The notes below the pieces were generated by a model, which saw only the letters and a list, made by a program, of their open reading frames with translations, was not told the origin of the DNA and did no database searches. Position numbers and translations under genes: made by a program. 64,000 nucleotides of DNA, from positions 62,001-126,000 of the forward strand of contig CALIMH010000005.1 of the NCBI GenBank assembly GCA_938028725.1, given 5' to 3'. The first letter of the stretch is position 1; each line of letters begins with the position of its first letter. Positions 1 to 64,000 of the stretch are shown piece after piece. Source of the stretch: an uncultured Anaerolineae bacterium. GTDB taxonomy: Bacteria; Chloroflexota; Anaerolineae; J036; Brachytrichaceae.

Positions 1-2399
1 CCCCAGTGCTCATCCACCAGTGCAAACGCGAAGCGGATGATGCTTTCGGTGTCTATCTCGAAGTAGCGGTAGAGATCAGCGCGATAGCCCGACTGGCCGA
101 AGCCGGTCACGCCCAGCGCATACGTGGGTTGGCCAAACACGCTGCCCACCCACGCCAGCGCGTGAGGCGCGGCGTCATGCACGGTGAGGATTGGCGCGTG
201 CCGGCTCTCCGGTGGGATGAGCTGGGCAAGGTGATGCGCCTTGTCGCCGCGGCGCTGCGCAGCGTGCCATGCGTCGTACGCGCGGCGCGGGCTGGCGAGG
301 TTGATCACGTTGACGCGCACACCCTCCTCGCGCAAGTAGTGCGCAGCTTCCAACACCTCCGGCAGCATCACGCCCGTGGTGACAATGTGCAGGTAGGGTT
401 CGCTTGGCGCGACAGGGTCGCTGAGCAGCGCGTAGCCGCCGCGCAAAAACCTTGCGCGCAGCTCGTCGCGCCCGTAGCGCTGCAGCACCGGCTCAAGCAA
501 AGACTGCTCGATGGGTTTGGTGGATAGCCGCAAATATGAGGAGCGCCCATATCGCCGATCCAAGCATTGGCGGATCGCCTCACACAGCGCCCATTCTGTC
601 TCGATGGCGAAGGTTGGCTCGTAGTAGTCGAGATTGGGCAGCTCAATGCCGAGCGACGATGTGACCGAGGACTGATGGGCGCCGCCCTCTGGTGCGAGCG
701 TCACACCGCTCGGTGTGCCCACAAAAATGAACTTGGCGCCGGAGTAGAGGCCGTAGATGATGGCGTCGAGCGCACGGCACACGAATGGGTCATACACAGT
801 GCCGATGGGGATGAGCAGTTGACCGATCAGCTCGTGGGACAGCCCCATTTGCCCCAACAACGAGAACAGGTTCATCTCGGCAATCCCCAGCTCGATGTGT
901 TGGCCGCGCAGGCTGAATTGCCAGTTCAGGATGCGCGCGCGGTTCGCCTCATAGTCAGTCACCTGGCGCAGGGTGAAGGTGCCAACTTTGTTGATCCAAC
1001 CGCCCAGATTGGTCGAGATAGAGACGTCCGCCGAGCTGGTGACGATGCGCCTGCCGAGGCGCGGCACCTCTGCCAGCCGCACCAATGCGCGCCCAAACGC
1101 TTCTTGCGTCGAGGCGACAGGGGTCTGGGTGGCGTTCAGTTCAGCGGGCACATCGTCTGAGGTGAGTGGCACGGGCGGTATGGCGCGCCTTAAGTTGAGC
1201 GCAGCGGCGCGCTGCGCACACCACCGGCCCTCCGGCGAGTCGGGGTCGAAGGCGTCCCATTGAGACTCTGCTGTGAGGCCGAAACGTGCGCGCAGCTCAC
1301 AGATGCGCTCCTCGCTCAGCAGAGCCGCGTGGTTGGCTGGGTCTCCGTAGATGGGTAGGCCGTAGCCTTTGATGGTGTAGGCAAAGATGACGGTCGGGCG
1401 CCCGGCTTGGTCGGCTTCATGCAGCTTTTCGAGCAGCAGTTGCATGTCGTGGCCGCCGAGATTGGCAAGCAGGCGGGGTAGCTGGTCATCAGGCACATGG
1501 GCGATCGCGCGCGACGCCTCGCGCCCTTGGGTGTGTCGCGTCAGCGCCTGGCGGATGGTGGGGCCGTCACTGCGGATAAGGTGCTGGTATTCCTCGTTCT
1601 CCATGTCGTCAATGCAGCGGCGCAGCGCCTCGCCGCCAGGTTGCCTGAAGGCACGCTGAAGCTGATGGCCGTATTTCGCTTCGAGCACGTTCCACCGACA
1701 TGCAGCAAAGAGTTGCTTGAGCTTGGCCGCGCGCACGCCGGGCGTCACGCGGTCTAAGCTTTGGCGGTTGAGGTCAATGATCCAAATCACGTTAGGCAGG
1801 CTTTGTAGTTCTTCCTCGATCAACGCCTCCCAGATGTTGCCCTCGTCTAGCTCGGCGTCGCCGCTGAGGGCGATGAAGCGATCGGCGGTGGTATCGCCGA
1901 AGTGAGCTTGCGCATATTGCTGTGCCAACGCGGCAAAGGTGGGGGCGACCGGACCCAGTCCCATCGAGCCGCCGGAGAAGTCCACCGGCGCGTTTTCCTT
2001 GGTGCGAGACGGATACGCCTGTAAGCCGCCGAACTGGCGCAGGGTCATAAGCGCAGATTTGGGCAGCAAGCCCATCAGATACAGCGCTGCGTAGAACACC
2101 GGTGAGGCGTGGGGCTTTACCAGCACACGGTCGCTTGCGCGCAAAAAGTAGAAATACAGCGCGGTCAGGATGGTGACCGATGAGGCTGCCGAGGCTTGGT
2201 GCCCACCAACTTTGGTTTTGTCTGGGTTATGGCGCACGTGGTTGGCGTGGTGGATCATCAGCGTGCTCAGCCACAACAGCCGTTCCTCGATGCGCTTCAG
2301 GATGCTGTAAGTGGTGGCGTCTGAGATGTGGTCAGCGTCTGCCTCTGGCGCGATGTCCGCTGTTGGCGCGGAGATACGGGTTGGCGCGTGCTCGAGCAT
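1..2399 (-). CDS. Pyruvate dehydrogenase E1 / transketolase-like thiamine-diphosphate enzyme (3' end off window)
   Basis: The reading frame is open from an ATG at 2399 to the left edge, about 799 codons. A strong Shine-Dalgarno (GGAGGAAG) lies just upstream. The N-terminal part has a GGHQAS segment and a PHASPVFY segment typical of the homodimeric AceE/transketolase superfamily. A ThDP-binding motif starts GDAELDEGN and ends about 30 residues later at DLN. Near the window edge the frame reads GVTGFGQSGYRADLYRYF, the C-terminal turn of this family, so only a few residues should be missing. The enzyme would decarboxylate a 2-oxo acid such as pyruvate, or act as a transketolase; sequence alone does not decide. 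The upstream gene is a GntR/FCD regulator, an arrangement like pdhR-aceE, which favours a pyruvate dehydrogenase E1 role. The start lies inside the 3' end of that regulator. Confidence 0.8.
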   Translation of the reverse strand, partial: MLEHAPTRISAPTADIAPEADADHISDATTYSILKRIEERLLWLSTLMIHHANHVRHNPDKTKVGGHQASAASSVTILTALYFYFLRASDRVLVKPHASPVFYAALYLMGLLPKSALMTLRQFGGLQAYPSRTKENAPVDFSGGSMGLGPVAPTFAALAQQYAQAHFGDTTADRFIALSGDAELDEGNIWEALIEEELQSLPNVIWIIDLNRQSLDRVTPGVRAAKLKQLFAACRWNVLEAKYGHQLQRAFRQPGGEALRRCIDDMENEEYQHLIRSDGPTIRQALTRHTQGREASRAIAHVPDDQLPRLLANLGGHDMQLLLEKLHEADQAGRPTVIFAYTIKGYGLPIYGDPANHAALLSEERICELRARFGLTAESQWDAFDPDSPEGRWCAQRAAALNLRRAIPPVPLTSDDVPAELNATQTPVASTQEAFGRALVRLAEVPRLGRRIVTSSADVSISTNLGGWINKVGTFTLRQVTDYEANRARILNWQFSLRGQHIELGIAEMNLFSLLGQMGLSHELIGQLLIPIGTVYDPFVCRALDAIIYGLYSGAKFIFVGTPSGVTLAPEGGAHQSSVTSSLGIELPNLDYYEPTFAIETEWALCEAIRQCLDRRYGRSSYLRLSTKPIEQSLLEPVLQRYGRDELRARFLRGGYALLSDPVAPSEPYLHIVTTGVMLPEVLEAAHYLREEGVRVNVINLASPRRAYDAWHAAQRRGDKAHHLAQLIPPESRHAPILTVHDAAPHALAWVGSVFGQPTYALGVTGFGQSGYRADLYRYFEIDTESIIRFAFALVDEHW

Positions 2400-3096
2400 G
2401 TGCTTCCTCCCTCTCACGAATTGCGGCTTTCTTCAAGGCTAATGGCGTCAGCAGCTTAGCGATGTTGTCTGCGGCTTGCTGCAAGTGCTCGGATAATTGT
2501 CGTGTGGCCAATGCCACATCGCGGCGCCGGCAAGCTCGTAGGATGAGGCGATGCTGGTGCTGGGCCTCGCGGTGGTGGTTGCTTTGGGTGAGATAAGCCA
2601 CCACGCAGCGCTGCACGCTCACGTGCAGGCTCTGGATGGCGTCCAGCAAGCGTGGCATCCGGCACGGCGCGTAAAGGCGCGCGTGAAACTCGCGGTTCAG
2701 TTCGCTCCAGGCCAGCGGATCGCGCTCGTCCTCCATGATGGTGATCAGCCCCTCCAGGCGCACCAAGTCCGCCGAGGTGAGGTTGGTTACAGCGTGGCGC
2801 AACGCCAGCGTCTCCAGCGCGATGCGCATGGCGTAGATTTCCGCCACTTCCGGCGCGGAGAGCGCAGCAACAGTTGCCCCCCGATGCGGGATTAACGTCA
2901 CCAACCCTTCAGCTTGAAGTTGCACCAGCGCCTCGCGCCCAGGGATTTTGCTCACGCCAAAGCGCGCGGCCAGCTCGTCCTGTGGCAACGCTTGACCATC
3001 GTGCAGCTCCCCGCGCACAATGGCGCGCCGCAACTCTGCCGCCAGCCAAGCGGCTGTGCTGCTGGCCGATCGCTGGGTGAGCGCTTCGTCGAGCAA
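2332..3096 (-). CDS. GntR-family (FadR/FCD type) transcriptional regulator
   Basis: A 254-residue protein. Its N-terminal winged helix (about residues 10-75) carries the GntR pattern ELAARFGVSKIPGREAL followed by GLVTLIPHRGATV. The C-terminal all-helical FCD ligand domain (about 85-225) has the metal- or acid-binding residues of the ALRHAV and LNREFHARLY segments. The start is TTG at 3096; an in-frame stop lies close upstream and no ATG is available. A TAGAAT hexamer sits 9 bases before it, within a palindrome, so autoregulation is likely. The 3' end overlaps the E1-like gene by 68 bases, which implies co-transcription and translational coupling. By analogy with PdhR it probably senses a small carboxylic acid and controls the E1-like gene; the ligand is inferred. 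The last 25 residues are basic and outside the normal domain. Confidence 0.85.
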   Translation of the reverse strand: MLDEALTQRSASSTAAWLAAELRRAIVRGELHDGQALPQDELAARFGVSKIPGREALVQLQAEGLVTLIPHRGATVAALSAPEVAEIYAMRIALETLALRHAVTNLTSADLVRLEGLITIMEDERDPLAWSELNREFHARLYAPCRMPRLLDAIQSLHVSVQRCVVAYLTQSNHHREAQHQHRLILRACRRRDVALATRQLSEHLQQAADNIAKLLTPLALKKAAIREREEAHARARANPYLRANSGHRARGRR

Positions 3097-3103
3097 GGTA
3101 CTG

Positions 3104-3121
3104 CGATTCTAATCGTATACG
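3104..3121 (-). promoter_or_regulatory. Candidate promoter and GntR operator
   Basis: Two overlapping palindromes lie between the GntR gene and the divergent protease: CGATT-CT-AATCG at 3104-3115 and CGTATACG at 3114-3121. The second resembles the TNGTNNNACNA-type operator of FadR-subfamily regulators. The first contains the leftward -10-like TAGAAT (3111-3106). Binding here would cover the polymerase site of the GntR-E1 operon. Binding is inferred. Confidence 0.5.
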
Positions 3122-3206
3122 CTCATTGCGCGTTAACCATTAACCTAGCCGAATGGCGTGGCTTATCTCGACCAACGCCCAGCTAGTCAAAAAGGCGCTT
3201 GGCCTG

Positions 3207-3212
3207 TATGGT
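3207..3212 (+). promoter_or_regulatory. -10-like element of the protease operon
   Basis: TATGGT lies 7 bases before the ATG at 3220, the distance expected for a leaderless transcript. No clear -35 or Shine-Dalgarno is visible. Confidence 0.35.
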
Positions 3213-3219
3213 TGTAAGC

Positions 3220-4122
3220 ATGAGCGACGCGCAGACGTTGTTGGAACAGTTCTCGCAGCAAATGGCTGATGCAGTGGAGCAGGTGGGGCGCTCCATCGTG
3301 ACGGTGTATGGGCGGCGCAGACAGCCCTCCAGCGGTTTCGCCTTCGCCCAGAATTTGGTGCTGACGGCTTCTCACGCGCTGGAGCGCACGCGCGATTTGC
3401 GCATCGGCACTCCTGATGGCCGCAAGCTTGCCGCTGAGCTTGTGGGCCGCGATGACCTCACCGACTTGGCAGTGTTGCGCGTTGGGCAGCTCGATGTGCC
3501 TACCGCGAGCCAAACCGCTGCAGCACGAGTGGGGCAAATGGCGCTTGCCGTAGCACGGCCGGGTGAAGATGGGCTGATGGCTAGCCTAGGGGTGGTGAGC
3601 AAGCTGCTGCGCAGCCCGGCCATGAGCCGGGCGCGGTGGGCCGGACGACTAGATCGTGTGATCCAGACGGACGCGATCCCATACCCCGGCTTCAGCGGCG
3701 GCCTGCTGATCTTGCCGAGCGGCGCCGTGCTAGGGATGTTGACCAGCAGCCTGTTGCCGGGCATCGCGGCGGCCATCCCGCTCGATGTGGCTTTGCCGCT
3801 TGCCCAGGACCTCGCTCACCACGGTTATCTGAAGCGCGGCTATCTCGGCGTGCTGACTCAGCAGGTGGTGCTGCCGGCTGCCCAGCGGACGGAGTCGCGT
3901 CAACGTGGCTTGCTAGTGGTGCGCGTGGAGGACAACAGCCCCGCCGAGCAGGGCGGCATGATGGTCGGCGATGTGATTGTGTCGGTGGACGAGCGGCCGG
4001 TGAACGACGCTGACGATTTGTTGGCGGCAGTGTCTGCGGCGAGCATCGGCCAGCCGTTGCGCTTGGGCGTGCTGCGCGGCGGCGTATACTCCACTGTTAC
4101 CGTGGCAGTGGGCGAGCGATGA
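3220..4122 (+). CDS. HtrA-like trypsin-type serine protease with C-terminal PDZ domain
   Basis: A 300-residue chymotrypsin-fold protease (about residues 20-200) followed by one PDZ domain (about 210-300). The catalytic triad is intact: His52 in TASHAL, Asp82 in TDLAVL and Ser159 in GFSGG. No signal peptide or membrane segment is visible, so the product looks cytoplasmic, unlike classic DegP/HtrA. In-frame starts also exist at 3199 (TTG) and 3208 (ATG). I prefer ATG 3220 because a -10-like hexamer lies 7 bases before it and would overlap the earlier starts. The next protease gene overlaps by 4 bases (ATGA), so the two are translationally coupled. PDZ domains usually recruit C-terminal peptides, so a quality-control or regulatory protease role is plausible. 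Confidence 0.85.
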   Translation: MSDAQTLLEQFSQQMADAVEQVGRSIVTVYGRRRQPSSGFAFAQNLVLTASHALERTRDLRIGTPDGRKLAAELVGRDDLTDLAVLRVGQLDVPTASQTAAARVGQMALAVARPGEDGLMASLGVVSKLLRSPAMSRARWAGRLDRVIQTDAIPYPGFSGGLLILPSGAVLGMLTSSLLPGIAAAIPLDVALPLAQDLAHHGYLKRGYLGVLTQQVVLPAAQRTESRQRGLLVVRVEDNSPAEQGGMMVGDVIVSVDERPVNDADDLLAAVSAASIGQPLRLGVLRGGVYSTVTVAVGER

Positions 4123-4766
4123 ACGCAGTGCACGTGGTGACGCACCTGGAAGATGGCCTGGCTGCACTGCTGGCGTACGCTTGCCGCGGCGTGGTGCAGG
4201 TGCGCACAGCGAGCGGTTTTGGCACCGGCGTCGTCTGGCGCGCCGATCCCGAGGTGGTGGAAGTTGTGACCAACGCGCACGTCGTCCGCGAGGCGCGCCA
4301 GGGCGTGGTGCAGGTGGTCACGCACGATCGGCAACAGGAGGTCGCGCGTGTGGCGATCTTCAAGCCCGAGGTGGATTTGGCGCTGCTGCGCATCGAGCAT
4401 CCGCACGAGCTGGATGCCCAGGCGGTGCTAGCGCTGCCATTCGACACGGATGGACGCCCGCGCGTCGGTGAGCTAGTGTTCGCTATCGGCAATCCGCGAG
4501 GCGAACCCCATGTGATCACGATGGGGGTGCTCAGCGCGTGGTCTGAAGCCTTGGCAGGCGGCCGGCGTATCCCGGTGTTGCGCTCTGATGTGCTGCTGGC
4601 TCCTGGTAACAGTGGCGGGCCGTTGTTGAACGCGCGCGGCAGCGTGATCGGCATCAATGCGCTGATTGTGGGCGGCGATCAAAGCGTGTCCATACCGGCG
4701 ACAGTGGTGTGCGAGGCGCTCGACCTGCGCCGATGGCACACCAAGCCTACAATGCGAGCAGCGTGA
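4119..4766 (+). CDS. Trypsin-like serine protease without PDZ domain
   Basis: A 215-residue protein that is essentially one trypsin-like domain. The catalytic residues are His54 (TNAHVV), Asp86 (VDLALL) and Ser165 (GNSGGPL), all in normal contexts, so it should be active. There is no signal peptide, membrane anchor or PDZ domain. It overlaps the upstream HtrA-like gene by ATGA and the downstream LuxR gene by GTGA, so the three form one coupled operon. It looks like a divergent duplicate of its neighbour that lost or never had the PDZ module; the pair may work as one mixed assembly. Its substrate is unknown. Confidence 0.85.
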   Translation: MNAVHVVTHLEDGLAALLAYACRGVVQVRTASGFGTGVVWRADPEVVEVVTNAHVVREARQGVVQVVTHDRQQEVARVAIFKPEVDLALLRIEHPHELDAQAVLALPFDTDGRPRVGELVFAIGNPRGEPHVITMGVLSAWSEALAGGRRIPVLRSDVLLAPGNSGGPLLNARGSVIGINALIVGGDQSVSIPATVVCEALDLRRWHTKPTMRAA

Positions 4767-5374
4767 CGCACGTGCTGATCGTGTCGGAGTCGCCAGCGCT
4801 TGCGCTAGGGCTTCAGGTGCTGCTCGGTGCTGCCCCAGATATGCTCGTGATCGGCCAGGCGGACGATGCCCACCGAGCCGCCGATCTGCTGGACGAGGCC
4901 GACGTCGTGCTGGCTGACGGATTGGCATCGGCACGGGCTGCGCTGAGTAGCGCTGAGGGAGCGCGCCCCGGCGTGGTGCTGCTGGAAAGCGATGCTCCCC
5001 AAGCTGCCGCGTGGATGCGGCGCTTGGCTGTGGAGCGGTGGGCGGTGTTGCCGCCCTACGCGCCGACAGATGCCGTGATCGCGGCAGTGCGCGCCGTTGC
5101 ATCAGGCTTGATCGCGTTGTCGCCAGAGTATGTCCACCTGCTGCGGCCTGTGCCGTTGCCAGTTGAGGATGAAGGCGTCGCGCTCTCGCCGCGCGAGCTG
5201 GAGGTGCTTCAGCTCGCGAGCCAGGGGCTGCCAAGCAAGTTGATCGCTTCGCAAATGGGCATAGCCGAGTCCACGGTGAAGTTCCATCTTTCATCCGTTT
5301 ACGCCAAACTGGGTGTCGCCAGCCGCGCTGAGGCGATCAGCCGCGCTGTGAAGTTGGGGCTGGTGACGTTGTAG
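4763..5374 (+). CDS. LuxR/NarL-type response regulator with degenerate receiver domain
   Basis: A 203-residue protein. Residues 1-115 have the alpha/beta layout of a receiver domain and residues 140-200 form a LuxR-type helix-turn-helix (LSPRELEVLQL, then STVKFHLSSVYAKLGV). The receiver is atypical. The paired acidic residues after the first strand are replaced by Ser-Glu, and the conserved Lys of the last strand is replaced by Pro (about residues 97-98). Asp52 could still be the acceptor position. Phosphorylation-independent control is therefore likely. I chose the GTG at 4763, which overlaps the preceding stop as GTGA; an ATG at 4733 would lie inside the protease gene. No partner kinase is adjacent. 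Co-expression with two proteases suggests stress or proteostasis control, but this is inference. Confidence 0.8.
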   Translation: MTHVLIVSESPALALGLQVLLGAAPDMLVIGQADDAHRAADLLDEADVVLADGLASARAALSSAEGARPGVVLLESDAPQAAAWMRRLAVERWAVLPPYAPTDAVIAAVRAVASGLIALSPEYVHLLRPVPLPVEDEGVALSPRELEVLQLASQGLPSKLIASQMGIAESTVKFHLSSVYAKLGVASRAEAISRAVKLGLVTL

Positions 5375-5384
5375 CGAATTGGGC

Positions 5385-5390
5385 TATAGT
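5385..5390 (+). promoter_or_regulatory. -10-like element of the epimerase gene
   Basis: TATAGT ends 9 bases before the ATG at 5400. The preceding gene stops at 5374, so this gene probably has its own promoter and a nearly leaderless message. Confidence 0.4.
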
Positions 5391-5399
5391 TGTGCTTGC

Positions 5400-6347
5400 A
5401 TGAGCGAGTTGCATGTGGTGTTGGGCGCTTCGGGCGCGTTGGGGTCAGCAATTGTGCACCACTTGCAAGCGGAGGGATATCCAGTTCGCGCAGTAGCCCG
5501 CAACGCGCAGCGCGCAGCCGATGCGTTGCCCGACGAGGTGGAGGTCGTGGTGTGTGACGCGCTGGACACTGCTGCGCTGCGGCAAGCCTGCGCGGGGGCA
5601 GCGGTGATCTACGACTGCCTTTACGTCGGCCAGCAATTGCGCGAGGCCACAGAGAGCGTGCTGCACGTCGCCCGCGAGCTTGCCGCGCGGCTGGTTTTCC
5701 CCAGCAACCCTTTGGTGTATGGGCCGCTGCAGCGCGTGCCGGCCGACGAAGCGCATCCCTTGCAACCCACGTCGCAGCGCGGACGCCTGCGATTAGCGGT
5801 GGAGCGGATGCTCCTGCAGGCTCACGCGCGCGGCGAGGTGGCAGTGGTGATCCCGCGCCTGTCCACTTTTTACGGCGCGCATGTGCACGGCACGTTGATG
5901 GGCGCTATCTTTGAGGCAGCGCTCCGCAATCAAAAAGCTGTTTGGCTGGGGCGGCTGGACGTGCCTCACGACTTCGTGTATTTGCCCGATGCCGCTGCGG
6001 CTTGCGTGTTCTTAGCGACTGACCCGGGGGCGTATGGCCAAGCCTGGCATGTGCCAGGCGCGGGACCACTCACCGGCGCGCAGTTCATCGAGCTGGTGTA
6101 TCGCGCTTTTAACCACGAGCCGAAAGTCGTCACGCGAAATCGCCTGCTCTTCCAACTGGCCGGCTTGATCTCGCCGCAAGTCCGCGAGGTGGTCGAATTG
6201 CTATACGAGTTCGACCAACCTTTCGTGCTGGATGGAGGCAAGTTGGCGCGCGCATACCCAGCCTTTGAGTACACCCCTCACGAAATCGGCATCCGAGAAA
6301 CAGCCGCCTGGTATGCGGCTGTGCTCAGCCCGACGGCAGGTGCTTGA
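5400..6347 (+). CDS. NAD(P)-dependent epimerase/dehydratase-like (extended SDR) protein
   Basis: A 315-residue Rossmann-fold protein. The nucleotide-binding motif GASGALG is at about residues 8-14, after a short beta strand. The N-terminal half (about 1-180) follows the NAD-dependent epimerase/dehydratase pattern. The C-terminal third contains YLPDAAAACV and HVPGAGPLTGAQF, the substrate-domain signature of extended SDR proteins. The classical Tyr-x3-Lys pair is not obvious; a conserved Tyr sits in LVYGP (about residue 107), and the Lys position reads differently, so catalysis is uncertain. I prefer ATG 5400 over a TTG at 5379 because of the -10-like hexamer. The substrate may be a nucleotide sugar or another small metabolite. 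The small membrane protein gene follows directly. Confidence 0.8.
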   Translation: MSELHVVLGASGALGSAIVHHLQAEGYPVRAVARNAQRAADALPDEVEVVVCDALDTAALRQACAGAAVIYDCLYVGQQLREATESVLHVARELAARLVFPSNPLVYGPLQRVPADEAHPLQPTSQRGRLRLAVERMLLQAHARGEVAVVIPRLSTFYGAHVHGTLMGAIFEAALRNQKAVWLGRLDVPHDFVYLPDAAAACVFLATDPGAYGQAWHVPGAGPLTGAQFIELVYRAFNHEPKVVTRNRLLFQLAGLISPQVREVVELLYEFDQPFVLDGGKLARAYPAFEYTPHEIGIRETAAWYAAVLSPTAGA

Positions 6348-6389
6348 ATGATCCGCGTCCCTGCCCAGCTCGCACGAGTGGAGCTTGCT

Positions 6390-6749
6390 ATGAACACCGT
6401 CATCATGTGGCTTGTCGTGAACACCGCCAGTGTGTTTGTGACGGTTCAACTGTTGCCAGGGGTGAAAGTGAGGGAGGAATCGCTGGCGACATATCTGCTG
6501 CTTGGGCTGATCTTCGGCCTGGTCAATGCGCTGCTGAAGCCTGTCCTCAAGCTGCTCACCTTTCCCCTGATCGTGCTGACGCTGGGCTTGTTTCTGTTGG
6601 TGATCAACGCGCTCGTGCTGTTGTTGACTGCAGCGCTGAGCGGTGGCAGCTTGCAGTTCGCCAGCTTCGGTGATGCGCTGCTGGCCGGTCTGGTGATAGG
6701 GGCGGTCAATTGGGGGATGCAGGTCGCGCTGCGCAAGCGCGGCGAGTGA
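6390..6749 (+). CDS. Phage-holin-4-superfamily small membrane protein
   Basis: A 119-residue protein with four hydrophobic segments and a LLPGVKV turn after the first, the layout of the Pfam 'phage holin family 4' (PF04020) proteins. Despite the name these are common chromosomal membrane proteins of unknown function, and there are no phage genes nearby. ATG 6390 has a GGAG Shine-Dalgarno 6 bases upstream and gives the normal family length. An ATG at 6348, directly after the epimerase stop, would add 14 residues. It is probably co-transcribed with the epimerase gene. Confidence 0.75.
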   Translation: MNTVIMWLVVNTASVFVTVQLLPGVKVREESLATYLLLGLIFGLVNALLKPVLKLLTFPLIVLTLGLFLLVINALVLLLTAALSGGSLQFASFGDALLAGLVIGAVNWGMQVALRKRGE

Positions 6750-6755
6750 GCGCAC

Positions 6756-6998
6756 TCAGCGGCTGAACAAGCGCGCGATGATGTTGAGCAGAATCGAAAG
6801 CCCAATGCTCAGCACGATCATCGTGCCAAGTGGGATGTAAAGCCGAAAGTTCTCTCGCTCGATCACCACGTCGCCTGGTAACTGCCCCAGCGGGAGAGGC
6901 GGCAGCACGCGCGTGATCAGTTGCACGATCACGCCGCCAGCGATTAGTAGCGCGCCGAACAGCACCAACACACGTGCCAAGGGGTGAAGGTCAAGCAT
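6756..6998 (-). CDS. DUF2905-family small membrane protein
   Basis: An 80-residue protein with two membrane segments (about residues 8-28 and 56-76) flanking the conserved loop PLGQLPGDVVIERENFRLYIPLG in shortened form: PLGQLPGD then IPLGT. This is the diagnostic pattern of the DUF2905 family, which has no known function. The ATG at 6998 is preferred over a TTG directly before it. A TAGAAT hexamer lies 9 bases upstream. The gene converges on the holin-like gene with only 6 bases between the stops. Confidence 0.85.
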   Translation of the reverse strand: MLDLHPLARVLVLFGALLIAGGVIVQLITRVLPPLPLGQLPGDVVIERENFRLYIPLGTMIVLSIGLSILLNIIARLFSR

Positions 6999-7007
6999 CA
7001 AAGCCTA

Positions 7008-7013
7008 ATTCTA
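7008..7013 (-). promoter_or_regulatory. -10-like element of the DUF2905 gene
   Basis: Leftward TAGAAT, 9 bases before the ATG at 6998. No Shine-Dalgarno is visible between them, so a leaderless message is likely. Confidence 0.45.
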
Positions 7014-7128
7014 GTGGATTTTAGATTGGGGGCGGTCGGCAGTGTAAAAGTGCGGTGCGAAGTGATGCGGACTGTAATCGGAGGCGTCGGCGCGCATAGC
7101 TGCTTGCTATTCTCCCGTCTCACTATGC

Positions 7129-7134
7129 TATCCT
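7129..7134 (+). promoter_or_regulatory. -10-like element of the metallophosphoesterase gene
   Basis: TATCCT, 10 bases before the ATG at 7145. A TATGCT at 7124-7129 overlaps it and is an equally good candidate. Confidence 0.3.
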
Positions 7135-7144
7135 CAACCCCCTG

Positions 7145-8122
7145 ATGCAATCGGCATCTTCGTTGCGCGCTAGAAAAAGAAGAACAGCGCCGCTGTTTGT
7201 CCATCGCCTGGTGGATTATCTGTTTGCATCGAGCGCGGTTGTGGCGGCCTCGGCCTTGCTGGTAGTCATCGCTGCATTGGGACGAGGTGAGCTGGTCCTA
7301 GCGCTTGGCTGTTTGGCGGTGGCCGCGCTGGCGGGCGTCGGGGTGCGTGCCCGCTTTGTTGTCCCCTTTCGCATCCATGTGACGCGCTACGACATGACGC
7401 CCATCGTGCAGGCTCACACTGCGCGGAAGCCGGTGCGCGTTTGCTTCTTCTCAGACCTCCACCTTGGCGAGTATAAGCGCGCGGACTGGGCCCAGCGCGT
7501 GGTGGATGCCGTACTTGCCCTCTCCCCAGACGTGATCCTGATCGGCGGCGACCTAGTGGGGCTGACGGATTGCTGTGACCTTGTCGACCTCCTCGCGCCG
7601 CTAGCCAAATTGCGCGCGCCGCAAGGTGTGTTCGCTGTGCTCGGCAATCACGATTATGGCTTGCCCGGCCCAGACCACTCCGAGGAGTTGCTGCGCCTGC
7701 TCCCCAATTTGGGAATCCGTGTGTTGCGCAACGAGTGTGTGTCGCTGGGCGATCGCCTGTGGGTGGTTGGCGTGGATGAGCTATGGGCCAACCGAGACGA
7801 TGTGCCGCGCGCGCTGCAATGCTGCATGCCCGCCCAGGCGCCGGTGATCATCTTGGGCCACAATCCCGATCTGTTGCTGCGCATGGAGCAACAACGTAGC
7901 CCCCACTGGCCAACGCCACTGATCTGTCTATTTGGTCACACCCACCACGGGCAAATTTACCTACCCTGGCTGTGGCGTTTGACCACACCGATCCGCTCGC
8001 GCTACTGTCGCGGCCTATATCACTTGCCCTTGGGTTGGGCCTACGTCTCCTCCGGCGTGGGCGAGAATACCACCCCCACACGGCTCAACACCAAGCCGGA
8101 GATCGTGCTGCTTGAGCTGTAG
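7145..8122 (+). CDS. Membrane-anchored calcineurin-like metallophosphoesterase (YkuE/YaeI type)
   Basis: A 325-residue protein. Two hydrophobic segments near residues 25-46 and 48-68 anchor the N-terminus. The catalytic domain (about 95-325) contains all five metal motifs: SDLHLG (Asp104, His106), GGDL, GNHD, GHNPD and GHTHHGQ. This motif set and the N-terminal anchor match the YkuE/YaeI branch, dimetal phosphohydrolases whose natural substrates are poorly known (nucleotide-diphospho-lipid or phosphodiester hydrolysis has been proposed for relatives). It stands alone between a divergent DUF2905 gene and a convergent PA14 gene. Confidence 0.88.
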   Translation: MQSASSLRARKRRTAPLFVHRLVDYLFASSAVVAASALLVVIAALGRGELVLALGCLAVAALAGVGVRARFVVPFRIHVTRYDMTPIVQAHTARKPVRVCFFSDLHLGEYKRADWAQRVVDAVLALSPDVILIGGDLVGLTDCCDLVDLLAPLAKLRAPQGVFAVLGNHDYGLPGPDHSEELLRLLPNLGIRVLRNECVSLGDRLWVVGVDELWANRDDVPRALQCCMPAQAPVIILGHNPDLLLRMEQQRSPHWPTPLICLFGHTHHGQIYLPWLWRLTTPIRSRYCRGLYHLPLGWAYVSSGVGENTTPTRLNTKPEIVLLEL

Positions 8123-8127
8123 CCCTT

Positions 8128-10011
8128 CTATGAGCCGATAATCACGGTGAGCGTGACACCAGGGGTGGGCGATGGGGTTACTGTTGGCGTTGCAGTGGGT
8201 GTTTCTGGGGTAGCTGTGGGTGTGGCCGTTGGCGTAGGCGTTGGCGCGGTTGGAGTGGGCGTGGGCGTTGGTGCGGTTGGGGTGGGCGTAGGCGTTGGCA
8301 CAGTGGGAGTGGGCGTAGGCGTTGGCACAGTGGGACTTGGTGTAGGTGTCGGGACGGTGGGAGTGGGCGTGGGTGGTAACAGCGTGAATGTGAAGCTTAC
8401 GCGCGCCGGCCCAAAGTAGTGCGCATATTGCACCTCGAAGAAGTGTCTGCCGCTGTCGAGCTGTCGCGTGGCCGTGAGCACCCGCGCTCCTTGGATGTTG
8501 TAGGAGTCAATCACCAGTTGGTTGTCCAAGAAGAAGCGCATCCCATCGGTGAGGTCAAACTTAAACAGGTACTCGCCTGCCGGAAGGCTGAGCTGACGCT
8601 GCCAGCTCACGGAGAACAAGTCGTTGTTCACCTCTGGCGCTGGTGAGCCAAGCCCCCAGTTGAAGTTGATCTCCGCATCGTCGCGCTTGAGCGCCAGCGG
8701 CCCATCGCGGTTGGTGGAGTTGTAGTAGCGCCCAATCCAGCCGCTGTAATTCACACGCCAGCTCAGCGATAGGCGCGCTGTTGCAGTGGCCTTGAAGTAC
8801 TCCACGCGCAAGTTGTGCGGGCCGGCGGTCAGTGGTGAGTTTGCGTTCGCCGTGCGCAGGCCGCCAAACCGCCATTCGTCAATCAGCAATTTGCCGTCCA
8901 CATAGACACGCGCGCCACCGTCCACTACCAGTGTGAATAGATAATTGTCTGTAGTGGGGAAGTTCTCGTTGCGCACAAAAATGGCCGACCAGTCATTGCG
9001 CGGGATGCTCCCGCCTGGTGAGTTGCTGCCCCAGTTGAAGTTCAGCTCCTTGCGGGTTGTGGCAAATTGCGGATTGCCCAGAAGGTCTTGGTTGGGAAAG
9101 AACTGGCCGAACCACACTCCGGCTGCGTTGGGGTCTGATATGGGTTCTTCGCGGCCGAGGGGCGGCAGGGTGGTGGGCGTGCACAAAGGTAGCGGTGTTG
9201 GCACGGTCAACTGGCCTTCAAACACCAGGGACGACGTGGGCGCTTTGGGTAACGCGTTGCTGGGGTCAATCACCACGCGGTTGTTGCCGGTGCTGTAGCC
9301 GGGGAACCACAGCGTGGTGCTTGCGCCGGGGCCAAGCCCATTGGGCAGCAATACCTGGCGGTCGTTAGCCTGCACGACAAACGGCGGCGCCAAGACAGCA
9401 CCACGATTCTGGATGGTCACACGCAGACCCAGTTCCAAGGGTGCGCTAGAAGATAGGCATGTCACATCCTGCTGCGGGCCAATGCTCACGGCGAGGATGT
9501 GAAGCTCCGGCAACGGCGGCTTAGCCCCTAGCTCTGCGCTCGATGTCCCTGACCCAAAGGCAGGGCTCGTGCTGAGTTCCGCAAATGGCGTGAAGCCGCT
9601 GCTGGACCCGCGCGCGATGAGATAGTAGGTTCCGCTTTGGCTCGGCGCATTGGCTGATAGCTCGATAGTGCCGTCGCTCCTCGCGATGGTGCTGCCCAGG
9701 CTGATGAGGTCGCGGAAGGCAGCGGCAGGTGAAGGGGCGAGAAACAGCTCGACCGACTCGCCGGGCTGAAAGCCCCTCCCGCGCACAGTGAAAGCTCTTC
9801 CGGCTTCGGCTGTGGTTGGCCTTTCAAGCTGGGGCTGTGGGAGTGGAGAGGCTGCTGGCTGCCGCGAGAAGTTAAGGCCTGTGCTGAACAGCAGCGCGGC
9901 GCCCACACAAATAACCACCAAGGCAGTGGTCACGAGCACCCCCGCCAGCAGGTAACGCCTAGACGATTGCATCGCCAGCTCATCAATTGGGTTCGGTGAT
10001 GGCGCGTTCAT
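8128..10011 (-). CDS. Membrane-anchored surface protein with CARDB-like and two PA14 domains and a Thr-Pro repeat tail
   Basis: A 627-residue protein. One membrane segment (about residues 20-43) anchors it with the bulk outside. Residues 60-165 form an Ig-like/IPT-type region containing GRGFQPGESV. Residues 168-270 look like a CARDB adhesion module with conserved IQNRG. Two PA14 beta-barrel domains follow (about 296-420 and 422-545), each with an NFNWG strand and a ground motif (VYVDGKLLID; FFLDNQLVID). Residues 547-617 are a Pro/Thr repeat, after which 10 hydrophobic residues end the chain. PA14 domains usually bind glycans, and Pro-Thr tails usually span a cell wall or carry O-glycans. A carbohydrate-binding or cell-surface adhesion role is inferred. 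The gene converges on the phosphoesterase gene with 5 bases between. Confidence 0.8.
   Translation of the reverse strand: MNAPSPNPIDELAMQSSRRYLLAGVLVTTALVVICVGAALLFSTGLNFSRQPAASPLPQPQLERPTTAEAGRAFTVRGRGFQPGESVELFLAPSPAAAFRDLISLGSTIARSDGTIELSANAPSQSGTYYLIARGSSSGFTPFAELSTSPAFGSGTSSAELGAKPPLPELHILAVSIGPQQDVTCLSSSAPLELGLRVTIQNRGAVLAPPFVVQANDRQVLLPNGLGPGASTTLWFPGYSTGNNRVVIDPSNALPKAPTSSLVFEGQLTVPTPLPLCTPTTLPPLGREEPISDPNAAGVWFGQFFPNQDLLGNPQFATTRKELNFNWGSNSPGGSIPRNDWSAIFVRNENFPTTDNYLFTLVVDGGARVYVDGKLLIDEWRFGGLRTANANSPLTAGPHNLRVEYFKATATARLSLSWRVNYSGWIGRYYNSTNRDGPLALKRDDAEINFNWGLGSPAPEVNNDLFSVSWQRQLSLPAGEYLFKFDLTDGMRFFLDNQLVIDSYNIQGARVLTATRQLDSGRHFFEVQYAHYFGPARVSFTFTLLPPTPTPTVPTPTPSPTVPTPTPTPTVPTPTPTPTAPTPTPTPTAPTPTPTATPTATPETPTATPTVTPSPTPGVTLTVIIGS
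8161..8373 (-). repeat. In-frame tandem repeat encoding the Pro-Thr tail
   Basis: About 210 bases of imperfect tandem units of 6 to 30 bases encode PTPTP-type sequence at the C-terminus of the PA14 protein. The opposite strand is therefore a GT-rich Gly-Val pseudo-frame without meaning. Such arrays often vary in copy number between strains and assemblies. Confidence 0.85.
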
Positions 10012-10111
10012 AATGCGCGTTTCACAGCTCTCTCAAGCAAGTAAGCGATGCACCTTCGTGAGTGCCGAGCGAGCCGCTGTTGCTCTAAGTGTAGCAGCAG
10101 CGCCTGCCAGG

Positions 10112-10117
10112 TAAGAT
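10112..10117 (+). promoter_or_regulatory. -10-like element of the methyltransferase gene
   Basis: TAAGAT ends 6 bases before the ATG at 10124, consistent with a leaderless start. It is weak taken alone and supported mainly by the repeated spacing seen across the window. Confidence 0.3.
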
Positions 10118-10123
10118 CGCAGC

Positions 10124-10921
10124 ATGATCGCCACCTACGACCAGTTCGCCACTGTCTACGACCTTCAGCACCAGCAGTTCTTGGACGACGCGCCTTTGTA
10201 CTTGCAATTGGCGCGCGAGGTGTGCGGCGCGCGCCGCGTTCTAGAGATCGGCTGTGGCAGCGGTCGGCTGATGGTGCCGATGGTCGAGGCTGGGCTTGCT
10301 GTGACCGGGGTGGATATCTCGATGCAGATGCTGCGCCTGGCAGCGGCGCACCTGCTGCCAGTGCTGAAGCAGGCAAAGGGCACAGGGCTGCTCGTTCAGG
10401 CCGATGCGCGCGCGCCATTGCCGCTGCCTCCCGCTCACTTCGACATGGCTATTATCGCGCTCAACACTTTTTTGCATAACCTCACCCGCGACGATCAGCT
10501 TGCCGTGCTGCGGCACGCGCGCACTGTCCTGCGAGAGGGCGGATACTTGGTGGTGGACTTGCCACCTAACGACGAGATGGCATACCAACCCGACGATGGC
10601 CAGTATCAACTGGAAGCCACGCTGCTGGACCCCGACAGCGGCCAAGAGCTGCGCAAATATGTGGCCAGCCGCCTCTTCTGGGCCACGCAAGAACAAGAGC
10701 TTGTCTACCGCGTCGAGCGCTGGTGTGCAGGTCAGATGGTGGGCGAGCAGTCGTTTGCTTTCAAGCTGCGCCACGTCTTCCGCTATGAGATGGAGCTGTT
10801 GCTAGAGCGCAGCGGGTTTGAGTTGGCACGTTGGTTCGGCGACTACGACCTTTCTCCTTATCGCGAGGGCAGCCCGCGCATGATCGCGCTTGCGCGCAGT
10901 GCTGCTTTGAACGCTCGTTAA
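10124..10921 (+). CDS. Class I SAM-dependent methyltransferase
   Basis: A 265-residue Rossmann-like methyltransferase. Motif I is VLEIGCGSGR (about residues 40-49), the acidic end of strand 2 is VTGVDIS, and motif IV/post-motif segments read ALNTFLHN and REGGYLVVDLPP. The C-terminal half forms a beta-rich substrate cap ending in a DLSPYREGSPRMI segment, typical of the small-molecule 'methyltransferase domain 25' group. The substrate cannot be named. It starts at an ATG with only a short distance to the divergent PA14 gene and no obvious Shine-Dalgarno. Confidence 0.85.
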   Translation: MIATYDQFATVYDLQHQQFLDDAPLYLQLAREVCGARRVLEIGCGSGRLMVPMVEAGLAVTGVDISMQMLRLAAAHLLPVLKQAKGTGLLVQADARAPLPLPPAHFDMAIIALNTFLHNLTRDDQLAVLRHARTVLREGGYLVVDLPPNDEMAYQPDDGQYQLEATLLDPDSGQELRKYVASRLFWATQEQELVYRVERWCAGQMVGEQSFAFKLRHVFRYEMELLLERSGFELARWFGDYDLSPYREGSPRMIALARSAALNAR

Positions 10922-10962
10922 GGCACTGTTGAGCGATGCAGATCGGCCGGCCGGCTTTGCCT

Positions 10963-10968
10963 TAGAAT
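10963..10968 (+). promoter_or_regulatory. -10-like element upstream of the histidine kinase
   Basis: TAGAAT lies 21 bases before the ATG at 10990, in the short gap after the methyltransferase gene. No convincing -35 is seen. Confidence 0.3.
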
Positions 10969-10989
10969 GATTGCTAACCTTAAAACGAC

Positions 10990-12474
10990 ATGCCGATCCG
11001 CCTTCGACTTACGCTCTGGTACACGGGTGTGCTGGCAGTGCTGCTGGTGATTATCAGCGTAGGTGTGTATGCCCCCGTGCGGGTTCTGCTTTACCAGCAG
11101 CTTGATTCGCGCTTGACCCAGGCGGCGGACACAGTGCTGCCGCTCGTGCATAGCCAACCGGTGGAGCTGATGCAGAGAAACGGACGCCAGGTGATCAGCT
11201 TCCCTACGCTGGATGCCTTTCGCTCATCGGAGATCTACGTGCAACTCATCTCGAACAACGGTGAGCTGATCGGCGCCTCGCCAAATATCTTCGACGCCAA
11301 CTTTGACTCCTACCTCGACCCTGAGGCTTTTCGTTATGAATTGTCCTTGTCCCACGAGCAGCAGAGCGACTACTTTTCCGATTACAGCCACCCCAACACA
11401 CCACCGCTGCGCGTGCTCACGCGCCCCATTTACTCGAAGCGAGAGCCTGGTGGCCTGCTTGGCTTTGTGCAGGTGGGTGTCTCCCGCGAGAACGTCGAGG
11501 TCGCGCTCGGTATTCTCTCCAGCACGTTGCTAGTGAGTAGTGTGGTGGGGCTGATGCTGTCTTTCTTCGTCGGCGCGCTGATCGCGCGCCGCGCGTTGAA
11601 ACCGGTGGAGGAAATCACCCGCACAGCTATGGCGATCTACCGCGCCGACAACCTCGATCAGCGCGTGGCTGTGCCGAAGACCAACGATGAGATCGCGCAG
11701 CTCTCTCGCGCCTTCAACGAAATGCTGGATCGCCTGAAGCGGCTCTTCGATGCGCAGCAGCGCTTGGTGGCCGATGTGTCCCACGAGATGCGCACGCCGC
11801 TCACGGTGATCCGCGGCAACGTGGACTTGCTGCGCGCTATGGGCTGCGCTGACCAGGAGTCGCTGGACGCGCTGACTCGCGAGAGCGAGCGCATGACGCG
11901 CTTGGTCAGCGACTTGCTGCTACTCTCTCAAGCCGACGCCGGCGAGTTGCCCATGCGCTTCACCAAGGTGAACGTCAGCCAACTGGCACATGAAGTAGGC
12001 CGCATCGTGCAGGTGCTCGCCAACGGCCGCATCAGCGTTGTGGTCAAGGCTGAGGATGATTTGGTGATGGACGCAGACCCTGATCGGCTGAAGCAGGTGC
12101 TGATCAATCTGGTGGACAACGCGATCAAGCACACACCGGACGGCGGTGAGGTGCGCATTGAGTGCGTCTCCTACTACAACGGCTTCATTCGGTTATCGGT
12201 CAGCGACACAGGCGTCGGCATCCCAGAGAAAGACCTGCCTCACATTTTTGAGCGCTTTTATCGGGTTGACAAATCGCGCTCGCGCGCCTACGGCGGCGCG
12301 GGGCTAGGGCTTTCGATTGTCCACACGATCGTGCAAGCCCACCATGGCCGAATCGTGGTCAACAGCAAAGAGGGAGTCGGCACCACTTTCGACATCTACA
12401 TTCCTGCCACTCAGTCGCAGGCTGGTGTTGCGGGTGGTGTGCCATCGCGCAACGGGGCGCTAGGGCGCTTCTAG
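10990..12474 (+). CDS. Membrane sensor histidine kinase (HAMP-HisKA-HATPase), orphan
   Basis: A 494-residue kinase. Membrane segments are at about residues 10-32 and 178-200, enclosing a sensor region of about 145 residues outside the cell. A HAMP linker (about 200-255) precedes the HisKA domain, where the phospho-acceptor is His265 in DVSHEMRTPL. The ATPase domain has the N box NLVDNAIKHTPDGG, the G1 box DTGVGIPE, the F box IFERFYRVD and the G2 box GGAGLGLSIV. All are intact. The domain order matches the OmpR-partnered class (BaeS/MprB-like). No response regulator lies beside it in this window, so its partner must be elsewhere. The 3' end overlaps the convergent aminotransferase gene by 4 bases. 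Confidence 0.9.
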   Translation: MPIRLRLTLWYTGVLAVLLVIISVGVYAPVRVLLYQQLDSRLTQAADTVLPLVHSQPVELMQRNGRQVISFPTLDAFRSSEIYVQLISNNGELIGASPNIFDANFDSYLDPEAFRYELSLSHEQQSDYFSDYSHPNTPPLRVLTRPIYSKREPGGLLGFVQVGVSRENVEVALGILSSTLLVSSVVGLMLSFFVGALIARRALKPVEEITRTAMAIYRADNLDQRVAVPKTNDEIAQLSRAFNEMLDRLKRLFDAQQRLVADVSHEMRTPLTVIRGNVDLLRAMGCADQESLDALTRESERMTRLVSDLLLLSQADAGELPMRFTKVNVSQLAHEVGRIVQVLANGRISVVVKAEDDLVMDADPDRLKQVLINLVDNAIKHTPDGGEVRIECVSYYNGFIRLSVSDTGVGIPEKDLPHIFERFYRVDKSRSRAYGGAGLGLSIVHTIVQAHHGRIVVNSKEGVGTTFDIYIPATQSQAGVAGGVPSRNGALGRF

Positions 12475-13655
12475 CCGCGCACCGTTGCTGAGACCAGCGC
12501 TGCGCGCATGCGTTCGAGCGCCTCGTGCAGTTGGGCGCGTGGGCAGCCAAAGTTCAGCCGTACAAAGCGCTCATAACCTGGCCCAAAGGTGACGCCGTCG
12601 CTGAGCGCCACTTTGCCCTGCTGCAAAAAGAACTGGAAGGGCCGGGTCACTGCTGCGTCGCTGCAATCTATCCAGAGTAGGTAGGTGGCCTCAGGCACGG
12701 TTGCGCGGAGCGCAGGCAAGTGCTGCGCTACATATGCCAGCGCGAAGTCGCGGTTTGCGGTGAGGTAGGCGCGTAGCGCGTCGAGCCACGCTGCACATGC
12801 CGGATCGGAATAGGCTGTCTGTGCGGCCAACAAGCCAAAGATGTTGATGTGAGGCAAGTTGCCGAACAGCGCAGCTTGCAACCTGCGCCGCAGCACAGGA
12901 TGCGTCACCACCGCGAAGCTGAAGCCTAGTCCAGGGGTGTTGAACGTTTTGCTAGGCGCCATGAGCGTGATGCACCGATCGGCAGCTTCGGTGCATTGAA
13001 GCGCGAATGGCCTGTGTTGGTGTTGCGCCAACGTGAGATCGGCCCAAATCTCATCGGAAACGATCAGCACGTCATGCTCGGCACACAGTTGTGCGATGCG
13101 CTGATTCTCCGCTGCGCTCCACTCGCGGCTAGTGGGGTTATGGGGATGGCAGTGGATGAACATTGTGGCACGCGGCTCGGACAGCGCTTGTTGCAGCGCG
13201 TCGAAGTCGATCTCGTAGCGCAAGCGCCACCCATCAGCGCTTTGAGCCAGGGGCACGCTGATGACGCTGAGCCCTTGCCCGGCTGGCACGCTGAGAAACG
13301 GCGGGTAAGCTGGGGTAAGCGTCACTGCTGCATCGCCTGGCCTACAAAACAAGCGGGTGACTAAGGCAAGGCTGCTGACCACCCCTGGCAAAGGCAGGAT
13401 GGCCTCCGGCGAAACGTCCCAGCCGTGTCGTTGGAGCAGCCAGCAGCTGATCTGTTCGCGGATGGAGTCGGTCGGAAACTCGTATCCGAAGATGCCATGC
13501 CGACTGCGCTCGATCAACGCATCCACGATAGGTTGGGGAGCGGCGAAGTCCATATCAGCTACCCACATCGGCAGCACGTCGGCAGGATACTGATGCCACT
13601 TGGCGCTGTTGGTGTGTCGGCGGTCAATCTGCTGGTCAAATTGATGTTCGAGCAT
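12471..13655 (-). CDS. MalY/PatB-type PLP-dependent aminotransferase (probable C-S lyase)
   Basis: A 394-residue fold-type I enzyme. The N-terminal DQQIDRRHTNSAKW and LPMWVADMDF segments are the signature of the MalY/PatB branch, most members of which are cystathionine beta-lyases. HPHNPTS is the cofactor-binding Asn/Pro turn, SDEIWADL holds the Asp that pairs with the pyridine nitrogen, and the Schiff-base Lys is in APSKTFN. ATG 13655 places the signature at the normal N-terminus; an upstream in-frame start would add 25 unsupported residues. It lies 142 bases downstream of sufD on the same strand. Expected reaction: alpha,beta-elimination of cystathionine or cysteine conjugates giving pyruvate, ammonia and a thiol; aminotransfer is the alternative. 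Confidence 0.85.
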   Translation of the reverse strand: MLEHQFDQQIDRRHTNSAKWHQYPADVLPMWVADMDFAAPQPIVDALIERSRHGIFGYEFPTDSIREQISCWLLQRHGWDVSPEAILPLPGVVSSLALVTRLFCRPGDAAVTLTPAYPPFLSVPAGQGLSVISVPLAQSADGWRLRYEIDFDALQQALSEPRATMFIHCHPHNPTSREWSAAENQRIAQLCAEHDVLIVSDEIWADLTLAQHQHRPFALQCTEAADRCITLMAPSKTFNTPGLGFSFAVVTHPVLRRRLQAALFGNLPHINIFGLLAAQTAYSDPACAAWLDALRAYLTANRDFALAYVAQHLPALRATVPEATYLLWIDCSDAAVTRPFQFFLQQGKVALSDGVTFGPGYERFVRLNFGCPRAQLHEALERMRAALVSATVRG

Positions 13656-13797
13656 GCCGCTGGCATTGTAGTGCTGGTGTCCGCTGCGGTCGTGCTCACA
13701 CTCACCGGCGCGGCAGTGCTGCAGGAGCAACGACGCGCGCCTCAGCAGAAGGCTGCCGAGGCGCGCAGTGACGGGCGAGATGGTGGGTGGGAATCGC

Positions 13798-15075
13798 TCA
13801 GCTCACTTTCTTGCTGATTTCAGCAGTGAGCCGCTCGCGCGTCTCCTGAGAAGGGATGCGCTCAATCACGGGCGCGAAGAAGCCCTCCACCACCATGCGG
13901 CGCGCTTCGCTCAGCGGGATGCCGCGGCTCTGCAAGTAGAAGAGCGGCTCCTGCTCCAGCGTGCCAACGGTGCTGCCGTGCGTGCAGCGCACATCGTCGG
14001 CCTCAATTTCCAGGCCAGGGATTGAGTCGGCGCGGCTTTGGCTGGAAAGCTGCAGGTTGCGGTTGGCTTGATAGGCGTCGGTCTTCTGTGCGCCGGGAAA
14101 CACGCGGATGTTGCCGCGCCACACGGTGTGCGCCTGGTCGCGCAGGGCCGCTTTGTAGAGCAAATCGCTCTTGCAGTGTGGGGCGATGTGGTTCTGCTGG
14201 GTGTCGTAATGGAGTTGTTGGCGGGTGTCGGCGAAGTACACGCCGCTCAGCAGCGCCGTGCCGTGTGGCTCGACCAAGTCGGCCTCGATCAAGCTCTTGG
14301 TGAACTTGCTACCAACGCCACCCATCACCCAGTGCAGCGTGGCGCCCTCGCCGATGCGCGCGCGCTCGTTGGTGAAGTTGTATACGTTGCGCGCCCAATC
14401 TTGGATGTTCACGTAGTCGAGTTGAGCGCCCTTGCCCAACACGATCTCCACCACGCCGTCGTAGAGCGCCTGCGGGGCATCAGATGCGACTTCGCCCTCT
14501 GTGGCAAAGTCCTCGATCAAGGTTGCTTGTGCGCCCTCCTCTAGAACCACCAGTGTATGGTTGAAGCCACTGCGTTGATCGGCGCGCATGCGCGTGAACA
14601 CGCGGAAGGGTGATTCGACCTTCACGTGGGCGGGCACATACAACACCACGCCGCCGCGCACGAAGATGGCGTGAAGCGCCGCAAAGTAAGCGTCAGTCAC
14701 CTTGACGCATTCGGTCATGTAATAGCGCTCCAGCAAGTCGGCGTGTTGGTGCATGGCAGCAGCGAAGTCCACAAACACCACGCCGGCCGGCAAATTTTCT
14801 GGCGGCACGAGTTTTGTGTCCAGCGCGTTGTCCAGCGGGTTGATAGTGGCGATGAGCTCAGCGATCCGGAACTGGGTGAGGTCCACGCGCCGCCAGAGCT
14901 CGTCGTGGCGGTTGGGTGGGGGGGTGTCGCGGAAGACGCGGAAAGCATCGAGACGCTTTGCCGCCATCCAGTCCGTGTCGCCGAGGGCGGCGGAGTAAGC
15001 TTCCACCTGCTCGCGGGTGATCTCGGCCGGCTTCAAGACGGGCGCAGGTTTCAACAAGGGAGAGGTGATCGTCAT
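13798..15075 (-). CDS. sufD: Fe-S cluster assembly scaffold subunit SufD
   Basis: A 425-residue SufB/SufD-family protein with a long right-handed beta-helix core. The C-terminal part has the conserved VRCTHGSTVG segment, whose His corresponds to the residue required for cluster assembly in SufD, followed by the family helix LFYLQSRGIPLSEARRM. With SufB and SufC it forms the SufBC2D scaffold that builds Fe-S clusters in the cytoplasm. It is the last gene of sufC-sufB-sufD, 16 bases after sufB. The N-terminal region is the usual variable helical part. No sufS, sufU or sufE gene follows. Confidence 0.95.
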   Translation of the reverse strand: MTITSPLLKPAPVLKPAEITREQVEAYSAALGDTDWMAAKRLDAFRVFRDTPPPNRHDELWRRVDLTQFRIAELIATINPLDNALDTKLVPPENLPAGVVFVDFAAAMHQHADLLERYYMTECVKVTDAYFAALHAIFVRGGVVLYVPAHVKVESPFRVFTRMRADQRSGFNHTLVVLEEGAQATLIEDFATEGEVASDAPQALYDGVVEIVLGKGAQLDYVNIQDWARNVYNFTNERARIGEGATLHWVMGGVGSKFTKSLIEADLVEPHGTALLSGVYFADTRQQLHYDTQQNHIAPHCKSDLLYKAALRDQAHTVWRGNIRVFPGAQKTDAYQANRNLQLSSQSRADSIPGLEIEADDVRCTHGSTVGTLEQEPLFYLQSRGIPLSEARRMVVEGFFAPVIERIPSQETRERLTAEISKKVS

Positions 15076-15091
15076 GGTTATGCTGTGGACG

Positions 15092-16507
15092 TCAGCCGAC
15101 TGTACCTTCCATCTGTAGCGCGATTAGGCGATTCATCTCGATGGCATATTCCATCGGCAGCTCTTTCACCAGCGGCTCGATGAAGCCGGAGACCACCATG
15201 GTGCTAGCTTCCTCCTCGCTGATGCCGCGGCTCATGGCGTAGAACAACTGCTCCTCGCCGATTTTGCTCACGCTCGCCTCGTGGCCGATCACCACGCGGT
15301 CGGTGTCCACCTCGATGTAGGGGTAGGTGTCGCTGCGGCTGGCTTCATCCAGCAACAGCGCGTCGCACACGACGTTGCTGCGGCTGTTCTCTGCGTCGCG
15401 GTACACCTTCAGCAAGCCGCGATAGCTGGTGCGGCCGCCATCCTTGCTAATGGACTTGCTGATGATCTTGCTCGTGGTGTTGGGCGCGGCGTGGATGATC
15501 TTGGCGCCGGCGTCTTGGTGTTGGCCCTTGCCAGCGAATGCGATGGACAGCACTTCGCCATGCGCGCCCGGCTCCATCAGGTAGACTGCCGGGTACTTCA
15601 TCGTCAGCTTGCTGCCCAGGTTGCCATCCACCCATTCCATGGTGGCACCTTCATAAGCTGCTGCGCGCTTGGTCACCAGGTTATACACGTTGGTGGACCA
15701 GTTCTGGATGGTGGTGTAGCGGCAGCGACCACCCCGCTTGACGATGATCTCGACAACTGCGCTATGCAATGAGTCGCTTGAATACACCGGTGCTGTGCAG
15801 CCCTCGACGTAGTGCACTTGCGCGCCTTCATCCACAATGATCAACGTGCGCTCAAATTGCCCCACGTTCTTGGCGTTGATGCGAAAGTAAGCTTGTAGCG
15901 GCATTTCGACCTTCACGCCGGGTGGAACGTAGATGAATGAGCCACCAGACCACACCGCGCTATTGAGCGCCGCGAACTTGTTATCGGTGTAAGGGATGAT
16001 GGTGCCGAAATACTGACGAAATAGGTCGGGATACTCACGCAGGGCAGTGTCAGTGTCCAGGAAGATCACGCCTTGCGCTTCCAGCTCCTTAGCCAGGTTG
16101 TGGTAAATCACCTCGGACTCATACTGCGCCCCTACGCCGGCCAAATACTTCTGCTCAGCCTCTGGGATGCCCAAGCGATCGTAGGTGCGCTTGATTTCTG
16201 GTGGCAGCTCGTCCCAACTGTTCGCTTGTTTGTCTGTGGGCTTGATGTAATAGTAGATGTCGTTGAAGTCAATCTCCTTCAACGCCTCGCCACCCCAGTT
16301 GGGCATAGGCTTGCTGAGGAAGACCTTGAGCGCCTCAAGGCGGAAGCGCGTCATCCAAGCCGGCTCGCCCTTCAGCCAAGAGATTTCTTTGACAACTTGC
16401 TCGTCCAGCCCTTTGCGGCTCTTGAACACGTAATTCTCCGGCTCGTGAAAGCCGTATTTCTCAACGTATTCCTCGTTCACAGAGACTTGTGTTTTGGTCT
16501 CGGTCAT
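15092..16507 (-). CDS. sufB: Fe-S cluster assembly scaffold subunit SufB
   Basis: A 471-residue protein of normal SufB length. It opens with the family segment [20 protein letters not shown] in part (KYGFHEPE) and contains [13 protein letters not shown], the SufB-specific YVEGC motif, with a conserved Cys. Near the C-terminus [16 protein letters not shown] is the universal SufB signature. SufB is the subunit on which the cluster is assembled, receiving sulfur from a cysteine desulfurase. It sits between sufC (40 bases upstream) and sufD in one operon. A Shine-Dalgarno (GAGGAGGA) is present a few bases before its ATG. Confidence 0.97.
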
Positions 16508-16547
16508 AGTTGGTGTCCTCCTCGTGTAGATATGCCCTGGGTTGTTG

Positions 16548-17357
16548 TCAGGCGGTTGCCTCTGGCTCTTTCAGCCAGTCGTAGCCTTTCTCTTCGAGGT
16601 GGAGCGCTAGCTCTGGTCCACCGCTTTCTACAATGCGGCCGTCAATCAGCACATGGACAAATTGCGGCTTGATGTAGTTCAGCAGGCGCTGGTAGTGTGT
16701 GATCACCAGCACGCCCATGCGCGGGTTTTGCTGGTGGAGCAGGTTCACCCCTTCGCTGACGATGCGCAGCGCGTCAATATCCAGGCCGGAGTCGGTCTCG
16801 TCAAGTATGGCCATCTCAGGCTTCAGCATGGCCATTTGCAGGATTTCGGCGCGCTTCTTTTCGCCGCCGCTGAAACCATCGTTGAGGTAGCGCGCTGCAA
16901 ACGAGTTGTCCACCTTCAGCATCTCCAGCGCCTCGCGAAGCTGGCGGGTGAAAACGGGGATCGGAATGCCCTTCACATCGTGTGGCACGACGCCGCCATT
17001 TCGAGCTGCTGCTTCTGCCTTGATGCGGGCGTTGATAGCTGTGCGCAAGAAGTTGGCTACTGTGACGCCAGGAATGGCTACTGGATACTGGAAAGCCAGA
17101 AACAGGCCGGCGCGGCTACGCTCGTCTGGCTCCATCTCCAGGATGTTCTCACCCTTGAAGAGGATCTCACCCTCGGTCACCTCGTAGGCGGGATGGCCGG
17201 CAATGGTGTAAGCCAGCGTGCTCTTGCCGCTGCCGTTTGGGCCCATAATCGCGTGGATTTCACCCTCGTTGACGCTGAGATTCAGGCCTTTGAGGATCTC
17301 GCGGTCGCCTTCGGCGAGCTTGACGTGCAAGTTGCGGATTTCAAACCAAGCGTTCAC
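16548..17357 (-). CDS. sufC: Fe-S cluster assembly ATPase SufC
   Basis: A 269-residue ABC-type ATPase. Walker A is GPNGSGKST (about residues 39-47), the signature is [13 protein letters not shown] and Walker B is [14 protein letters not shown], the exact pattern of SufC. The switch His is in VITHYQRLL. Two SufC subunits power conformational change in SufBC2D. The start is GTG at 17357 with a good Shine-Dalgarno (AGGGAG). It is the first gene of the operon; a leftward TATACT lies about 52 bases upstream. Confidence 0.96.
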
Positions 17358-17408
17358 GTTTCTCCCTCGCTGCGAAATTCAACGGGTGCTAAACCCAGAG
17401 TTGACAGT

Positions 17409-17414
17409 AGTATA
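17409..17414 (-). promoter_or_regulatory. -10-like element of the sufCBD operon
   Basis: Leftward TATACT gives a leader of about 45 bases before the GTG at 17357. A perfect 12-base palindrome, CGGCGATCGCCG at 17425-17436, overlaps the expected -35 position and could be a regulator site. Neither regulator nor -35 can be identified. Confidence 0.4.
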
Positions 17415-17463
17415 AAACGCCCTTCGGCGATCGCCGGATTTCTCAGATAACCATCATCCGCCC

Positions 17464-18522
17464 CTATCGCTGCTGTGGGGTAGCTGTGGGCAGAGCGGAG
17501 AGAGCAGACAACGCGGCAAACGCGGCGGCAAACGTAGCGCTGATAGCAATCAGTTTAGACAAGGGGGAAAGAGGTAGGAGTGCCACAGTTCCCAGCGACG
17601 CGCTGACCAGCACGTAGGTGGCAGTGATACGACGCGCGCCCCACCCCCGATCGGCCAGCCGCAGGTGCAAATGGCCCCGGTCAGCGCTGAGCGGGCTACG
17701 GCGCGCGCGGACGCGCTGCACAATTTGCCAGGCAACATCCGCAATTGGCACGCCCATCACCAGCACCAGCAGCGCGATCTTGGCGCCGCCGATGATGCCG
17801 ATGCAGGCGAGCAGGTAGCCGAGATACAGGGCGCCACCGCCCAGAAAGATGCGCGCCGGCGCCGTGTTGAAGATCAGAAAGCCGGCCAGCGTGCCGAGCA
17901 ACGCAACGGGCAGCAGCGCCACGCTATGTTGGCCCTCGCGCCACATGTGGATGAAAGTGACCGCGGAGGCGACCGCGCCCACGCTGGCCGCTAGCCCATC
18001 CACCCCGTCCAGCAGGTTCACTGTGTTCATCATGCCGAGGAACCAAAATGTGCTCAGCGCGAACACCAACCCCCAGCCAAGCACTGCACCGAAGGTCAGG
18101 GGTAGCACCACTTGTTGGCGAGTCAGCGGGTCGGTAAAGCGCTCGATGAAGATCGCGTGGGCGATGGCGATGCCGGCGCCGGCCAGTTGCGCAACGAGCT
18201 GGGTGGGCGCTGGTAGGTTGAAGCGGTCGTCAAGCAGTGCAGCGAGGCAAACAACGACACTGCCGAGCAGCAAGCCGTTGAAGCGCTGCGGTTCTACAGG
18301 GTCCAGGGAGGGTGGGGCGAGTAGTCGGCTGAGCGTTGCTGCCGACGTGAACGCGGCGAAGAGTGGGAGTGCTCCCAGCCGTGAGGTGAGGCGGGCATGG
18401 CGGCGTCGGCCGCCGGGCGCGTCGGCGATGCCAAGCGCCAGGCCCAGGCGGATGGCCAAAGCGGTGAAACCGAGCGCGATCACAAAGGCGCACGCGAAGA
18501 CAAGGAACAGCGACGCGGCCAT
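17464..18522 (-). CDS. MraY/WecA/TagO-family polyprenyl-phosphate sugar-1-phosphate transferase, motif-degenerate
   Basis: A 352-residue membrane protein with about ten hydrophobic segments. The family's DD motif is present (Asp98-Asp99 in LLDDRFNLP), as is the NTVNLLDGVDGLA motif (166-178). Two other motifs are altered. Where relatives have F-M/L-G-D-S/T-G-S, this protein reads IFLGGGALYLG (225-235), one residue shorter and without the metal-binding Asp. The usual HxHHR reads HLHLR (284-288). Functional members transfer a sugar-1-phosphate from UDP-sugar to undecaprenyl phosphate to start cell-wall or surface polysaccharide synthesis. With these changes activity is doubtful, or its substrate differs. 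I prefer ATG 18522; a GTG at 18558 would add 12 residues. Confidence 0.8.
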   Translation of the reverse strand: MAASLFLVFACAFVIALGFTALAIRLGLALGIADAPGGRRRHARLTSRLGALPLFAAFTSAATLSRLLAPPSLDPVEPQRFNGLLLGSVVVCLAALLDDRFNLPAPTQLVAQLAGAGIAIAHAIFIERFTDPLTRQQVVLPLTFGAVLGWGLVFALSTFWFLGMMNTVNLLDGVDGLAASVGAVASAVTFIHMWREGQHSVALLPVALLGTLAGFLIFNTAPARIFLGGGALYLGYLLACIGIIGGAKIALLVLVMGVPIADVAWQIVQRVRARRSPLSADRGHLHLRLADRGWGARRITATYVLVSASLGTVALLPLSPLSKLIAISATFAAAFAALSALSALPTATPQQR

Positions 18523-18585
18523 GAGCTCGGCCCGATTGTACGGGACGCACTGCAGCACTCACACAGCGATCTGGCAGCGCAAAAA

Positions 18586-18632
18586 GCGAAAAGGGGCGGC
18601 TCGACAGCTTCGCGCGCGCTCGCCCCTTTTGC
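18586..18632 (-). terminator. Rho-independent terminator after clpC
   Basis: Read leftward: a perfect 10-bp stem (CGCCCCTTTT at 18621-18630 pairing with 18589-18598), extended by adjoining bases, then CGCTTTTT. It follows the clpC stop by about 20 bases. Confidence 0.7.
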
Positions 18633-18652
18633 TCACGTGAGGGCATTCGTGC

Positions 18653-21196
<2,544 letters not shown>

Positions 21197-21294
21197 AGCT
21201 TCACCTCTTGCCTGTATGTTACCGTATGCTCATAAGAACGCGCTGAGCCTGGACGGCGGCCCAACTCGCGCTGTGATGGGGGCGCAAATAGCGC

Positions 21295-21324
21295 GCGAGG
21301 GCGCGTGTTCGTGGGCGCCCTCGC
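21295..21324 (-). terminator. Hairpin after the S1-domain gene
   Basis: A perfect 10-bp stem GCGAGGGCGC / GCGCCCTCGC with a 10-base loop, 12 bases after the stop of the S1-domain gene. It has no T-run, so it is either an atypical terminator or an mRNA 3' stabiliser. Confidence 0.45.
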
Positions 21325-21336
21325 AGTAGTGTTGCT

Positions 21337-22539
21337 TCATGATTCACTTGCCGGCCCGGATTCCAGCTCGGCTTGCCAGTCGGTGTGGGCGAACTCCGCC
21401 CAGCTCACTTGCCGCAGGCTGAGCGCCATGCGACGCGCCTCTGGTTCAATGCGCATGATCCGCAGCGTCACCAGTTGGCCTGGCTTCACCACTTCGTGAG
21501 GGCTTTGGATGGGCTTGTCGCTTAGCTCAGACAGCGGCACGAGCGCCTCGATGGCCGCGTCGTTCTTCAGTCGCACGAAGGCGCCGTACTTCGGGTGAGT
21601 CTTGATCACTTCTGCCTCGACGAGCTGGCCCTTGCGATAGCGCTGGCCGATGTTCTCCCAAGGGTCTTGCTCAAGCGCCTTCATACTCAAGCTGATTCGG
21701 CCCTTCTCGCGGTCAATGGAGACTACTTTGACCTTCACGGTTTGGCCTTGCTTGAGCACGTCGCTGGGTTTGGTGATGCGCACGCGGCTGATTTCAGACA
21801 GTGGCACCATGCCATCCACGCCGCCCAGGTCCACAAATACGCCGAAGTCCAGCACGCTGCTCACCACGCCCTCTAGGATGCTGCCCTCTTCGAGCGTGCT
21901 GATGAGGCGGGCTTTCTGCGCGGCGCGCACTTCTTTCATCGCGGCGCGCTCGCTCAGGATGAGGCGGTTGTTCTCGCGATCCACCTCGATCACCTTGAAA
22001 GCAAGCGTCTGGCCGACGAAGCTTTGGAAGCGTTGTTCTGGCGGCAGATCGTCGTCGCCGACAAGTTTCTGATGGGCGGGGCTGAGCTGCGAGGCAGGCA
22101 TGAAACCGCGCAAGCGTCCCAACTTGATGATTAGGCCGCCTTTGTTGAAGCCGGCAACTTTCTCTTCCACGACGGTTTGCTGGGTGAACAGTGCTTCGGC
22201 CCGCTGCCAGTCCCGTTCCAAGATGGCTTTGCTCAGCGAGAGGAGGACGTTGCCATTCTCGTCCTCCACGCGCTCGACATAGGCGTACACGCGGTCGCCT
22301 TCCTTTAGGCTCTCGCGCACATCGCGCGGGAGCGCCTCAAAGTCCTTGCGGGGCACGATGCCCTCGGACTTTCCCAACAGGCTCACCAAGACGCTGCCGG
22401 CTTCTATCTTGACGATCTCGCCCTCGATGAGCTGGCCGACGCGGTAGGTGCTCTCCTGGCGGCCATATTCCTCCAGCAGTCGAGAGAAATCTTCCCCCGT
22501 TTCTGGGTTCGTGTGCTTGGGGGCGTCGTTGAGCTCCAT
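21337..22539 (-). CDS. S1 RNA-binding-domain protein (ribosomal protein S1-like, four repeats)
   Basis: A 400-residue protein with four consecutive S1 domains beginning at about residues 34, 120, 212 and 298. Domains 3 and 4 are the most canonical (FGVFVDLGGVDGMVPLSEIS; YGAFVRLKNDAAIEALVPLSEL in part). The four-repeat form matches the shortened S1 homologues of Gram-positive-like lineages, which bind mRNA and aid translation initiation. The C-terminus ends soon after the fourth domain. The start is ATG with GGAAGGA about 12 bases upstream; a leftward TATAAT lies further up. It is a single-gene unit, upstream of clpC and divergent from copZ. Confidence 0.9.
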   Translation of the reverse strand: MELNDAPKHTNPETGEDFSRLLEEYGRQESTYRVGQLIEGEIVKIEAGSVLVSLLGKSEGIVPRKDFEALPRDVRESLKEGDRVYAYVERVEDENGNVLLSLSKAILERDWQRAEALFTQQTVVEEKVAGFNKGGLIIKLGRLRGFMPASQLSPAHQKLVGDDDLPPEQRFQSFVGQTLAFKVIEVDRENNRLILSERAAMKEVRAAQKARLISTLEEGSILEGVVSSVLDFGVFVDLGGVDGMVPLSEISRVRITKPSDVLKQGQTVKVKVVSIDREKGRISLSMKALEQDPWENIGQRYRKGQLVEAEVIKTHPKYGAFVRLKNDAAIEALVPLSELSDKPIQSPHEVVKPGQLVTLRIMRIEPEARRMALSLRQVSWAEFAHTDWQAELESGPASES

Positions 22540-22578
22540 ATCTGCCGAACGTGTCCTTCCTCAGTCAGGTGGAGTGGA

Positions 22579-22584
22579 ATTATA
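22579..22584 (-). promoter_or_regulatory. -10 element of the S1-domain gene
   Basis: A perfect leftward TATAAT, giving a leader of about 33 bases with a Shine-Dalgarno. This contrasts with the leaderless pattern of many neighbours. No -35 consensus is visible. Confidence 0.55.
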
Positions 22585-22659
22585 CCTACCACATCGTCCG
22601 CTTGGGGCGTTGGAAGCTGAAGTGAATGAGTGGATCGGCCGCAGCAGGTTGCGATGGAT

Positions 22660-22665
22660 TACACT
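22660..22665 (+). promoter_or_regulatory. -10-like element of copZA
   Basis: TACACT ends 7 bases before the ATG at 22673, so the mRNA would begin at or next to the start codon. The same hexamer and spacing occur before the D-lactate dehydrogenase gene. Confidence 0.45.
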
Positions 22666-22672
22666 GTGTACC

Positions 22673-22885
22673 ATGTCGGCAGAGACACGCTTACTGCGCG
22701 TGCCCAGCATTGGCTGTGAGGGTTGTGCGCGCGCTATCTCGCAGGCGCTGTCTCAGTTGCCTGAGGTGAAAGCGGTGCAGGTAAATTGGGCGGAGAAGAC
22801 CGTGCTGGTCACCGCACATGAACGCGCCAACTGGGAGCGCGTGCGCCAAACGCTCATTGAGATCGGCTACGCGCCGCAACCATGA
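22673..22885 (+). CDS. copZ: Heavy-metal-associated (CopZ-like) copper chaperone
   Basis: A 70-residue single HMA domain with the beta-alpha-beta-beta-alpha-beta pattern and the metal site Cys-x2-Cys in IGCEGC (about residues 13-18). The usual Met two before the first Cys is replaced by Ile, which some homologues tolerate. It would carry Cu(I) to the ATPase encoded next, whose start overlaps its stop as ATGA. The start at 22673 is the one that gives a standard domain with no extra N-terminus. No Shine-Dalgarno is visible. Confidence 0.85.
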   Translation: MSAETRLLRVPSIGCEGCARAISQALSQLPEVKAVQVNWAEKTVLVTAHERANWERVRQTLIEIGYAPQP

Positions 22886-25380
22886 CAGTGGAAGGCAGCG
22901 CATCGGCATGCGTTGAGTTGCCGATCAGCGGCATGAGCTGCACCAATTGCGCGAACGCTGTCGCCAGCGCGCTGCGGCTTGTGCCAGGAGTGCGCGAGGT
23001 GAACGTCAGCTTTGCCACTGATTCGGCCACGGTGTGGTTCGATCCCCAACAGGTGCGGCCAGCTAACCTGCTTGAGGCAGTGCGCCGCGCCGGCTATGAG
23101 GTGCCGGCGTCGCGGGTGGAGCTGGCTGTGGTTGGCATGAGCTGTGCCAATTGCGCACGCACGATTGAGCGCGCTGTCGCAGGGCTGCCTGGCGTGGTCT
23201 CGGCGGAAGCAAGCTACGCCGCTGAACGCTTGAGCGTGGCCTACATCCCCGCGCTGGTGCGCTTGAGCGAGGTGATCGCGGCAGTGCGCCGCGCCGGCTA
23301 TGATGTGCCCACCGCTGGCGACGCCATCGCGCCGGAGCTCCCCGATGCAGAGCAGGCCGCCCGCGCCGCGGAGCTGACAGATAAGCGCCGGCGCATGTGG
23401 GTGGGGTTGGCCTTTGGTGCGCCGCTGCTCGTGCTCAGCATGGGGCGTGATTTAGGGCTTTGGGGCCTCGGCGTGAGCGGGCACGGCGGTCATCGCACCG
23501 GCGATGACCTGCTCTTCGACTTGTTGCTGTTGGCGTTGGCGCTGCCGGTGCAGCTCTACACGGGCTGGCAATACTACGCGCGCGCAGCAGTGGCCCTGCG
23601 CAACCGCGCCGCCAACATGGATGTGCTGGTGTCACTCGGTGCCACCGCGGCGTTCTTGTGGTCGTTGGCGGTGATGCTCGGGTGGGTAAGCGGCCATGTG
23701 TATTTCGAGACCGCTGCTTTAATTGTGGCGCTGGTCAGCGTCGGCAAGTATCTGGAGGCCCGCGCTAAGCGCCGCACCGGCGACGCTATCCACCGACTGC
23801 TTGCGCTGACGCCTCCGGTTGCCCGCGTCCATCGTGGTGAGCAAGAGGTTGAATTGCCTCTCTCGCAGTTGAGCGTCGGCGATGTGTTTGTGGTGCGGGC
23901 TGGCGAGCGGGTGCCGGCCGATGGCGTGGTAGTCGGCGGCCGTGCAGTGGTGGACGAAAGCATGGTGATCGGCGAGAGCGTCCCCAAGGAAAAGCAACTC
24001 GGCGACCGAGTGGTCGGTGGCTCGCTCAATGTGGATGGCCTGCTGCGCTGCGAGGCTACGCGCGTGGGCCGACAAACGCTGTTGGCCCAGATCGCGCGCG
24101 CCGTGGCACAAGCACAACGCAGCCGCGCGCCGGTCCAGATGTTGGTGGATCGCGTGTCCGCTGTGTTTGTGCCGATCGTCGCGCTGATCGCCCTGCTCAC
24201 GGCGATCGCTTGGCTGTTGCTCAACGGTGATGCACAGCGAGCGGTGGTGAACGCTGTGGCAGTGTTGGTGGTTGCCTGTCCCTGTGCACTGGGCCTTGCC
24301 ACACCAACGGCCATGATGGTCGGGATGGGCAGAGCTGCTGAGCTGGGCGTCCTGTTCCGTGACAGTGCTGCCCTGGAACAAGTGGCGGCCGTGAAAACGG
24401 TGGTCTTCGACAAAACCGGCACGCTCACTCATGGACGCCCAACAATCGCGGCAGTGGTCGGTGCCGAGGCAGCTTCGGAGGCCGAGGTGTTGCAGTGGGC
24501 TGCGACAGCAGAACAGGCCAGCTCGCATCCACTGGCCCAATCCATCGTCCAAGCGGCACGTCAGCGCGGGCTTCCGCTCCAGGCGCTGCGCCGGGCCAGC
24601 TCCGTGCCTGGACGTGGTGTGATCGCCGAAGTGATCTCGGATGAGGGCCGGCTCCGTCGCGTGATCGTCGGCAGCGAACGACTGGCTAGCGCAGAGGGTG
24701 TCGCGCTAGGCCAGTTAGCAAATGAAGCTGCCCGCCTGCAACAGGAGGGCTGCACGGTGATCATTGTGGCTGTGGATGGCCGCGCGGTAGGGCTGATCGG
24801 CACGCGCGACGAGTTGCGGCCTGAAGCGCACGGTGTGGTGAACCAGCTTCTGGCCGATGGCGTTCAGGTAGTGATGCTGACGGGCGACCAGCGCACGGTA
24901 GCACAGCGGATCGCCGAGCAGCTAGGCTTGAGGCAAGTTGTTGCGGAGGTGCTCCCTACCGAGAAGGCGGAGCAAATCCGATCGCTCCAGCGCGAGCAGC
25001 GAGGGGGGGTGGCGATGGTGGGCGATGGCGTTAATGATGCGCCGGCGCTCGCTCAGGCCGATGTAGGGATCGCCATCAGCAGCGGCAGCGATGTGGCGAT
25101 CGAAGCTGCGCATGTGACGCTCATTCGACCAGACCTGTGGGGCGTGGTGGATGCGATCGCATGGTCTCGTCACACGCGGCGCGGGGTGCGCCAGAACCTG
25201 TTCTGGGCGTTCTTCTACAACGTTTTGCTGATCCCGCTGGCGTCGGCTGGTGTGTTTCAGCAGTATGGGCCGATACTCGCTGCTGCTGCGATGGCGTTCA
25301 GCTCGCTGTTTGTGATGGGAAACAGCTTGCGCCTGCGCCGCATGATGCCTACTAAGCGTGAGGCTGGGCTGGCACCGTGA
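22882..25380 (+). CDS. copA: Copper-exporting P1B-type ATPase CopA
   Basis: An 832-residue pump. Two N-terminal HMA domains carry GMSCTNC (Cys20, Cys23) and GMSCANC (Cys88, Cys91). Eight membrane segments follow. The transport site CPC is at residues 466-468, the phosphorylated Asp510 lies in DKTGTLT, the HP motif is in SSHPLAQS and the hinge is GDGVNDAPAL. The last helix region contains MAFSSLFVMGNSLRLRR, the Met-Ser-Ser signature of Cu(I)-specific P1B-1 pumps. TGES reads IGES. It exports Cu(I) from the cytoplasm, supplied by CopZ. The 3' end overlaps the convergent marR gene by 29 bases. Confidence 0.96.
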   Translation: MTVEGSASACVELPISGMSCTNCANAVASALRLVPGVREVNVSFATDSATVWFDPQQVRPANLLEAVRRAGYEVPASRVELAVVGMSCANCARTIERAVAGLPGVVSAEASYAAERLSVAYIPALVRLSEVIAAVRRAGYDVPTAGDAIAPELPDAEQAARAAELTDKRRRMWVGLAFGAPLLVLSMGRDLGLWGLGVSGHGGHRTGDDLLFDLLLLALALPVQLYTGWQYYARAAVALRNRAANMDVLVSLGATAAFLWSLAVMLGWVSGHVYFETAALIVALVSVGKYLEARAKRRTGDAIHRLLALTPPVARVHRGEQEVELPLSQLSVGDVFVVRAGERVPADGVVVGGRAVVDESMVIGESVPKEKQLGDRVVGGSLNVDGLLRCEATRVGRQTLLAQIARAVAQAQRSRAPVQMLVDRVSAVFVPIVALIALLTAIAWLLLNGDAQRAVVNAVAVLVVACPCALGLATPTAMMVGMGRAAELGVLFRDSAALEQVAAVKTVVFDKTGTLTHGRPTIAAVVGAEAASEAEVLQWAATAEQASSHPLAQSIVQAARQRGLPLQALRRASSVPGRGVIAEVISDEGRLRRVIVGSERLASAEGVALGQLANEAARLQQEGCTVIIVAVDGRAVGLIGTRDELRPEAHGVVNQLLADGVQVVMLTGDQRTVAQRIAEQLGLRQVVAEVLPTEKAEQIRSLQREQRGGVAMVGDGVNDAPALAQADVGIAISSGSDVAIEAAHVTLIRPDLWGVVDAIAWSRHTRRGVRQNLFWAFFYNVLLIPLASAGVFQQYGPILAAAAMAFSSLFVMGNSLRLRRMMPTKREAGLAP

Positions 25381-25921
25381 GGCCGTCAGATATCGTGTTG
25401 GCGTGTGCTGTGGCGTAGGCGGTGATGCTTTGCAGCGTTTCCTCTTCCACGCCCAGCAAGTCCGCCAGCTCGTAGAGCATATCGAGTAACTGGGCCACTT
25501 TGTGCAGCTCAAACTGTCGGAGCGCGCCAAGCAGAATGTCCTGTGGGTCAATAGGCGAGGTAGTGGCTTGCTTCTCACGGCCGCGCTCGGTCAGCGTCAA
25601 GGGGCTGCGGCGACGGTCGTGCGGGTCCTGACCGCGTTTGGCCAGCCCTTCGCGCTCCAACGCATCCACCACCGGCACGAGTGTAGATGGCTCAACACCG
25701 ATGCGACGGCTGATCTCGCTGATGGTCATGCTGCGTTCGGCCAACAACGTCAGCACCGTGTGCTGCAGCCAGCCTCCCAGGCCGGCTGCGCGCATTTGGC
25801 GGTCAAGGTCGTTGCGCACTTGGCGCGCGATCAGAGCGATTAACAAACGCAACTTGAGCGCGGCCTGGCGTTGCGCAGCAGCGTCCCAGAGAGCCGGAGA
25901 GGGGAGAGGTGTCGTTGTCAC
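25352..25921 (-). CDS. MarR-family transcriptional regulator
   Basis: A winged-helix regulator of about 189 residues. The recognition region reads MTISEISRRIGVEPSTLVPVVDALEREGL followed by the wing DPHDRRRSPLTLTERG, shown here in parts (STLVPVVDALEREGL; DPHDRRRSPLTLT). The wing Asp-x-Arg-Arg is the core MarR signature. Helices at both ends would form the dimer and ligand pocket. Two starts are possible: GTG 25921, with a TACTCT hexamer about 5 bases upstream, or TTG 25945. It ends within copA on the opposite strand. Whether it controls copZA is unknown; copper operons more often use CueR or CsoR. An inverted repeat in its upstream region could be its operator. Confidence 0.85.
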   Translation of the reverse strand: MTTTPLPSPALWDAAAQRQAALKLRLLIALIARQVRNDLDRQMRAAGLGGWLQHTVLTLLAERSMTISEISRRIGVEPSTLVPVVDALEREGLAKRGQDPHDRRRSPLTLTERGREKQATTSPIDPQDILLGALRQFELHKVAQLLDMLYELADLLGVEEETLQSITAYATAHANTISDGLTVPAQPHA

Positions 25922-25957
25922 AGTAGCAGAGTAATGATAAGCCAAAACCGCTTTTCT

Positions 25958-26007
25958 GCAGTGACGCTCAGGCGTGGCTTAGCTGAGGTGAGTGGTCTTG
26001 TCACTGC
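25958..26007. repeat. Inverted repeat upstream of marR
   Basis: GCAGTGAC at 25958-25965 and GTCACTGC at 26000-26007 form perfect 8-base arms around 34 bases, with partly matching flanks (TTTCT / AGAAA). It lies in the divergent gap between marR and the endonuclease IV-like gene and could be a regulator site. Confidence 0.4.
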
Positions 26008-26103
26008 GGAGAAATATGTCTGGTGAGAGCACACGCAAACTGATTGGGACGCTTGCACGACTGAGAAATGCCTTCAACGCGCCCTGCGCAGAGCGAGCTT
26101 AGC

Positions 26104-26109
26104 TACAAT
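26104..26109 (+). promoter_or_regulatory. -10-like element of the endonuclease IV-like gene
   Basis: TACAAT overlaps an in-frame ATG at 26108 and lies 10 bases before the ATG at 26120. This argues that 26120 is the true start. Confidence 0.45.
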
Positions 26110-26119
26110 GCGCGTTGCC

Positions 26120-26998
26120 ATGAGCAAGTCCACCCACCTCGACCTACCCCTACGCTTCGGCACAGTGGGAGCGCCTCTCAGCGCTCCTGCAAACGAGGGC
26201 AGCGTGGGTGGTGTGCGGCGCATCCGTGAGCTGAACCTATCGGCGCTGGAGCTGGCCTGGGTGCGCAGCGTGCGCGTGAGCGACGAAGCATGTGCACGTA
26301 TCAAGGCTGCTGCTGAACAGTACGACGTGGCGTTGAGCGTGCACGCGCCTTACTACATCAACCTAAACGCGGAGGAGAGCGCATGGCAAGCGGGACGTGA
26401 GCGCTTGCTCGCCGCCGCACGCATGGGCTACAAGGCTGGCGCTACCGACATCGTCTTCCACCCCGGCTCCTACATGAGCAGCCAGCCGGTTGCAGCTTGG
26501 CGTGTCAGCCGCGATCGCCTAGCCGAGGTGGCGGATACGTTGCGCAAGGAGGGTGTGCGGGTGCGATTGCGCCCAGAGACAATGGGCAAGAGCGCGATGC
26601 TGGGCACGCTGGAGGAGGTGCTGCAGTGGAGCCGCGAGGTCGAGGATGTGCTGCCGTGTGTGGATTTCGCCCACTTGCATGCGCGGGCCGGCGATGGTTC
26701 GTTCAACAGCTACGAGGAGTTCGTCAACGCCCTGCGCTTGATTGCATCCGTCTTGGGCGAGCGCGGCCTGCGTGCTATGCACATCCACTTTAGCGGCATC
26801 GCCTACACCGCTAAAGGCGAGAGGAACCACCTGAACCTCGCTGAGTCGGACATGGACTACCGCGCTTTCTTCAAGGCGCTTGCCGATATGGGCGTGCAAG
26901 GGCGGGTGCTTTGTGAGTCGCCCAACTTGGAGGAGGACGCTGTGTTGATGCAACATACCTTCGCGCGTGCGTGGCGGAAGGCGGCCCAGCTTGCTTGA
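26120..26998 (+). CDS. Endonuclease IV-like (Nfo family) AP endonuclease
   Basis: A 292-residue TIM-barrel protein with the metal-ligand motifs of the Nfo family in order: VHAPYYINL, IVFHPGSY, LRPETMGK, VDFAHLHAR, MHIHFSGI and LCESPNLEEDA. These supply the His, Glu and Asp residues that bind the zinc cluster. The enzyme would nick DNA 5' to abasic sites in base-excision repair. The sequence resembles the shorter, archaeal-like branch more than E. coli Nfo. It is the first of three rightward genes (with pepA and the lipoyl transferase), although the 64-base gap to pepA leaves room for another promoter. Confidence 0.85.
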   Translation: MSKSTHLDLPLRFGTVGAPLSAPANEGSVGGVRRIRELNLSALELAWVRSVRVSDEACARIKAAAEQYDVALSVHAPYYINLNAEESAWQAGRERLLAAARMGYKAGATDIVFHPGSYMSSQPVAAWRVSRDRLAEVADTLRKEGVRVRLRPETMGKSAMLGTLEEVLQWSREVEDVLPCVDFAHLHARAGDGSFNSYEEFVNALRLIASVLGERGLRAMHIHFSGIAYTAKGERNHLNLAESDMDYRAFFKALADMGVQGRVLCESPNLEEDAVLMQHTFARAWRKAAQLA

Positions 26999-27062
26999 GG
27001 CAGGTGAGAGCTGCCCTAGATGCTGCGCATGGCGGGCGCGTGTGCACGGTGAGGGTTGAGCC

Positions 27063-28589
27063 ATGAGAATCATCGTTCAGCAAGGAGCTATCCAGCAAAC
27101 GGTCGCTGATGCGATTGTGGTGAACTTGTTCGAGGGTGTCACAGCGCCGGGTGGAGCGACCGGCGCAGTGGAAGCAGCCCTGCGCCCGCCTGGCGCGGCG
27201 CAGGGGCCGTTAGGCCAGCGCATCCAGCTCGGTGACTTCACCGGCAAGCTCAACGAAATCACCATCATCTACACTGCCGGCGCCTTGCCGGCCGCGCGCG
27301 TGATTGTCGTGGGCCTGGGCAAGGCGGAGGAGTTCACCCTGGATCGCGCCCGCCAGGCCAGCGCCACCGCCATTCGCACAGCGCGAGACCTGGGTTGTCG
27401 CACAGTGGCCACTATCGCGCATGGAGGAGGCATCGGTGGCTTTGCCATGCGCGAGGCAGCGCAAGCCACAGTGGAAGGCGCGTTGCTCGGCAGCTACACC
27501 TTTCAAGAGCAGAAGACATCAGCCAACAACCGCCATCGCTTGGAATCGTGCATCCTGGTTGAGTACGACGCCCGCAAGGTGGCCGAGGCAGAGGCTGGCG
27601 CGCGTGAGGGGGAGATCGTCGCCCGCGCGGTCAACGCAGCGCGCACGCTGGTCAACCGACCGCCAAACTTGCTGACGCCTGCCGCCTTTGCCGAAGAGGC
27701 GCGCGATATGGCGCAGCGCGTTGGTCTGAGTTGCACTGTGCTGGAGGAGGCCGACCTGGCGGCGCATCAGATGGGCGGCTTGCTGGCGGTGGGTAAGGGC
27801 AGCGTGAACCCGCCACGTTTCGTCGTGCTGGAGCATGCGCCGGCTGGCGCTGCTGAGGCCCGGCCGTTGGTGTTCGTCGGCAAAGGCGTCACATTTGACA
27901 CAGGTGGCATCTCGATCAAGCCGGCTGACAACATGCAAAGCATGAAAGCCGACATGAGCGGCGCGGCTGCGGTGTTCGGCGCCATGCAGGCCATCGCGCA
28001 GCTTGGGCTGACGCAGCGCGTGGTGGGGCTGATCCCGCTGGTGGAGAACATGCCCGACGGCCGCGCCTTTCGCCCCGGCGATGTGATCACCATGATGAGC
28101 GGCACCACAGTCGAGGTGATCAGCACGGACGCCGAGGGGCGATTGATCCTCGCCGATGCGCTGCACTTCGCCAAACGCTACCGGCCGCGCGCTGTGGTGG
28201 ACGTGGCGACGTTGACGGGCGCTTGTGTGGTGGCGTTGGGTGAGGAGGTGGCCGCTGGGTTGTTCGCCAACGATGAGGCCTGGGCCGCTTGCGTGCAGCG
28301 CGCTGCTGAGGCAAGCGGCGAGCGCGTGTGGCGCCTGCCGCTCTACGAGGACTACGGCGACAAGATTCGTAGCGACTACGCCGACCTAAAAAACAGCGGC
28401 GGGCGCAACAGCGGCGTGGGCACATCCGCCTACTTCCTGTATCACTTTGTGCGAGGCGCGGATAGCTACCCCTGGGCACATCTCGACATTGCCGGTATGA
28501 TGTTCAGCAGCGAGACCAAAGGCTACCATGTGAAAGGCGCACGCGGCTTCGGCGTGCGGTTGCTGGTGGCGCTCGCGCAAGGCGTCTAA
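27063..28589 (+). CDS. pepA: Cytosolic leucyl aminopeptidase (M17 family)
   Basis: A 508-residue protein with the two-domain M17 layout. The N-terminal domain (about 1-170) is variable. The catalytic domain contains GKGVTFDTGGISIKP with the first metal Lys and Asp, MSGAAAV, and the family signature NTDAEGRL in variant form STDAEGRLILADAL. The next segment is VDVATLTGACVVALG. The catalytic Lys and Arg and the five metal ligands are in place. It removes N-terminal residues from peptides as a hexamer with two metal ions. The ATG at 27063 follows a GAGGG Shine-Dalgarno. The lipoyl-transferase-like gene starts 4 bases after its stop. Confidence 0.95.
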   Translation: MRIIVQQGAIQQTVADAIVVNLFEGVTAPGGATGAVEAALRPPGAAQGPLGQRIQLGDFTGKLNEITIIYTAGALPAARVIVVGLGKAEEFTLDRARQASATAIRTARDLGCRTVATIAHGGGIGGFAMREAAQATVEGALLGSYTFQEQKTSANNRHRLESCILVEYDARKVAEAEAGAREGEIVARAVNAARTLVNRPPNLLTPAAFAEEARDMAQRVGLSCTVLEEADLAAHQMGGLLAVGKGSVNPPRFVVLEHAPAGAAEARPLVFVGKGVTFDTGGISIKPADNMQSMKADMSGAAAVFGAMQAIAQLGLTQRVVGLIPLVENMPDGRAFRPGDVITMMSGTTVEVISTDAEGRLILADALHFAKRYRPRAVVDVATLTGACVVALGEEVAAGLFANDEAWAACVQRAAEASGERVWRLPLYEDYGDKIRSDYADLKNSGGRNSGVGTSAYFLYHFVRGADSYPWAHLDIAGMMFSSETKGYHVKGARGFGVRLLVALAQGV

Positions 28590-28593
28590 CCCC

Positions 28594-29388
28594 ATGTATC
28601 CGTTCCGCTTGATTTACGACGGCCACCACGACGGCGCAACCAACATGGCGCGCGACGAAGCGATCTCCCGCGCGGTCAGCCGCGGCGAGCAGCCGCCTAC
28701 CCTACGCTTTTATGGTTGGCGGCCGCCGTCGCTCAGTCTGGGCTTAGGTCAGCGCATCCGAACAGTGGATGAGGCGCGGTGTCGCGCCGATAGTGTGGAT
28801 GTGGTGCGACGTCCCACCGGCGGGCTTGCGATTTTGCATACTGATGAGTTCACCTACAGCATGGCGTTGCCCGCCGATCATCCGCTGGCGGCCGGTGACG
28901 TGATGACTTCCTACCGCCGCATTGCTGAGGCGATTTTGTGCGCCTTGCGCCTGCTCGGCGTGCCCGATGTGCGGGCAAACCGCGTGCCACCGGAGAAAAG
29001 GGCGCAAAGCCCGGTGTGCTTTGAGGCGCCAAGCGACTATGAAGTGGTCGGCGCCGGCAAGAAGCTGGTCGGCAGCGCGCAGTGGCGTCGGTTGGATGGC
29101 GTGCTACAGCACGGCAGCTTACCCCTGCACGGCGATATCGCGCGCATCTGCAACTACCTCTTCGAGGCGCCGGCGCCGGAGCACGTTCGGGCGCACGCCG
29201 CCACATTGGAGGACGTGCTGGGCAAACCGGTGAGCTGGGAGGAGTGCGCGAGGGCGTGGGAGCGCGCTTTTGCTGAAACGCTGGAGATTGACTTCACGCG
29301 AGGCTCACTCTCCGATGCCGAGCTGCGCTGCGCTGAGGCGTTGCGAGCCGAGAAATACGGCAACCCTGCTTGGAATCGCCGACGCTAA
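28594..29388 (+). CDS. Lipoate/octanoate protein transferase (LipM/LplA-like)
   Basis: A 264-residue BPL/LplA/LipB-fold protein. The substrate-binding motif reads VRRPTGGLAILH (about residues 71-82); relatives usually have GGRAVLHD, so an Arg and an Asp are replaced here. SPVCFEAPSDYEVV contains Cys142, in the position of the acyl-thioester Cys of LipM octanoyltransferases, and the catalytic Lys is in GKKLVGSAQWRR. The Cys favours LipM (octanoyl transfer from acyl carrier protein to GcvH or E2 proteins) over an ATP-using ligase. It follows pepA closely and converges with the next gene. Lipoylation would serve the 2-oxo acid dehydrogenase type enzyme at the left end of the window. Confidence 0.85.
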   Translation: MYPFRLIYDGHHDGATNMARDEAISRAVSRGEQPPTLRFYGWRPPSLSLGLGQRIRTVDEARCRADSVDVVRRPTGGLAILHTDEFTYSMALPADHPLAAGDVMTSYRRIAEAILCALRLLGVPDVRANRVPPEKRAQSPVCFEAPSDYEVVGAGKKLVGSAQWRRLDGVLQHGSLPLHGDIARICNYLFEAPAPEHVRAHAATLEDVLGKPVSWEECARAWERAFAETLEIDFTRGSLSDAELRCAEALRAEKYGNPAWNRRR

Positions 29389-29396
29389 CCCCGCCC

Positions 29397-30404
29397 TCAA
29401 CGCCCCAACAGTGCGCGGATGCGCGCTCGCATGCGCTGTGAGGACGCTGGATCAAGTGCCGCAACCGGCGCCGGGGAGCGCGGCTTGAAGCGCACGGGTG
29501 GTGGCGGCGGTTGGTAGCCGGGGCTGAGATAGGCCAGCCGTTCCGGGACCATCTTGACGGGCGCAAAGCCAAATGTGCGATGCACGCTGCCGATCTCCGC
29601 AGTGCGGTTGTAGGATAGCGCGTCCATTTCTGGCTCGCTGAGCATATCCTGGAAGCGCGAGAGAAAGCTCACGAGGTAGTGCGTGAGCGGAGTCGGCACC
29701 CGCACCAGCCGCCGCTGCTCTGCTTTGGCCTTCAAGGTGATCTTGGCAATGTCGGCCAAGGTGAGCGCTTGCGGACCGCCGATGGTGATAACCTGGCGGA
29801 ACGTGGAGCGCAGCTCCAAGCTGCGCGCGATGCAGGCGGCCACGTCGCCGACCCAAATCGGCTGCAACTTGGTGTAGCCACCGTGAGGTAGCGGCATGAC
29901 AATCGGTAAGTTGCGCGCGATTTGGTTTAGCCAGCGCGTCAGCCAGTCCCCCTCACCGTAGATGACCGCTGATTTCAACACAGTGAAGTTCAGCCCCGAT
30001 TGGCGCACGCGCTCCTCGGCGATCCCCAAGCTACGCAAGTGAGGGAAAGGAGAACGGACTTCCGCACCCAGGCAGCCCACCATGATCAGCCGTTGCACCT
30101 TGGCGCGCTTGGCAGCATCAATGACGTTCTCTGTGCCGCGAATGTTGACCTCCTCGAATTTGTCCTCTTTGGTCTCGCGGCGGATGAAGGCTAGGTGGAT
30201 GATCGTGTCACACTCGCCTCCATCGGTCAGCGCCTCATAGATGGAATCTTGGTTGCGGACGTCGCCGCCGGTGATCACCACTCGGCGCGGTGCAGGGTGC
30301 TCGTGTCCCCAATGGAACAGGCACTTCACCGCATGGCCTGAATTCACCAAGCGCTCGACCACCGCGCGCCCGACGCAGCCCGTCGCTCCTGTCACGAGTA
30401 TCAT
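29397..30404 (-). CDS. NAD(P)-binding epimerase-like protein (NDUFA9/atypical SDR group)
   Basis: A 335-residue Rossmann protein starting directly with [16 protein letters not shown], the glycine-rich motif of atypical SDRs. The middle has LKSAVIYGEGDWLT and PIWVGDVA, typical of the NmrA/NDUFA9-like branch that lacks the Tyr-Lys catalytic pair. The last 50 residues are Pro-rich and basic. Members of this group act on membrane quinones, flavonoids or as complex I assembly factors; no specific substrate can be inferred. Its ATG overlaps the stop of the upstream PH-domain gene as ATGA, so the two are made together. Confidence 0.8.
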   Translation of the reverse strand: MILVTGATGCVGRAVVERLVNSGHAVKCLFHWGHEHPAPRRVVITGGDVRNQDSIYEALTDGGECDTIIHLAFIRRETKEDKFEEVNIRGTENVIDAAKRAKVQRLIMVGCLGAEVRSPFPHLRSLGIAEERVRQSGLNFTVLKSAVIYGEGDWLTRWLNQIARNLPIVMPLPHGGYTKLQPIWVGDVAACIARSLELRSTFRQVITIGGPQALTLADIAKITLKAKAEQRRLVRVPTPLTHYLVSFLSRFQDMLSEPEMDALSYNRTAEIGSVHRTFGFAPVKMVPERLAYLSPGYQPPPPPVRFKPRSPAPVAALDPASSQRMRARIRALLGR

Positions 30405-31333
30405 GCTGCACTCCCGTTGAAGGCGCTAAGGGCGATGCTGAGCAAACCGGCCAGGCCTATCACTTGAACAGCAGCGCTACCGCCCCACAGAATCAGGCTC
30501 ATCAATCGCCCCAGCGAGTTGGGCGCTGGCCGATAGAGTGTAATGCCTAGGCCGACATTGAGCGCTGTCACGACTGTCCCGATAAGCGCCGGCATGAATA
30601 ACCCACTCTTGTCTCCCAGCCGGTCCGGATTCCCCCACGCGTCAAAGTGGAGCGGCACCTGGCCCGGCACGATCGGATATAGCGCCGTGCTACAGGCGAT
30701 CAGCGCTAAGTTTAGCGCAATTGCCAAAAATATCAAACTGAAAGCTAAGCGATCGCTACGTACATTCTCCTTAAGCAGGCGCGGCAGCAAGCGTTGGCGG
30801 GTGACCTCTTGAGTGGGGCCCATCTGGATGCGCTTGGCCAGCTCCTCGACGAAGCTCGACACCTCGCTAGGCGAGATGATGAGTTTGTCGTGCTTGGAGA
30901 CGATGATGATCTGCTCGGTTGGCTCGGCGGTTGCAAAGACGCGCATCTTGCCCAGCTCAGGATGATGGGCTGTTCCAACCCACCATCCTGGCAGCGGCAG
31001 CCGCCGATAGCGCAGCGCATCGGCGAAGCCCGCGCCGGCAAGCACCTTATCGATCTCCCGCACAGGGACCACTTCCCGGATATGCCCCCACTGGATGATC
31101 AGCGCGTTCCGGTCAAGGTGGTAGTGAAAGTGATAAAGAGACCACAACAGGTAGCCTGCGGACGCCGCCAGCGCGCCCAGCACCACTGCCCCCAGTCCCA
31201 GTAGGAAGGTGAGCAGTGACAGAGGGACGACGGCTGCGCCGATGCCCAGGGCAATGGCAGAGGCACAAAGTAACACCAGCGCGACCACGCTGCTGATGGT
31301 GGGCGACCTGAGCGGTGGTTCGAACGTGTTCAT
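30401..31333 (-). CDS. Membrane protein with bacterial PH-like domain and DUF1648 segment
   Basis: A 310-residue protein. Two hydrophobic segments (about 15-35 and 37-68) precede a PH-like beta domain (about 72-165, including [18 protein letters not shown]). Further membrane segments are at about 198-220, 245-265 and 280-303. Between them, [18 protein letters not shown] is the DUF1648/SdpI-type motif. Such proteins act as membrane sensors or toxin-immunity proteins in some bacteria, but the function is unknown. I chose ATG 31333; the upstream open frame covers the promoter region. A leftward TATACT lies 41 bases before it. Confidence 0.8.
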
Positions 31334-31374
31334 AGCGTGCTCAACGTCTGCAGCACGGCGAGCAAACCGGTTAG

Positions 31375-31380
31375 AGTATA
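31375..31380 (-). promoter_or_regulatory. -10-like element of the PH-domain/epimerase pair
   Basis: Leftward TATACT, giving a leader of about 35 bases. It lies 50 bases from the rightward csaA promoter, so the 118-base gap holds two divergent promoters. Confidence 0.4.
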
Positions 31381-31429
31381 ACGCTCGTGCAACCCTTATC
31401 TGCCTTGCGTTGTACGCACCGCTAGGCCT

Positions 31430-31435
31430 TACAAT
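31430..31435 (+). promoter_or_regulatory. -10-like element of csaA
   Basis: TACAAT, 16 bases before the ATG at 31452. TTGCGT at 31405-31410 is a possible -35 with a 19-base spacer. Confidence 0.4.
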
Positions 31436-31451
31436 ACCGCTGCAAGTGGCC

Positions 31452-31793
31452 ATGGCCGAACAGATTCGATGGCAGGACTTTGAGCGGGTGGAAATTCGCG
31501 CTGGCACTATCGTGAAAGCCGAGGCCTTCCCTGAAGCGCGCAAGCCGGCCTACAAGCTTTGGATTGACTTCGGGCCAGAGATCGGCGTGCGCAAGTCCTC
31601 AGCCCAGATCACGCACCATTACACGCCGCAATCTCTGATCGGCAGACAGGTGGTGGCTGTGCTGAACTTCCCGCCGAAGCAAATTGGGCCTTTCATCTCT
31701 GAGGTGTTGGTGACCGGCTTCGCGGACGCTGACGGGCACATTGTGCTGGTTCAACCTGAGCGGCCGGTGCCCAACGGCGCCCGCTTGGTGTGA
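31452..31793 (+). CDS. csaA: CsaA-like tRNA-binding-domain protein
   Basis: A 113-residue OB-fold protein of normal CsaA length. The start is [18 protein letters not shown], the middle [20 protein letters not shown], and the end [16 protein letters not shown], all given here in fragments of the family consensus ([32 protein letters not shown]). CsaA is a dimeric protein with a tRNA-binding-like fold and chaperone activity linked to protein export in Bacillus. An upstream in-frame extension is rejected because it spans the promoter. The sigma-factor gene starts one base after its stop. Confidence 0.9.
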
Positions 31794-31794
31794 C

Positions 31795-32673
31795 ATGCTG
31801 CTGGGCGTCGTAGAGAGCAACAATCCGCGCGCTGAAGAGCGTGAGCTGATCGCCCGCATCCGCGCCGGCGATCCGGCGGCTTGTGCACTGTGTGTGGAAA
31901 CGCACGCGCCGGCGCTGTATCGCTTGGCCCTGCGCCTGGTCGGTGACCCTCAAGAGGCAGAGGATGTGCTGCAGGACACGTTTCTCAGCGCCTTTCAAGC
32001 CCTGCACCACTTCGATGGCCGCTCCAGCTTGCGCACTTGGCTACATCGCATTGCCGTGAACGCGGCGCTGATGCGCTTGCGCAAGCGTCGCAGCCGCGTC
32101 ACCCTCTCGCTGGATTCGTCACAGGCCGACGACGCCGCGGCAGATTTCAGCGAGCTGCTGCCGATCGTCGAGCCGGACGCGGAGGCGCTGCTGCTCCAAC
32201 AAGAGACCGCCGAGATGCTCGGCGATGCGATTGAGCGGCTGCCCCAAGCGCTGCGTGAGGTCTTCGTGCTGCGCGAGCTTGAGGAGCTTTCGACGGCAGA
32301 GACGGCGCACCGTTTGGGGATCAGTGAGGCTGCGGTGAAGGTGCGCTTGCACCGTGCCCGTCGCGCTTTGCGCGACTACGTGAGCGCGCGCATGCGCGAC
32401 GACGCGCTGCCGCCGGCGCAGTCCATCGCGTGCCAAGATGCCCTGCGCTTCTTGGAGGAGGCTCAGCGACGCGGACGGCCGCGCGCCGAGGACATCACCC
32501 TGCAGCAAGCGTTGCGCGAGCATATTGCCGCTTGCGAGCGTTGCCGGCTGCTGCTCGATCCGCGCTATCGCTCTGTCCTCTTCCTCTGCGACGACAAGCC
32601 CACTAATCTGCCGCCTGAGGCGCAGCGCCGGCTTTATGAACAAATCCGAGATGCCTGGCGTGCGCGCTTGTGA
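31795..32673 (+). CDS. ECF sigma factor with fused C-terminal zinc-finger (anti-sigma-like) tail
   Basis: A 292-residue protein. Region 2 (about 18-95) includes RLALRLVGDPQEAEDVLQDTFL and region 4 (about 140-196) includes LREVFVLRELEELSTAETAHRL and KVRLHRARRALR in fragments. A normal ECF factor would end near residue 200. Here about 92 residues follow, with Cys213, His243, Cys247 and Cys250 in the His-x3-Cys-x2-Cys spacing of the zf-HC2 zinc-binding anti-sigma domain. No separate anti-sigma gene is nearby, so the inhibitor may be built in and respond to zinc or redox state. That role is inferred. The ATG is 1 base after the csaA stop; tilS follows. Confidence 0.88.
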   Translation: MLLGVVESNNPRAEERELIARIRAGDPAACALCVETHAPALYRLALRLVGDPQEAEDVLQDTFLSAFQALHHFDGRSSLRTWLHRIAVNAALMRLRKRRSRVTLSLDSSQADDAAADFSELLPIVEPDAEALLLQQETAEMLGDAIERLPQALREVFVLRELEELSTAETAHRLGISEAAVKVRLHRARRALRDYVSARMRDDALPPAQSIACQDALRFLEEAQRRGRPRAEDITLQQALREHIAACERCRLLLDPRYRSVLFLCDDKPTNLPPEAQRRLYEQIRDAWRARL

Positions 32674-32707
32674 TGCCGAACTGGTGATCCCTAACCTGGT
32701 CTCTCGC

Positions 32708-33727
32708 ATGCGCGCAGTGGTGGCTGAGGCCTTCCCACCACAGGATCACGTCCGGCCGGTGATTGTGGGCGTGTCTGGCGGCGCAGATTCGCTGTGCCTC
32801 GCGGATGCCCTGCACAGCGTGGCCGAGGCCCATCGCCTGCACATCGTGGTCGCCCATCTCGATCATGGCTTGCGCGGCGCGGTTGCCCAGGAGGATGCGC
32901 TGGCGGTGCGCCGCTTCGCAGAAGCACGCGGGCTGCCATGTGTGGTCGGGCGGGTGGACGTAGCAGTGCTGGCGCAAGAGGGACGTGTCTCGCTGGAGCT
33001 GGCGGCGCGCCGAGCGCGCTACGCATTTTTGGCCGAGGTGGCGCGCAATCATAGCGCTCAGGAAGTGGCCGTGGCACACCACGCTGACGACCAGGCGGAG
33101 ACCGTGTTGCTGCGCCTGTTGCGCGGCAGTGGCTTGCGCGGCCTGCGCGGCATGCGGCCTCGCAGCCCGTTGCCGGCTGCGCCGCAGCTCACGCTGGTGC
33201 GGCCGCTGCTGGGCGTTGCCCGCGCGGAGATCGAGGCCTACTGCCGCGCCCGCGCCTTGCACCCTCGCGATGACGCCACCAATCGCGACCTGCACCACCT
33301 GCGCAATCGCGTCCGCCATGAGCTGCTGCCTCTGCTGCGCACCTACAACCCCAACATCGCTCGGACGCTGGCGCGCTTGGCCGATGTGCTCACCGACGAC
33401 TGGGAGATCGTCGAGACAGCCGCCCGCGCAGCGTTGGACCAAGTGGCGACAGTTCAGCCGGGTGAGGTGCGCCTGGACCGCGCAGCTTGGCGCGCTCTGC
33501 CGCGTGGTTTGCAACGTGCCACGCTGCGTTTGGCGGCGGAGCACGTGTATGGGGACGTGGTGGAGCTGCCCTACGCTGTTGTGGAGGAGGCGCGCCGCGT
33601 GCTCAACAGCCAAGCGTCGCGCGCTTGCATCGCGTTGACCGCAGGCCTGCGTGTCTACGTGGAGCGCAACGCAGCAACCATGTGCACTGCAGCGAACCTG
33701 CCCCCAGCGTGCCCTGAGGGCGTGTGA
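32708..33727 (+). CDS. tilS: tRNA(Ile)-lysidine synthase TilS
   Basis: A 339-residue N-type ATP pyrophosphatase. The PP-loop SGGADS is at residues 23-28, then VAHLDHGLRG, LPCVVGRVD, and the second signature AHHADDQAETVLLRLLRGSGLRGL in part (HHADDQAETVL). Lysidine synthase modifies C34 of the AUA-reading tRNA-Ile and is normally essential. The chain is short; a small helical domain follows the catalytic core but the typical C-terminal TilS domain seems absent. Starts at 32651, 32684 (GTG) or 32708 are possible; 32708 gives the standard distance to the PP-loop. The upstream choices overlap the sigma-factor gene. Confidence 0.92.
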   Translation: MRAVVAEAFPPQDHVRPVIVGVSGGADSLCLADALHSVAEAHRLHIVVAHLDHGLRGAVAQEDALAVRRFAEARGLPCVVGRVDVAVLAQEGRVSLELAARRARYAFLAEVARNHSAQEVAVAHHADDQAETVLLRLLRGSGLRGLRGMRPRSPLPAAPQLTLVRPLLGVARAEIEAYCRARALHPRDDATNRDLHHLRNRVRHELLPLLRTYNPNIARTLARLADVLTDDWEIVETAARAALDQVATVQPGEVRLDRAAWRALPRGLQRATLRLAAEHVYGDVVELPYAVVEEARRVLNSQASRACIALTAGLRVYVERNAATMCTAANLPPACPEGV

Positions 33728-33777
33728 TGGTCAGGCAGGTTCGACGTGGTCCTGAACAGCGCTGCCCCACCCCCGCT

Positions 33778-33786
33778 TGCTAGAAT
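33778..33786 (+). promoter_or_regulatory. Extended -10 element of the methyltransferase gene
   Basis: TGCTAGAAT (extended -10 form), 12 bases before the ATG at 33799. The same nine bases recur upstream of the GH3 gene at 58865. Confidence 0.5.
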
Positions 33787-33798
33787 ACCTCGGCCCGC

Positions 33799-34524
33799 AT
33801 GGTGGACAAACGAGCAGAGCGCGGTGTGCCGTCGTTGGTTTGGCGGGCGGGGCAAGAGCGCCGATTGGCTATGCTGAACGCTGCAGCGCCGCTTGAAGGC
33901 AGGCGCGTGTTGGTGGACGGCTGTGGGATTGGCTTGTACGTGCGCGCCATCCGCCGATTTACACCTCACGTCTTTGGGATTGATATTGAGCCGACGTATT
34001 TGGTGCAGGGGCGCTGTGCTGGAGTCACTGAATTGGTTCAGGCAGCGTGTGAGCAGTTGCCGTTCCCAGAGGCTACCTTCGATGTGGTACTCAGCAACGA
34101 GGTGTTGGAGCATGTGCACGACGATCGGGCGGCCGCGCGCGAGATCGCGCGTGTGTTGCGCCCAGGAGGGCGCGCTGTGATCTTTGCGCCGAACCGCTGG
34201 TATCCCTTTGAAACGCATGGGGTGTATTGGCGGGGACGCTATTACTTCGGCAATAAGCCGCTGGTGAACTGGCTGCCAAGTGTGGTGCGCAATCGCCTTG
34301 CCCCGCACGTGAGGGCATACACTGCTGCCCAGTTGCTGCAGCTTTTCGCCGACACGCCTCTGCAGCTTGTCTCGCTGCGGGGTGTGTACCCAGCGCTGGA
34401 CAACGTGATCGCCCGGCGGCGTGTGCTGGGTCAGAGCTTGCGAGCTTTGTTTGATGCGCTGGAGCGTTCTCCGCTGCATAGGTTCGGCATCTCTCATTTG
34501 CTGGTGCTGGAGAAGGTGACGTAG
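33799..34524 (+). CDS. Class I SAM-dependent methyltransferase (Methyltransf_11 type)
   Basis: A 241-residue protein. Motif I is degenerate in form (LVDGCGIGLYVRAI, about residues 38-51), followed by VFGIDIEP with the ribose-binding Asp. The core has PFPEATFDVVLSNEVLEHV and LRPGGRAVIFAPN in the positions of motifs IV-VI, which match UbiE/Coq5-like Methyltransf_11 proteins. The C-terminal 90 residues, with GVYWRGRYYFG and a Leu-rich helix, form a cap found in glycan- or lipid-modifying methyltransferases; the substrate is unknown. It is monocistronic, with its own extended -10 promoter. A gene relic follows. Confidence 0.85.
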   Translation: MVDKRAERGVPSLVWRAGQERRLAMLNAAAPLEGRRVLVDGCGIGLYVRAIRRFTPHVFGIDIEPTYLVQGRCAGVTELVQAACEQLPFPEATFDVVLSNEVLEHVHDDRAAAREIARVLRPGGRAVIFAPNRWYPFETHGVYWRGRYYFGNKPLVNWLPSVVRNRLAPHVRAYTAAQLLQLFADTPLQLVSLRGVYPALDNVIARRRVLGQSLRALFDALERSPLHRFGISHLLVLEKVT

Positions 34525-34551
34525 CAGCGCGGCTCGCATCGCGCCGCGCTG
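34525..34551 (+). terminator. Hairpin directly after the methyltransferase stop
   Basis: A perfect 9-bp GC-rich stem (CAGCGCGGC / GCCGCGCTG) with a 9-base loop, starting at the base after the stop codon. There is no T-run, so termination is uncertain. Confidence 0.45.
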
Positions 34552-34581
34552 GAGCAGTGTGGCGCTGTTCGCTGCCCCGCG

Positions 34582-34834
34582 GTGACACTGTCCAACTCGG
34601 TGCTGAGGATGGGGGGCCTTGATTCCTTGAGGCAGCGGGTGGTGTTGGCTGAACCCTCGCTGGAGATGTCACTGTTGGAGGAAGTGGATGACGTCGTCTA
34701 TCCCCTGTGTGCGCTGCGGCCGGCGTTCGGGAGTCCCAAGTGGTGATGCTGCTCGGGCCGGGCGAGTGGCGGCTGCGTGTGCATATGCGCCCTCGGTCCC
34801 GATGAGGGCTTACAGCTGAATGGTCGGCTGTTGT
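34582..34834 (+). pseudogene. Probable small-gene relic with frameshifts
   Basis: This 310-base gap between genes holds protein-like sequence on the + strand, broken across frames. One frame runs from about 34582 to a TGA at 34744, containing LAEPSLEMSLLEEVDDVVY. The next frame continues from about 34740 with VVMLLGPGEWRLRVHMR, and a third gives PDEGLQLNGRLLSSL to about 34840. The middle piece resembles the G-P-G-x-[YW]-R-[LV]-R-V strand of several small beta-sandwich families. Two frameshifts would explain the pattern. The family is not identified and the reading is tentative. Confidence 0.4.
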
Positions 34835-35509
34835 CTAGCCTGGTGGCTCGTAGGGTGCGATCAGCGAGGGGTCGTCGAAGCGCGTTTGGTTCACGCGCGG
34901 CGACACGGCGTAGGCGCGCATGCGTTCAGCGGGGTACGGCTTGAGTAAAGCTTGAGCTTCGGGCGCCTCGCAGCTTGGTGAAAGCCAGCGGCGCGCCTGC
35001 TCGCTGTCCAACATGGCCGGCATCCGATCGTGCAAGGGCGCGATCAGCGAGTTGGCTGGGACGGTGATGATCACGCACGACGGCACTCGCTGGCCGCGCG
35101 CGTTTTGCCAAGTGTCCCACAAGCCGGCAAATGCGAACAAGCCGCCGTCCTGCAGTGTGAAGCGGATAGGCTGCTTATGGCCACCGGCATCGGTGCGCCA
35201 CTCGTAGAAGCCATCGGCAGGGATAAGGCATCGTTGGCGGTGCAAGAGGCGGCGGAAGGTGGGGCGCTTGTGCAGGGTCTCGGCGCGGGCGTTGATCAGC
35301 GGGGTTTGGCGGCCGGCGCGTTCGCCCCATGATGGCATCAGCCCCCACCGCGCCACAGCTAGCACCCGTGGTGCGTGCTCAAAGATAACCGCCACCGGCT
35401 GCGTGGGGGCGATGTTGTAGCGCGGCGCAAAGGCTGATTCCACGGCGTTCAGCCCAAAATGCGCCATCACTGCCTCTGGCGGCACTGTCAACGTGAAGCG
35501 CCCGCACAT
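34835..35509 (-). CDS. SRAP-family (HMCES/YedK-like) abasic-site DNA-protein crosslink protein
   Basis: A 224-residue SRAP domain protein. It starts Met-Cys-Gly-Arg-Phe; Cys2, exposed after Met removal, forms the covalent link to abasic sites in single-stranded DNA. Other family residues are present: the Asn in LINARAET, Glu in GFYEWR and His in LHDRMPAML. The start must be ATG 35509, because an earlier GTG would bury the Cys. That ATG overlaps the upstream stop as TGATG. It protects abasic sites during replication. It is the last gene of a leftward trpC-pyk-hydrolase-SRAP row. Confidence 0.92.
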   Translation of the reverse strand: MCGRFTLTVPPEAVMAHFGLNAVESAFAPRYNIAPTQPVAVIFEHAPRVLAVARWGLMPSWGERAGRQTPLINARAETLHKRPTFRRLLHRQRCLIPADGFYEWRTDAGGHKQPIRFTLQDGGLFAFAGLWDTWQNARGQRVPSCVIITVPANSLIAPLHDRMPAMLDSEQARRWLSPSCEAPEAQALLKPYPAERMRAYAVSPRVNQTRFDDPSLIAPYEPPG

Positions 35510-36573
35510 CACTGCGAAGTTTTAGCGGCGCGGCGCAGCGCCGCCAACAGCGGCCGTTCGTTGCCGCTGTTGTCCAGCATGGAATAAAACTTCATTTGCT
35601 CGCAGGGGTCGGGATACAACGGCGAGCGGCTGAAGTCGTAGTTCCACAAAAACATCGGGCCCATCCACGGCCAAAACTGTCGCGCGAAGCGGAAGGCGCG
35701 CAGGACGTATTCTGCTTGCTGGGCGCGGCTGACGCGTTGCCAATCGAGGCCAGGCAAGGTGCACGCGAGACCTTCTTCCGCCGGGTCAACCAGCCAGCCG
35801 AACTCCGTGGCCCACATTAGCTTGTCGGCTATGCCAAAGGACTCCATCAGCGTGCGATGCAGCTCGGCACGACGGAACACCAGGCCGCCGGTTTCTGGAC
35901 TTGACGGGTCGCGCTCTGGTTCGTAGGCGAAGCCATAAGGATGGAAGCCATAGGCGTCCATGTAGTCGGCTGCGCCCAGCTCGAACAGAGTGCGCGCATA
36001 GCTGAGATCGTCCATTGCGCCGTCAGAGTTGCCGCCGGTAGGTGCGATGCCGGCCGAGATCACCAGTGCGGTTGGGTCGGCGGTTTTGATGCGTGCGTAG
36101 GCGATGGCGAGCAACTTGGCGTAGGCTTCGGGGTCAGGCTGTTGGCCGCCCCATTCGCGCGAGAGGTTCACCTCATTGCCGATGGCGTAGGCGTGGATCA
36201 CGCCGCGACGTTCGCGCGCTAGGCTTTCCAACTGGTCAGCCCAGCGGTTGATCGCAGCGGGTTCGCCGCTCGCGGCGTCGTGGAGTGGCACGCGGTAGAG
36301 CACACGAAATCCCTCGACGGGAAACTCCGGCGGATTGAACACCTGTATCCAGCCGAAGCCCAATGCGCGCAATGGCTGTAGGTTGTTGGCGTCGTAGTTA
36401 GCGACGTTGACGCCCTCGCCGGCTAGCGAGAGCCAGCCTGTGTCGTCCAGCGCCGGAAGGGTCGCGGGGATTGGTGCGGGGCTGGGTGTGGCCGGCGGCG
36501 GAGAGGGCGTAGGTGATGGTTCAGCGGTGCAGGCCACGAGCAGCAGCGCAGCTATCCACAGGGTTTGGCGCAT
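35509..36573 (-). CDS. Lipoprotein glycoside-hydrolase-like (clan A TIM barrel) protein
   Basis: A 354-residue exported protein. The signal peptide ends in a lipobox LLLVAC (Cys15), followed by a Pro/Ser/Thr linker (about 18-40). The remainder looks like an (alpha/beta)8 glycosidase. Glu134 in YAIGNEVN fits the acid/base at the end of strand 4, and Glu257 in WATEFGW fits the strand-7 nucleophile. Trp-rich ends such as PMFLWNYDF match strand 8. It is closest in pattern to the GH5/GH39/GH53-type group; the family cannot be fixed by eye. It is probably attached to the outer face of the membrane and cuts a polysaccharide. The gene overlaps SRAP by one base. Confidence 0.78.
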   Translation of the reverse strand: MRQTLWIAALLLVACTAEPSPTPSPPPATPSPAPIPATLPALDDTGWLSLAGEGVNVANYDANNLQPLRALGFGWIQVFNPPEFPVEGFRVLYRVPLHDAASGEPAAINRWADQLESLARERRGVIHAYAIGNEVNLSREWGGQQPDPEAYAKLLAIAYARIKTADPTALVISAGIAPTGGNSDGAMDDLSYARTLFELGAADYMDAYGFHPYGFAYEPERDPSSPETGGLVFRRAELHRTLMESFGIADKLMWATEFGWLVDPAEEGLACTLPGLDWQRVSRAQQAEYVLRAFRFARQFWPWMGPMFLWNYDFSRSPLYPDPCEQMKFYSMLDNSGNERPLLAALRRAAKTSQ

Positions 36574-36601
36574 TGTGTGGAAAGGCTACCACACGGCGCA
36601 C

Positions 36602-38428
36602 TCAGATTTGCGCGATGGCGAGGCGGCGCAGCCGCGAGCGCTTTTTGGTTTGGTGTGCGGCCATCCGCTCCAGCACGCCGCTCAAGAAGTGCACCGCTTC
36701 GATCACGTAGTCACCCTTATTCAGCATCACGCATTCGGCGCGCCCACTCATGACAGCGTCGGACACCTCTGCACGCGACGGTGCGCCGCCCTTGGCGAGC
36801 GATTCGAGCACTTGCGTGGCCCAAATAACGGGGACATGTGCTGCTTCACAAAGCCAGAGGATTTCCTCCTGCACTTCTGCGAGGCGCTCGAATCCCACCT
36901 CGACGGCTAGGTCCCCCCGCGCCACCATCACGCCGATGGCGGCCGTTTGCATGCCAGCCAGCAGCAAGCGCGGCAGGTTTTCAAAAGCGCGGCGGGTCTC
37001 GATCTTCAGCACGATACCGACGTGGGATGCGTCCAGGCGTTGCAGCTCGTGCGCTAGGGTGAGTACGTCTTGCGGCTCGCGCACGAAAGAAAGCCCCACC
37101 ATGTCCACGCGGTGCGCCATCAGCGCTAGATCGGCGCGGTCCTTGTCCGTCAACGCGGGCAGCTCGAGCCAGGAGTCCGGCAAGTTGATCCCCTTCTCAG
37201 GGCCAAGTTTGCCCCCCTTCGCCCGGCAGTGGGTGATCTCGACGCGCATCGTGTGTCCGTCGTTGCTCAGCACGCGCCCGCCGATCTTGCCATCGTCGAA
37301 CCAGATGGATTCGCCGACAGCGACGTTGCGAAACGCCTCGCCAAGCGTGCAGGAGATGTGCGCCGGCTTGATCGCTTGTCCCTGCGAATTGCGTTGGGCC
37401 GAACGGCCTGCGACAGTGTCGTTGGTGATCAGCAGCGTGTCCCCCACGCGCAAGGTGATTGGCTCAAACACCGGCGGCAGCGGTCCGATGCGCCCCTCGC
37501 TGAGCGTTTGGCCGTCGCGCAGCAAGCGGACCACACCTCCTGTCTCGAAGTAGGTGGTGCGGTCGCATTCGGCGACGAAGGTATTTGCCCCAACAGAGGT
37601 GATGTGAAAGCGTCGGTTGCGCCCGCGCGCGTCCTTGAGCAGGAGCGTGTCGCCAACCTGCGCGTGTGCGGGGATGTCGCCCTCCAAGGGGATGAGTGGC
37701 AGGAGCGGGTCAGCTTGAGCTGGCGAGGGGGCAAAGTGCACGCGGGCGGGTGTGATCACACACCCGCGCACGTCGCGCACAGGGCGCGACTTGATGACGT
37801 AAGCGAATGGGGCCAGAGGCCCGGTGCGCAGCTTTGGGCCGGCCAGGTCGAGGTAAATCTTGCAGCTTCGCCCCAGCTCGCGTTCGGCGCGGCGTAGGTG
37901 CTCGATCATCATCAGCCATTCACCGGGTGAGTCGTGCGCACAGTTGATGCGCATCACATCCATGCCGGCTGCTAACAACTCGCGCACAAATGCACCGTCT
38001 CGCGCGGCAAAGCTCGGCATGGTGACCATGATGCGCACGTTGCGCTTTCCTGAGGGTGTGCCAAATAGCCGCTGGGTGTGCTCCTCCAGCAGTTGATTCC
38101 CGCTGCGGAAGGTGGTCGGCACATCGGCAGGATTCAGAGCCGCTTGCTGGCCCAAGAGGGCGTGCAGCGCTGTCAGCACACCGTGAAGGCTGTGCATCAC
38201 GTGGCTCTCCGAGCGCCCCAGCGAGCTGAGGCCAAGCGAGGCCAGCTCGTCTTGCAGGTGGCGAATGTCGTGTTGACGGAGCGCAAGGTAATGCAGCAGA
38301 TTGCGAGCGCTTTCTCGATACGCCGGCGACGCCTGAGCGATGGCCGATTGGTGCTTCGCCTCCAGCGCTAAGGCGTGATCTCGCAGTTGGCTCACCGATC
38401 GAATCAAGTGCTCCAGCACAGCATTCAT
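36602..38428 (-). CDS. pyk: Pyruvate kinase with N-terminal helical extension and no C-terminal domain
   Basis: A 608-residue protein. Residues 1-130 are helical and unlike normal pyruvate kinase. The catalytic barrel starts near residue 130 (VRIMVTMPS) and contains VMRINCAHD, IYLDLAGPKLRTG and the signature VLKIETRRAFENLP with the catalytic Lys and metal Glu. Later IGVMVARGDLAVEVGFERL and VIWATQVLESL give the ADP/PEP-site residues (in fragments GDLAVEVGFERL; IWATQVLE). The B domain between them is enlarged. The chain ends about 50 residues after the barrel, so the allosteric C-terminal domain is missing. It converts PEP and ADP to pyruvate and ATP. Regulation by FBP or AMP is unlikely. Confidence 0.88.
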   Translation of the reverse strand: MNAVLEHLIRSVSQLRDHALALEAKHQSAIAQASPAYRESARNLLHYLALRQHDIRHLQDELASLGLSSLGRSESHVMHSLHGVLTALHALLGQQAALNPADVPTTFRSGNQLLEEHTQRLFGTPSGKRNVRIMVTMPSFAARDGAFVRELLAAGMDVMRINCAHDSPGEWLMMIEHLRRAERELGRSCKIYLDLAGPKLRTGPLAPFAYVIKSRPVRDVRGCVITPARVHFAPSPAQADPLLPLIPLEGDIPAHAQVGDTLLLKDARGRNRRFHITSVGANTFVAECDRTTYFETGGVVRLLRDGQTLSEGRIGPLPPVFEPITLRVGDTLLITNDTVAGRSAQRNSQGQAIKPAHISCTLGEAFRNVAVGESIWFDDGKIGGRVLSNDGHTMRVEITHCRAKGGKLGPEKGINLPDSWLELPALTDKDRADLALMAHRVDMVGLSFVREPQDVLTLAHELQRLDASHVGIVLKIETRRAFENLPRLLLAGMQTAAIGVMVARGDLAVEVGFERLAEVQEEILWLCEAAHVPVIWATQVLESLAKGGAPSRAEVSDAVMSGRAECVMLNKGDYVIEAVHFLSGVLERMAAHQTKKRSRLRRLAIAQI

Positions 38429-38473
38429 GCAGCAATCTTAAAAGCACGTGTTAAAAAGTTGTTGGGCGGGCAG

Positions 38474-39310
38474 CTAGCTGCGTGACTGCGCATGGGGCAT
38501 CAGGGGACCTCGGACGCCGGCCAGTGCGCGCACCTGCGCCGCGATGTCCGGCGCGGTGATCAGTGATTCGCCGACCAACACAGCGCGCGCGCCCATGCGA
38601 CTCACACGGGCGACGTCCTCGGCAGTGAAGATGCCGCTTTCGGAGACCAGTGTGATGTGCTTCTCGCCGTTCAGCAGCGCGGCGCAGCGGGCAGTGGTGT
38701 GCATATCCACGGTGAATGTGCGCAGGTCGCGGTTGTTGACGCCGATCACCTGTGCGCCGATGCGCAACGCGCGCTCGGTCTCCGCTTCATCATGCACCTC
38801 CACCAGCGGCGTCATGCCTAGCGAGCTGGCCAGCGTGTGCAAGTCGCGCAGTTGGGCTTGGTCGAGCGCAGCCACGATCAGCAGCACGGCATCGGCGCCG
38901 GCGGCGCGCGCTTCATACACCTGATACTCGTCCACGATGAAGTCCTTGCGCAACACGGGCAGCGCAGTCTCGTGGCGCACAGCGCGCAGATACTCCAATG
39001 AGCCTTGGAAGAACTGCTCGTCGGTCAACACACTGATCGCGGAGGCGCCGTTCTCGGCGTAAACCTTTGCGATGGACAGAGGGTTGAAATCGCCTCGGAC
39101 CAGCTCACCTTTTGAAGGCGACGCGCGCTTGATCTCGGCGATCAGCGCCACGCGACCATCAGCGTGCTGTAGCGCGCGGTGAAAGTGGCGCGAGGGGGAA
39201 GGGCTTTGCTCGGCCAGGCGGCGCATCTCCGCCAATGGTGTGGCCTGCTTGCGCGCCGGTAGCTCCCGATCGCGCTTGTGGGCTAGGATAATCTCCAAGA
39301 TCGAGGCCAT
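38474..39310 (-). CDS. trpC: Indole-3-glycerol-phosphate synthase
   Basis: A 278-residue TIM barrel. Catalytic motifs are EIKRASPSKG, VLRKDFIVDEYQVYEA, IGVNNRDL and VLVGESLI, matching the active-site Lys, Glu and Asn residues and the phosphate-binding loop. It closes the indole ring in tryptophan synthesis from CdRP. It stands alone, apart from other trp genes, first in a row with pyruvate kinase. ATG 39310 gives the normal N-terminus (ILEIILAHKRDREL); upstream frame extension runs through the divergent gene. The start shares a 37-base promoter gap with the phosphoesterase gene. Confidence 0.95.
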   Translation of the reverse strand: MASILEIILAHKRDRELPARKQATPLAEMRRLAEQSPSPSRHFHRALQHADGRVALIAEIKRASPSKGELVRGDFNPLSIAKVYAENGASAISVLTDEQFFQGSLEYLRAVRHETALPVLRKDFIVDEYQVYEARAAGADAVLLIVAALDQAQLRDLHTLASSLGMTPLVEVHDEAETERALRIGAQVIGVNNRDLRTFTVDMHTTARCAALLNGEKHITLVSESGIFTAEDVARVSRMGARAVLVGESLITAPDIAAQVRALAGVRGPLMPHAQSRS

Positions 39311-39325
39311 GGTTGTTGTGCCTCG

Positions 39326-39335
39326 ATGGTAACAT
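39326..39335. promoter_or_regulatory. Overlapping divergent -10-like elements
   Basis: Rightward TAACAT (39330-39335) lies 12 bases before the ATG at 39348. Leftward TACCAT (39331-39326) lies 15 bases before the trpC ATG at 39310. They share two bases, so polymerase cannot occupy both at once. Confidence 0.4.
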
Positions 39336-39347
39336 CCGCACGGCAAC

Positions 39348-39965
39348 ATGGAAGGCTTGACCGGCCAACATCCGATTGTGCTGGAACGTTGGTCGCGCCT
39401 CGGTGTGCTGTCGGATTCGCATGTGCCCCACCGTTTGCCGGCATTGCCGAAGCGAGTGTTGGAGCTGTTGGAAGGTTGTGACGCGATTTTGCACGCCGGC
39501 GACTTGGAGGCGCCGGACATTCTTGCTGAGCTGTCGCGTGTCGCCCCGACGTACGCCGTGCGCGGCAACCTTCACTGGCAGTTCAGCACCGGCACGCATG
39601 ACCAAGACTTACCGTTGAGCTTGCTGTTTCAAGCCGGCCCTCACGTCATTTGGCTGACACATGGCCATTTGCGCTTTCGCTATCTGGTGCTAGACAAGGT
39701 CTCACGTCGCTACCAGTTTGACACGCCGGAGCAGTTGAACGACCACTTGATCAGACGGCTGGCGGATTGGCGGCCGCCTCAGGCAAACATCGTTATCTTC
39801 GGCCACTCCCACTTCGCTTGTGCGAAGCGATGGGACGGTGTGCTGTATTTCAACCCCGGCGCTGTTGTTGGCTTGTGTTATCGGTCGCATACCCAATCGC
39901 CGCGCGTGGGTGTGTTGCACTTGGGCGGTGATGGCGACGTGCGATGGGAATGGCGTGAGCTCTGA
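39348..39965 (+). CDS. YfcE/MJ0936-type metallophosphoesterase
   Basis: A 205-residue calcineurin-like phosphoesterase. Motifs: SDSHVP (about residues 22-27), HAGDLE, THGH, FGHSH and NPGA. In the third motif, relatives have GNCD or GNHD, whereas this protein reads RGNLHW, so the usual Asp after the metal-binding Asn is absent. YfcE-like enzymes hydrolyse phosphodiesters such as cyclic nucleotides with Mn2+, and their natural role is uncertain. It is divergent from trpC and converges on a methyltransferase with 4 bases between. Confidence 0.85.
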   Translation: MEGLTGQHPIVLERWSRLGVLSDSHVPHRLPALPKRVLELLEGCDAILHAGDLEAPDILAELSRVAPTYAVRGNLHWQFSTGTHDQDLPLSLLFQAGPHVIWLTHGHLRFRYLVLDKVSRRYQFDTPEQLNDHLIRRLADWRPPQANIVIFGHSHFACAKRWDGVLYFNPGAVVGLCYRSHTQSPRVGVLHLGGDGDVRWEWREL

Positions 39966-39969
39966 GCGG

Positions 39970-40575
39970 CTACGTCCCGTTCTGATACGCAAGCCAGGCG
40001 GAGGCTTTGCCGGTCACCACGTCCACGCTGTCCGTGCGGCGCGTGAGCTGAAGGAAATCGAACACGCGCAGCTCGTCTTCAAGCAACCCAAAGGTGTGTG
40101 GTGGGCGTCGCCAGTGGACGTAAAGCAGCAGTGTGCCTCCCTTGGCGAGGAGTTCGCGCACACGCTGGGCGTAGCGCTGCTTATCCGCAGTGTCCAGGCT
40201 GAAGAAGCAACCGATGTCCAGGATGAGGTCGAAGTGGCCGCGCACTTTGCGCAAACGGGTGACGTCGTCCCAAAGCCATGTGATGCGCACACCAGCTGCA
40301 CGCGCTTTGCGCGCTGCTTGTCGCAGGGCGGGCCAGGCGAAGTCCACACCGGTCACGGTCCAGCCGCGCTGGGCCAGCGCGATGGCGTGGGTGCCGGTGC
40401 CGCAGCCAAGGTCGAGCGCGCGGCCAGGTGCGTGCGACTCCGCGAATGCGATCACCTCCGGCGCGGGGATGCCGTGGTCCCAAGGTGGCGATCCGCGCAC
40501 GTACCAGCGGTTGAAATCCAACCAACGCTGTAGCCGTCTCCACTGTCGCTGAAGTGTGGTCGGAAGCGCGCTCAT
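39970..40575 (-). CDS. Class I SAM-dependent methyltransferase (tellurite-resistance/Methyltransf_25 type)
   Basis: A 201-residue protein. The N-terminal WDHGIPAPEVIAF is typical of TehB-like and NNMT-type small-molecule methyltransferases. Motif I is ALDLGCGTGTHAI, the strand-2 acid is VTGVDFA and FDLILDIGCFFSL is motif IV. The C-terminus has LLLYVHWRRPPHTFG. It is the last gene of the leftward mdh group and starts one base after the stop of the zincin gene. The substrate is unknown. Confidence 0.87.
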   Translation of the reverse strand: MSALPTTLQRQWRRLQRWLDFNRWYVRGSPPWDHGIPAPEVIAFAESHAPGRALDLGCGTGTHAIALAQRGWTVTGVDFAWPALRQAARKARAAGVRITWLWDDVTRLRKVRGHFDLILDIGCFFSLDTADKQRYAQRVRELLAKGGTLLLYVHWRRPPHTFGLLEDELRVFDFLQLTRRTDSVDVVTGKASAWLAYQNGT

Positions 40576-40576
40576 C

Positions 40577-40954
40577 TCAGTAAGCGTCCAACTCGTCCAG
40601 GCGGTCGTCGCTGATGCCGAAGTGGTGCGCCAGCTCATGCAACACAGTGCGGCGCACTTCTGCGCGCAGCTCCTCCAACGAGTTGCAGGCCAGCTCGTGT
40701 GGACGCTGAAAGATGGTGATCAGGTCAGGCAGGGTCATATCGTAGTGTGTGCCGCGTTCCGTGAGCGGCACGCCGCGGTAGAGGCCAAACAATTCGTTGG
40801 GGTCGTCCTCATCGGCGTCGGCCAAGTCTGCGGGGCTGGGCTTGAGCTTCACTTCGATCTCCAGGTTGGCGATGCGATCGCGCAGTGCAGATGGCAGCGT
40901 GTCCACTGCCTCCCATACGAGTTGCTCGAACTCAGCACGGCTGACTTTCACCAT
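40577..40954 (-). CDS. Zincin-like metallopeptidase-family protein (DUF1025 type)
   Basis: A 125-residue protein. The zinc motif HELAHHFGI (about residues 106-114) is followed by SDDRLDEL near the C-terminus, the diagnostic end of the DUF1025/metallopeptidase family. The N-terminal half begins with SRAEFEQLVWEAVDTLP and contains FGLYRGVPLTERG, family-typical. Members are small, compact zincins thought to have minimal protease activity; the physiological role is unknown. It is translationally coupled to the methyltransferase gene. Confidence 0.9.
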   Translation of the reverse strand: MVKVSRAEFEQLVWEAVDTLPSALRDRIANLEIEVKLKPSPADLADADEDDPNELFGLYRGVPLTERGTHYDMTLPDLITIFQRPHELACNSLEELRAEVRRTVLHELAHHFGISDDRLDELDAY

Positions 40955-41001
40955 CGCACCGACAAGCGATCATAACGTGCGATGACGCAGCGTGATCCAG
41001 G

Positions 41002-42663
41002 CTACTGGAGGTGGTGTGGTGGGTCGTCAGCTTGGTCCGCCAGCCAGCCGCGTGATAGCAACAGCGCGCGGATTTCGTCGGCATCGCGCTGGCGCACTGC
41101 TAGCGTAGTTGGCGAGAGCCGCTCCACCCCTGCGCGGCGCGCTTCTGGCAGGCTTAACAGCGCATCGAGGATCGCCGGCTCGCGGGCACGCACCACCACG
41201 AGTGATGCCATGTGCACCTCCGCGCCGCGGTCTTCCCAGCGCTGAAGCGCGCGCTCGAGGCCTTTGGGGAGAGGATGGCTGGATTGGTGTTTGAGGAATC
41301 GCAACACTTGGCTGATACGGATGCCCTGGGCGCGGGCGCGCGCCAGCGCGCGCGGCGTCAGCCGATACACGTAGTGGGTGGGCCGGGTCTCCGCCCAGTC
41401 TGCGACCCGCGCGAGCTGGAAGCGCTGGCGACGCAGCGAGGCTGCGATGATCACGCGCCCGTCCTCCGTGACACGAAAGGGGTGGTCGGTGCTGATGGCG
41501 TCGTTCAGAGGCTCACCCTCTAGCCAGCGTAGTGGTCGGCTGATGATGAAGCGGATCAGTTGGCCCTCGACGTCGTCCCAGTGCTCGAAGCCGCTGAGGA
41601 ACGCACCGGTGCGCGCGTCGCGCACCTGCCACAGGTCGTAGCGGCCGTCGGGACGGGCGAAATCGGGCTGGGTTTGCTTGACGAAGGCGACAAAGCCGTC
41701 CACGTCTGTTGCCGGGTGCGCTTGTCGCCAGCGCTCCCAGAGCGAGCAGATGGCCTGTCGTTCGCGGCGCGGATCGTGCGTCCACGAGTGGGTCATATCC
41801 AGTTCCAGCGTTGGCACACAGGTGAGGTCGTCCCATGTGTCATCGTTGAGCCAGGCATCCACCAACGCACGGCGCTGGGTTTCAGCGTCGGCGGTGAGCC
41901 AAGCGCTCACCGCCGGCGCGACCAGGCGCAGACGTCGCTCATATGCGCGCACCCAGCCCATCCGCTGGCTGAGATGGAGCATCCAGGCGAACCGTCCCTT
42001 AGGGCTGTTGTCGAGCACGCCGTCGGCGTCGTGCAGCATCGGTGCAAGCTCGCGCCGCGCAGATACCTCCCACTCGTTGTTGTGCTTCAGACGCACCTCG
42101 CTGTTCTGGATGTGGCATAGCAGGGTGACCAGGTCCTCGATGAAGGGAAACCAACGCGACTCGCTGCCTGTGGCTGTTGCTGGCGGCAAAGTCTCAGCAG
42201 ACGCCCTCTCGGCTTCAGCAGCGGATGGCAGCAGGTGGTGGCGCAGCAACTCGTGCAGCTCATGGGGAATGAAGGCGACCTCTACCGGTGTGCTGCTGCC
42301 CTCGAATGCGCGCGAGATGAAGCCGTAGTACCACAGCGCCTCTGCCGGGCCCTGCGGTGATAGCCATGGGCGCTCGCGTTCCATGCGCCCTGGACCCATT
42401 TGGCGGATCGCTCCAAAGCGGCGCTCAAACGCAGCGAGGGGCATTCGCCCCCGTTGCTCTAAAAGCGCGCGCAGGGCGTGCTTCGCGTCGTCTGTCAGGG
42501 ATTGATAAGTGGCGATCAGGTGCTCCGGCTGTGTCATGTGCTGGGCGAGCAACTCAGCAGCCTCGCGTGGTGAGGTCGCCTCGATGGCAGCGTCCCACAG
42601 ATCGGCGATTACCATCAGGCGGATGAGCGGCTCGTCACGCAAACAAGCGCGCAGGGAGCGCAT
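41002..42663 (-). CDS. Helicase-associated (XPB/Ssl2-like N-terminal, Helicase_C_3) domain protein
   Basis: A 553-residue protein. The C-terminal third (about 395-550) fits the Helicase_C_3 domain: RVTEDGRVIIAASL, then YRLTPRALARARAQG, LRFLKHQSSHPLPKGLE and LQRWEDRGAEVHM. The first part has many winged-helix-like helices (LTDDAKHALRALLEQRGR). There is no Walker A or DEAD motif, so it has no helicase motor. Members occur in Chloroflexota and Actinomycetota beside XPB-like helicases. It may be a DNA-repair or regulatory accessory. ATG 42663 or GTG 42666 are the likely starts. It lies 26 bases downstream of mdh. Confidence 0.75.
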   Translation of the reverse strand: MRSLRACLRDEPLIRLMVIADLWDAAIEATSPREAAELLAQHMTQPEHLIATYQSLTDDAKHALRALLEQRGRMPLAAFERRFGAIRQMGPGRMERERPWLSPQGPAEALWYYGFISRAFEGSSTPVEVAFIPHELHELLRHHLLPSAAEAERASAETLPPATATGSESRWFPFIEDLVTLLCHIQNSEVRLKHNNEWEVSARRELAPMLHDADGVLDNSPKGRFAWMLHLSQRMGWVRAYERRLRLVAPAVSAWLTADAETQRRALVDAWLNDDTWDDLTCVPTLELDMTHSWTHDPRRERQAICSLWERWRQAHPATDVDGFVAFVKQTQPDFARPDGRYDLWQVRDARTGAFLSGFEHWDDVEGQLIRFIISRPLRWLEGEPLNDAISTDHPFRVTEDGRVIIAASLRRQRFQLARVADWAETRPTHYVYRLTPRALARARAQGIRISQVLRFLKHQSSHPLPKGLERALQRWEDRGAEVHMASLVVVRAREPAILDALLSLPEARRAGVERLSPTTLAVRQRDADEIRALLLSRGWLADQADDPPHHLQ

Positions 42664-42689
42664 CACAAGACGCAGCCGGCAGCGGTGGA

Positions 42690-43643
<954 letters not shown>

Positions 43644-43706
43644 TTAGTTGATGAATTCGAGCGCAGCTTGATGTTTAGCTGCGCGCGTGCAACACTGTCC
43701 GTGTGG

Positions 43707-43728
43707 ATCATACTCGGCTAGTTAGAAT
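43707..43728. promoter_or_regulatory. Back-to-back promoters of mdh and the glycolipid glycosyltransferase
   Basis: Leftward TATGAT (43712-43707) serves mdh; rightward TAGAAT (43723-43728) lies 14 bases before the ATG at 43743. Only 10 bases separate the two hexamers. Confidence 0.45.
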
Positions 43729-43742
43729 CCGAAACACGTTGC

Positions 43743-44864
43743 ATGGCTGTTTTTGCGCTGCTCTACTCGGATACAGGCGGCGGACATCGCACAGCGGCGG
43801 GCAGCATCAAGCAAGCACTCGACATGCTCTGTCCTGATCACACGGTGCGAGTGTTCAATGCAATTCGCTACCTGCCGCGTCCATTCAACCAAAGCGAGCA
43901 GACCTATCGCTTTTCCCTCACCTACGCTCGCTGGATGCACCGTTTGAGCTACGCGCTGCTCGACGACGAGTGGCGAACCAAGTCCGCTGCGCGCTTGCTG
44001 CTGTGGTTAGACGCAGCGCGATTGGAGCGCTTCATTTGCTCAGCGCAAGCCGATGTGTATGTGTCCTGCCAGCCGCATTTCAACCTCTTCTTCCCGCCCG
44101 TGTTGCGTCGGATCGCTCCGCGCGCGCGCTACGTGCACGTGGTCACTGACTTGAGCCGACTGCACGCCTCTCACGTCGTGCCTACCGCCGACCTGATCAC
44201 CACGCCCACCGAGGAGGCACGGCAGGAGTTGCTCGCGCGCGGGGTGTTGCCCTCTCGCGTGATCACCACCGGCCAGCCAGTCGCGCCCACGCTACAGCAG
44301 CGCATCGCTCGCGCTGCTGCTTCGCGCGACCGCCATGACACTCGGTTACGAGTTCTGTTGCTCAGCGGCGGCGAAGGCTCATCCATGCTAGGACGCATCG
44401 CACACGCGATCATCGAGGCACAGCTCCCGATTGTGCTTAACGTGGTGTGTGGTCGTAACGAAGCGCTGCGCGCTGCACTGATGCGCAGTCTGAACGACAG
44501 CTTGTTTACCCAAGTGTTGGGCTTTGTCGAGGACGTGCCGGAGCGCATGGGCTTGGCTGATGTGCTGATCACCAAGGCCGGCTCGACCACGCTGGCAGAG
44601 GGTTTCATCGCTGGCTTGCCAATCATCCTGTTTGACGCACTCCCAGGTCAAGAAGAGGGGCCGCGCGACTACGCAGTGTCGCACGGCGCGGCGCGTTGGT
44701 GCCCAACGGCGTCACAAGTAGTAGCTCAATTGCGCCACTGGCTGAAATGCCCAGAAGATATGCAGCGCGTGGCACGAGTATCGCGCGCGCTAGCGCGACC
44801 AGACGCAGCGCTTGACATAGCGCGCGCGTTGGCGCGCCTGGTGGAAGCTCCCCGTGCGCATTAG
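43743..44864 (+). CDS. MGDG-synthase/processive diacylglycerol glycosyltransferase-like protein (GT28)
   Basis: A 373-residue GT-B enzyme. The N-terminus has LYSDTGGGHRTAAGSIKQAL, the lipid-acceptor loop of MGDG synthases, shown in part (DTGGGHRTAA). The C-terminal donor domain has LLSGGEGSSMLGRIAHAI and TKAGSTTLAEGFIAGLP followed by ILFDALPGQEEGP, the conserved UDP-sugar site. The usual position after TKAG is G-G-x-T; here Ser-Thr-Thr. It should add hexose to diacylglycerol to make membrane glycolipids. It is a single-gene unit with a short leader, and its 3' end overlaps the convergent ATPase gene by 4 bases. Confidence 0.85.
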   Translation: MAVFALLYSDTGGGHRTAAGSIKQALDMLCPDHTVRVFNAIRYLPRPFNQSEQTYRFSLTYARWMHRLSYALLDDEWRTKSAARLLLWLDAARLERFICSAQADVYVSCQPHFNLFFPPVLRRIAPRARYVHVVTDLSRLHASHVVPTADLITTPTEEARQELLARGVLPSRVITTGQPVAPTLQQRIARAAASRDRHDTRLRVLLLSGGEGSSMLGRIAHAIIEAQLPIVLNVVCGRNEALRAALMRSLNDSLFTQVLGFVEDVPERMGLADVLITKAGSTTLAEGFIAGLPIILFDALPGQEEGPRDYAVSHGAARWCPTASQVVAQLRHWLKCPEDMQRVARVSRALARPDAALDIARALARLVEAPRAH

Positions 44865-47236
44865 CTGGTTGGCTGCGCCACCCAGGCTAGCGCGACCATC
44901 TCAATGGTGATCGCACTCTTCTTCAACGGAATTTCAATGCGCTCCATGCTCTCGATCATGCGCATCCAGCGCTCGTTGAGCGACTCCAACGCTTGACGGT
45001 ACTCGTCTCGCAGTGCTTCCAAAGCGGCATTCAGTTCGGCTAGCACTTGCTTTGACTCTTCAACGCGCATCTGTGCCAGCTCACGCGCTCGTTGGCGGCG
45101 CGCGCTAAATGCCACGCCGTGAATTGGGCGCTTGCCGACAACAATGTTGAATAGCATCTCGACCCCACCGAGCAGCTCCTCCCGTTTGCGGGCGCTCAGC
45201 TCGGCGGCGTTGCGCTCGAGTACGCGGTGCTGGCGCGCAGCGCGCTCCTGCAAAGCGGCCATTTGTCGCTCGAAGTTGTCGTGTAGGCGAGCAGCTTCGG
45301 CATCGCGTTTTTGGCGCGCCACAACCTCGCAGCGTTGGCGCACCATCCACTGCTCTTCGCCGACTGCACCATAAACCTTCAGCGCGCGGTTCACCCAAAG
45401 CGGGAGCGTGAGGTGGTGATACATGTAGTCCTTCACTGCTTGCTCTGCGCGCTTGGGCCAGCGCCCGTCTAGCCCGAATGGCAGCTCGCCGAATTGAGCG
45501 TTGGGAAGTGGCTGCGCGCTCAATGCTTCCTTTTGGGGAGGTGTGATGGCTTGCGCTGTGGCCAGGTCGGGCATAGCGCTGCTAGGATCTAACGAAGCTA
45601 TCCAAGCGTAGCGCTGTGTGCAGTGCACGCCAGCAGTGCGATCTGAGAAGCGAGCCGACGCAATTGCCAACAACTTGGGCTGATAACAGATAGCACCTGT
45701 CTGCGGTGAATCTGCTGGATGCATGAACACCTCGCGCACGGTGTGGGGGACTTGAGGACGCACGCCGCTGTTGCTTGGCGCGACCTCGATTGACCTGCTC
45801 GAAGCGGGGGGTTCAACTGAACTGCTGCGCACCCATGCCAGTTGATCGCGTGTTAATGGGCCGGTCAGGTAACTCATCGGCCAACGTACGTGGAAGAAGC
45901 GCGGTTCAGCGCTGAGCGTGTGCAAAAGGAAGACGCGCGGAGGTAGGCTGGACAACACAGCGCTGTAGTAGGCACGGTCAAAGTGCAGCTCCGCCTGGTC
46001 CAGTCCTTCTAGCACACGCTCGCGGTCGCGCTCGGTTTGCAGCCGCCCGATCAGCCATGTGCCGATGTTGCTCAGCCCGCGATAGTCCAGATCAGCTGGG
46101 TTCTGCGTGGAGAGGAACACTCCCACACCTGACGCGCGACCCTGTTTCAGCAGCGTCATCAGCGGTGTCTTGGCAGGTGGATTGCGCGGGTAAGGTGGCG
46201 CGTAGCCAAACACTTCATCGAAGTAGATCAGCACTCGCGGCAGTGAGGTGCCGCTCTGGGCGCGCATCCACAGCACCAATTGTGAAAGGAGAAGGGTGAC
46301 GAAGAACTGGCGCTCTGTCTCGCCCAGGTGGGCTAGATAAAAGATGCTGGCCGGCGTGCGTCCGCGCGGGCTACGCGCGTGAGGGTCATGTCGTGGTTGA
46401 AGCAGTGCGTCCACGTCGAGGGGTATGCCTTCCGTCCAGGCGGCGAAGGTGGGTGATGCGATCACATTGTTCAGTGCCATAGCGAGCTGGAAGCGCGCCT
46501 CGCGGGGATAAAACACTTCCACGTCAAAGGCCCCTATGCGCCGCACGGGCGGGTCCTGGATCATGCGGATCAGCGCGATCATGTCCAGCGGTTGACCAGC
46601 GCGCCATGCAGCCTCGAAGATGGTTGAGAGCAGAATGTGCTCGCGGCTTTTAAGCGGATCAGCGGCAACCCCAACCAAGTGGAGCAGCGCCTGTGCGACT
46701 TGGCTAATGCGCTCACGCAGCGCCTCGGTATGGAATTGCCAGTTCAACTGAGCCGGTGGGCTGAATTGGCCTAGCAAGTTGATGGGGAGGCCCGCACTGC
46801 TGCCCGGCGTGTAAATTTCCACGCTGACGCGGTCGCGCAGGCGCGCGATGCGCTCAGGCGTGATGTGCCACGCGCGCTGGCCCTCACGCCAACTGTGTGC
46901 CGATTGCTCGGCAAGCTGCTCAGGTGTGAGCAGCTTGTGGCGGGCCTCTGTCACGTCCACCCAGCGCAATATGTCGTGCGCGCTGATCTCGGGAAAGAGC
47001 AGCGCCAAGTTGGTGATGTCACCTTTCGGGTCAATGACGATGCAGGGGATGTCTTGCAGCAACAGCTCCTCCAGGGTGACGATGCCCAGGCCGGTTTTGC
47101 CGCTGCCGGTCATGCCCAGGCAGATGGCATGTGTGGTCAGATTGCGCAGCGTGAGGAAGACCGGCTGAGGGTCAGGCCTGTTTTGCGCGAAGTCATATTC
47201 GCGCCCTACATACAAGCGTCCTGGATGGTTCTCCAT
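44861..47236 (-). CDS. HerA/VirB4-like P-loop ATPase with C-terminal coiled coil
   Basis: A 791-residue protein. Walker A is GMTGSGKT (Lys47), followed by ETLEELL-like helices and IVIDPKGDITNLALLF. Walker B is VLIYFDEVFGY with a downstream arginine-rich sensor region (LSTQNPADLDYRGLSN). This is the FtsK/HerA superfamily. Residues about 640-780 are strongly charged and heptad-like, a long coiled coil ending in a short hydrophobic segment. ATG 47236 is chosen; the frame before it overlaps the preceding gene. It may pump DNA or act in membrane-associated DNA processing; with no nuclease partner nearby, the role is open. It follows the D-lactate dehydrogenase gene by 22 bases. Confidence 0.78.
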   Translation of the reverse strand: MENHPGRLYVGREYDFAQNRPDPQPVFLTLRNLTTHAICLGMTGSGKTGLGIVTLEELLLQDIPCIVIDPKGDITNLALLFPEISAHDILRWVDVTEARHKLLTPEQLAEQSAHSWREGQRAWHITPERIARLRDRVSVEIYTPGSSAGLPINLLGQFSPPAQLNWQFHTEALRERISQVAQALLHLVGVAADPLKSREHILLSTIFEAAWRAGQPLDMIALIRMIQDPPVRRIGAFDVEVFYPREARFQLAMALNNVIASPTFAAWTEGIPLDVDALLQPRHDPHARSPRGRTPASIFYLAHLGETERQFFVTLLLSQLVLWMRAQSGTSLPRVLIYFDEVFGYAPPYPRNPPAKTPLMTLLKQGRASGVGVFLSTQNPADLDYRGLSNIGTWLIGRLQTERDRERVLEGLDQAELHFDRAYYSAVLSSLPPRVFLLHTLSAEPRFFHVRWPMSYLTGPLTRDQLAWVRSSSVEPPASSRSIEVAPSNSGVRPQVPHTVREVFMHPADSPQTGAICYQPKLLAIASARFSDRTAGVHCTQRYAWIASLDPSSAMPDLATAQAITPPQKEALSAQPLPNAQFGELPFGLDGRWPKRAEQAVKDYMYHHLTLPLWVNRALKVYGAVGEEQWMVRQRCEVVARQKRDAEAARLHDNFERQMAALQERAARQHRVLERNAAELSARKREELLGGVEMLFNIVVGKRPIHGVAFSARRQRARELAQMRVEESKQVLAELNAALEALRDEYRQALESLNERWMRMIESMERIEIPLKKSAITIEMVALAWVAQPTS

Positions 47237-47258
47237 AGTGCCACGCTTGGGATTGGTA

Positions 47259-48248
47259 TCACGTAGTGAGCGTGTTGGCGTTAGTTCGCCCTTCAGCGAA
47301 GTCGGTGATGTTCTGGATGGTGGTATCGGCGATCTGTGTGAGCGCCTCGTGAGTGAGGAACGCTTGGTGGCCTGTAATGAGCACGTTGGGGAAAGTGAGC
47401 AGGCGCGCAAACACGTCATCGGTCAGCACTTGGTCGGAACGATCGCGAAAGAACAGTCCATCTTCCTCCTCGTACACGTCTAGACCTACAGCTCCAATCT
47501 GGCCGCTCTTCAGCCCCTCGATCAGCGCTTCAGTGTCAATCAGCCCGCCCCGGCTAGTGTTGATGATCACAACGCCGCGCTTCATGCTGGCGATGGTGTT
47601 TGCGTTAATGAGATGGTAGGTGGATGGAAGCAGCGGCACATGCAGGCTGATGATGTCGGATTGTGCGAGCACTTCCTCGAGAGGCAGGTAGTGCATACCT
47701 AGCGCCATGCAGTCCCGGCTGGGCTGAACATCGTGGCCAAGTAACCGCACGCCGAACCCGTGCATGATGTTGGCGAACGCTGTGCCGATGCGGCCGGTGC
47801 CGATCACGCCGACGGTGCGACCATGAATGTCAAAGCCTTGTAGGCCATCCAGCGCGAAGTTGTTTTCGCGCACGCGATTCCAGGCGCGGTGAATTTTGCG
47901 CACCACGCCGAGCAAGAGGGCGACAGCAAACTCGGCCACTGCGTAGGGGGAGTAATTAGCCACCCGCATCACTGTGATCCCACAGCGGCGAGCCGTCTCA
48001 AGATCCACGTTGTTGAAACCAGTGCTGCGCAGCGCGATCAGCTTCACGCCGACGCCTGCTAGCCGCTCCAGCACAGGTGCAGAGGCATCGTCGTTGACGA
48101 AAATGCTGATTGCTGGGTGGCCATCCGCTAACGCAGCGGTTTGCTCGTTTAGTGCAGCGCTCACAAATGTGAGTTCATGACGCCCCTCGTTAGCCCTCTC
48201 GAGTGCCTGGCGCTCATATCGCTTGGTGTCATATATCAACACGCGCAT
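47259..48248 (-). CDS. D-lactate dehydrogenase (D-2-hydroxyacid dehydrogenase family)
   Basis: A 329-residue enzyme. The NAD-binding GTGRIGTAFANIMHGFG (about 148-164) is in the middle of the chain, as in the D-isomer family. Catalytic Arg is in LRSTGFNNVD, Glu in the DVYEEEDGLFF segment and His in ITGHQAFLT. The EEEDGLFFRDRS string is typical of fermentative D-lactate dehydrogenase (LdhA) rather than other 2-hydroxyacid dehydrogenases. It reduces pyruvate to D-lactate with NADH. Its ATG is 7 bases from a leftward TACACT. It shares a 32-base gap with the divergent phosphodiesterase gene. Confidence 0.9.
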   Translation of the reverse strand: MRVLIYDTKRYERQALERANEGRHELTFVSAALNEQTAALADGHPAISIFVNDDASAPVLERLAGVGVKLIALRSTGFNNVDLETARRCGITVMRVANYSPYAVAEFAVALLLGVVRKIHRAWNRVRENNFALDGLQGFDIHGRTVGVIGTGRIGTAFANIMHGFGVRLLGHDVQPSRDCMALGMHYLPLEEVLAQSDIISLHVPLLPSTYHLINANTIASMKRGVVIINTSRGGLIDTEALIEGLKSGQIGAVGLDVYEEEDGLFFRDRSDQVLTDDVFARLLTFPNVLITGHQAFLTHEALTQIADTTIQNITDFAEGRTNANTLTT

Positions 48249-48255
48249 GCTGCTG

Positions 48256-48274
48256 AGTGTAATGCTGCGATACT
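48256..48274. promoter_or_regulatory. Two divergent leaderless-type promoters in a 32-base gap
   Basis: Leftward TACACT (48261-48256) lies 7 bases before the ATG at 48248. Rightward GATACT (48269-48274) lies 6 bases before the ATG at 48281. There is no room for a Shine-Dalgarno on either side. Confidence 0.5.
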
Positions 48275-48280
48275 AGTCTC

Positions 48281-49546
48281 ATGCTCAACGAAGCTTCCAT
48301 TCGTGCTGTAGAAGCGGCACGCTGGCGCGACTCATTTGTCCGCCCTCTGTATGAATCTTATTGCTTTGCTAACTTACCCTCCATGGTTAGCCACCTTTTC
48401 GCTAACGAATACCAGATGCTCATGCCGTCAGATGTGCTGGGCGATTTGCCACGTCGCTACCGAACTGTGGTGCTGCTGCTGGTAGATGGCTTTGGGTGGC
48501 GCCACTTTGTGCAAATGGCTGAGCGGGTGTCGCTGTTTCGGCGTGTCTTGCGAGAAGGCGTTGTCTCCAAGCTTACTGCGCTCTTTCCTTCCACCACAGC
48601 AGCCCACATGACCTGCCTTCACACAGGTCAGACACCATCCCAGAGCGGGGTGTATGAGTGGTTTCAGTATCATCCTGAGCTGGATCGCATCATTGCGCCG
48701 CTGCTTTTCTCATTTGCAGGTGACAAGGGCCGCAACACATTGAGCGAGGCCGGGCTCGTGCCGGCTGATGTCTTCCCAAATGAGACGATATACCAGCACC
48801 TCAAACGAGCTGGCGTGCAAGCGACACTGTTTCATCCTAGCTGGCTGTCCAGCAGTCTGCCCGCGCGAGCACTAGCTGAGAGCGCGCGAAGTCTCCATTA
48901 CGATACGCTCGCCGAAGGGCTGGTGAACTTGCGCCGAGCTGTGGAGGAAGAGTGTCAGCCATCCTACTTCGTGCTGTATTACGGCGGGGTGGATGGGCTG
49001 GGCCACGAATATGGCCCGGCTGCGGAGCAGGCCCTAGCAGAGTTGGACCACTTCTGCGTTGCAGTCGAGCGCTATCTTCTGGAGCCTCTCCGCAGCCATG
49101 ACTTGCTGCTCATTGTCACTGCTGATCACGGGATGGCGGAGGTCAATCCGCAACGCACGATTTACCTGAACCAGACGCTAGCCAGCTTCAATAGCTACGT
49201 ATCAGTCAATAGATATGGCGAGCCCTTGGTGCCGGCTGGTTCGCCACGCGACTTGTTCCTGCACATTAAACCTGAGCTGCTCGATGAAGCGCAGAGTGTG
49301 CTCACCGAGCACTTACGCGGTAAGGCTATCGTAGTGAAAACAGCGGAGTTGATTGCGGCAGGCTTCTTTGGGACTTCGCCGTCGGCCCGTTTTCTTGCTC
49401 GGGTGGGCAACCTTGTTGTGCTGCCCTTCATCGGTGAGTCAGTGTATTACCGCGCGGATGGGAAATTTGAGATGCGCTACCTTGGCCACCACGGCGGCTT
49501 GACACGCGAGGAGATGGAAATTCCGCTACTGATGTGTGCGCTGTAG
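48281..49546 (+). CDS. Alkaline-phosphatase-superfamily phosphodiesterase/nucleotide pyrophosphatase
   Basis: A 421-residue protein of the type I phosphodiesterase/nucleotide pyrophosphatase group (PF01663). VVLLLVDGFGW supplies the first metal Asp, FPSTTAAHMTCLHTGQTP contains the catalytic Thr and its neighbourhood, YYGGVDGLGHEYG the second Asp/His pair and TADHGMAEV the third. No signal peptide is visible, so the enzyme is cytosolic or anchored by partners. Possible substrates include cyclic or nucleotide-sugar phosphodiesters. The 3' end lies 24 bases from the convergent membrane protein gene. Confidence 0.88.
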   Translation: MLNEASIRAVEAARWRDSFVRPLYESYCFANLPSMVSHLFANEYQMLMPSDVLGDLPRRYRTVVLLLVDGFGWRHFVQMAERVSLFRRVLREGVVSKLTALFPSTTAAHMTCLHTGQTPSQSGVYEWFQYHPELDRIIAPLLFSFAGDKGRNTLSEAGLVPADVFPNETIYQHLKRAGVQATLFHPSWLSSSLPARALAESARSLHYDTLAEGLVNLRRAVEEECQPSYFVLYYGGVDGLGHEYGPAAEQALAELDHFCVAVERYLLEPLRSHDLLLIVTADHGMAEVNPQRTIYLNQTLASFNSYVSVNRYGEPLVPAGSPRDLFLHIKPELLDEAQSVLTEHLRGKAIVVKTAELIAAGFFGTSPSARFLARVGNLVVLPFIGESVYYRADGKFEMRYLGHHGGLTREEMEIPLLMCAL

Positions 49547-49570
49547 CTCTGTGAATGGTCGGCACAGTTT

Positions 49571-52500
49571 TTAATCCAGTGCGCGCTGATAAATTCCCAG
49601 GTTGGACAAGCGAAAGGCCTCGCAAGCCTGCGGATTATCGAGGTCGATGCGGATGCCCTTCACATGCTCCAGGACATACCACCACGGAGATACGTCCAGC
49701 GGCACGATCAGTGTGCCGTTCTCTGCGGTGAAGCGCAAGCTGGCCTCCTCGAACGCCCCGCCGCGACCATCGCCCCACCAGAACACCTGCAGGCGCGGCT
49801 CGGCCTTCTGCCCTTGGCAGGCGAAGTCGAACTTGAGCACGCCCGCCTGGCGGCCCGATATGTCGAAGTGCGCGATGTCGAAGCTGACCTGTGGGTCCTC
49901 GCCCGCCACCTTGTAGGCGTCTACTATCAGGGATACATGGAAGGTTTGGAACGGCGACGGCAGCTCGCCGACCGGCGTCATCCTGCCCTGCAGCGTGCGC
50001 GCGGAGCGCCCCCAGGCGATGGGAAGCTTCATCAGGTCGGAAGGGCCAAAGGCGCGCTGAAAGAGCGAAGCGGTGTATTCCTGATAGACTCCTGGGCTAA
50101 CCGCGATCTCGACAAAACGCTGCTGGATGGGAGTGACCGGGGTAGAGCCTTCGGAGCTGAACCAGATGGCGGAGCCTTCCGGCCAGACGCGCTGGATAGC
50201 GCGCGGCTTGCCGTCGGCAAAGCGGAGCGAGTCACCGGGTCGGAGCATAGAGACGAGGACGGGGTCGCTGATGAGGATAGCCGGCTCGTTGCGGCTGATC
50301 CCGTTCAGCCAGTTGTCGTCAGTGAGGTCTTTGATCTCGGCGGAGAGGATATGACTTTCGGGCGGTGGGAGCAGGCTGCTTTGCCTAGAGTAGCCCAGGA
50401 TGAAGCGGTCTTCCATCCTGGGCAGGTAAGTGTCCATGACGAAGCGATACAAATAGTAATTGCGGATGGGAAGGTTTTCCAAGCTTCCAAAGACGTTGTC
50501 AGCTTGGAAGAGTGCGACTCTGGGTGTTGAAGCCGTCAAAATCCTGACCGCGCGCTTTTGTTGATCAGGATGAGGCATGTTGAAGGGAGCGGTGATGGGA
50601 ATCGGCGGAAGTCGGTTGAAGTAGAAGTAGTGAGCATTCCGTGAGGTGAGGTCGAGATAAGCCTCAGTTGGCGCAAGTTGCGCGTCGAGGAACTGCTTGA
50701 GCTTGCTCAAGCGCGCCCAGTGGTCAGCAGTGACATGAGCCAGACCGATGTTCGGGAATCCCTCTCTTGCTGCATCCCGCAGGGGCGGCGTCTCAATTCG
50801 CTGAGCGATTGCTGAGGTAAGTCGAGAGAGAAGCACAGGCTCTCCAATGGGCAAAGCGAGCGCGCAGACGATCGCTAATGCGAGCAAAGCGCGCTGGGCA
50901 GATTGCGCCGCCTTCCAGAACAGAGCCGGCACAAAAGCAGACCAGAACAATGCGGAGACAAACATCGAGCGCTCCAGGGCGTTCCAGTCTATTCTTCCGA
51001 AGCTGTAGGGAATCATCAGCAAAGCGAATACCAAAGCAGCCCCTAGCGCATACACGTCGCTCTGCCGGTTTGCAACCTCCGGAAGTTTTCTCTGCGCGGC
51101 GAAAAGAAACAGGATGAAGGGGATAACCCAGGATGCGCCCCCCACTTCAAGCCCAAGCTCTAGAAAATTGCTGGGTTTAGTTGGGGAGTTCAAGCTGAAC
51201 TTCCAGGGGATGCCATAGCTGATCTGGTTGATCGCGCTGTTCTGCAGGGTGTTTTCAACAGCTCCAAACAGCATGCGATAGAGCGGCGTGACGGCAACGA
51301 CGACGATGATGCCGATCACCAAGCCGGCAAGGTAGCCGATCTCCTTCTTACTTCTGCCGCGCAGCAAGTCGTAGGCCATCTTCGCGGCAAGAGGAGCAAA
51401 CGCGGCGCTCAGGACAAGTCCCTGAGCCGGAACGGCGAGTATCAAGACAATCGAGCCCAGCAACCATGCCACAAGCCACACCGGTGGGCGCGAGCGCAGC
51501 CGGCTGTTTGACCACAAATAGACGAAAGGGATGAAGAATGCCATCCATAGTCGAAGCTTGGTGATAGTCAGGCTCACTGCAACGCTGAGGGCTTTGCTCC
51601 CTGTAAAAGCGTAAGTGGAGAAGAAAGCAATCGCAATGAGCAGCGCTGAAGTAAGGCGAGAAGCATCACGATGGGTTGCGGCCGAGCCGTCGTAGAAGAC
51701 AGACGAGACAAACGCCGCGAAGTCGTCATCGAGCAAACCATGCTGGGGCATGTAATCCACGTAAGGCAGAAAGCCGCGCGCGTAGCTCCATCGGCCAATA
51801 ATCCGTTCTCCAAAGTGATAATCATCGGGACTGAGTAGTGGGTGGATAGTCACGCCTGCGCGCACTGCGAGCACAAGCGCTAACAGCGCAAAGGGTGAGA
51901 TGGCGCTGCCAAGGTTCGCAGGGTTCAGCTTCCTGAACCGGATGAACACGTCCGCATAAGAGACGAGCAGCAAGATCAGAATAGCCGCTTTCAGGTATAT
52001 CGTGGCGGGGTAGGCGTAGAGCTGAGATGTTGAAGCGTCAAACAATTTGGCGGGGTATAAGGCGACGAAAAGCAGGGGCAGAGTCGCATGCGATAGCCAA
52101 TACAGCACTCTGACAAACCAAGGTTGAGCGTTCACCCGTGGCGAAAGGAGCAATAGCAGCGCCATCAACGCGGGACAGACGATCAGCAGCGCCTCGCTGG
52201 CTTGGGCGAAAGCCGCATCGTCAAAGTGACCAACAAGACTCACAGGCGCCCTGCTCAACAGAGCAGCCAGGTTGATGGGGATGAGCGGCAGTAGAAAGGC
52301 AAGAAAAAGCAAAAAGCTCCAGGAGCGTATGTCAGTCGCTTGCACTGAGCGCCTGTTGAAGGCCACGATAGCAGTTAAAGAGATGATGCCGAGCGCTGAT
52401 ATCAGCAGCTCAGGGCGCGTGAGCGTCAATCCAGATTCCAAAAGAATTGCGGCAAGGCCGAAGTAAAAGGGAATTGACCACCAAGCGATTTGCTCGACAA

Positions 52501-52789
52501 AGGCGGTGGCGGCCATGGGGTCGGCATGACAGTGGATCTCTCGGGTTACTCTGCTGAGCGCGGAGAAAGAAAGATAGAAGGCCAGGATAAACACCGGCAT
52601 GGCGAGGAGGTCCTGCTGCTTCCCCTGGACCGTGAAGGTGATGGGGTAGCCGGCTAGGAACTCTGTGTAGGCCTGGCCGAATTCGACGCGGAGTATCAGC
52701 ATGAGGGCAGGAATAGCGATGCCGAGCGATGCGACTAGGATGCTGAGCGTAGAGGTAATGCTGAGCTTCGCGTTTTGTGACATGGTCAT
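49571..52789 (-). CDS. Large multi-pass membrane protein, GT-C glycosyltransferase-like, with C-terminal beta domain
   Basis: A 1072-residue protein. The first ~660 residues hold many membrane segments. Outside loops include SPDDYHFGE (Asp322-Asp323) and RGFLPYVDYMPQHGL, which resemble the acidic loop and the Tyr-Asp/His-Gly segment of GT-C enzymes such as ArnT and PMT. Residues ~660-1072 are soluble and beta-rich, with a jelly-roll-like end (SLIVDAYKVAG; IRIDLDNPQA). If GT-C, it would transfer a sugar from a polyprenyl-phosphate carrier to a target on the outer face. The motif match is only suggestive. Last gene of the leftward glycan operon, 22 bases after a GT2 gene. It starts at ATG 52789 or 52783. 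Confidence 0.6.
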   Translation of the reverse strand: MTMSQNAKLSITSTLSILVASLGIAIPALMLILRVEFGQAYTEFLAGYPITFTVQGKQQDLLAMPVFILAFYLSFSALSRVTREIHCHADPMAATAFVEQIAWWSIPFYFGLAAILLESGLTLTRPELLISALGIISLTAIVAFNRRSVQATDIRSWSFLLFLAFLLPLIPINLAALLSRAPVSLVGHFDDAAFAQASEALLIVCPALMALLLLLSPRVNAQPWFVRVLYWLSHATLPLLFVALYPAKLFDASTSQLYAYPATIYLKAAILILLLVSYADVFIRFRKLNPANLGSAISPFALLALVLAVRAGVTIHPLLSPDDYHFGERIIGRWSYARGFLPYVDYMPQHGLLDDDFAAFVSSVFYDGSAATHRDASRLTSALLIAIAFFSTYAFTGSKALSVAVSLTITKLRLWMAFFIPFVYLWSNSRLRSRPPVWLVAWLLGSIVLILAVPAQGLVLSAAFAPLAAKMAYDLLRGRSKKEIGYLAGLVIGIIVVVAVTPLYRMLFGAVENTLQNSAINQISYGIPWKFSLNSPTKPSNFLELGLEVGGASWVIPFILFLFAAQRKLPEVANRQSDVYALGAALVFALLMIPYSFGRIDWNALERSMFVSALFWSAFVPALFWKAAQSAQRALLALAIVCALALPIGEPVLLSRLTSAIAQRIETPPLRDAAREGFPNIGLAHVTADHWARLSKLKQFLDAQLAPTEAYLDLTSRNAHYFYFNRLPPIPITAPFNMPHPDQQKRAVRILTASTPRVALFQADNVFGSLENLPIRNYYLYRFVMDTYLPRMEDRFILGYSRQSSLLPPPESHILSAEIKDLTDDNWLNGISRNEPAILISDPVLVSMLRPGDSLRFADGKPRAIQRVWPEGSAIWFSSEGSTPVTPIQQRFVEIAVSPGVYQEYTASLFQRAFGPSDLMKLPIAWGRSARTLQGRMTPVGELPSPFQTFHVSLIVDAYKVAGEDPQVSFDIAHFDISGRQAGVLKFDFACQGQKAEPRLQVFWWGDGRGGAFEEASLRFTAENGTLIVPLDVSPWWYVLEHVKGIRIDLDNPQACEAFRLSNLGIYQRALD

Positions 52790-52811
52790 CTTGTGTGCTC
52801 AAAAAGCTAAG

Positions 52812-53669
52812 CTAAGGGTTGTACTTCGACAGGCACGCCGCAAAGAGGATGGAAAGCAGCTTTAAGTTGCCGGCAACCCCGCCTATCTTGGTCGGCACCT
52901 GGTCGGGCGGGTATTCGCGGACGGTCGGGAGCTCGATGCACCGGTAGCCGAGCCTAGGGGCGCGGTAGGAGATGTAGGCGAGCAGCTCGTAGGTGTTGAA
53001 GACGTCTCTGAACGGTGCAAGTCGTTCATCCAGCAGTAGCCTTCGGCTGTATGCGCGAAAGCCTTGAGTGGTGTCGGTCCACTTGAAACCGGAAGCTAGG
53101 CTGAGCAAGGGGGCGTGAATGTATCGCACGGCAAGGTGCCGGAGCAGCGGCGTGTTAATCCCCCTGCCGCCGGGCAGGAATCGGGAGGCTTGGACGAAGT
53201 CAAAGCCCTGCTCTAACGCTGCGATGAAGCGCGGGATTGCCTCTGGGTCGTCCTTGTTGTTGCCATCAATCGTGACGATCCCCTGATAACCCTGTTCGAG
53301 CGCAAAGGCATAAGCGCATCGGAGTTGCGCGCTCAGCTTGCCGGGGCCGGTTTTGACTAGCAGGCCGCGCACGCCATGTTGGCGTAAGGCCTCAAGTGCC
53401 AGTGAGCCGTCGGTGCTGCCGCCGTCCACAATAATGATGTCGGCGACGTCGGCGATGCGATGCGTCGCCATGCGTTGAAGCAAGCGCCGAATGCGCTCGC
53501 CTTCGTTGATCACCGGAATGACGACGCAGAAGGGATGCTGCTTTCCAAGCCACAGAGAAACCTCCATGGCAGGCACCGCCCATGTGGCGCGATAGGCGGG
53601 ATCAATGTCGCCGCCTGCGCCTTCCATGTTGCTAGACGGGCTGAGCTGTGAGTGCGTGAGGCCAGTCAT
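52812..53669 (-). CDS. Family 2 glycosyltransferase (dolichyl-phosphate-mannose-synthase-like)
   Basis: A 285-residue GT-A enzyme without membrane segments. The nucleotide-sugar site is VVIPVINEGERI (about 49-60), ending VDGGSTDGS with the metal Asp, and TIDGNNKDDPEAI supplies the catalytic DxD-like acids. ASRFLPGGRG and WTDTTQGFRAYSRRLL match polyprenyl-phosphate-sugar synthases. The 35 residues before the core are poorly conserved; ATG 53627 or 53567 are possible alternative starts. It would use a nucleotide sugar and probably a polyprenyl phosphate. It lies in the glycan operon, 12 bases after the isomerase gene. Confidence 0.85.
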   Translation of the reverse strand: MTGLTHSQLSPSSNMEGAGGDIDPAYRATWAVPAMEVSLWLGKQHPFCVVIPVINEGERIRRLLQRMATHRIADVADIIIVDGGSTDGSLALEALRQHGVRGLLVKTGPGKLSAQLRCAYAFALEQGYQGIVTIDGNNKDDPEAIPRFIAALEQGFDFVQASRFLPGGRGINTPLLRHLAVRYIHAPLLSLASGFKWTDTTQGFRAYSRRLLLDERLAPFRDVFNTYELLAYISYRAPRLGYRCIELPTVREYPPDQVPTKIGGVAGNLKLLSILFAACLSKYNP

Positions 53670-53681
53670 ACATGTCGCAGC

Positions 53682-54500
53682 TCAGCGCGCGCAGTACCAC
53701 TCCACTACTCTGGTGAGCGCGCGCCGAATGGATGCAATGTGAGGCTCGTCCTTCGTCGCCGCCATCTCAATCGAGATGACGTGTTCGGGCAGGTAGCACT
53801 GCAGCGCGTCGCGCACTGCGCGGTGATCAGTCTCGCCGTCTCCGATGGGCGCCAGGTGCGGCTCGCTGATGTGGACGTGGCCGACGAGGTGCGCATACGC
53901 TCTCAGCACTTCCGCCGGCTTCTCGCCGTTGAGGGTCATGGCGCCAGTGTCGAATTGCATCTTGATCGCAGAATGGCTCACGGCTGTCACGACGGCAGCG
54001 GTCTCTTGAGTGTTGGTCATGAAGTTCGCGCCATATTCTACAGGGTTGGGTTCAAGGCAAATCACAACCCCATACGCCTGCGCGATGTCGCCCAGCCGGC
54101 GAAAGAAGGACACGGCCTGTTCGAGCGCCTGCGAGTCGCTCAAGCCGCTGCGGTCGCGGTTTCGGGGCGAGCCGAACACCAAGCGCCGCGCGCCGAGGCC
54201 GGCCCCAATGCGGCATATCGAGCGCAGGTGCGTCAGCATGGCTTCTTGGACGGTGGCCTCGCCGAACAAGTTCAGGCCCGAAGTGCCGAACAGCAGCGCT
54301 TGCATGCCGGTGATCTCGATGCTGCGCTCCGCCCACCACTGTTTGACGCGCTGGATCGCTGCATCTTCCACTTCCTGTGGCGCGGGAAAGTACTTTCCCG
54401 GCACGACGTCAATCGCGTCAACGCTAAACTCGCCGAGCGCGACCGCCACTTCGGCATCTTCGGTGACGTCCCAGGCGAGGTTAGAGATAGCTAGTCGCAT
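53682..54500 (-). CDS. Sugar phosphate isomerase/epimerase-like TIM-barrel protein
   Basis: A 272-residue protein of the xylose-isomerase-like TIM-barrel family (AP_endonuc_2). Segments ISNLAWDV, VICLEPNPVEYG, IKMQFDTGAM, GHVHISEP and SIEMAATKDEP each end a barrel strand and supply Glu, Asp and His residues that would bind a divalent metal. It resembles ketose-3-epimerase and inosose-dehydratase-type members, so an aldose-ketose isomerase or epimerase role is expected. It lies between an SDR gene and a GT2 gene, so it may form an unusual sugar for the glycan. Confidence 0.82.
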   Translation of the reverse strand: MRLAISNLAWDVTEDAEVAVALGEFSVDAIDVVPGKYFPAPQEVEDAAIQRVKQWWAERSIEITGMQALLFGTSGLNLFGEATVQEAMLTHLRSICRIGAGLGARRLVFGSPRNRDRSGLSDSQALEQAVSFFRRLGDIAQAYGVVICLEPNPVEYGANFMTNTQETAAVVTAVSHSAIKMQFDTGAMTLNGEKPAEVLRAYAHLVGHVHISEPHLAPIGDGETDHRAVRDALQCYLPEHVISIEMAATKDEPHIASIRRALTRVVEWYCAR

Positions 54501-54521
54501 CTTTTTTGCGCCTGGTCTGGC

Positions 54522-55289
54522 TCAGTGAGGTTCGGACTGCGCGTAGCAGCGGATCGCCATGATGCTCTCCCGCGCGCTGTACTGGTAGCGTCCCTGTGCG
54601 CCAAAAAGGGTAGCGAACTTGGTCTGCATGTCGTAGCGCGCCGGTGTGCCATCTAGGGTTTGCGCAAAAGGACGCCCGAATCCGAGCAGCGTGGCGTCGG
54701 CCACGCTGATCGGCTCAGCCGTCAGGTGGACGAGCGATAAACCTGCCTTGCGCGCGATTTGAATGTCGTGCCATAAGTTGACCATGGGGTAAAACTGGAA
54801 GATGCCTCGACTGTCGATAGCGTGGAGGTTGTTATGGTGATGCAAGTCGTAGATCACGTTCTTGCGCAAGCCTGGGCCGACCAGTCCCGGCAGGCGAACG
54901 ATGAGATGCCGCGGGAAGCGCTCTTCGACGAACTTCTCAAGCAGCCGGCGATGCAGCCCGTAGGGATGCAAGCCGGTTTCTTCTACTGGCGATGACTCGT
55001 CAACCTCAACCGGCGACTTGAAGACATCCACCGTGCTGATCAGGATGAAGTGTTGACAGTCAACCGTCTGAAGACAATCCATCAGCCGCTCGATGTTGCT
55101 TCGGTCTTGCTCCGGCTCGCGGTTGGCGATCCACTTCTGTGCAGGCGCGCCGGCGCACACCACCATCTCAAATGCGCGATGGCGAATGTCGTGGATGTTG
55201 GTTGAGCGATAGAGCGCATCGAAAACGTTTGTCTGTTTAAGCAGTGTGCTCCCCACGAAGCCGGTGTAGCCGATGAGGGCGTTGCTCAT
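54522..55289 (-). CDS. NAD(P)-binding SDR-like protein of the glycan operon
   Basis: A 255-residue Rossmann protein with the glycine motif ALIGYTGFVGSTLL (about residues 4-17), a family variant of GxxGxxG. The Ser-Thr in ILISTVDVFKSP and the HPYGLHRRLLEKFV segment, with Tyr-x3-Arg instead of Tyr-x3-Lys, occupy the catalytic positions of extended SDRs. The fold predicts reduction or epimerisation of a sugar nucleotide, but the Lys change makes catalysis uncertain. It overlaps the FAD-oxidoreductase gene by ATGA, so the two products are coupled. Only the C-terminal part is variable. Confidence 0.8.
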   Translation of the reverse strand: MSNALIGYTGFVGSTLLKQTNVFDALYRSTNIHDIRHRAFEMVVCAGAPAQKWIANREPEQDRSNIERLMDCLQTVDCQHFILISTVDVFKSPVEVDESSPVEETGLHPYGLHRRLLEKFVEERFPRHLIVRLPGLVGPGLRKNVIYDLHHHNNLHAIDSRGIFQFYPMVNLWHDIQIARKAGLSLVHLTAEPISVADATLLGFGRPFAQTLDGTPARYDMQTKFATLFGAQGRYQYSARESIMAIRCYAQSEPH

Positions 55290-56428
55290 ACCGCCTCCGC
55301 CTTAGCGCGCTGCAGCGCAAGCTCCTGTTCCAGGCGCTCCAGAACGTCGTAGATGTTATCTATCTTTCCCCCCAGCACGGAGTAGCAGCCCGGCAGCGCG
55401 GCATACTTCTCGAAGAGAATCGGCCGGCCGTCGTCGCCCTCGTTTTTGACCAGCACAGTTTTGACCTCGAAGAGGGATTCTACGTATCTCGCCTTGAGCA
55501 CACAAGGCAGATAGCGGCTTGCGTCTCTCAACATGCGATCCACACGCGTCTGCCGATCATACTCGGCCAACTTGCGGTAGGGATCGGTGCCGCGCTCGTC
55601 TTTCCAGCTTAGATGGGGCGTGTAGCGGACATGCGACAGCGTGTGTAGCCGTCGCGCTGGGAAGGGCATGATGGAGAAGAACGGCCCATCCATCACGGTG
55701 ACGCCTATCTCTCTCAGCTCTGGCGGAGGCTCGACGAGTGCAAGCTCGGTGATCTCATGCTTAAGGCCGGTTTGGACGCCTGGGAAGTCGCCCTGCAGTT
55801 GGTTGAGCCAGCTATACGTGCAGTTGAAGACATACCGACACGAGAGCGACTCCAAAGCGCTGTTCGGCAGCTTGACTATCACGTTGAGTCCACCATCGGC
55901 CCCAGAACGGCGCACAGCTGTCACTGCGGTTTGGTAGCGAACCTCCACGCCAGCCCGGCGCAGCTCTCGCTGCGCCCATTCCTTCAGCTTCACTGGGTCG
56001 AAAGCGTATTCCTCTGTGAGGAAAACTTCCTCAATGAGGTGCGGATTGAAGAGTCGCTTGAGCGCGGCCTCGGCCGGCCGCAGTTTGGCGCCGATCTCGG
56101 CGCAGAATCGCTCGAACTGTTTCGCGGTGACCTTGGAGTTGCTCCTGGCAATAGCATAAAGCTTGATAAAGTCGCTCTGCACCGCGTCGGGCCAATCGCG
56201 CACAAAGCGGGGAAGATTCACTCGACTGCGAAAGGCGGTGGTGAAGCTGCGGGGGTAGTGGTAGCCGGCGTGGATGCGCGCCTGGTTGTTGTATGAGGCG
56301 CGGCCCAGTAGCTGGTCATCCCGCTCAAAAAGCACAATGTGCTTGAATTCCCCTCTCTGGGCAAGGTAAATGGCGATGACGCACCCGTAAAAGCCGCCGC
56401 CGATGATCACAACGTCTGCCGTCGTCAT
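55286..56428 (-). CDS. FAD-dependent oxidoreductase of the DAO (DadA/glycine oxidase) superfamily
   Basis: A 380-residue flavoprotein. FAD motif VVIIGGGFYGCVIA is at about residues 6-19. RASYNNQARIHAGYHYPRS (in part NNQARIHAGYHYPRS) is a conserved segment of a subgroup found in polysaccharide loci. VFNCTYSWLNQL matches the strand-loop near the flavin, and SVLGGKIDNIYD closes the C-terminal FAD site. ATG 56428 is chosen; further upstream frame crosses the next gene. It would oxidise a C-N or C-OH bond of a sugar or amino-acid intermediate, giving H2O2 or passing electrons on; the substrate is not known. It overlaps the SDR gene by 4 bases. Confidence 0.85.
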   Translation of the reverse strand: MTTADVVIIGGGFYGCVIAIYLAQRGEFKHIVLFERDDQLLGRASYNNQARIHAGYHYPRSFTTAFRSRVNLPRFVRDWPDAVQSDFIKLYAIARSNSKVTAKQFERFCAEIGAKLRPAEAALKRLFNPHLIEEVFLTEEYAFDPVKLKEWAQRELRRAGVEVRYQTAVTAVRRSGADGGLNVIVKLPNSALESLSCRYVFNCTYSWLNQLQGDFPGVQTGLKHEITELALVEPPPELREIGVTVMDGPFFSIMPFPARRLHTLSHVRYTPHLSWKDERGTDPYRKLAEYDRQTRVDRMLRDASRYLPCVLKARYVESLFEVKTVLVKNEGDDGRPILFEKYAALPGCYSVLGGKIDNIYDVLERLEQELALQRAKAEAV

Positions 56429-56457
56429 AGGCGCGCATCTTGGAGCGGGTTCAACAG

Positions 56458-57462
56458 TTAGGTTGTAGCGTCCTCGACGTTGAGCCTCTCTTTGCGGGTG
56501 AGGCGCGCGCTGGTCAATTCCTGACTGACGTGGTAGGGCGGGCCTTCGTTGTTCAGCCGAACCATATTCAAGATGTATTCGCCCAGCACCAGCAACACCA
56601 GAGACAGGAGGAAGAACATGCCAGACTGCTGGAGCGACAGGCTGATCCAACCAGGGGCTACATCGCGCTTGAAGATGCCGATCAGCACTACGTAGACGGA
56701 GTAAAGCACGTTGGCGAGGGCGCCGAAGAGTGACAGCGAAGTCACGATGCGCATCGGCGTGCGCGTTGTCGAGAAGATGAGCCGGATGCCTTGTTCAACG
56801 CTCTCACTGAGCTTTTTGCTAAGCTGTGCGCGCGGGGCGGCGCTGTATTCAAGATTCGCGCGGGCAAAGCCACCGGTCGCGGGCAAGTATCTGTAACTGA
56901 TGACCGGCTGGGGGTGTCGGAGGATGAAATTCACCACTCGCCTGCTGAGCAGCCGGTAGCTGGGCGCTTCTTTAGAAAGGTCCACGCCATTGAACAACCG
57001 GTAAACCAGATTGAAAACGGAAGACGCCATCCTGTAGGCGAAGCCTTGCCGTGGCTTTTGCTGATTCCGCGCGAAGACCACATCGGCGCCGGCAGCCGCG
57101 CGCTCAAGCATGGTCGGCAAAAATCGAATGTCGTCTACGAACGGGTCTAGCACTGCGACAAAATCGCCCAGTGCGTTCTCCACTCCTGCCCAACATGCCG
57201 TGTGGTTATCCACCGCTTTGGTCAGCGCGTACACCTGTAGATTGGGGTAGCCTGACTCGCCGGTGAGCCGTCTGAGCACTTCGATGCTGTCGTCTTCTGA
57301 GGCGTTGTCAACAATGATGAACTCATAATCTGTCACAAGCGACGCGAGTTGGCTGGAGACTTCGCGAACGAGTTCCTCCAGATGTTCAGCCTGATTGCGC
57401 AGCACGCAAACTACAGACAGGAGCATGGGGAAGGGCGAAGTGGAGCTATTGTGTCCTATCAT
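56458..57462 (-). CDS. Family 2 glycosyltransferase with C-terminal membrane segments (GtrB/DPM-like)
   Basis: A 334-residue enzyme. The GT-A core has VVCVLRNQAEHLEEL, IVDNASEDDSIEVL with the metal site, and GDFVAVLDPFVDD. Two membrane segments follow at about 245-267 and 280-305, typical of polyprenyl-phosphate glycosyltransferases such as GtrB. A basic C-terminal tail ends it. It would load a sugar onto undecaprenyl phosphate at the inner face. ATG 57462 or 57426 are possible; 57462 is 12 bases from a leftward TAGAAT that shares bases with the stop of the upstream pseudogene. Confidence 0.87.
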   Translation of the reverse strand: MIGHNSSTSPFPMLLSVVCVLRNQAEHLEELVREVSSQLASLVTDYEFIIVDNASEDDSIEVLRRLTGESGYPNLQVYALTKAVDNHTACWAGVENALGDFVAVLDPFVDDIRFLPTMLERAAAGADVVFARNQQKPRQGFAYRMASSVFNLVYRLFNGVDLSKEAPSYRLLSRRVVNFILRHPQPVISYRYLPATGGFARANLEYSAAPRAQLSKKLSESVEQGIRLIFSTTRTPMRIVTSLSLFGALANVLYSVYVVLIGIFKRDVAPGWISLSLQQSGMFFLLSLVLLVLGEYILNMVRLNNEGPPYHVSQELTSARLTRKERLNVEDATT

Positions 57463-57474
57463 GCGCCGCTGATT

Positions 57475-57480
57475 ATTCTA
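57475..57480 (-). promoter_or_regulatory. -10-like element within the end of the pseudogene
   Basis: Leftward TAGAAT whose first three bases are the final stop codon of the pseudogene, 12 bases before the ATG at 57462. It gives the glycan operon a promoter that survives loss of the first gene. Confidence 0.45.
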
Positions 57481-58714
57481 CCGGCCTGCATCTGCGGTTT
57501 CCACCGGCAACACGCGCAGCCGCTCGACCAGCACGGAGAGGGGGCGCCGGTCTGGATTGTTCGCGTCGTATAGGTAAGGTCGCGCAGCGGAAGCAGCCAC
57601 AATCTCAAGGCGGTTAAGGCCAGGCCGGAGTTGCTCAGCCGGCAGCGTCAGTTGAGTCTGCCGCAGCTCCCAGCAGTTGCCGACCCAGCGATGGGTGGCC
57701 AGCGGCTGGCCGTTGAGTTTGATGGTTGCTGTTTGCTCCTTGGTAGCAGGGCAGAAGGCGCGCAGGGCGATCTCGAGTTGTCACGGGGCCGGCTTGTTCA
57801 TCCACCAGCCGGCTTGTGCAAGCGTGCCTTCGATCCATACCCGCTAAGGCTCAAAGGTGGAGAACCCTTTGATCGGCTGGATGGTGAAGAATGCTTCGGG
57901 GTCGGGGAGCAATTCAAACGCGCATAGAGTGGGGTAGTAGGCTTTTTGATGTGGCTCAGGCTCGAAGCATTCCACGAAGCGCAAAGCGGTGTTGTGTTTG
58001 GCCAGCTCTACACTCTTTGGGGACACTAGGATCACTCCCACCTGGGCTCGGCGCAGCATCGCTAAGTTGGCCGGGTCGTCGAGTAGCCCCTCAAAATCCA
58101 GATTTGCATGCCAGGGCGACTACAAGATGTGAGCCGGCGCAAAAGAAAGCTGGACGCTAGCGCTTGGAAGGTGATTGGCTAGATAGCGCGAGTACAACAA
58201 AAACAGAGGCCGTTCCAAGGCTCGGGGAGCGAAAGTAGCCTTGTCTCTGCTGGCGAGTCGCTGAGCGGCCCAGATGTGGGCTGCGCAAGAATCGTCGCGC
58301 ACCGATGAAGCAAAGGATGAAGCCCCCAACGAAGCCCACGTTAACAGCCGCTGTCCCACCGAATGCGAGCGAGACGGGCAGGAGCAAGAGGCCTGGCCCG
58401 CTGTGAGCCTCGATAAACTGGTGCGTGCCCACCGGATAGGCCATCTCCCTGCTGATCAGGTTGAAGTCGCCGCTCAGCACTGCGTCGCGCCAGAAGTTGG
58501 CCTGCCAGACGGCCTCGATGGTGTCCCCGCCGTAGTGGAGATGCGTGCTCCACATCCAGGGCGGCAACCGATAAAACCAGGCGAGCACGGCAAGGAATAC
58601 CAGCCAGCCGAACAAAGACTCCAGCGCATTCGCTCGCGGCTGCTTTGATAACCCCAGCCTGAGCTGCTTCAGGCGACCTAGCGGTGCGTTAGCGAACAAG
58701 AGGCTTTTGTCCAT
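57478..58714 (-). pseudogene. Inactivated membrane (GT-C-like) protein gene with one frameshift and three in-frame stops
   Basis: Reading leftward from ATG 58714 (Shine-Dalgarno AGGAG), a frame of about 145 residues resembles a multi-pass membrane protein with GGDTIEAVWQANFW and a REMAYPVGTHQF loop. Near 58200-58300 the frame shifts. The coding sense continues in another frame, which keeps one phase to 57478 but is broken by TAG at 58120-58122, TAG at 57844-57846 and TGA at 57781-57783. Between the stops the text is clearly protein-like (LRFVECFEPEPHQKAYYP; RVWIEGTLAQAGWWMNKP; IKLNGQPLATHRWVGNCWEL) and ends in a beta-sandwich domain. The short length also implies an internal deletion of membrane segments. 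It was probably the first gene of the glycan operon. Confidence 0.85.
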
Positions 58715-58744
58715 TCGCTGTTGTGTCTCCTGACGAGTGCCCGA

Positions 58745-58750
58745 ACTATA
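58745..58750 (-). promoter_or_regulatory. -10-like element of the pseudogene / glycan operon
   Basis: Leftward TATAGT, about 30 bases before the pseudogene ATG at 58714 and upstream of an intact Shine-Dalgarno. The original operon promoter is therefore preserved. Confidence 0.4.
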
Positions 58751-58864
58751 CCCAATCGCTCCAGCTCGCCAGCGCTCGTTGCGCGTGGGATTCAACAGTT
58801 GGCATGCAGCGCACAAAAGCCTCAAGGTTTGCCGAGCTGGGCCAGCAACACACGAGCGCCAAGT

Positions 58865-58873
58865 TGCTAGAAT
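58865..58873 (+). promoter_or_regulatory. Extended -10 element of the GH3 gene
   Basis: TGCTAGAAT, about 53 bases before the ATG at 58927, leaving a leader of about 45 bases. The 212-base gap 58715-58926 contains this, a TATACC at 58901-58906 and the divergent promoter, and nothing else I recognise. Confidence 0.4.
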
Positions 58874-58926
58874 CAGCGCAAGCAAAACCCGCACACAGCC
58901 TATACCTCTAGAACAGACGAGAGACC

Positions 58927-61209
58927 ATGACGCACAACGTTCACCCCTACGTGCGCGACTTGCTCGCCCGCATGACGCTCGAAGAGAAACTCGCCCAGCT
59001 CAACGCTTGCTGGATGCGCGACCTACTCACCGACGGCCGGCTCGACGCCGACAAGCTGCGCCAGCATCTCCGCCACGGCATCGGCCAAATCACCCGCCCC
59101 GGCGGAAGCTCTACGCTGCTCCCCGGCACGCTGGCCGAGGCCGCCAACCAGATTCAGCGCTTCCTCGTTGAGGAGACGCGGCTGGGCATCCCGGCCATCT
59201 TGCACGAGGAGTGCTGTGCCGGCGCAATGGTGCGCCAGGGCGTCATCTTCCCCCAGCCCATCGGCTTGGCCAGCGCCTTCCAGCCGGACCTCATCGCCGA
59301 GATGACCGAGGCGATCCGCCGCCAACTGCGCGCGGTCGGCCTGCATCACGGTCTGGCGCCGGTGCTCGACCTCGCCCGCGACCCGCGCTGGGGTCGCCTG
59401 GAGGAGACCTTCGGCGAGGACCCAACCCTCGTCGCGCGCTGCGGCGTGGCCTACGTCCGCGGCTTGCAGGGTGACAACCTGCGCGACGGCGTGATGGCCA
59501 CCGGCAAACACTTCATCGGCCACAGCGCCTCGCAGGGCGGCCTGAACTGCGCGCCGGCCTTGCTGGGCCGTCACGAGCTGTTCGAGGCTTACCTGCTGCC
59601 CTTCCAGGCGGCGATCCAGGCGGCCGGCTTGGCCTCTATCATGAACGCCTACCCTGAGCTGGACGGCGAAGTGGTGGCCGCCTCGCGCCGGCTGCTGACC
59701 GAGCTGCTGCGCGAGACGCTCGGCTTCGACGGCCTGGTGGTCTCCGACTACGAGGCGATTATGATGATCCACACCTACCACTTCGCCGCCGATAGCCTGC
59801 GCCGCGCCGCTGTGCTCGCCATTCGGGCCGGCATAGACATCGAGCTGCCCACCCCCTGCTGCTACGGCGACCTGTTGCGCCAGGCGCTGGAGGCCGGCGA
59901 GGTGGACATGGCGACGATTGACCAGGCGGTGAGCCGAAACCTGCAGAAGAAGTTCGAGCTAGGCCTGTTCGAGCGCCCTTACGTGGAGGCAGAGCGCGCC
60001 GCCGCGACCTTCGCCGACCCGCGCCCCCGCACGCTCGCCCGCCGGCTGGCGCGCCAGAGCCTGGTGCTGCTGAAGAACGACGGCCTGCTGCCGTTGCCGC
60101 GCAACCTGCGAACGCTGGCCGTGATCGGCCCGAACGCCCACGACGCGCGCAACCTGCTCGGCGATTACACCTACCCGGCCCATCTCGAAGACCAATTCCC
60201 TGCTGAGACAGCGGAAGAGCTGACCCGCATCCCCACCGTGCTGGACGGCATCCGCGCGCTGGTCGCCCCGGGAACGCAGGTGCTCTTCGCGCGCGGCTGC
60301 GACAACCTCGACCCCAGCACGGACGGCTTCGCCGAGGCCGTCCGCGTCGCCGAACAGGCCGACGCGGTGGTGCTGGTGTTGGGGGATCGCTCCGGCCTGA
60401 CGCCGCGCTGCACCTCCGGCGAGACGCGCGACAGCGCCTCGCTGCGCCTGCCCGGCGCGCAAGAAGCGCTGGCGGAGGCGATCCTGGCCGCCGGCAAGCC
60501 GGTCGCGCTTGTGCTGGTCACCGGCCGGCCGTATGTGCTCACAGGGCTGGCGCCGCGCGTCCAGGCCATCCTCCAGGCGTGGCTGCCCGGCGAGGAAGGC
60601 GGCCCGGCCATCGCCGAGGCGCTCTTCGGCGAGGTCAATCCCGGCGGCAAGCTGCCGGTCACCTTCCCGCGCAGCGCCGGACAAGTGCCGATCTTCTACA
60701 ACCACAAGCCCTCCGCCTCGCGCTCGAACTGGCACGGCGACTACCTGGATGAGTCGGTGCGGCCGCTGTATCCCTTCGGCCATGGCCTGAGCTACACCCA
60801 TTTCAGCTACAACGACCTATCCATCTCGCCGGCCCAGGTCACGCAGGGGGAGCGCGTGGACATCTCGCTCGAGGTATGCAACAGCGGCGAGCGCGCCGGC
60901 GACGAAGTAGTGCAGCTCTACGTGCGCGACGAATACGCCAGCCTGCCGCGGCCGGTCAAGGAGTTAAAGGGCTTCGCGCGGCTCACGTTGGCGCCGGGCG
61001 AGCGCCGGCGCGTGACCTTTCACCTGCCTGCGGACGCACTCGCCTTCTACGACGCCGACCTGCGCTTGACGCTGGAGCCGGGTCGCGTCCAAGTGATGGT
61101 GGGCAGCTCGTCGGAGGACATCCGTCTGACCGGCGCGTTCGAGGTCGTCGGCGCAGGGCCGATGCCGATCGGCCGGCGCGTGTGGGATTGTCCGGTGAGC
61201 GTCACATAG
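58927..61209 (+). CDS. Family 3 glycoside hydrolase (beta-glucosidase/beta-xylosidase-like)
   Basis: A 760-residue three-domain GH3 enzyme. The barrel (about 1-330) contains KHFIGHS and the nucleophile Asp274 in LVVSDYEAI. The second domain (about 370-570) has the SGETRDSASLRLPGAQ loop, where the acid/base Glu is expected (Glu in CTSGETRDS). The C-terminal fibronectin-III-like domain (about 660-750) starts VCNSGERAGDEVVQLYV. No signal peptide is visible, so it acts on imported oligosaccharides in the cytoplasm. It removes terminal beta-linked sugars. It starts at an ATG with GAGAG upstream. The codon use and GC content are much higher than in the preceding operon. Confidence 0.93.
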   Translation: MTHNVHPYVRDLLARMTLEEKLAQLNACWMRDLLTDGRLDADKLRQHLRHGIGQITRPGGSSTLLPGTLAEAANQIQRFLVEETRLGIPAILHEECCAGAMVRQGVIFPQPIGLASAFQPDLIAEMTEAIRRQLRAVGLHHGLAPVLDLARDPRWGRLEETFGEDPTLVARCGVAYVRGLQGDNLRDGVMATGKHFIGHSASQGGLNCAPALLGRHELFEAYLLPFQAAIQAAGLASIMNAYPELDGEVVAASRRLLTELLRETLGFDGLVVSDYEAIMMIHTYHFAADSLRRAAVLAIRAGIDIELPTPCCYGDLLRQALEAGEVDMATIDQAVSRNLQKKFELGLFERPYVEAERAAATFADPRPRTLARRLARQSLVLLKNDGLLPLPRNLRTLAVIGPNAHDARNLLGDYTYPAHLEDQFPAETAEELTRIPTVLDGIRALVAPGTQVLFARGCDNLDPSTDGFAEAVRVAEQADAVVLVLGDRSGLTPRCTSGETRDSASLRLPGAQEALAEAILAAGKPVALVLVTGRPYVLTGLAPRVQAILQAWLPGEEGGPAIAEALFGEVNPGGKLPVTFPRSAGQVPIFYNHKPSASRSNWHGDYLDESVRPLYPFGHGLSYTHFSYNDLSISPAQVTQGERVDISLEVCNSGERAGDEVVQLYVRDEYASLPRPVKELKGFARLTLAPGERRRVTFHLPADALAFYDADLRLTLEPGRVQVMVGSSSEDIRLTGAFEVVGAGPMPIGRRVWDCPVSVT

Positions 61210-61231
61210 CAGGAGGGCGCGCATCCGCGCC

Positions 61232-62692
61232 TTAGGCCGAGCGCAGCTTCAGCCCTGGCCAATGCGCCATCACTGCCTGCGCCACCCGATCCAGCTCGGC
61301 ATCGAGGTGGGTGTGCCAGTCGCGCGCTGCCCCCTGCCAGCCGAGCTGCGCCAGCCACCATTGGCGGTAGGCCGTGTGCTTGAACAGGTCGTGCAGATAG
61401 ACGCCGATCACGTTATCCTGCCGCCAACCGAGGCCATCGCTCAGGTGTGGGCGGGCGCGCGGGCCGGCCACGGTGACGCCGTGGTGGATTTCGTAGCCTG
61501 CCACCGCTCCGACTTCCACGCAATGCGCTTGGCGCTGCTGGGTGACCTTGGCCGACGCCAGCTCGGTGACCACGTCCAACAGGCCCAGGCCGGCCATCTC
61601 GCCCCCGCCTTCCAGCCCATGCGGATCGCGCAGCGCTTGGCCGAGCATCTGCATCCCGCCGCACACACCGTGGATCAGCGCGCCACGCTGCGCCGCGCGC
61701 CACACCTCGGCGGCCAGCCCGCTGCTGCGCAACGCCGAGAGGCTGGCGGCAGTGTGCTTGCTGCCGGGCAGGATGACGGCGTCGAAATCGTCCAGCGGCT
61801 GCCGGCGACGGATTACGCTCACCACAACGCCCGGCTCGTCCACCAGCGGGTCGAACTCGTCGAAGTTGCTGGCATAGGGGTAGGCGAGGATCGCCACGCG
61901 GACGGCGCGCTCCTCACCCGGGCGCGAGCGATCGGCGCGGGCGGCCAGCGCCGCGATGTCGTCCTCCTCCGGCAGCGCATGCGCCAGCATCGGCACCACG
62001 GCCACCGTTGGCACGCCTGTGCGCTCGCGCAGCCAGTCCATGCCGTCGCCCAGCAGCGCTGGGTCGCCGCGAAACTTGTTCAGCACAAAGCCGCGAATCA
62101 ACGCCTGCTCCTCCGGCGCGAGGCAGAGAAACGTGCCCAGCAGGTGGGCAAACGCGCCGCCGCGGTCAATGTCGGCCACCAGATACACGTCGGCATGTGC
62201 CTCCAGCGCTACGCGCATGTTGACGATGTCGCCGGAGCGCAGGTTGACCTCGGCCGGGCTGCCGGCGCCCTCGATCACCACCAGCTCGAAGTCGCGCAGC
62301 AGCGAATGCAGGCTCTCGCGCACCACGCCCCACAGGTGCGGCTTGCGCGCCGGCCAGGGCATATCGGTGATGCGCGGGTCATAGCGCCCCAGCACGATCG
62401 CCTGCGAGCGCGTCTCGGCCTGTGGCTTCAGCAGCACCGGCTGCATCCGCGCCTCCGGCTGAACGCGCGCGGCCAACGCCTGCACGTATTGGGCGCGGCC
62501 GATCTCCAGGCCGTCGGGCGTGACGGCGGCGTTGTTGCTCATGTTCTGCGCCTTGAAGGGTGCCACGCGCACGCCCTGATTGGCGAAATGGCGGCACAAG
62601 GCCGTGACCAAGAAAGACTTTCCGGCGCTGCTGGTGCAGCCCACGATCATGATTGGCTTGTAGCGCGGTCGGGGAGGTGTAAGGTCTGCCAT
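61232..62692 (-). CDS. cobQ: Cobyric acid synthase CobQ
   Basis: A 486-residue glutamine-dependent amidotransferase of normal length. The ATP site is GCTSSAGKS (about residues 18-26), then PFKAQNMSNNA and ADIDRGGAFAHLLGT in the synthetase half. The glutaminase half has VILPGSKHT and the nucleophile Cys in HGVCGGMQMLG, with His in YLHDLFKH. It amidates four side chains of adenosylcobyrinate a,c-diamide. ATG 62692 restores the first beta strand; an ATG at 62650, overlapping the previous stop as ATGA, is the alternative. It is the last gene of cbiB-cobD-cobQ and overlaps cobD by 46 bases with the chosen start. Confidence 0.93.
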   Translation of the reverse strand: MADLTPPRPRYKPIMIVGCTSSAGKSFLVTALCRHFANQGVRVAPFKAQNMSNNAAVTPDGLEIGRAQYVQALAARVQPEARMQPVLLKPQAETRSQAIVLGRYDPRITDMPWPARKPHLWGVVRESLHSLLRDFELVVIEGAGSPAEVNLRSGDIVNMRVALEAHADVYLVADIDRGGAFAHLLGTFLCLAPEEQALIRGFVLNKFRGDPALLGDGMDWLRERTGVPTVAVVPMLAHALPEEDDIAALAARADRSRPGEERAVRVAILAYPYASNFDEFDPLVDEPGVVVSVIRRRQPLDDFDAVILPGSKHTAASLSALRSSGLAAEVWRAAQRGALIHGVCGGMQMLGQALRDPHGLEGGGEMAGLGLLDVVTELASAKVTQQRQAHCVEVGAVAGYEIHHGVTVAGPRARPHLSDGLGWRQDNVIGVYLHDLFKHTAYRQWWLAQLGWQGAARDWHTHLDAELDRVAQAVMAHWPGLKLRSA

Positions 62693-63642
62693 GCCTCGAT
62701 CAGCTTGCGGTTGTCGGCCGGCGCGCGGGTGGCCACGCGCACGCGGTCGGGCAGGCCGAACGACGCGCAATCGCGCACGCGGATGCCCTGCGCGCGCAGC
62801 GCCGCTGCCACGGCTGCCGCATCGCCCACGCGAACGGTGAAGAAGTGCAGGCCCGTCTCCTCGCCGCCGAGGTCTCGCGCCAGTTGCTTTGCCCACCCTC
62901 GCGCGGTGGGCAGGGTGCGCGCCAAGAAGTCGTCCTGCTTCGGCAGCGCCTCCAGCGCCGCCGCCAACGGCGAGGGGATGGCCCAGGCCGGCTGCAAGGC
63001 GCGCAGCTCGCGCGCGAGGCTCGGTTCGGCCAGGGCATAGGCCAGGCGCATCCCCAGCAGCCCATGCGCTTTGCCCGGCGATTGCACCCGCACCAGCCCC
63101 GGCCATGGCGAGACCGCCAGCGGCGCGGTCACAAACGGCAAGTAAGCCTCATCGGCGATGACGACGCCGGCGAACGCGCGCAGCCGGTTGAGGTCGAGGT
63201 AGTGGCCGGTGGGGTTGTGCGGGTTGGAGAGATACAGCACGCGCGCCGCCGGCTGGGCTAGACACGCGCGCAGGCCGCCCTCGTCTCGCGGCAGCATGCG
63301 CAGCTCGCCGCCTTGCTGCGCGACGGCGAGGGCGAATTCACCGAAGGGCGCGCCCAGGCTGAGCACCACGTCGCCGGGGCGCACTAGCAGCCGCGCCAGG
63401 CGGTGCAGCAGCTCGCTTGCCCCGACGCCCAGCGCCACGCCGTCGGGATGCCACCCGTGCCAGGCGGCCAGCGCCTCGCGCGCCCGCGTGTAGTGCGGGT
63501 CGGGGTAGTCGGCCAGCGGCGCATCGCGCCAGGCGCGCACCAGCGCCGGATTAGGGCCGAGCGGGTTGGTGTTCACGCTGAAGTCCAGCAGCGCATCGTC
63601 CGGCCCCTGCGGGCCGCCGTGCGTGAAGGCAAACGCGCTCAT
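62647..63642 (-). CDS. cobD: L-threonine-O-3-phosphate decarboxylase / histidinol-phosphate-aminotransferase-like CobD
   Basis: A 331-residue fold-type I PLP enzyme. [13 protein letters not shown] is the N-terminal signature of cobalamin CobD, SNPHNPTG the cofactor turn, IADEAYLPF the Asp region and [13 protein letters not shown] the Schiff-base site (Lys191). Sharing these motifs with HisC, it is assigned CobD by its neighbours: cbiB overlaps it by ATGA and cobQ follows. It makes the aminopropanol phosphate linker of the nucleotide loop. The start is ATG 63642. Confidence 0.88.
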
Positions 63643-64000
63643 CGCAAGCCCCCCATCTGCATCGCCAGCTCAACCGCGCCGGCGATGACAACCCACGTCC
63701 ACGCCGCAACGCCGCACCAGCGCAGGGCGCGCCGAACGTCCGCATCGGTCGGCAAGGGGAACTCCGCGCCCAGCGAGTACAGGTTGCGCTTGGTCAAGTT
63801 CACGCGCAGCGCGCCTGCCGCGACGCTCATCGGTTGGCCGGCGTTGGGTGAAGGCGTCCGCCGTCCATCGCGCCGCCACACGCGCCAGGCGCTGCGCGCG
63901 TCCAACCGCAGCAGCCAAGCTGTGGTCAACAGCAACAGGGCCGTCAGGCGGGCAGGGATGAAGTTCAGCGCGTCATCGGCGCGCGCCGCCCACTTGCCGA
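63639..64000 (-). CDS. cbiB: Adenosylcobinamide-phosphate synthase CbiB (5' end off window)
   Basis: The last ~120 residues of a membrane protein whose start lies beyond the right edge. The text [17 protein letters not shown], then [19 protein letters not shown] and a final hydrophobic segment, is the C-terminal half of CbiB, shown here in fragments ([15 protein letters not shown]). CbiB joins cobyric acid and aminopropanol phosphate at the membrane. Its stop overlaps the cobD start as ATGA, so the three genes form one leftward unit. The Trp normally found in the SPNAGWPM motif is Gln here. Confidence 0.88.

Follow-up and report, generated by a model that had tools for sequence, protein, structure and literature searches.

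A compact soluble ECF sigma factor with a C-terminal domain homologous to zinc anti-sigma factors in an uncultured Anaerolineae bacterium

Analysis of a 64,000 nucleotide stretch of DNA (the window) from an uncultured Anaerolineae bacterium identified a gene for an ECF sigma factor that continues into a tail which, by sequence comparison, is a zinc anti-sigma (ZAS) domain. We conclude that the encoded protein is a genuine soluble, single-chain form of a known type, the sigma factor with a fused anti-sigma factor. With moderate confidence, we interpret the gene as one in which an ECF sigma factor and its cognate soluble zinc-type class I anti-sigma factor are joined by translational fusion, so that the sigma factor would be inhibited in cis and released by a thiol trigger. 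Taken by themselves, inhibition in cis is likely and well supported by homology, and redox gating is plausible and less certain. The features of the locus are given in Table 1.

Table 1. Features of the fused sigma factor gene and its immediate neighbours, in window coordinates.
Feature	Position	Strand	Evidence or remark
ECF sigma factor gene with fused C-terminal ZAS (anti-sigma) domain	31795..32673	+	ATG start, 292 aa
Sigma region 2 domain	31894..32094	+	Residues 34-100; Pfam PF04542 (Sigma70_r2), 2.1e-22
Sigma region 4 domain	32212..32370	+	Residues 140-192; Pfam PF08281 (Sigma70_r4_2), 3.1e-17
C30-x2-C33-x3-H37 triad, start of sigma2	31882..31905	+	Alignment; present in every fused protein and in some unfused family members
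Linker, approximately residues 201-212	32395..32430	+	Replaces sigma stop codon and anti-sigma start
Predicted fused ZAS / class I anti-sigma domain, residues 213-292	32431..32670	+	HMM of separate ZAS
Cys213, first ZAS ligand position	32431..32433	+	Cys in 7/7 fused proteins and 50/51 separate ZAS
His243, second ZAS ligand position	32521..32523	+	His in 51/51 separate ZAS and 4/7 fused proteins
Cys247 and Cys250, third and fourth ZAS ligand positions	32533..32544	+	Cys in 7/7 fused proteins and 51/51 separate ZAS
Cys265, extra cysteine	32587..32589	+	Present in 4/4 of the window lineage, 0/3 g65 fused proteins and 0/51 separate ZAS
Predicted anti-sigma helix 4, approximately residues 273-292	32611..32670	+	AlphaFold helix 274-291 (low tail confidence); homology to C-terminal part of separate ZAS
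csaA, upstream neighbour	31455..31793	+	TIGR02222, 2.9e-49; stop codon one base before ECF start
tilS, downstream neighbour	32651..33727	+	TIGR02432, 1.4e-54; possible start overlaps ECF 3' end

The N-terminal part was identified as an ECF (group IV sigma70) sigma factor by its match to TIGR02937 (113.7 bits against a cut-off of 42.9) and by the presence of sigma2 and sigma4 with a short linker; the nearest NCBIfam model, NF008888, scored 177.7 bits, under its cut-off of 204. The tail is 80 residues long and carries C213...H243-x3-C247-x2-C250, the four residues being numbered correctly in the original prediction. The remaining cysteines are at positions 30, 33 and 265, with none between residues 34 and 212. 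No membrane helix was found in the tail (the best 19-residue Kyte-Doolittle mean was 0.25) and the protein, which is soluble by sequence, terminates at residue 292 straight after the ZAS domain.

The Pfam zf-HC2 model matched the window protein below its gathering cut-off of 22.2 bits (13.3 bits and E 0.09 for the full protein; 16.1 bits and E 0.013 for the tail alone), and the tail was therefore tested by other routes. Using an HMM built from 42 separately encoded ZAS proteins only, without fused tails, the gene was the top hit out of the window's 1,427 reading frames (E 9.3e-10), and the tail scored 37.7 bits compared with 10.9 bits for the best of 2,000 tail shuffles. It could be aligned with separate ZAS proteins along the domain, from the first cysteine through H-x3-C-x2-C to the C-terminal helix, at a low identity of 20-29%. 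The best PDB match of the whole window protein was SigW (5wuq_A, 1.8e-23, residues 18-194), and a ZAS profile that included several fused tails had its best PDB match in RsiW (5wuq_C, 3e-5), these being the two chains of one inhibited complex, 5WUQ. An alignment mixing sigma and ZAS rows was not used, as its ZAS rows fell on the sigma factor. Most tail-less sigma relatives from the same class, which share up to 57% identity in the sigma part, are followed directly by a small ORF for a separate ZAS, and more distant relatives in Acidobacteria are also mostly tail-less with a separate downstream ZAS ORF. The Pfam sigma domains and the HMM match confirm the initial description of the protein as an ECF sigma factor bearing an anti-sigma-like tail; the HMM and the downstream genes of the relatives also bear out the suggestion that the zinc site in this tail is one normally found on a separate protein. 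We conclude from these comparisons that the tail is, as judged by homology, descended from a zinc anti-sigma factor normally encoded separately, an ancestry that makes self-inhibition the natural reading.

No anti-sigma gene adjoins the fused gene, as had been noted at the outset, its neighbours being csaA and tilS. The position between these two genes was given correctly in the original prediction, but no functional meaning could be attached to it: csaA and tilS were not found beside any orthologue of the fused gene examined, and their synteny was dismissed as incidental. On the opposite strand, a gene adjoining csaA (30401-31348) encodes a protein with bPH_5 (bacterial PH domain) and DUF1648. 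A search of the host genome, a 2.28 Mb assembly of 19 contigs, with the window protein identified two further ECF-like genes. One of them, on contig C13, is closely followed by a separate gene for a zf-HC2 protein, the only zf-HC2 in the genome above the cut-off.

The survey for the fusion covered 60 relatives together with 396 genomes from the class and 400 from the phylum, in draws that overlap. The full-length fused matches came from seven genomes and fall into two lineages of one class: the window lineage, which includes three orthologues from a sister genus (L032-L034, at 55-62% identity), and one genus of another family, referred to here as g65 (L074-L076, 43-46% identity). All remaining alignments that spanned both halves contained a stop codon and correspond to separate gene pairs. 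One of the g65 fused proteins (L074) exceeds the Pfam zf-HC2 cut-off, at 31.2 vs 22.2 bits. An in-frame ATG at the point where the separate gene would start is kept in all three g65 fused genes, which suggests that it is a trace of an origin by read-through of the sigma stop codon; at the same site, members of the window lineage carry a codon for Ile or Leu (Ile211 in the window protein). In a tree of the sigma part only, the two fused groups were sisters with weak support (81/37), and on this sequence evidence a single origin of the fusion is favoured and two origins less so. An internal start producing free anti-sigma factor was considered and rejected in both lineages: the window gene has no ATG at the fusion point and its nearest upstream in-frame ATG, at codon 200, is not conserved in the orthologues, while no well-spaced Shine-Dalgarno sequence was seen by eye ahead of the g65 ATG. 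Three g65 genomes carry tail-less sigma relatives (L077, L085 and L089) with no recognised downstream ZAS; the other three genomes of the genus have the fused form.

Comparison of the fused proteins upheld only part of the expectation that the Cys/His set is kept in homologues. The three ZAS cysteines are present in every fused protein, but the equivalent of His243, which is His in the window protein and g65, is Ala in L032 and Tyr in both L033 and L034, the three closest orthologues. The four-ligand motif is complete in four of the seven, the other three having the three cysteines only; the invariant His among the 51 separate ZAS is partly by construction, as they were collected by a pattern requiring it. 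With His243 lost in its closest orthologues, the window lineage does not share a CHCC zinc gate throughout, and the initial suggestion of a self-inhibited, redox- or zinc-gated sigma factor is supported for self-inhibition, on the strength of the ZAS homology, and weakened for the gate. Members of the window lineage have in common Cys265, a proline soon after C250 and a new motif, C-x2-AL-x-F-[IL]-E-x-A-x-RRG, and in the alignment their helix 1 is altered. That C265 replaces the histidine as a ligand is a guess. No cysteines were found in the fused proteins outside the conserved sets. An extra conserved cysteine within LCAEIE, seen in 31 of the 51 separate ZAS (L035, L036, L037, L041 and others), is lost in all seven fused proteins. 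Estimates of dN/dS, which are rough given that synonymous sites are near saturation, were 0.12-0.16 for the tail and 0.07-0.16 for the sigma part, and such purifying selection argues that the tail is not decaying.

Both C30 and C33 are present in 23 of 80 sigma family members, of which 21 also have His37, and the carriers include all seven fused proteins and many unfused ones. The same C-x2-C-x3-H at the start of sigma2 was observed without a fused tail in L035, L041, L077-L080, L085-L087, L089, L092 and L097. The three residues align with residues 22, 25 and 29 of E. coli RpoE, and since RpoE residue 22 marks a position touched by helix 4 of the anti-sigma factor in each of the four published ECF/anti-sigma co-crystals (PMC7406223), the triad is predicted to lie within the interface expected to be covered by the tail.

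Homologues of thiol/sulfur genes were present within approximately 4 kb at 40 of 73 sigma family loci, compared with 1 of 40 control stretches taken from genomes of the same set (p 3e-9, an optimistic value because the exemplars were drawn from eight of the 73 loci and related species are not independent). The exemplars, checked with Pfam, were thioredoxin reductase-like, glutaredoxin-like, OsmC, DUF302, rhodanese, metallo-beta-lactamase/rhodanese and YeeE-type proteins. These neighbourhoods suggest that the ECF sigma family of this class controls a thiol or reactive-sulfur stress regulon. No exemplar gene lies within 4 kb of the window gene or its sister-genus orthologues. Loci with thioredoxin reductase-like, glutaredoxin-like, OsmC, DUF302 and rhodanese neighbours include L098, L099, L101, L104, L115, L119, L121, L066, L069 and L070. 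At two others (L071 and L122), the sigma factors (L044 and L047) are unfused, have a CxxCxxxH motif and no recognised adjacent ZAS, and are neighboured by a metallo-beta-lactamase/rhodanese protein, a rhodanese and a YeeE-type sulfur transporter. Bipartite word counts in 71 regions upstream of family sigma genes revealed no autoregulatory promoter motif above the level of shuffles.

AlphaFold modelling of the full window protein produced confident sigma domains and an unplaced tail (pLDDT 40-74 for most of the tail, pTM 0.43). Modelling of the tail with 16 relatives gave five helices with a mean pLDDT of 67, and no PDB fold match to the tail model was found at a useful E-value. The four solved ECF/anti-sigma co-crystals share contacts between helix 1 and sigma4 and between helix 4 and sigma2 (PMC7406223), and by analogy with published complexes (PMC5358783, PMC7406223) the tail would, in the resting state, be folded back on the sigma domains of its own chain. 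Helix 1 of the tail would mask the sigma4 surface that reads the -35 element and helix 4 the sigma2 surface that binds RNA polymerase, and the masked domains would form no holoenzyme. A cytoplasmic thiol signal (disulfide, reactive sulfur or electrophile stress) may then act on C213, C247 and C250, with loss of zinc where zinc is bound, and the loosened tail would free the sigma domains for transcription of thiol-homeostasis genes. Inhibition in cis, the trigger and the target genes of the fused sigma factor are the parts of this model that we infer. Points in favour of redox control are the cysteine as first ligand, the retention of thiols over the histidine and, indirectly, the thiol/sulfur neighbours of the family. 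RsrA needs its first-ligand cysteine (Cys11) for sensing (PMC4960319), and this RsrA-type trait, able to form a trigger disulfide, is represented by C213 in all seven fused proteins.

A possible but less likely alternative is that the fused anti-sigma factor has a merely structural zinc site and is released by Clp-type proteolysis of the tail or by another partner, and not by redox. Oxidised RsiW still holds SigW despite an intact CHCC motif (PMC5358783), which makes the RsiW site no sensor and means that a CHCC site alone does not imply sensing; the mixing of zinc and non-zinc anti-sigma domains within groups has likewise been taken to mean that the zinc is structural (PMC7406223), the extensions of ECF115 proteins are predicted to be targeted by Clp (PMC8999054), and His243 is dispensable in the sister genus. 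The same comparison also counts against a structural site, as all cysteines are conserved and the histidine is not, so that the thiols seem to matter more than the metal site, and the thiol/sulfur neighbourhoods of the sigma family point in that direction too. We consider it unlikely that the fusion went further and let the zinc site be rebuilt, with His243 made dispensable, the sensor placed on the cysteines, and the sigma domain co-sensing through C265 and C30/C33/H37.

In two other explanations the tail would not inhibit the sigma factor. The tail could have turned activating or metal-reading, needed for activity in the manner of CorE and not blocking it, given that CorE and CorE2 use a Cys-rich tail (PMC8999054) and that the window lineage gained C265 and has a changed helix 1; we find this very unlikely, as the sigma2-sigma4 linker has no CXC, indeed no cysteine, and the homology of the tail is to inhibitors. 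Loss of His243 in the sister genus and the 20-29% identity to separate ZAS would fit a decaying remnant attached to a sigma factor that is constitutively active or controlled by transcription only. With a dN/dS of 0.12 in L033/L034, the three ZAS cysteines in 7/7 fused proteins and a new motif shared in the window lineage, this seems highly improbable.

Several known systems resemble the window protein in part. ECF48, ECF52 and ECF53 are fused sigma/ZAS proteins with transmembrane helices and long extensions, ECF52 being reported from Actinobacteria only (PMC8999054, PMC5826349). These groups (SCO4117 type) share with the window protein an ECF sigma factor and a C-terminal ZAS in one chain and are thought to be anti-sigma fusions, but their descriptions come from Actinobacteria and they have a transmembrane helix and extension after the zinc finger and the window protein has neither; filing under ECF48, ECF52 or ECF53 was rejected because the transmembrane feature is missing. 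The best solved relatives of both halves are SigW and RsiW of Bacillus subtilis (5WUQ/5WUR), which have the CHCC ZAS fold and the same H-x3-C-x2-C spacing, but in this case there are two proteins, with RsiW membrane-anchored and released by proteolysis. SigR/RsrA of Streptomyces coelicolor offers a soluble ZAS with a cysteine as first ligand and the theme of thiol stress, which is represented here by the family neighbourhoods; it also consists of separate proteins, and the RsrA residues linked to redox sensitivity E39, E40, L45 and E46 (PMC5358783) correspond to Ala245, Ala246, Arg251 and Leu252 in the window protein. Unfused pairs of an ECF sigma factor and a soluble ZAS from the same class (such as L035, L079, L080 and L087) belong to the same sigma family and have the C30-x2-C33-x3-H37 triad and a homologous ZAS, the differences being that their ZAS is a separate downstream ORF and often has the LCAEIE cysteine that the fused proteins lack. 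CorE and CorE2 (ECF238) also have their own Cys-containing C-terminal regulatory domain, but CorE-type proteins combine a Cys-rich domain with a CXC in the sigma2-sigma4 linker; the window protein has a ZAS as its tail, and ECF238 membership was rejected for want of the CXC. No report of a soluble ECF-ZAS fusion was found in the literature searched, which lay outside the main ECF classification (Casas-Pastor 2021).

Earlier fused sigma/anti-sigma proteins have been described mainly as membrane proteins, and at about 290 residues the window protein is a very compact soluble form. Fusion fixes the ratio of sigma to anti-sigma factor at 1:1, making inhibition in cis directly testable. The extant series of a separate pair, a fused CHCC protein, a fused CHCC protein with C265 and a fused protein without the histidine may illustrate how a zinc sensor changes after fusion, and the link of the family to thiol/sulfur stress genes hints that SigR/RsrA may have a counterpart beyond the Actinobacteria.
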